Shown: positions 1 through 16,596 of the stretch, piece after piece
Numbering within the stretch: position 1 is the first letter of the stretch
How the letters are laid out: the number at the start of each line of letters is the position of its first letter
NCBI GenBank assembly: GCA_016207825.1
Contig: JACQZI010000024.1
Coordinates: forward strand, 1 to 16,596
Length of the DNA stretch: 16,596 nucleotides
Reading direction: 5' to 3'
Origin: Planctomycetota bacterium
GTDB lineage: Bacteria > Planctomycetota > MHYJ01 > JACQXL01 > JACQZI01
Notes under the pieces: generated by a model
What the model was told of the DNA's origin: nothing
What the model saw: only the letters and a program-made list of their open reading frames with translations
Databases searched by the model: none
Translations under genes and position numbers: made by a program

Positions 1-141
1 ATCACCAACGGGATTATCCAGGGATTCGTTGACCCGGCACTGGGGTTGGATTCCTTTACCACGGGTGGGCTTTCACACATGGATTACATCCTGGATGGTG
101 AGAAACGGCTCTGGCTGGATGTCCAGGTGAGCCAAGTGTAA
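1..141 (+). CDS. C-terminal fragment of an unidentified protein
   Basis: Frame 1 is open from the window edge to TAA at 139-141, giving 46 residues that end in LWLDVQVSQV. The residues are mixed polar and hydrophobic, with several Gly and Asp (GFVDPALGLDSF, GGLSHMDYILDG), and would suit a beta-rich or extracellular domain. There are too few to name a family. That this is a real gene end is supported by what follows: a small hairpin (ACACCC/GGGTGT, 141-156) directly at the stop codon and a strong intrinsic terminator at 172-208 in the right orientation. The start lies outside the window. Confidence 0.55.
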   Translation: MTNGIIQGFVDPALGLDSFTTGGLSHMDYILDGEKRLWLDVQVSQV

Positions 142-171
142 CACCCGTGAGGGTGTATGCCAAATGGAATT

Positions 172-208
172 GGGGTTGCTCGTGGGTACCCGTGGGCAAC
201 CCCTTTTT
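172..208 (+). terminator. Rho-independent terminator
   Basis: An 8-bp perfect GC-rich stem, GGGGTTGC (172-179) with GCAACCCC (196-203), is followed at once by TTTTT (204-208). The loop contains the palindrome GGGTACCC. It lies 30 bp after the stop of the partial gene, in the orientation that would end its transcript. Confidence 0.8.
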
Positions 209-215
209 ATCATGA

Positions 216-326
216 CAAGACACGGCGAGGGTTACTGTAAAAGACGAAGCTTTGAAATCAATCACCCGGATGTTCTTGAAACCGGTTATCTGGGGTGCGG
301 AAACCTTTATCAAGCAGGATAATTAA
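216..326 (+). pseudogene. Possible decayed gene end (36 codons)
   Basis: The frame between a TGA at 213-215 and TAA at 324-326 reads like a protein C-terminus: ARVTVKDEALKSITRMF then LKPVIWGAETFIKQDN. The only internal ATG (270) leaves 18 residues, there is no ribosome binding site, and a terminator lies just upstream. The pattern of a charged helix followed by LKPVIW recalls the C-terminal tail of CFI-box proteins, but this is a weak resemblance seen by eye. It may be a remnant or chance. Confidence 0.2.
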
Positions 327-360
327 ATTATTAGCTAAAGGGTTTCGATTATTCTATCGC

Positions 361-383
361 CCCTTCCCGCAAAGCGGGATGGG
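361..383. other. Hairpin between converging transcripts
   Basis: A 10-bp stem with one mismatch, CCCTTCCCGC (361-370) and GCGGGATGGG (374-383), closes an AAA loop. It lies just past the stop of the minus-strand radical SAM gene. Neither side has a run of T, so it would be at best a weak terminator; it may instead stabilise the 3' end of that mRNA. Confidence 0.4.
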
Positions 384-393
384 ACGCCCATAT

Positions 394-1269
394 CTATAAT
401 TCTTGCAGGGGCGGGCGGAATGAGTTCTCGTCCATCTTCAACCCCTCGTCAATCCGCTTCAACATACTTTGTTTGTCACGGGGTAGCTGGCCTGAGATAT
501 TCAGGAAGTTCGAAATATGGTCGCTCAATAACAGGCTGTCAATCTCAAGATTTTCAATGAGCAGTTTGACTTCCCTTAACGCCTCGTGGGGGGAGAGCAG
601 TTTAAACTTGCCCGTTTGATAATCTTTATACAAGGGTGCTATCGGCACAGGGACCCAGGTTCGCAACCTGATAAAATCCGGATTAACGGCATTCAATACC
701 TTTGCCGTATCAATGGCGTGCTCCTTGGTCAGTTCCTTTCCGCCAATTCCGACCAGAACATACTCGCTCAATTCAATCCCGGCTTCCTTAACCCTTTTCC
801 CGGTTTCTATCATGGTCTTCGCATCCGCGCCTTTTTGGATGCGCTTCAATACCTCATCATTCCCACTTTCCAGCCCTTTGTGCAATCTCGTCAAACCGGC
901 TTTATGCAGCCGTTTCAGGTCTTCCAGAATCTTAAACTTTAGAATCTTACCTGAGGCATAAAGGGTTATTCGTTTCAATTTAGGGAACGTTTTATAGGAG
1001 AATTTGAATATTTCTTCCAGCTCATCCGTTTTCATTATGATGGTGTTGCCGTCCGGCAAGAACATCGAATGGACCGCCTCTGTGCCGTATAGTTCTCGCG
1101 CGCTTGTGATATCCTCTTTAATATCCTTAACAGAGCGGATGGAAAACTTTACGCCCTTATACATCCCGCAGAAGGTGCATTTATTGTGCGGGCAGCCGAG
1201 CGTCGCCTGGATGAGGAGGCTATCCGCCTCCGATGGGGGACGGTAAACCGGTTCTACATATTTTATCAT
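394..1269 (-). CDS. Radical SAM family protein
   Basis: This 291-residue protein has a radical SAM core and little else. The cluster motif is GCPHNKCTFCGMY, so the [4Fe-4S] cysteines are C26, C31 and C34, spaced CX4CX2C instead of the usual CX3CX2C. A later HKGLESGNDEVLKRI segment matches the GxESG region that contacts SAM, and YVLVGIGG is a typical beta-strand/glycine turn of the barrel. There is no B12-binding, TRAM or SPASM domain. It resembles small COG1032-type proteins whose substrate is unknown, so no reaction is assigned. The gene is single and runs away from recR. Its ATG at 1267-1269 lies about 42 nt after the predicted transcription start; no clear Shine-Dalgarno site is visible. 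Confidence 0.85.
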   Translation of the reverse strand: MIKYVEPVYRPPSEADSLLIQATLGCPHNKCTFCGMYKGVKFSIRSVKDIKEDITSARELYGTEAVHSMFLPDGNTIIMKTDELEEIFKFSYKTFPKLKRITLYASGKILKFKILEDLKRLHKAGLTRLHKGLESGNDEVLKRIQKGADAKTMIETGKRVKEAGIELSEYVLVGIGGKELTKEHAIDTAKVLNAVNPDFIRLRTWVPVPIAPLYKDYQTGKFKLLSPHEALREVKLLIENLEIDSLLLSDHISNFLNISGQLPRDKQSMLKRIDEGLKMDENSFRPPLQEL

Positions 1270-1317
1270 AACAAGAACTTTACGAATGCATTATATAATC
1301 AAAGTTTCTTTTCATAG

Positions 1318-1346
1318 ATATTAGCAAAATGGCTCCGACCTGTCAA
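1318..1346 (-). promoter_or_regulatory. Promoter of the radical SAM gene
   Basis: Read on the minus strand: TTGACA (1346-1341), 17 bp, then TAATAT (1323-1318). This is a near-perfect housekeeping-sigma promoter, with a predicted start near 1311 and a leader of about 42 nt. Confidence 0.75.
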
Positions 1347-1423
1347 TAATCCATGCATCCGTCCGGCTCATTAATCATGGAAAAAGACACGCAAAGAAAA
1401 ATCATGCTGATTAATAGTTATCG

Positions 1424-1452
1424 TTGACAATTTTAAAGATATAAGGTAAAAT
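1424..1452 (+). promoter_or_regulatory. Promoter of recR-rpoN
   Basis: TTGACA (1424-1429), 17 bp, TAAAAT (1447-1452). The -10 box ends 8 nt before the recR ATG, so the expected start point (about 1459) is within 2 nt of the start codon and leaves no room for a ribosome binding site. Confidence 0.8.
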
Positions 1453-1460
1453 AGTAATTT

Positions 1461-2075
1461 ATGAAACCTCCGAACATTTTGAGCGATCTGATAGAACATC
1501 TCGGAAAACTCCCCGGATTAGGGGAAAAATCCGCGGAGCGAATTGCTTTTTACCTTTTAAAGGCCCCGAAGGAACTAACCCAGTCTTTATGCAGCTCCAT
1601 CGCCGGGATTAAGGGAATAAAATACTGCCCGAAATGTTTTAATTTCGCGGCAGATAACGGCTCATGCTCTATTTGCGATAATCTTTACAGGGATAAATCC
1701 GTAATATGCGTGGTAGAAGAAATAAGCGACCTCTGGGTCTTGGAACAGACCGGCGCCTATAAAGGCCTTTATCATGTTCTGGGGGGAAGGATAGCACCGC
1801 TGGAAAACACCGGTCCGGACAACCTTACCATCAGGCAGCTCTTGGATAAAATAAGGAACGGAAACGGCATACGCGAGGTTATCCTGGCGACCAATCATAC
1901 TTTTGAAGGAGACGCCACGGCTGCATATATCCAGGACAAATTGGGCGGGGGAAAAGTCAAAATCTCAAGGCTTGCCCGCGGAATCCCCTCCGGCAACAAA
2001 CTGGAAACCGTAAGCCGGCTGATATTAACCGATGCTTTACGTGACCGTAAAACATTTAATTCAAGAAACAGCTAA
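1461..2075 (+). CDS. recR: Recombination mediator RecR
   Basis: RecR acts with RecO (and RecF) to load RecA on SSB-coated single-stranded DNA during gap and break repair. The 204 residues equal the usual family length. In order: a helix-hairpin-helix (LPGLGEKSAERIAFYLL, about 16-32); a four-cysteine zinc finger starting at C56 (CPKC, then CSIC); and a Toprim domain (VICVVEEISDLWVLE, then GRIAPLENTGPDNL, then EVILATNHTFEGDATA). The short tail ends in RDRKTFNSRNS. ATG 1461 is the natural start, directly below a consensus promoter. The stop codon is 1 nt before the chosen rpoN start, so the two are probably co-transcribed and coupled. Confidence 0.95.
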   Translation: MKPPNILSDLIEHLGKLPGLGEKSAERIAFYLLKAPKELTQSLCSSIAGIKGIKYCPKCFNFAADNGSCSICDNLYRDKSVICVVEEISDLWVLEQTGAYKGLYHVLGGRIAPLENTGPDNLTIRQLLDKIRNGNGIREVILATNHTFEGDATAAYIQDKLGGGKVKISRLARGIPSGNKLETVSRLILTDALRDRKTFNSRNS

Positions 2076-2076
2076 A

Positions 2077-3600
2077 ATGGAAAACAGTAAAATGCCGTCG
2101 ACTAAAAGTGGAGGCTTCAACCTAAACCCCGAACTAACACACCGGCTTGAACAAAGACTCAGCCCGCAAATGCTTCAATCCATGGAAATACTGCAATTAC
2201 AGTCTTTAGACCTGCAGCTCATGCTCAAGCAGGAAATGGAAATGAACCCGACTTTAGAGCTGGCCGAAGAACAAGAACTTATCCAGGATAAAACGGATGA
2301 TGGGACCAAGGACGAAAATACTGATGATGAAAAACCGGCTCCGGAATCAGACCCTGTTGAAATACTGGATAAAGAAAGGGAGACCCTTTCTTCCCAACAC
2401 TCTCTAAAACAACAACCAACCATAGACCGGAAATGGGAAGCCATGCAAAATGTCTCCGACAAGCCCTTATCGCTACAGGATTATATCCATCAGCAATTTA
2501 AATTCATGGAAACCGACGAAAAAACGGAACAAATCGCCAAATACATCATTTTTAATATAGATAATAACGGATTTATCAAACTGTCTGACGAGGAAATCGC
2601 GCAGGCAATGCAATCGACTTCGGATGACGTTAAAAAAGTGCTCGGCATCATACAACAATTTGACCCGCCCGGCGTTGGCGCACGCACCCTTCAGGAATGC
2701 CTTATGTTACAACTACCTGAACATGATTCAAACCTGGAAATCAAAAGACAGATTATCGCAAACCACCTGGAAGATATTCAAATGAACCGCATCCCGTTGG
2801 TGGCAGATATTTTGGGAAAACCGCTTGATGAAATACAAACCGTGGTCAAGGAAATCCTGCAATTAAACCCTTACCCGGGTAAAAATTTCGCAAGGGAATC
2901 GACATATCATATCGTACCGGATATATTCATAACCGCAGTTGACGACAAAGGCGATTACGAAATACGCTTAAACAACGACTATGTTCCCCCTCTCAGGATA
3001 AACCAATATTACCAGAAAATGCTGGCTGACCCGGAAACCCCGCAAGAAACCAAGGATTATATAAAAAAGAAAATAGAATCGGCCAATGCCATTATCCTTG
3101 CGATTCGCCAGAGACAAAACACTCTGTTGCGTATTACCAGGGAAATCGTTAATGCACAAAAAGAATTCTTTGATAAAGGCATGTCTTACCTGAAACCGTT
3201 AAAAATGCAGGACATTGCCGAGAGGCTAAAAATCCATACCACAACCGTTTCACGGGCAATAAGTTCGAAGCAATACAAACCGGCAGGCGAACCGAAAGAT
3301 GAAGCCGCTGCCAAACCGGCAAAAACGTCCAAATATATACAAACCCCTCGCGGGATTTTCAGCATGAAATTCTTTTTTTCACGTTCAACCGACAGCTCAA
3401 TAAATGAATGGCAGTCCGTAAAATCTGTCCTGTCCATGCTTCAGGAGCTCATTAACCAGGAAAACAAGGAAAGCCCTCTTTCTGACGCTGAAATAATAGA
3501 AAAACTGGGCGAAAAAGGCGTTAAAATAGCCCGCAGAACCATTAACAAATACCGCCAGATGCTGAATATCCCGTCATCCCAGGCAAGAAAAAAATATTAG
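2077..3600 (+). CDS. rpoN: RNA polymerase sigma-54 factor
   Basis: Sigma-54 directs RNA polymerase to -24/-12 promoters and needs an AAA+ activator. Region I is seen as RLSPQMLQSMEILQLQSLDL with EMNPTLELAEEQE. The acidic region II follows (DDGTKDENTDDEKPAPESD). The core-binding domain includes FDPPGVGARTLQECLMLQL and LNPYPGKNF. The DNA-binding domain has a helix-turn-helix (MQDIAERLKIHTTTVSRAI) and ends with the RpoN box ARRTINKYRQMLNIP. The start at 2077 (MENSKM, 507 residues) is preferred over an in-frame ATG at 2032, because 2032 would overlap recR by 44 nt and add residues not needed by the fold. Oddity: about 20 extra residues (3271-3330, rich in Lys, Ala, Pro, Glu) separate the recognition helix from the conserved SKYIQTPRGIF. 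No sigma-54 activator or clear -24/-12 site was seen in the window. Confidence 0.95.
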   Translation: MENSKMPSTKSGGFNLNPELTHRLEQRLSPQMLQSMEILQLQSLDLQLMLKQEMEMNPTLELAEEQELIQDKTDDGTKDENTDDEKPAPESDPVEILDKERETLSSQHSLKQQPTIDRKWEAMQNVSDKPLSLQDYIHQQFKFMETDEKTEQIAKYIIFNIDNNGFIKLSDEEIAQAMQSTSDDVKKVLGIIQQFDPPGVGARTLQECLMLQLPEHDSNLEIKRQIIANHLEDIQMNRIPLVADILGKPLDEIQTVVKEILQLNPYPGKNFARESTYHIVPDIFITAVDDKGDYEIRLNNDYVPPLRINQYYQKMLADPETPQETKDYIKKKIESANAIILAIRQRQNTLLRITREIVNAQKEFFDKGMSYLKPLKMQDIAERLKIHTTTVSRAISSKQYKPAGEPKDEAAAKPAKTSKYIQTPRGIFSMKFFFSRSTDSSINEWQSVKSVLSMLQELINQENKESPLSDAEIIEKLGEKGVKIARRTINKYRQMLNIPSSQARKKY

Positions 3601-3617
3601 GAATATCACTAAAAATA

Positions 3618-3646
3618 TTGACGCGAAAAGGCTAAAAGGTTATTAT
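3618..3646 (+). promoter_or_regulatory. Promoter of the coiled-coil zinc-finger gene
   Basis: TTGACG (3618-3623), 17 bp, TATTAT (3641-3646), with a predicted start near 3653. The leader of about 34 nt holds a good ribosome binding site, AGGGAGG (3672-3678), 8 nt before ATG 3687. The gene is therefore probably transcribed separately from rpoN. Confidence 0.65.
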
Positions 3647-3686
3647 TTGATGCATACGCAAATAGTTTAATAGGGAGGGTGTAATA

Positions 3687-5153
3687 ATGGATGAAGAAAA
3701 CAAGCCCGACGAAATAGATTCCGAAAATCAGTTCGACCCACAAAATCCAGAAACAAATGCTCCGGAAGAGCCGGCGCCGGTATCGACGGAGGCAACAATG
3801 CTTAACCGCCCCCAAACGGAAAGCGATGAAGCACCGCAGGCCAACGCACAAGAATCACCGGAAACCCCGCCCGAAGCGGCTGAAGCCACGCCACCGGAAC
3901 CAATTAAGGTGAAACCACGCTACAAACCGGTTTCCCAATCCCGCGCGGAAGCCGGCTCTAAAAAGATGGCTTTCATCATCATGTTTGAAACCCTGTTCGT
4001 CGTAATTTTAATAGGGTTAAGCGGGTTCCTGCTTTATAAAATAAGCGAACTGAAAAAGAATGGCGGCGGCACGAATGGCGTAAAATCACAGGAAGACACC
4101 CAGCGGATAGAAGAATTACAAAAAGATTTGGACAAACTTAAGTCTGACAAAGAAAGCATCGAAAAAAAGCTGGAAGGCAAAGGAAACGAACTAAATACAA
4201 AACTGACCGAATTCGAAAACCTTAAGATAGAAAAAACATCGCTGGAAGGGAAAATATCTTTGATCGACACCAAATTAAAATCACTCGAAAGCACTAAAGA
4301 CGGCCTGGAAAAGGAACGGAATGATTTAATCGAACAGCTTAACCCGTTGCAGAATGAAAACAAACTGATAAAAGACCAGCTTAACCAAAACGAAACAGAG
4401 AAAAACGATTTGACGGAAACTATTAAAAAGCTTACGAATGATATCGATAAGTTAAAACTGGAAAAAGAAGCCCTCGAAGAAGTCAGGAAAAACAAGCAAA
4501 GGGACTTTGAAAGGCTCTATGAGGAATACGCGCCTAATGCAATAAGAGTCATTGAAGAATTGCGAAAGTTTCATGGATACCTGGAAAAAGGGATGGAAAT
4601 AAGGGAATTCGTCAGGCAACTTGATAATATCAGGATTTTAGTGGACGAATTCCGCACTGCGGCGTCGAATAATTCCAAGCTTCTTTCTTACCAGCTAATC
4701 GTTAAAGCTTATAACGCATACCAGGATAGCGAAGACAACTGGAAAAAACTCACCGAATCAAACCTGCCTAAAGAACTGGCCGGATTCCGCGAACGGGTCA
4801 TAAAATATGAAATCCCAATCAGGGAGTATCGCCCCTGGATTGATGTTATTCAGGTAAATTGGAATCTGGCAAAGTGGTCTGTTGATGCAGCCGAAGCAAC
4901 GGTTTATGCAAAGGAAGATTTCAAAATAAACCAGTGCCCGGTATGCCAGGGAAAGCATTTCACCACATGCCCCAAATGCAACGGTTCAGGCGAATGTTTC
5001 ACCTGCCTGGGCAAAGGTAATGATGAAACCCGAGGTGGAACCACCTGTGTAGTTTGCGAAGGTTCCGGAAAATGCCCGCTGTGCGAGGGAAAAAAAGAAA
5101 TTACTTGCCCAATCTGTATTATGGCGGCTAATAAATGGGCGACGGAAGAATAA
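3687..5153 (+). CDS. Membrane-anchored coiled-coil protein with CxxC zinc fingers
   Basis: No family name is assigned to this 488-residue protein, but its architecture is clear. Residues 1-93 are disordered and rich in Pro, Glu and Ala. One membrane helix follows at about 95-117 (FIIMFETLFVVILIGLSGFL), then a Gly/Asn linker. A long heptad-like coiled coil of Lys/Glu/Leu spans about 130-275, and a mixed helical region runs to about 410. The C-terminus (417 onward) has six CxxC pairs (CPVC, CPKC, CFTC, CVVC, CPLC, CPIC) with GSGEC and GSGKC turns, like the CxxCxGxG zinc domain of DnaJ but without a J domain. With no cleavable signal the topology is uncertain; the helix could place the coiled coil and zinc domain on the far side of the membrane. 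It has its own promoter and ribosome site. A role in protein folding or as a scaffold is only a guess. Confidence 0.85.
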   Translation: MDEENKPDEIDSENQFDPQNPETNAPEEPAPVSTEATMLNRPQTESDEAPQANAQESPETPPEAAEATPPEPIKVKPRYKPVSQSRAEAGSKKMAFIIMFETLFVVILIGLSGFLLYKISELKKNGGGTNGVKSQEDTQRIEELQKDLDKLKSDKESIEKKLEGKGNELNTKLTEFENLKIEKTSLEGKISLIDTKLKSLESTKDGLEKERNDLIEQLNPLQNENKLIKDQLNQNETEKNDLTETIKKLTNDIDKLKLEKEALEEVRKNKQRDFERLYEEYAPNAIRVIEELRKFHGYLEKGMEIREFVRQLDNIRILVDEFRTAASNNSKLLSYQLIVKAYNAYQDSEDNWKKLTESNLPKELAGFRERVIKYEIPIREYRPWIDVIQVNWNLAKWSVDAAEATVYAKEDFKINQCPVCQGKHFTTCPKCNGSGECFTCLGKGNDETRGGTTCVVCEGSGKCPLCEGKKEITCPICIMAANKWATEE

Positions 5154-5167
5154 CGGCTGGTTTGAAA

Positions 5168-5251
5168 TGCGGAAGGGGGGACTTGAACCCCCAAGCCCGT
5201 AAGGGCATTAGGTCCTGAACCTAACGCGTCTGCCAATTCCGCCACTTCCGC
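5168..5251 (-). tRNA. tRNA-Leu (anticodon CAG)
   Basis: Read on the minus strand from 5251: acceptor GCGGAAG pairs with CTTCCGC. The D arm GCGGAATTGGCAGACGC carries the GG pair. The anticodon stem TTAGG/CCTAA encloses TTCAGGA with anticodon CAG, reading CUG codons. The long variable arm (GCCC/GGGC hairpin) is typical of class II Leu tRNA, and the T arm is GGGGG-TTCAAGT-CCCCC. The discriminator base is A, as expected for leucine. CCA is not encoded. The gene faces the preceding coding sequence, only 14 bp from its stop codon, so the two transcripts converge. Confidence 0.97.
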
Positions 5252-5269
5252 TGCTTGAATTGAATCAGT

Positions 5270-5298
5270 GGTTTATCATTTCTAGAAGCTCCAGTCAA
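5270..5298 (-). promoter_or_regulatory. Probable tRNA-Leu promoter
   Basis: On the minus strand TTGACT (5298-5293) is followed after 17 bp by TAAACC (5275-5270). The -35 is good and the -10 is weak; a start near 5263 would give a 12-nt leader before the tRNA. It lies back to back with the smpB promoter in a 92-bp gap. Confidence 0.4.
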
Positions 5299-5309
5299 GC
5301 ATTTTCTAC

Positions 5310-5338
5310 TTGCCAATTTGGTTTCAATATGCTATAAT
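5310..5338 (+). promoter_or_regulatory. Promoter of smpB (leaderless type)
   Basis: TTGCCA (5310-5315), 17 bp, TATAAT (5333-5338). The consensus -10 ends 5 nt before the smpB ATG at 5344, so transcription should begin at or inside the start codon. Confidence 0.8.
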
Positions 5339-5343
5339 TTGGC

Positions 5344-5799
5344 ATGAAAACTGAGAGCGGAAAAATTATCCAGAAAAACAAGAAGGCTTATTTCGACTAC
5401 GAAATATTGGATAAAATCGAAGCCGGGCTTGTCCTTAAGGGCACAGAGGTTAAATCTATTCGTGACGGAAACGTAAGCATCAGTGAAGGCTACGGCCGCA
5501 TCGATAAAGGGGAGGCTTTCATTTATAATATGGAAATAAGCCCTTACCGGGCGGGCAATATTTATAACCATGAGCCTAAGCGACCGCGTAAATTGCTCAT
5601 GAAAAAGACGGAAATCAGAAGGCTCGTCGGTAATACCACCCAGAAAGGACTAACCCTGATACCGCTGGCGCTTTATTTCCGGAACGGTTTTGCCAAAATA
5701 GAAATAGGCCTGGCCCGGGGTAAAAAACTTTACGACAAACGGGAAAGCATTAAAAATAAAATGGCCCAGCGTGAAATTAACAAAATAAGGAGGAAATAA
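5344..5799 (+). CDS. smpB: SsrA-binding protein SmpB
   Basis: SmpB binds the tRNA-like part of tmRNA and carries it to stalled ribosomes for trans-translation. The 151-residue length is normal. Typical blocks are present: KAYFDYEILDKIEAGLVLKG, GTEVKSIRDGNVSI (OB-fold core), NMEISPYRAGNIYNHEPKRPRKLL, and the basic tail GLARGKKLYDKRESIK, which enters the mRNA channel. The start at 5344 is the only ATG before the conserved core; it has no leader or ribosome site, consistent with a leaderless mRNA. The tmRNA gene itself begins 33 bp after its stop, so both partners probably share a transcript or at least a locus. Confidence 0.97.
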   Translation: MKTESGKIIQKNKKAYFDYEILDKIEAGLVLKGTEVKSIRDGNVSISEGYGRIDKGEAFIYNMEISPYRAGNIYNHEPKRPRKLLMKKTEIRRLVGNTTQKGLTLIPLALYFRNGFAKIEIGLARGKKLYDKRESIKNKMAQREINKIRRK

Positions 5800-5832
5800 A
5801 TTCTAATCTTCATCCCGGAATTAATTGGTTTC

Positions 5833-6180
5833 GGGGGCGAAATGGTTTCGACCGGATAAATGAAGGATAGGGGAGCATGTCGAGGTTGCCAGGCGGCCTC
5901 GTAAAAAACCTGGCGACAATTTAAATGCTAACGAATATGCATTCGCTGCTTAATTAGCAGACGCGCTGGTGTGCTTCTCGCCTGCGGAGACACACCGGCG
6001 TAACAGCAGCAGGCTACTTTTCCGCCATGCCGGCCGGGCGGAGAGGGAAACTAAACGGCTGGATGGCTTGGATTGAGTCTTTCTGCCGACGCTTTCCCGG
6101 CGACAACAAAAGACAGAATAAACATGTAGCGCCTTTATCTCGAACTGTCCGGGACGGGGGTTCGATTCCCCCCGCCTCCA
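5833..6180 (+). ncRNA. ssrA: Transfer-messenger RNA (tmRNA)
   Basis: This is a one-piece tmRNA of about 348 nt. The 5' end GGGGGCG (5833-5839) pairs with CGCCTCC (6173-6179), with A6180 as discriminator; CCA is not encoded. The D-arm remnant AAATGGTTTCGACC and the T arm GGGGG-TTCGATT-CCCCC are standard. The tag frame reads GCT AAC GAA TAT GCA TTC GCT GCT TAA (5927-5953), i.e. ANEYAFAA after the Ala brought by tmRNA; the resume codon is taken as GCT 5927, though AAT at 5924 is possible. The Ala-Ala end is the usual signal for ClpXP/ClpAP. Pseudoknot-like helices follow (for example GGTGTGC and ACACACC around 5969-5996). No separate promoter is obvious in the 33 bp after smpB. A small hairpin GGCGA/TCGCC plus TTT (6198-6213) could help end the transcript. 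Confidence 0.97.
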
Positions 6181-6202
6181 ATAATTAGTAGCTGCCCGGC
6201 GA

Positions 6203-6229
6203 GGTTCGCCTTTCCGCGACCCGCCTCCA
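6203..6229 (+). repeat. Imperfect copy of the tmRNA 3' end
   Basis: The last 10 nt of ssrA, CCCGCCTCCA (6171-6180), recur exactly at 6220-6229. GGTTCG from the T arm (6159-6164) also recurs at 6203-6208, in the same order. The second copy thus looks like a degenerate T-arm/acceptor end. Such duplications mark integrase attachment sites in tmRNA genes, but here only 49 bp separate the copies and no integrase is present, so at most it is a scar. Confidence 0.4.
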
Positions 6230-6247
6230 GATTTTACCCTAAACCTT

Positions 6248-6275
6248 TTGCTCGGAATATCCGAAAAGTTAATAT
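6248..6275 (+). promoter_or_regulatory. Possible promoter of the amidase operon
   Basis: TTGCTC (6248-6253), 16 bp, TAATAT (6270-6275) would start RNA near 6282. A second -10-like TAAAAT lies at 6283-6288 without a good -35. Either would serve the run of four genes from 6306 to 9852. Confidence 0.4.
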
Positions 6276-6305
6276 GTATCTGTAAAATAGAGCAAAGGGT
6301 TTAAT

Positions 6306-7334
6306 ATGAAAAAATTGCATATTATGATGGTTCTAATCTTGACTCTCGCGATAACAGGGCTCTCTTCACAGGCTTTGGATAAAAATGCGCCCTATATCAG
6401 CCTGGAAACACTTTCCGATAAATACGATTTACTTCATGAAAGTGACGGCATCACCGGAAGGGAAATCTTTACCGGAAACGGCACAAAAATCATCGTATGC
6501 GCAGGGATGATGACCGTGCTGGTTAATGATAATCTGTTGGTTCTTGAAGATTATGCCAAAACCATAAACGGCCAAATTTCTATTGCACCGGGAGACCTCG
6601 CCAAAATAGAAAAACAGATTAGCGAACATCAAACCACATACGGGAAAAAAGAGTGGGGGATAAGAAAAGTCGTAATCGATCCGGGCCATGGCGGTAATTT
6701 TAAAGGCGCTCAAGGAACCAATGGAATACTGGAAAAAGAGATTAACTTGTGCGTTGCGAAAAAACTAAAACTCCTTTTACAGGCCAACGGAATTAAAGTT
6801 GTGCTTACAAGAGAAAGGGATACACACCTTTCTCCGAACCTTAACGAAGATTTGAACTGCCGGGTCGCAATAGCCAACAAGGAACAACCTGATTTATTTA
6901 TTTCGATTCATTGCAACTGGGCAAAACAATCCAGCGCCAACGGATTTGAAATATATTATTGCAACGAAAAACCATTGCCTTCATATTGTGTCAAAAAAAC
7001 TAATCCAGGCGAACTCGATTCGTCCACAAAGAAAATCATCAGCTACGCCTTGAGGGAAGAATTCCTGCAGGAATCACTGGATTTCAGCCGTGAAGTCCAG
7101 AGGATTTTTGACCAGCTGCCGACCAACAACCGCGGTATCCACACGGCGGACTTCCGTGTAATCAAGAAAACCGAATGCCCGGCAATTTTGGTTGAAGTTG
7201 ATTTTATTTCTAACCAAACGATGTGCAAAAGACTCTCATCTGATTCTTACCAGTGTGAAATAGCCCAAAAGCTGGCAAAGAGCGTTTTGAATTACCAGGA
7301 AAGGCTTATTGCCACCCAAGGATTCGCCAAATGA
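6306..7334 (+). CDS. N-acetylmuramoyl-L-alanine amidase (Amidase_3)
   Basis: This 342-residue zinc amidase is of the AmiC/CwlC type, which cuts the bond between MurNAc and the stem peptide of peptidoglycan. Residues 1-23 form a signal peptide (basic MKKLH, hydrophobic core, SSQA), so it acts outside the inner membrane. An N-terminal region of about 90 residues precedes the catalytic domain at about 118-335. Metal ligands are visible: H128 in DPGHGG, E143 in ILEKEINL and H202 in SIHCN. The catalytic glutamate is E297 in ILVEVDFISN. About 30 residues with two extra cysteines (KPLPSYCVKKTNPGELDSS) form the insert common in this family. The ribosome site AAAGGG (6294-6299) lies 6 nt before ATG. 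The last four bases overlap the next gene (ATGA). Confidence 0.92.
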   Translation: MKKLHIMMVLILTLAITGLSSQALDKNAPYISLETLSDKYDLLHESDGITGREIFTGNGTKIIVCAGMMTVLVNDNLLVLEDYAKTINGQISIAPGDLAKIEKQISEHQTTYGKKEWGIRKVVIDPGHGGNFKGAQGTNGILEKEINLCVAKKLKLLLQANGIKVVLTRERDTHLSPNLNEDLNCRVAIANKEQPDLFISIHCNWAKQSSANGFEIYYCNEKPLPSYCVKKTNPGELDSSTKKIISYALREEFLQESLDFSREVQRIFDQLPTNNRGIHTADFRVIKKTECPAILVEVDFISNQTMCKRLSSDSYQCEIAQKLAKSVLNYQERLIATQGFAK

Positions 7335-7906
7335 GGAGAATATTAATCGCCTTTTCTTTTTTATTCTTTATCCTGTCTTCCTGCAAGGGAGGGCCGGTGC
7401 CAGCCATAACTTCGGCTTCGCCAGATTTACGACGAGAAGCAATCATCCGAATGTCCGGCTCACCTGCGGCAAAGCAGTATTTTTCTGATTTTACCACCGC
7501 GCTCGACAGCGATACGGATTATCTCGTCCGGGCGCAAGCGGCGGTGGCACTTGGCAAGCTTAAAGATCCAAAAGCCATTCCCTACCTGGTAACCGCCTTG
7601 TCGGATAACAGCAACTATGTCAGGATTGATTCGGCAAACGCTTTGGGAAACATAGGTGACCCGCAGGCTATCCAGGCTTTGACGAAAAGTCTTGTGGACG
7701 ACCCATCACCACATGTCCGGCGTGCCTGCGCGAAAGCTTTGGGAAACATCGGGACAAACGAACCGGTTGAAGCATTGATCCGCGCAATGGATGATGTGGA
7801 TTTAAGCGTATCGGACACGGCTTACCAATCGTTATGCAAAATCACAAAGCAATCGCTCCCTAAAAAAATAGGCGATTGGAAGGAATGGCATAACAAACAA
7901 AAATGA
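7331..7906 (+). CDS. HEAT-repeat lipoprotein
   Basis: The 191-residue protein begins with a lipoprotein signal: basic MRRI, a hydrophobic stretch, and lipobox LSSC with Cys18 as the lipidation site. The rest is a stack of about four HEAT/PBS-lyase-like repeats, clearest in DYLVRAQAAVALGKLKDPKA, NYVRIDSANALGNIGDPQA and PHVRRACAKALGNIGTNEP. It ends in IGDWKEWHNKQK, the W-x2-W ending I associate with HEAT proteins of planctomycete-like bacteria. Such repeats bind proteins and have no enzyme activity. ATG overlaps the amidase stop by 4 nt and its own stop overlaps the next gene by 4 nt, so it is translated in a coupled series. An envelope partner of the amidase is a reasonable inference, not shown. 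Confidence 0.85.
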   Translation: MRRILIAFSFLFFILSSCKGGPVPAITSASPDLRREAIIRMSGSPAAKQYFSDFTTALDSDTDYLVRAQAAVALGKLKDPKAIPYLVTALSDNSNYVRIDSANALGNIGDPQAIQALTKSLVDDPSPHVRRACAKALGNIGTNEPVEALIRAMDDVDLSVSDTAYQSLCKITKQSLPKKIGDWKEWHNKQK

Positions 7907-8457
7907 TAGCGCGCTTTCTCTCCAAAAAGATAAAATACGATGGTTCTCAAATAGCATCGCTCTGGACTTACCGCCAAACAGGACTGACCGGCAACGGCAT
8001 TGTCGCTTTTATCGGGCCATGCCAAATACCGGCTGAGAATATCGTGGATATCGAAGACCTGCGAAACGGGAAAACCATCGCCGGCCCTTTAATGCTCCAC
8101 TTTATCATTGAACTCTTTGAAATGGACCTTGAAAAAGCAATACTGCATCAAAGGCTTTTCGCCGCAATCACCATGGCCATCCTGGAAAAACATATCGGAT
8201 ACCCGTTATCCCGGAAGGGAGACGATATCTACGACGGCCCGGCAAAATTATCGATATCCGTTGCTACGCTTACCCCCGTTTCCAGCAAAATCCACTTTGC
8301 CCTTAATATCGTTAGTAAAGGAACACCGGTTAAGACCAAAGGCCTAAAAGATTATAAGATACCGCCGGAAAAAATCGCCCATGAAATAATGAATTCTTTC
8401 GTCAATGAAATCATCGACATCAAAAACACCCGCTGTAAAGTGCGCGGCGCGCCATAG
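7903..8457 (+). CDS. DUF366 family protein
   Basis: The 184 residues match DUF366 as I remember it, a family of about 190 residues known mainly in archaea and thermophilic or anaerobic bacteria. Conserved-looking blocks are IKYDGSQIASLWTYRQTGLTG, IVAFIGPCQIP, VDIEDLRNGKTIAGPLMLHF and LSRKGDDIYDGPAKLSISVAT. No signal peptide or membrane helix is seen, so it should be cytoplasmic. Its biochemical role is unknown to me. It overlaps the HEAT gene by 4 nt, and its TAG stop directly abuts the ATG of the beta-CASP metallohydrolase, which makes a shared transcript very likely and a functional link possible. Confidence 0.8.
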   Translation: MIARFLSKKIKYDGSQIASLWTYRQTGLTGNGIVAFIGPCQIPAENIVDIEDLRNGKTIAGPLMLHFIIELFEMDLEKAILHQRLFAAITMAILEKHIGYPLSRKGDDIYDGPAKLSISVATLTPVSSKIHFALNIVSKGTPVKTKGLKDYKIPPEKIAHEIMNSFVNEIIDIKNTRCKVRGAP

Positions 8458-9852
8458 ATGAGCATAAAAATTAAGTTCTGCGGCGGAGCCCGGACGGTCA
8501 CCGGCTCGATGCATCTCGTGTATGCCGGAACCAATAAAATCCTGATTGATGCGGGACTCTTTCAGGGAAGGCGTGAAGATTTCTATAGAATCAACACCTC
8601 TTTCCCTTTTAACCTGCCGGAAGTAAACGCCATGGTCTTATCGCACGCACATATCGACCATAGCGGCAATATCCCGACAATGGTGAAAAAAGGAATGATG
8701 GCACCGATTTATGCCACCATTCCAACCGTCGAACTATGCGCCCTTATGTTGCCAGACAGCGGTCATATCCAGGAAGAAGATATCAAGTTCACTAATAAAA
8801 TCCACAAACGAAAGGGTCTCCCTTTCCGCGAACCTTTATATACCGAAGAAGATGCCCGCGCCTCACTCGTCCACCTGCGCGGAATTGATTACCACACACC
8901 GTTTAAACTGGCGGACAATGTTACCTGCACTTTTTACGAAGCCGGGCATGTCCTGGGCGCCGCGATAAGCGTCCTGGATATTACCGGGGAAAAGAAAATC
9001 CGGCTGGCCTACGCCGTCGATTTAGGGAGAAAAAACCTGCCGCTCCTGAAAGACCCGGAAATAATCCAAGGGGTGGATTATCTTATTATTGAAAGCACCT
9101 ACGGAAAACGGCAGCACGAACAAATCGAAAACGCCAAAGGCAGGCTGGCTGATGTCATCAACCGGACAGCGGAACGCAACGGAAAAATAATCATCCCTTC
9201 ATTCGCTTTTGAACGGACTCAGGAAATAGTGTTTTTACTGACGGCTCTTATCAGGGAAAGGAAAATCAAGGAGCTCCCGATCTACGTTGACAGCCCCCTG
9301 GCAACCAACATAACGAAAGTATTCATGGAAAACATCCGGTTTTTGGATAAACAAACACAGGAACTGATAAAAAGAAATAAAGACCCGTTCGGTTTCAACC
9401 GCATTGAATACGTCAATAAGACGGAAGATTCCAAAAGATTGAATACCGATACGCGCCCCATGATTATCCTGTCGGCTTCCGGCATGTGCGAAGCGGGAAG
9501 AATCCTACATCACCTGCGTAATAATATCGAAAACCCCGCTAATACCATACTGGTCGCCGGTTACATGGCGCAAAACACCCTGGGTAAAAGAATCGTCGAC
9601 CGGCAGCCGATTGTAAAGATTTTCGGTGAGGAATACCGCCTTCGCGCCGAAGTTGTTAAAATAAACGCTTTCAGCGCCCATGCCGATATGAACGAGCTCA
9701 TGGAATATATCCAGCAATGCGGTAAATCGCTTAAGAGGATATTTATCGTCCATGGGGACGAGGAACAATCAACACCGTTTACCGATGAACTTAACCGCCG
9801 CGGTTACAAGGCATATCTCCCCGCAAAGGGCGAAGAAATCCCCATCGGTTAA
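8458..9852 (+). CDS. Beta-CASP metallo-beta-lactamase-fold RNase
   Basis: This 464-residue protein belongs to the CPSF73/Ysh1-like branch of MBL-fold nucleases, expected to cut or trim RNA. Zinc-site motifs are in order: HAHIDH (H63, H65, D67, H68), the GHVLG histidine H164, D188 in YAVDLGR, and the late H408 (FSAHADM) and H432 (VHGDEEQ) of the RMMBL tail. The beta-CASP insert includes IIIPSFAFERTQEI, VDSPLATNITKVF and LSASGMCEAGRILHHL. The length is normal for the bacterial form, and there is no KH domain. Substrates cannot be told from sequence. The start directly follows the DUF366 stop, and no terminator was recognised after it. Confidence 0.92.
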   Translation: MSIKIKFCGGARTVTGSMHLVYAGTNKILIDAGLFQGRREDFYRINTSFPFNLPEVNAMVLSHAHIDHSGNIPTMVKKGMMAPIYATIPTVELCALMLPDSGHIQEEDIKFTNKIHKRKGLPFREPLYTEEDARASLVHLRGIDYHTPFKLADNVTCTFYEAGHVLGAAISVLDITGEKKIRLAYAVDLGRKNLPLLKDPEIIQGVDYLIIESTYGKRQHEQIENAKGRLADVINRTAERNGKIIIPSFAFERTQEIVFLLTALIRERKIKELPIYVDSPLATNITKVFMENIRFLDKQTQELIKRNKDPFGFNRIEYVNKTEDSKRLNTDTRPMIILSASGMCEAGRILHHLRNNIENPANTILVAGYMAQNTLGKRIVDRQPIVKIFGEEYRLRAEVVKINAFSAHADMNELMEYIQQCGKSLKRIFIVHGDEEQSTPFTDELNRRGYKAYLPAKGEEIPIG

Positions 9853-9890
9853 ACCACATTTGCCGAAAGAATTTTTCTTGCCCAATACCG

Positions 9891-9896
9891 TATAAT
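9891..9896 (+). promoter_or_regulatory. -10 box upstream of the GAF/ATPase gene
   Basis: A perfect TATAAT at 9891-9896 sits about 59 bp before ATG 9955, but no good -35 is found 16-18 bp upstream. A start near 9903 would give a 52-nt leader ending in the ribosome site AAAGGGGA (9941-9948). Confidence 0.4.
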
Positions 9897-9954
9897 TTTG
9901 TAAGATATTTAACGTGGAAATCGCGAATATCTACTATCATAAAGGGGATTAATT

Positions 9955-12879
9955 ATGGGATTATTTTCAAAAAAGCCTGAACCTGCCGCCCCTGCCGCCA
10001 AAACTGCTCCTACGCCGCAAGTTCAAACTCAAGCTCAAACTCAAGCGCAGTCACAGCCGAAAAAGCCGGCGATGGACCAATCGGCCCAGAAAATGAAAGC
10101 CGTGACAGAAACCATCCGCATGGCTGATAACATGAATGATCTCCTCATCGGAACAGCCGCAAGAACTAAGGAAGCCCTGAATGCCGACCGTATCACTATT
10201 TACGTCGTCGATTCGATGCATAATGTCTTATCCTCAAGGATAAAAGACGGCACGGAAGTTAAAGCCATCATGATACCTATCAGCAACAACAGCATTGCCG
10301 GATATATCGCCAAGAACGCAAAAACGGTCAATATCAAAGACGCCTATAACAACAACGAATTGCAGCAGAATTATGCCGGGCTGCATTTTGACCGCAGTTG
10401 GGACCAGAAAACCGGTTTCCGCACAAAAGAAGTCCTTGGCATTCCGGTAGTCTTGAAAGGAAAAATACAGGGTGTTATCCAGGCCATCAATAAAAAAGGA
10501 GCCGCGGAAGGCGCCGGTTTCAGCGAAAACGACATGAAGCTTGTCCAGGATATTGCCGATTCACTGGCTCCGGACCTTAATAAAATAAAGTCGTTTGAAG
10601 ATGGCCAGCGGGAAGTCGACCTGCACAAGAAAATCAAACGGGTAACCGATAAAATCCATTCGGCGCTTCATATCGATGATGTCCTGCAAAATATTACTGA
10701 AGATCTCCTGGATATCTTCGAAATAGAATCATTGACTATTTTCATGCTGGATAAAGAAACAAACCAGCTGGTCTCCCGTTATTGGATCAAGGACGGCGTC
10801 CAGGAAATAAGCATCGCCCTCGATAACAGCAGCATCGCCGGATTTGCCGCTAAGAATAACAAAGTCATCTCCATCGCGGACGTTTACAATGAATCGGAGC
10901 TCATTAAAATCAGCCCGGAAATCCGCTTCGACAAACGCTGGGATGAGAAGTTCGGCAAACGCACCAGGAATGTTGTCGCGTTTCCCCTGATATTCGGCGG
11001 TTCGGTAAACGGCGTTATCCAGCTAATCAATAAAAAGTTCGGGTTCCTTTTCTCCGATAAGGATATCGAATCTGCCCGTGAAATAGCCACCACCTTGGGC
11101 ATTGCCTTAAGCCGGCAGAAAAAAGTGGCGGGCGTAAAACGCAGCAAATATGATTCTCTCATCGCCGGAAACCTGGTTTCCCAGGAAAAACTCGATGAAG
11201 TCGTCAAAAAAGCCAAAGAGACCGGAGACACCCCGGAACAAATCTTAACCAAAGAGCACGGCATTTCCATAGAATCAATCGGCAAATGCTACCAGCTCTA
11301 TTTCCGGACGGATTTTATAAAGTTTGACAAGGAAATGCAGATACCGGTTAATTTAATCCAAGACGTTACGCTGGACACCCTGAAAAACGAAATGTGGGTC
11401 CCGATTGATAAAACCGATAACACCATCCGCGTGGCCATGGAAGACCCCAACGACATCGTTAAGCGCGATACCATACATCTCAGGTTTAAATCAGCCGACT
11501 TAAAATATTGCGTCAGCACAAAGGATAATATCGTCAGTATCATAGACCTTTTCTACGGAGTGGCAAAAGCAGAAGAAGGCGCGACGGGAAATGTGGAAGA
11601 TATTCTGGGCGAACTCAAAGATGAAATCGCCGAGCAGGCAAAAGACGAAGAATCCAAAGCCGAGTTGAAAGAAGACGATTCCGCCATCGTCCGCCTGGTC
11701 AACCAGATTATCGAGCAGGCATACGCCCTAAAAGCATCGGATATCCATATCGAGCCTTATACGGAAACCGATACCATCATCAGGCTGCGGGTCGACGGCA
11801 TCTGCCAGGAAATGATGAAGATACCGAAACACTATAAAAACGCCCTGTCTTCCCGTATAAAAATCATGTCCGGGCTTGATATCGCCGAAAGGCGTCTCCC
11901 TCAGGACGGGAAGATTAAATTCAAGAACTTCGGAAAGCTTGATATCGAACTGCGCGTCGCGACTATTCCGACCGTTGCCGGTAACGAAGATGTCGTCATG
12001 CGTATTCTGGCTGCGAGTAAACCCATGCCATTGGATAAAATGGGTATCAGTGAACCAAATTTAATAAAGTTTAAGGACATATTAAACAAACCATACGGAA
12101 TATGCCTGGTGGTGGGGCCGACCGGTTCGGGGAAAACCACTACGCTCCATTCGGCTCTTGGATTTATCAATACGCCGGATATGAAAATCTGGACGGCTGA
12201 AGACCCGGTCGAAATCACCCAGTATCAATTGCGCCAGGTGCAGATCCACCCGAAAATCGGCTTTACTTTTGAACGCGCCATGAGGGCGTTCCTGCGCGGC
12301 GACCCGGATGTTATCATGGTCGGTGAAATGCGCGACCTGGAAACCACCTCAACCGGTGTTGAAGCCTCGCTCACCGGACATCTGGTCTTTTCCACCCTCC
12401 ATACCAATAACGCCCCGGAAACGATTACCAGGCTACTGGATATGGGCATAGACCCGTTCTCATTTGCCGACGCATTGCTCGGAATTCTTGCCCAGCGCCT
12501 TATACGGACACTCTGCAAAGATTGCAAGGAAGAATACCACCCGAGCGAAAAGGAATTCAAAATATTGAAGACTGAATACGGCAATGATGCGCTGTTCGAT
12601 TCCAAATTCAAATACACAAAAGATTTTTCCATGTTCCGCCCAAAAGAGGGCGGCTGCACCAAATGCAGTAACCGCGGTTACCGCGGCAGGATGGGTATCC
12701 ACGAACTCCTTGTTACCAGCGATGAAGTAAAGTCGATGATTCACAAAAAGCCCAAAGCGGCCGAATTAACCGCATTGGTAATCAAGGAAGGCATGATTAC
12801 CCTTAAACAGGACGGCATCGAAAAAATCATTGCTGGGCATTCAGCACTGCCGGAAGTCTTGTCGGTCTGCATGAAATAA
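9955..12879 (+). CDS. GAF-GAF-type II/IV secretion ATPase fusion
   Basis: This 974-residue protein is a hexameric assembly ATPase of the PilB/GspE family with a sensory front end. Residues 10-40 are a flexible Ala/Pro/Gln linker with QTQAQTQAQ repeats. GAF domain 1 spans about 50-205 and GAF domain 2 about 228-385; they share a pattern (SIAGYIAKN and SIAGFAAKN; FRTKEVLGIPVV and KRTRNVVAFPLI), so the pair arose by duplication. An MshEN-type N-domain follows at about 395-540. The ATPase has Walker A GPTGSGKTTT (721-730), an Asp box with AEDPVE, Walker B RGDPDVIMVGEMRD and the His box LTGHLVFSTLHTNNA. The zinc knuckle is C854/C857 with C901/C904. No pilin or secretin gene lies nearby, so whether it drives pili or secretion is open. 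A GAF ligand controlling the motor is an inference. Confidence 0.93.
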   Translation: MGLFSKKPEPAAPAAKTAPTPQVQTQAQTQAQSQPKKPAMDQSAQKMKAVTETIRMADNMNDLLIGTAARTKEALNADRITIYVVDSMHNVLSSRIKDGTEVKAIMIPISNNSIAGYIAKNAKTVNIKDAYNNNELQQNYAGLHFDRSWDQKTGFRTKEVLGIPVVLKGKIQGVIQAINKKGAAEGAGFSENDMKLVQDIADSLAPDLNKIKSFEDGQREVDLHKKIKRVTDKIHSALHIDDVLQNITEDLLDIFEIESLTIFMLDKETNQLVSRYWIKDGVQEISIALDNSSIAGFAAKNNKVISIADVYNESELIKISPEIRFDKRWDEKFGKRTRNVVAFPLIFGGSVNGVIQLINKKFGFLFSDKDIESAREIATTLGIALSRQKKVAGVKRSKYDSLIAGNLVSQEKLDEVVKKAKETGDTPEQILTKEHGISIESIGKCYQLYFRTDFIKFDKEMQIPVNLIQDVTLDTLKNEMWVPIDKTDNTIRVAMEDPNDIVKRDTIHLRFKSADLKYCVSTKDNIVSIIDLFYGVAKAEEGATGNVEDILGELKDEIAEQAKDEESKAELKEDDSAIVRLVNQIIEQAYALKASDIHIEPYTETDTIIRLRVDGICQEMMKIPKHYKNALSSRIKIMSGLDIAERRLPQDGKIKFKNFGKLDIELRVATIPTVAGNEDVVMRILAASKPMPLDKMGISEPNLIKFKDILNKPYGICLVVGPTGSGKTTTLHSALGFINTPDMKIWTAEDPVEITQYQLRQVQIHPKIGFTFERAMRAFLRGDPDVIMVGEMRDLETTSTGVEASLTGHLVFSTLHTNNAPETITRLLDMGIDPFSFADALLGILAQRLIRTLCKDCKEEYHPSEKEFKILKTEYGNDALFDSKFKYTKDFSMFRPKEGGCTKCSNRGYRGRMGIHELLVTSDEVKSMIHKKPKAAELTALVIKEGMITLKQDGIEKIIAGHSALPEVLSVCMK

Positions 12880-12932
12880 GCCGTTTGACGCTCCGGATTT
12901 TACCTGGCTGGCGGGATTATTCCCTCTTTTCC

Positions 12933-12961
12933 TTGTATTTCAACATATCTTAGGATATAAT
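12933..12961 (+). promoter_or_regulatory. Promoter of the glutamine synthetase gene
   Basis: TTGTAT (12933-12938), 17 bp, TATAAT (12956-12961) predicts a start near 12968 and a 42-nt leader. A second TATAAT at 12983-12988 has no good -35. No sigma-54 site was found in this gap. Confidence 0.6.
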
Positions 12962-13009
12962 ACACAGTATATCACCATTTATTATAATAGTGTATGAGGC
13001 ATATTGAAT

Positions 13010-14488
13010 ATGAAGACCATCGCGGAATACCTTAATAAAAAGCCGGAGAATTTCACCAAAAGCGACCTAATCAGGTTCATTGATAAAAATAATATCCGGA
13101 TGCTGAATTTCCGCTATGTCGGCGGAGACGGCAAGTTAAAAACGCTTAACTTTGTCGTTACGGATAAAGCAAAACTGGATTTATTGCTTTCCGCCGGAGA
13201 GCGTGTCGACGGCTCCAGCCTTTTCCCGTATATCGATGCCGGGTCAAGCGACCTTTACGTCATCCCGCGCTATAAAACCGCCTTTATCAATCCCTTTTCC
13301 GCTTTCCCGTCAATTGATATCATGTGCGCTTATTATACCAGCAAAGGCATCCCACTTCCCAACGCTCCGGAACAGGTTGTCAAAAACGCCCATAACTCCC
13401 TTAAAAAAGCGACCGGATTAACTATGGAAGCGATGGGGGAACTGGAATACTACATACTTTACCCCAAGCAAGCGCTTTATCCGGTAAATGCGCAAACAGG
13501 CTACCACGGCTCGGCGCCTTTTACCAAATGGGAACGCCTTCGAGAAGAAGCCGTTGATATCATCTCCAAAATAGGCGGTATGGTCAAATACAGCCATGCC
13601 GAAGTGGGGCACACAACCGAAGGCGAACTGGAAATGGAACAGCAGGAAATAGAGCTTATCCCATCGCCGGTTGAAGATGCCGCTGACCAGGTGACCCTTG
13701 CCAAATGGGTTTTGAGGATGCTCGGCTATAAATACGGCGTGACCGTTACTTTCGCCCCGAAAATATTGGTCGGGCACGCCGGCAGCGGTCTGCACATCCA
13801 TACGCGCCTGGTTAAAAACGGGAAGAACATGATGGTGGCAAACGGTGAATTAAGCGAAACTGCCATGAAAGCCATTACCGGCTATCTTACGCTGGCGCCT
13901 TCGCTGACTGCCTTCGGCAATACCATCCCGATATCATATCTAAGGCTCGTCCCGCATCAGGAAGCGCCGACCAATATCTGCTGGGGCGACCGCAATCGTT
14001 CGGGCCTGGTCAGGGTGCCGCTGGGCTGGCGCAATTCCAAGAATATGGCTAAGGACGTTAATCCCGAAGAAAAAGGCTCGGTAAATAATTTCTACCAGAA
14101 CCAGACCGTTGAATTCCGCTGTCCCGACGGCTCGGCCGATATCTATCTACTGCTTGCCGGCTTAACCGTTGCCGCGCGGCACGGCCTCACCATGAAAGAC
14201 TCTCTCGCGCTCGCTGATAAGCTCTATGTGGATGTAAACATATTCTCTGATAAATTCAAATCCATCCAGAAAAAGCTAAAGGGACTGCCCACTTCATGTG
14301 CCGAATCGGCTGACAACCTGATTGCCGACCGTAAAATCTATGAAGCCGACGGCGTTTTCTCCGCTCGCGTCATAGAAGGAACGGTCTCAAAACTCCAGAG
14401 CTACCGCGACAGGAACTTAAGCGAAAAGCTTTACGGCAAGAAATCGGAGATACAAAAACTGGTCGAGCAATACCTCCATTACGCATAA
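13010..14488 (+). CDS. glnA: Glutamine synthetase
   Basis: Glutamine synthetase joins ammonia to glutamate with ATP and is the main entry of nitrogen into metabolism. At 492 residues it has the N-terminal beta-grasp (NIRMLNFRYVGGDGKLKTLNF, DGSSLFPYIDAGSSDLYVIP). The catalytic domain contains MGELEYYILYP, the metal/glutamate part HAEVGHTTEGELEMEQQEIEL, the ATP part GHAGSGLHIHTRLVKNG, and NRSGLVRVPLGW followed by VEFRCPDGSADIYLLLAGL. Several blocks differ from textbook GSI (NRSAAIRIP is usual), so it belongs to a diverged branch; the synthetase activity is still likely because the active-site acids and arginines appear kept. A Tyr in DKLYVDVN lies where GSI enzymes may be adenylylated. ATG 13010 is chosen, with GAGG (12996-12999) 10 nt before it; TTG 13004 is possible and adds two residues. 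The stop overlaps the next start by 1 nt (TAATG). Confidence 0.85.
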   Translation: MKTIAEYLNKKPENFTKSDLIRFIDKNNIRMLNFRYVGGDGKLKTLNFVVTDKAKLDLLLSAGERVDGSSLFPYIDAGSSDLYVIPRYKTAFINPFSAFPSIDIMCAYYTSKGIPLPNAPEQVVKNAHNSLKKATGLTMEAMGELEYYILYPKQALYPVNAQTGYHGSAPFTKWERLREEAVDIISKIGGMVKYSHAEVGHTTEGELEMEQQEIELIPSPVEDAADQVTLAKWVLRMLGYKYGVTVTFAPKILVGHAGSGLHIHTRLVKNGKNMMVANGELSETAMKAITGYLTLAPSLTAFGNTIPISYLRLVPHQEAPTNICWGDRNRSGLVRVPLGWRNSKNMAKDVNPEEKGSVNNFYQNQTVEFRCPDGSADIYLLLAGLTVAARHGLTMKDSLALADKLYVDVNIFSDKFKSIQKKLKGLPTSCAESADNLIADRKIYEADGVFSARVIEGTVSKLQSYRDRNLSEKLYGKKSEIQKLVEQYLHYA

Positions 14489-15252
14489 TGAAAGAGCATT
14501 TAGAAGGCAGGCAATCCATCCTTTCCGCATTAAAGGCTCGTAAACGGAAAATCGAGCTCCTGATGGTAAGCTTTAACGCCCATAAGGAAAAGACAGAGGA
14601 GGCCATCGCGCTTGCCGGTGAACAGAATATACCCGTGAAAACCGTCACGCCTGAAGAACTCGATGCCGCCTCCAAGGGCAAAACCCACGGCGGCCTGATT
14701 GCCATCTGCTCCCATAAACCAACGACCCAGTTTCCTGAACTGCTTGATAGCATTAAAAGTGTGGGGCATAATTCTTTTCTATTGCTCTTAGAAGGAGTGG
14801 AGGATGAACAGAACCTCGGATTCATCATCCGTTCGGCAGGGGCATTCGGGGTCAATGCCATGCTCTTAAAGAAGCATATCTGGAACTTTGACGAGCTAAC
14901 TCTCTCACGGACCTCGGCCGGGGCATATGAACAGATGCCGCTGGTAAAGATAGAAAAGGAAGCCGAGTCATTAAACCAGCTGAAGAAGGCAGGATTGAAG
15001 ATATTCGGGGCGATTGCCGGGGTTAAAAAGACGCTTTATGATATCGATTTTACCGTTCCGTGCGTTATTGCGCTGGGCGGGGAAAAGAGGGGGCTTTCCG
15101 CCGTGGTCAGGGAAAATTGCGACAGCTTCTTTACAATACCCATGCCCCAGCACAACGATGCGGTAGAAAAGCCATCCTTATCATTAAGCCACTCCGCGGC
15201 AATTATCATGGCGGAAGTTATGCGCCAGAGACTGAATAAAACCACTGGATAG
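14488..15252 (+). CDS. SpoU/TrmH-family RNA 2'-O-methyltransferase
   Basis: The 254 residues form an L30e-like substrate-binding part (about 1-90, with EGRQSILSALKARKRKIELL and GKTHGGLIAI) and a SPOUT trefoil-knot methyltransferase. The layout is that of RlmB/TrmH enzymes that methylate a ribose 2'-OH in rRNA or tRNA using SAM. Motif 1 is GVEDEQNLGFIIRSAGAFGV with its key Asn and Arg; motif 2 is VIALGGEKRGLS; motif 3 is IPMPQHND then PSLSLSHSAAIIMAE. Motif 2 has EKRG where EGxG is commonest, and motif 3 has SLS where SLN is usual, so the exact subfamily and target nucleotide are left open. It overlaps glnA by 1 nt and is thus probably coupled to it, although no pathway link is obvious. Confidence 0.88.
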   Translation: MKEHLEGRQSILSALKARKRKIELLMVSFNAHKEKTEEAIALAGEQNIPVKTVTPEELDAASKGKTHGGLIAICSHKPTTQFPELLDSIKSVGHNSFLLLLEGVEDEQNLGFIIRSAGAFGVNAMLLKKHIWNFDELTLSRTSAGAYEQMPLVKIEKEAESLNQLKKAGLKIFGAIAGVKKTLYDIDFTVPCVIALGGEKRGLSAVVRENCDSFFTIPMPQHNDAVEKPSLSLSHSAAIIMAEVMRQRLNKTTG

Positions 15253-15497
15253 TAACATCCTCTTATCCTTCTAATCCTAATCTTAATCCCTCATCCCTAA
15301 TAGAAAATAGTATCTGACTTCTTATCCGAAAATTCCTTAGTACTTATCAGCCAGATATGGAATTCCATATATTATTAGCCCTAATCCGATAGGGGAGTAG
15401 AGGGTGTTAAAATACTACCATACAATCATTGTTTTACCCATTCTCCCTCTTTCTAACCGCCAATAAATACTATAATTATAGACGATATCCCCTGTCC
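15253..15497. other. Non-coding gap, first part
   Basis: No gene is recognised. The first 50 bp are pyrimidine-rich with repeated CTAATC/TTAATCCC words. A perfect 16-bp palindrome, ATATGGAATTCCATAT, lies at 15355-15370. Weak 22-bp-spaced TATA blocks (for example ACTATAAT at 15469-15476) suggest that the phased array beginning at 15498 extends upstream in decayed form, with a 1-bp shift in phase. No intrinsic terminator for the methyltransferase gene was recognised. Confidence 0.6.
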
Positions 15498-15783
15498 ACG
15501 CCATGGTCTGGCATATACTATCTGGGGGTGTGGCATAGGGGGTATGCCACCCACAATTATACCGTATCACAGTAAGGCATATAACACATACCTTACACCC
15601 TGACAGTATATGCATGTCCGTGTTATACTATATGCGTATCCGTCAGTTGATATATGCATGACCACCTTACTCTATATCCATTACCGGCTTATAATATCTG
15701 CACTTCGGCCATTTATTATATGGCGGTGGTGCTTATAATATATGACTAACCACCACAGGATATCAGCCGGTCCGGGAGATGAT
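15498..15783. repeat. Phased 22-bp tandem array (13 units)
   Basis: Cut every 22 bp from 15498, the sequence stacks into 13 rows with no gaps. Position 1 is A in 11 of 13 rows (G in the rest), position 2 T in 11, position 4 T in 11, position 5 G in 9, position 6 C in 8, position 11 C in 10, position 15 C in 10, position 16 A or T in all 13, position 18 A in 11 and position 22 T in 9. The pattern is ATATGC, a variable middle with C at 11, then CwTATAmT. The most regular rows start at 15608, 15630, 15652, 15674, 15718 and 15740. The AT-rich core thus recurs about every two helical turns, with a mostly variable, GC-richer filler between. Several inverted repeats are centred on or near the cores. 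It ends about 50 bp before a strong promoter. Role unknown. Confidence 0.85.
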
Positions 15784-15833
15784 ACGAGGGGGATGGCGGT
15801 ACTAATAATATTACTATATTTTCAGAGCCGGAG

Positions 15834-15862
15834 TTGACAAAACCCAAATTATGCTTTATACT
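15834..15862 (+). promoter_or_regulatory. Strong promoter of the last gene
   Basis: TTGACA (15834-15839), 17 bp, TATACT (15857-15862) predicts a start near 15869. The leader of about 65 nt can fold a small hairpin, GGGGA (15873-15877) with TCCCC (15893-15897), before the ribosome site. Confidence 0.8.
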
Positions 15863-15933
15863 TAAATGAGAAGGGGAATATCAGTTAAAACGTCCCCGAA
15901 TATATAATTATTTGCGGAAGGAGGTGACTGAAA

Positions 15934-16470
15934 GTGAAACCATTATTGCATCTTAAGCTGTATCCATTTGCCTCAAGCGAGCCGCCCGACCATATGACCG
16001 AGCAATGGGTGGAGGGATTCCAAGCGAATGCTCCTCGGATAATAAAGAAGCTGATGAGGAAGATAAAGGATGAAGCGGATTATTATGAAAAGGTGGTTGG
16101 GGTCATCCTCAAGCGTTATCCGAAGTTTATCAATCCGTCTTTCATCAGCCGTTCTGGTCTGAATTCAAAGGCGATTATCCAGAAAATTTCCAAGCACCTG
16201 CAGAGCTCTTACGAGAAATACAAGAAGAACCTGGACCGGGCGTATGAAACGGTTGACGGAATCCCGGCCAAGCGATTCAAGGAAGCCGTTGCAGCGGCCA
16301 AGGAGCATTACGCCAAAAGGATGAGGGAGATAACGCTTCCCTTTACCGGCACCAAGGCGGAAGGATTGGGCATCGCCCCGATTGTCGCTCTCTGGCTGAC
16401 CGAAGATACGACCTCGGAAGGCGTCTTAAGGCGGGGAGATGAACTATTGGGCGGCGCCCTGCTCTGTTGA
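15934..16470 (+). CDS. Unrecognised 178-residue protein
   Basis: I do not recognise this protein. It is largely helical and basic in its first two thirds (PRIIKKLMRKIKDEADYYEKV, KAIIQKISKHLQSSYEKYKKN, PAKRFKEAVAAAKEHYAKRM). It ends in a more hydrophobic, Gly-rich tail (LPFTGTKAEGLGIAPIVALWL, RRGDELLGGALLC) finishing in Cys. There is no signal peptide and no clear membrane helix. The start is GTG 15934, fixed by AAGGAGGTGA (15918-15927), a ribosome site fully complementary to the usual 16S 3' end and stronger than any other in the window. A near-consensus promoter and the 22-bp array lie upstream. The strong expression signals and lack of family suggest an accessory or structural product, perhaps phage-like, but that is conjecture. 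Confidence 0.7.
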   Translation: MKPLLHLKLYPFASSEPPDHMTEQWVEGFQANAPRIIKKLMRKIKDEADYYEKVVGVILKRYPKFINPSFISRSGLNSKAIIQKISKHLQSSYEKYKKNLDRAYETVDGIPAKRFKEAVAAAKEHYAKRMREITLPFTGTKAEGLGIAPIVALWLTEDTTSEGVLRRGDELLGGALLC

Positions 16471-16596
16471 ATAATTTTTATAAGTTTCTTCTTTCGGTTT
16501 ATTAGCTGTTTTACCTCTACGCTATGGCTTTTTCTTTCCGATAACCTCTGCTAACAAACTTAAACAGATTCATTATGTTACCCTTAAACCTTAACT
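16471..16596. other. AT-rich tail of the window
   Basis: These 126 bp hold runs of T (16475-16479 and a TTTTTC near 16530) and no convincing open frame, stem-loop or promoter. Nothing further is supported. Confidence 0.5.

Follow-up and report, generated by a model that had tools for sequence, protein, structure and literature searches.

Phased 22-bp arrays of differing sequence and a linked protein family in Planctomycetota genomes

The question raised by this locus is what keeps a row of 22-bp units in phase when much of each unit is free to vary, and what the row has to do with the gene behind it. The array lies in a gap bounded by a gene for a 23S rRNA methyltransferase (14488-15252, Pfam SpoU_methylase) and an open reading frame at 15934-16470. 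The window analysed here is an entire contig, C24, of 16,596 bases, from the 2.89-Mb genome, in 42 contigs, of an uncultured groundwater bacterium.

The array in the window and the gene behind it

In a first-pass annotation of this DNA, the gap had been divided into 13 phased rows of 22 bp without an indel, and autocorrelation against shuffled sequence had been proposed as a check. At lag 22, the match within 15498-15783 was 0.492, clearly above the 0.251 +/- 0.029 of dinucleotide-preserving shuffles (z 8.3; none of 5000 shuffles was as high). Lags of 44, 66, and 88 were as high as 22, and the remaining lags were far lower. Rows were then scored against a profile built from the eight rows at 15608-15783. 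Each of these eight reached p<=0.0005; among the five rows upstream, the core profile gave p values of 0.0002-0.004 for rows 15498, 15520, 15564, and 15586, and 0.07 for row 15542. Rows beyond 15498-15783 were non-significant, except row 15784 (p 0.04). The division into 13 rows was thus a fair one, with eight strong rows and five weak rows. The consensus of the strong rows (Table 1) reads ATATGCC-N5-GGCATAT followed by AAT; the unit is a dyad in which the outer arms are conserved, and its symmetry exceeded that of column-permuted controls (0 of 400). Tandem Repeats Finder did not report the window array, because the copies are too diverged.

Table 1. Features of the window, by position
Feature	Position	Strand	Basis
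Final ~44 codons (3' end) of a further X copy, left contig end	4..138	+	
Five weaker upstream rows (15498, 15520, 15542, 15564, 15586)	15498..15607		core-profile row scores
G-rich hairpin within the weak rows, arms GTGGCATA (15530-15537) and TATGCCAC (15543-15550)	15524..15550		
Eight strong rows, consensus ATATGCCTGTCCGGCATATAAT	15608..15783		lag-22 autocorrelation, dyad test, row scores
G-rich block ACGAGGGGGATGGCGGTAC, gene-side close of the array	15784..15802		sequence; similar blocks after other arrays
Sigma-70-type promoter TTGACA-17-TATACT	15834..15862	+	
Ribosome-binding site AAGGAGGTGA	15918..15927	+	sequence
Family X gene, 178 aa, GTG start at 15934, truncated	15934..16470	+	homology to the 265-aa family ends at ~16458
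Multi-copy repeat end (IS-like), interrupts X and closes the contig	16459..16596		

Comparison with other loci suggests that the hairpin within the weak rows possibly corresponds to the G/C hairpin seen beside other arrays. A strong promoter between the array and the gene, proposed earlier, is present as listed in Table 1. The nearest paralogue of the locus (L026) likewise carries TTGACA-17-TATAAT after its array, and a strong promoter behind the array was found only in the window and in this paralogue. The downstream gene belongs to a multi-copy family, here called X. It is interrupted by the repeat end at 16459-16596 (TGCTCTGTTGAATAATTTTTATAAG...), which recurs at eight further contig ends of the genome and is probably an insertion sequence. 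On another contig (C32, L125), this repeat abuts another 22-bp array. The 135 bases at window 4-138 also open contig C28, and X copies are frequent break points of contigs in this genome.

Arrays, hairpins, and family X across genomes

Similar arrays, for which a scan of the genome and its relatives had been suggested, were found in number. On a 325-kb contig of the same genome (C7), which was read throughout, there were 10 arrays at period 22, and among periods 16-29 the only array at another period was one at 21. A 160-kb sample of a relative (G003) held 5 arrays at period 22 and three at 21. Altogether, 52 distinct arrays were catalogued from related Planctomycetota (Brocadiia) genomes, and their flanking genes often belonged to family X. 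The relatives are Planctomycetota metagenome genomes, mostly of groundwater origin; some bear the label Candidatus Brocadiia or Brocadiaceae. Array density was based on sampled contigs and, scaled from these, is estimated at ~90 arrays for the genome of the window. Arrays comprised 5-17 units, most commonly 13. Their words were mostly unrelated: 12 of 1326 pairs were more similar than the 99.9% null level, most of them recognisable copies, and the other 1314 were not above it. When gaps were classified for 17 arrays on the sampled contigs, eight lay between tandem, five between convergent, and four between divergent genes, a distribution that resembles that of other gaps. About half of the arrays were solo, with no X nearby. 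At the orthologous position in G003, the methyltransferase gene was found without an adjoining array or X.

Several individual arrays merit description. Two solo arrays 96 kb apart (G000:C7:152119-152382 and 248607-248826) have a common word, TAGGANTCCTA, and a near-identical hairpin, as would result from joint copying of the two parts; in the second of these, the units alternate in a 44-bp pattern. Elsewhere on the same contig (G000:C7:175893-176412), two adjoining arrays with different words occupy a single gap.

A G/C hairpin of the type GGGGG..CCCCC (for example, GGGGGTAAGATACCCCCC) was present within 120 bp of 23 of the 52 arrays, on one side only, compared with 14 of 479 control window pairs. 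A search of 79 genomes with the marker pattern GGGGGTAN{2,8}TACCCCC gave few matches, the pattern being too strict.

Family X was carried by six genomes, all of one order. Within its own genome, the window open reading frame gave 35 matches when searched as a single sequence and 53 when the family profile was used. Full-length members have ~265 residues and are basic (median pI 9.2), and the structure model was of pLDDT 92 and pTM 0.76. Searches against Pfam, PHROGs, NCBIfam, PADLOC, and PDB sequences returned scattered weak matches only. In fold searches, the best Foldseek E was 0.97 (PDB) or 0.51 (BFVD), and the VIA Z was <=5.4, which is no proof of a new fold; neither sequence nor fold searches yielded a recognised DNA-binding fold or family. 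Nor was X found in phage collections, plasmid collections, or viral contigs at the sensitivity used.

The linkage between arrays and X was examined at 40 X loci, 19 of which had an array <=1.5 kb upstream; several of the loci without one were preceded by another gene on the same strand. On C7, four of six X genes had an array <=500 bp upstream. In X-bearing genomes there were 18 arrays in 548 kb, whereas 315 kb from X-less genomes of that order contained none, with about ten expected; the shortness of the X-less contigs makes this absence weaker evidence, yet does not explain it away. Moreover, similarity between words tracked similarity between the X proteins (Mantel rank p 0.006; 0.02 without close pairs), which may reflect common descent rather than recognition. 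Duplicated copies were also found. The pair L056/L057 has 1.18 kb in common, which starts shortly ahead of the array and stops close to the end of X; in L027/L042, the common DNA starts ~250 bp ahead of the array and runs as far as the stop codon of X; and in both pairs the flanks are unrelated. Such copies carry array, hairpin, and X as a group. The earlier suggestion that the gene is part of a system was therefore borne out, since there are dozens of paralogues, many with an upstream array, and array and gene duplicate as a unit.

About ten isolated 3'-end fragments of X were also found, most of them after a conserved G-rich leader. At L111-L120, a non-coding element of ~370 bp, with G-rich blocks (GGGGGGATGGGTAGAGGGGGG) and varied 3' ends, occurs in about eight copies and leads directly into the last ~37 codons of X. 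Other genes recur near X loci. At L031, L033, L035-L037, L046, L047, and L051, X follows, or is open in frame with, a gene for a membrane-anchored trypsin-like protease (VLTAAHVVG...PGNSGGPVY) and small zinc-ribbon-like genes. At L059 and L061-L065 (G003 and G007), X is followed by a gene for a ~330-aa decapeptide-repeat protein (KIADGAITxx) resembling a phage tail fibre. A sigma-factor-like gene family occurs near X at L035, L036, L045, L054, and L063.

What holds the spacing, and what might read it

The first-pass annotation had described a unit with one conserved and one variable half, and had proposed that the spacing itself is selected. The former pattern is common to these arrays: column conservation was unequal in 34 of 40 (Fisher chi2 406, df 80), and over the 40 arrays conservation was clustered in one stretch (first-harmonic z 4.9). 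Non-consensus cells made up a quarter of positions (2,869 of 11,660). Against these 2,869 substitutions, no out-of-phase unit was found in the array flanks at any threshold; this flank test was added because arrays are detected via their phase, so that multiply broken arrays would escape. The units of an array are star-like in their divergence, and neighbours are no more alike than distant units, so recent tandem duplication is not the cause of their likeness. Decay after amplification predicts equal columns and broken phase; neither was seen, and we take these as signs of selection. With 52 arrays of mostly different words at one period and no out-of-phase units, the proposal that the spacing is selected stands. 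Only 9 of 40 arrays had significantly palindromic words. A shared helical phasing of A+T and G+C was also tried; it was significant against permuted columns, vanished against flanking DNA, and was dropped, with one 5.5-bp term remaining.

Whether the arrays are rows of predicted protein sites (about 13 in the window) exactly two helical turns apart, often within dispersing array-X cassettes, we regard as evenly balanced, and it is the explanation that we favour. With dimeric protein sites every two turns, adjacent dimers would touch and form a row, or filament, along one face of the DNA. The window array would be the upstream end of a dispersing unit composed of array, G-rich block or hairpin, promoter, and gene X. 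The array would most likely be where a DNA-binding protein, perhaps X, assembles to mark or control the unit, and solo arrays would either be remnants or receive the protein in trans. The leading candidate for the binder is X because it is linked to the arrays, is basic, and diversifies roughly with the words. The period, the dispersal, the conserved core, the lack of phase slips, and the linkage and joint duplication with X are observations, whereas protein binding, filament formation, and the role of X as binder are inferences. Weighing against this explanation are the many arrays far from any X and the five in convergent gaps, the small share of significantly palindromic words, the restriction of the strong promoter to the window and its nearest paralogue, the failure of X to match a recognised DNA-binding fold or family, and the loss of the A+T and G+C pattern in the comparison with flanking DNA; the likeness between words and X may, moreover, stem from common descent. 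A bolder form of this explanation is doubtful, if worth keeping in view: the units would be self-spreading cassettes with private addresses, in which an X of new fold recognises and assembles on its own array, making it the first protein partner of a satellite; one chromosome would then hold dozens of mutually distinct versions.

An unlikely alternative is that the arrays are satellites that have no cognate protein, produced by local amplification in fixed 22-bp steps anywhere between genes and then left to decay, with X a mere neighbour. Words that differ everywhere, solo arrays, star-like divergence, and an intergenic placement indifferent to gap type would all suit such a process. It accounts poorly, however, for the unequal columns and the absence of phase slips, for a hairpin on one side only, for an X linkage far above chance, and for the absence of arrays in X-less relatives.

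We consider it distinctly unlikely that the array forms one end of a mobile element, holding sites for X or for a recombinase or transposase acting in trans, with array, hairpin, and X as the cassette and with solo arrays and X 3' ends as its remnants. The two duplicated pairs described above, whose common DNA is limited to a stretch that starts ahead of the array and ends at the 3' end of X, argue for it, as do the two solo arrays with a common word and hairpin and the isolated X 3'-end fragments, most behind a G-rich leader. No transposase was found in the unit, however, nor were target duplications or terminal inverted repeats recognised; X has no transposase match in sequence or fold; and the words are mostly unrelated, unlike transposon ends.

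The arrays had also been suggested to be either an RNA of regular modules or a control array for the downstream gene. As an RNA stem, the window unit was rejected. Within-row pairing of the dyad arms involved 46% of cells, compared with 55% in shuffles, 499 of 500 of which reached or exceeded the observed value; there was one two-sided change, and the pairs are broken, not compensated. Predicted folding of the window array was modest (z -1.5/-1.65), and most arrays likewise folded near their shuffles (mean z -1.3/-1.1); the strong folders (C7:152119, C7:248607, and G003 C3:126563, z -6 to -11) were a few palindromic arrays. A search of Rfam with 15000-16596 gave no match. A constant outer-word dyad without compensation is more readily reconciled with protein binding to double-stranded DNA than with an RNA stem. 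It is accordingly very unlikely that the array acts as a transcribed RNA, either a repeat RNA like those of type III toxin-antitoxin systems or a protein-binding sponge, even though a family gene directly follows the repeats, strong folding is predicted for some arrays, and 52-nt satellites are transcribed in Bacillus coagulans (PMC8625621): the only recognised promoter in the window follows the array, compensatory pairs are lacking there, and X has no toxin match. As for control, about half of the arrays are solo and 5 of 17 lie between convergent genes, where they are not promoter elements, and the strong promoter is confined to the window and its nearest paralogue. Control of a gene can thus account for the arrays only in part, and a private array that controls a single gene fails as a general rule. 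Of the two options offered for the relation between array and gene, the system was upheld and the simple control array was not.

Comparison with known systems

Plasmid iterons, such as those of R6K and RK2, are direct repeats with a period of ~22 bp on which initiator proteins are arranged along one DNA face. The window array shares the direct repeats at two-turn spacing, but the arrays described here are chromosomal, number in the dozens, and have different words, and searches of Pfam, PHROGs, and NCBIfam linked X to no replication-initiator family. In type III toxin-antitoxin systems (ToxIN, CptIN, and TenpIN), tandem repeats lie just upstream of a small protein gene. The arrays resemble these in standing upstream of a small gene and in that repeats and protein diverge together; they differ in having a shorter repeat, a recognised promoter between array and gene, and many arrays without the gene. 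X showed no sequence match to ToxN, CptN, or TenpN in Pfam, PADLOC, or NCBIfam; such a relation may have escaped the fold lists, which are weak. CRISPR arrays, too, are built of regular units in which one part is constant and another varies, but the whole unit here is 22 bp, and the best-preserved arrays (L056/L057) conserve almost all of it. CRISPR was rejected on this misfit of unit length and conservation. No Cas genes were recognised; one of 37 members of X gave weak Cas13c matches (E 0.002-0.008), and no Cas family was recognised for X.

The closest likeness is to published satellites of constant size and variable sequence (background in PMC6749651). Subirana and Messeguer described bacterial tandem repeats of this kind, mainly of 20-21 and 52 nt, with many intergenic arrays per genome, one size per organism, words that differ between arrays, 4-10 or more units, and a short conserved motif in the unit (PMC8161180). 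They noted that 20-21 nt corresponds to two helical turns and suggested a polymerising protein or small RNAs (PMC8161180). Because that work describes constant-period, variable-sequence repeats in other bacteria, our array was only partly 'uncharacterised', as it had first been called. Shared features are the dominance of one non-coding size, as on C7, and the unrelated words. Two things differ: the size and the host, 22 nt in Planctomycetota as against 20-21 or 52 nt (PMC8161180), and the one-sided G/C hairpin and the linkage to a protein family, of which we found no mention in that paper. The best reading is that the arrays are a 22-nt form of the published satellites. To these the present analysis adds a hairpin, a cassette structure, and a protein family. 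Bacterial repeats of fixed length and free sequence have so far been described without a known partner or function; since both a hairpin and a protein family are linked to the present arrays, the question of what recognises the spacing can be put to the test, and if X does not bind the arrays, the fixed spacing would still call for a chromosome-organising protein.
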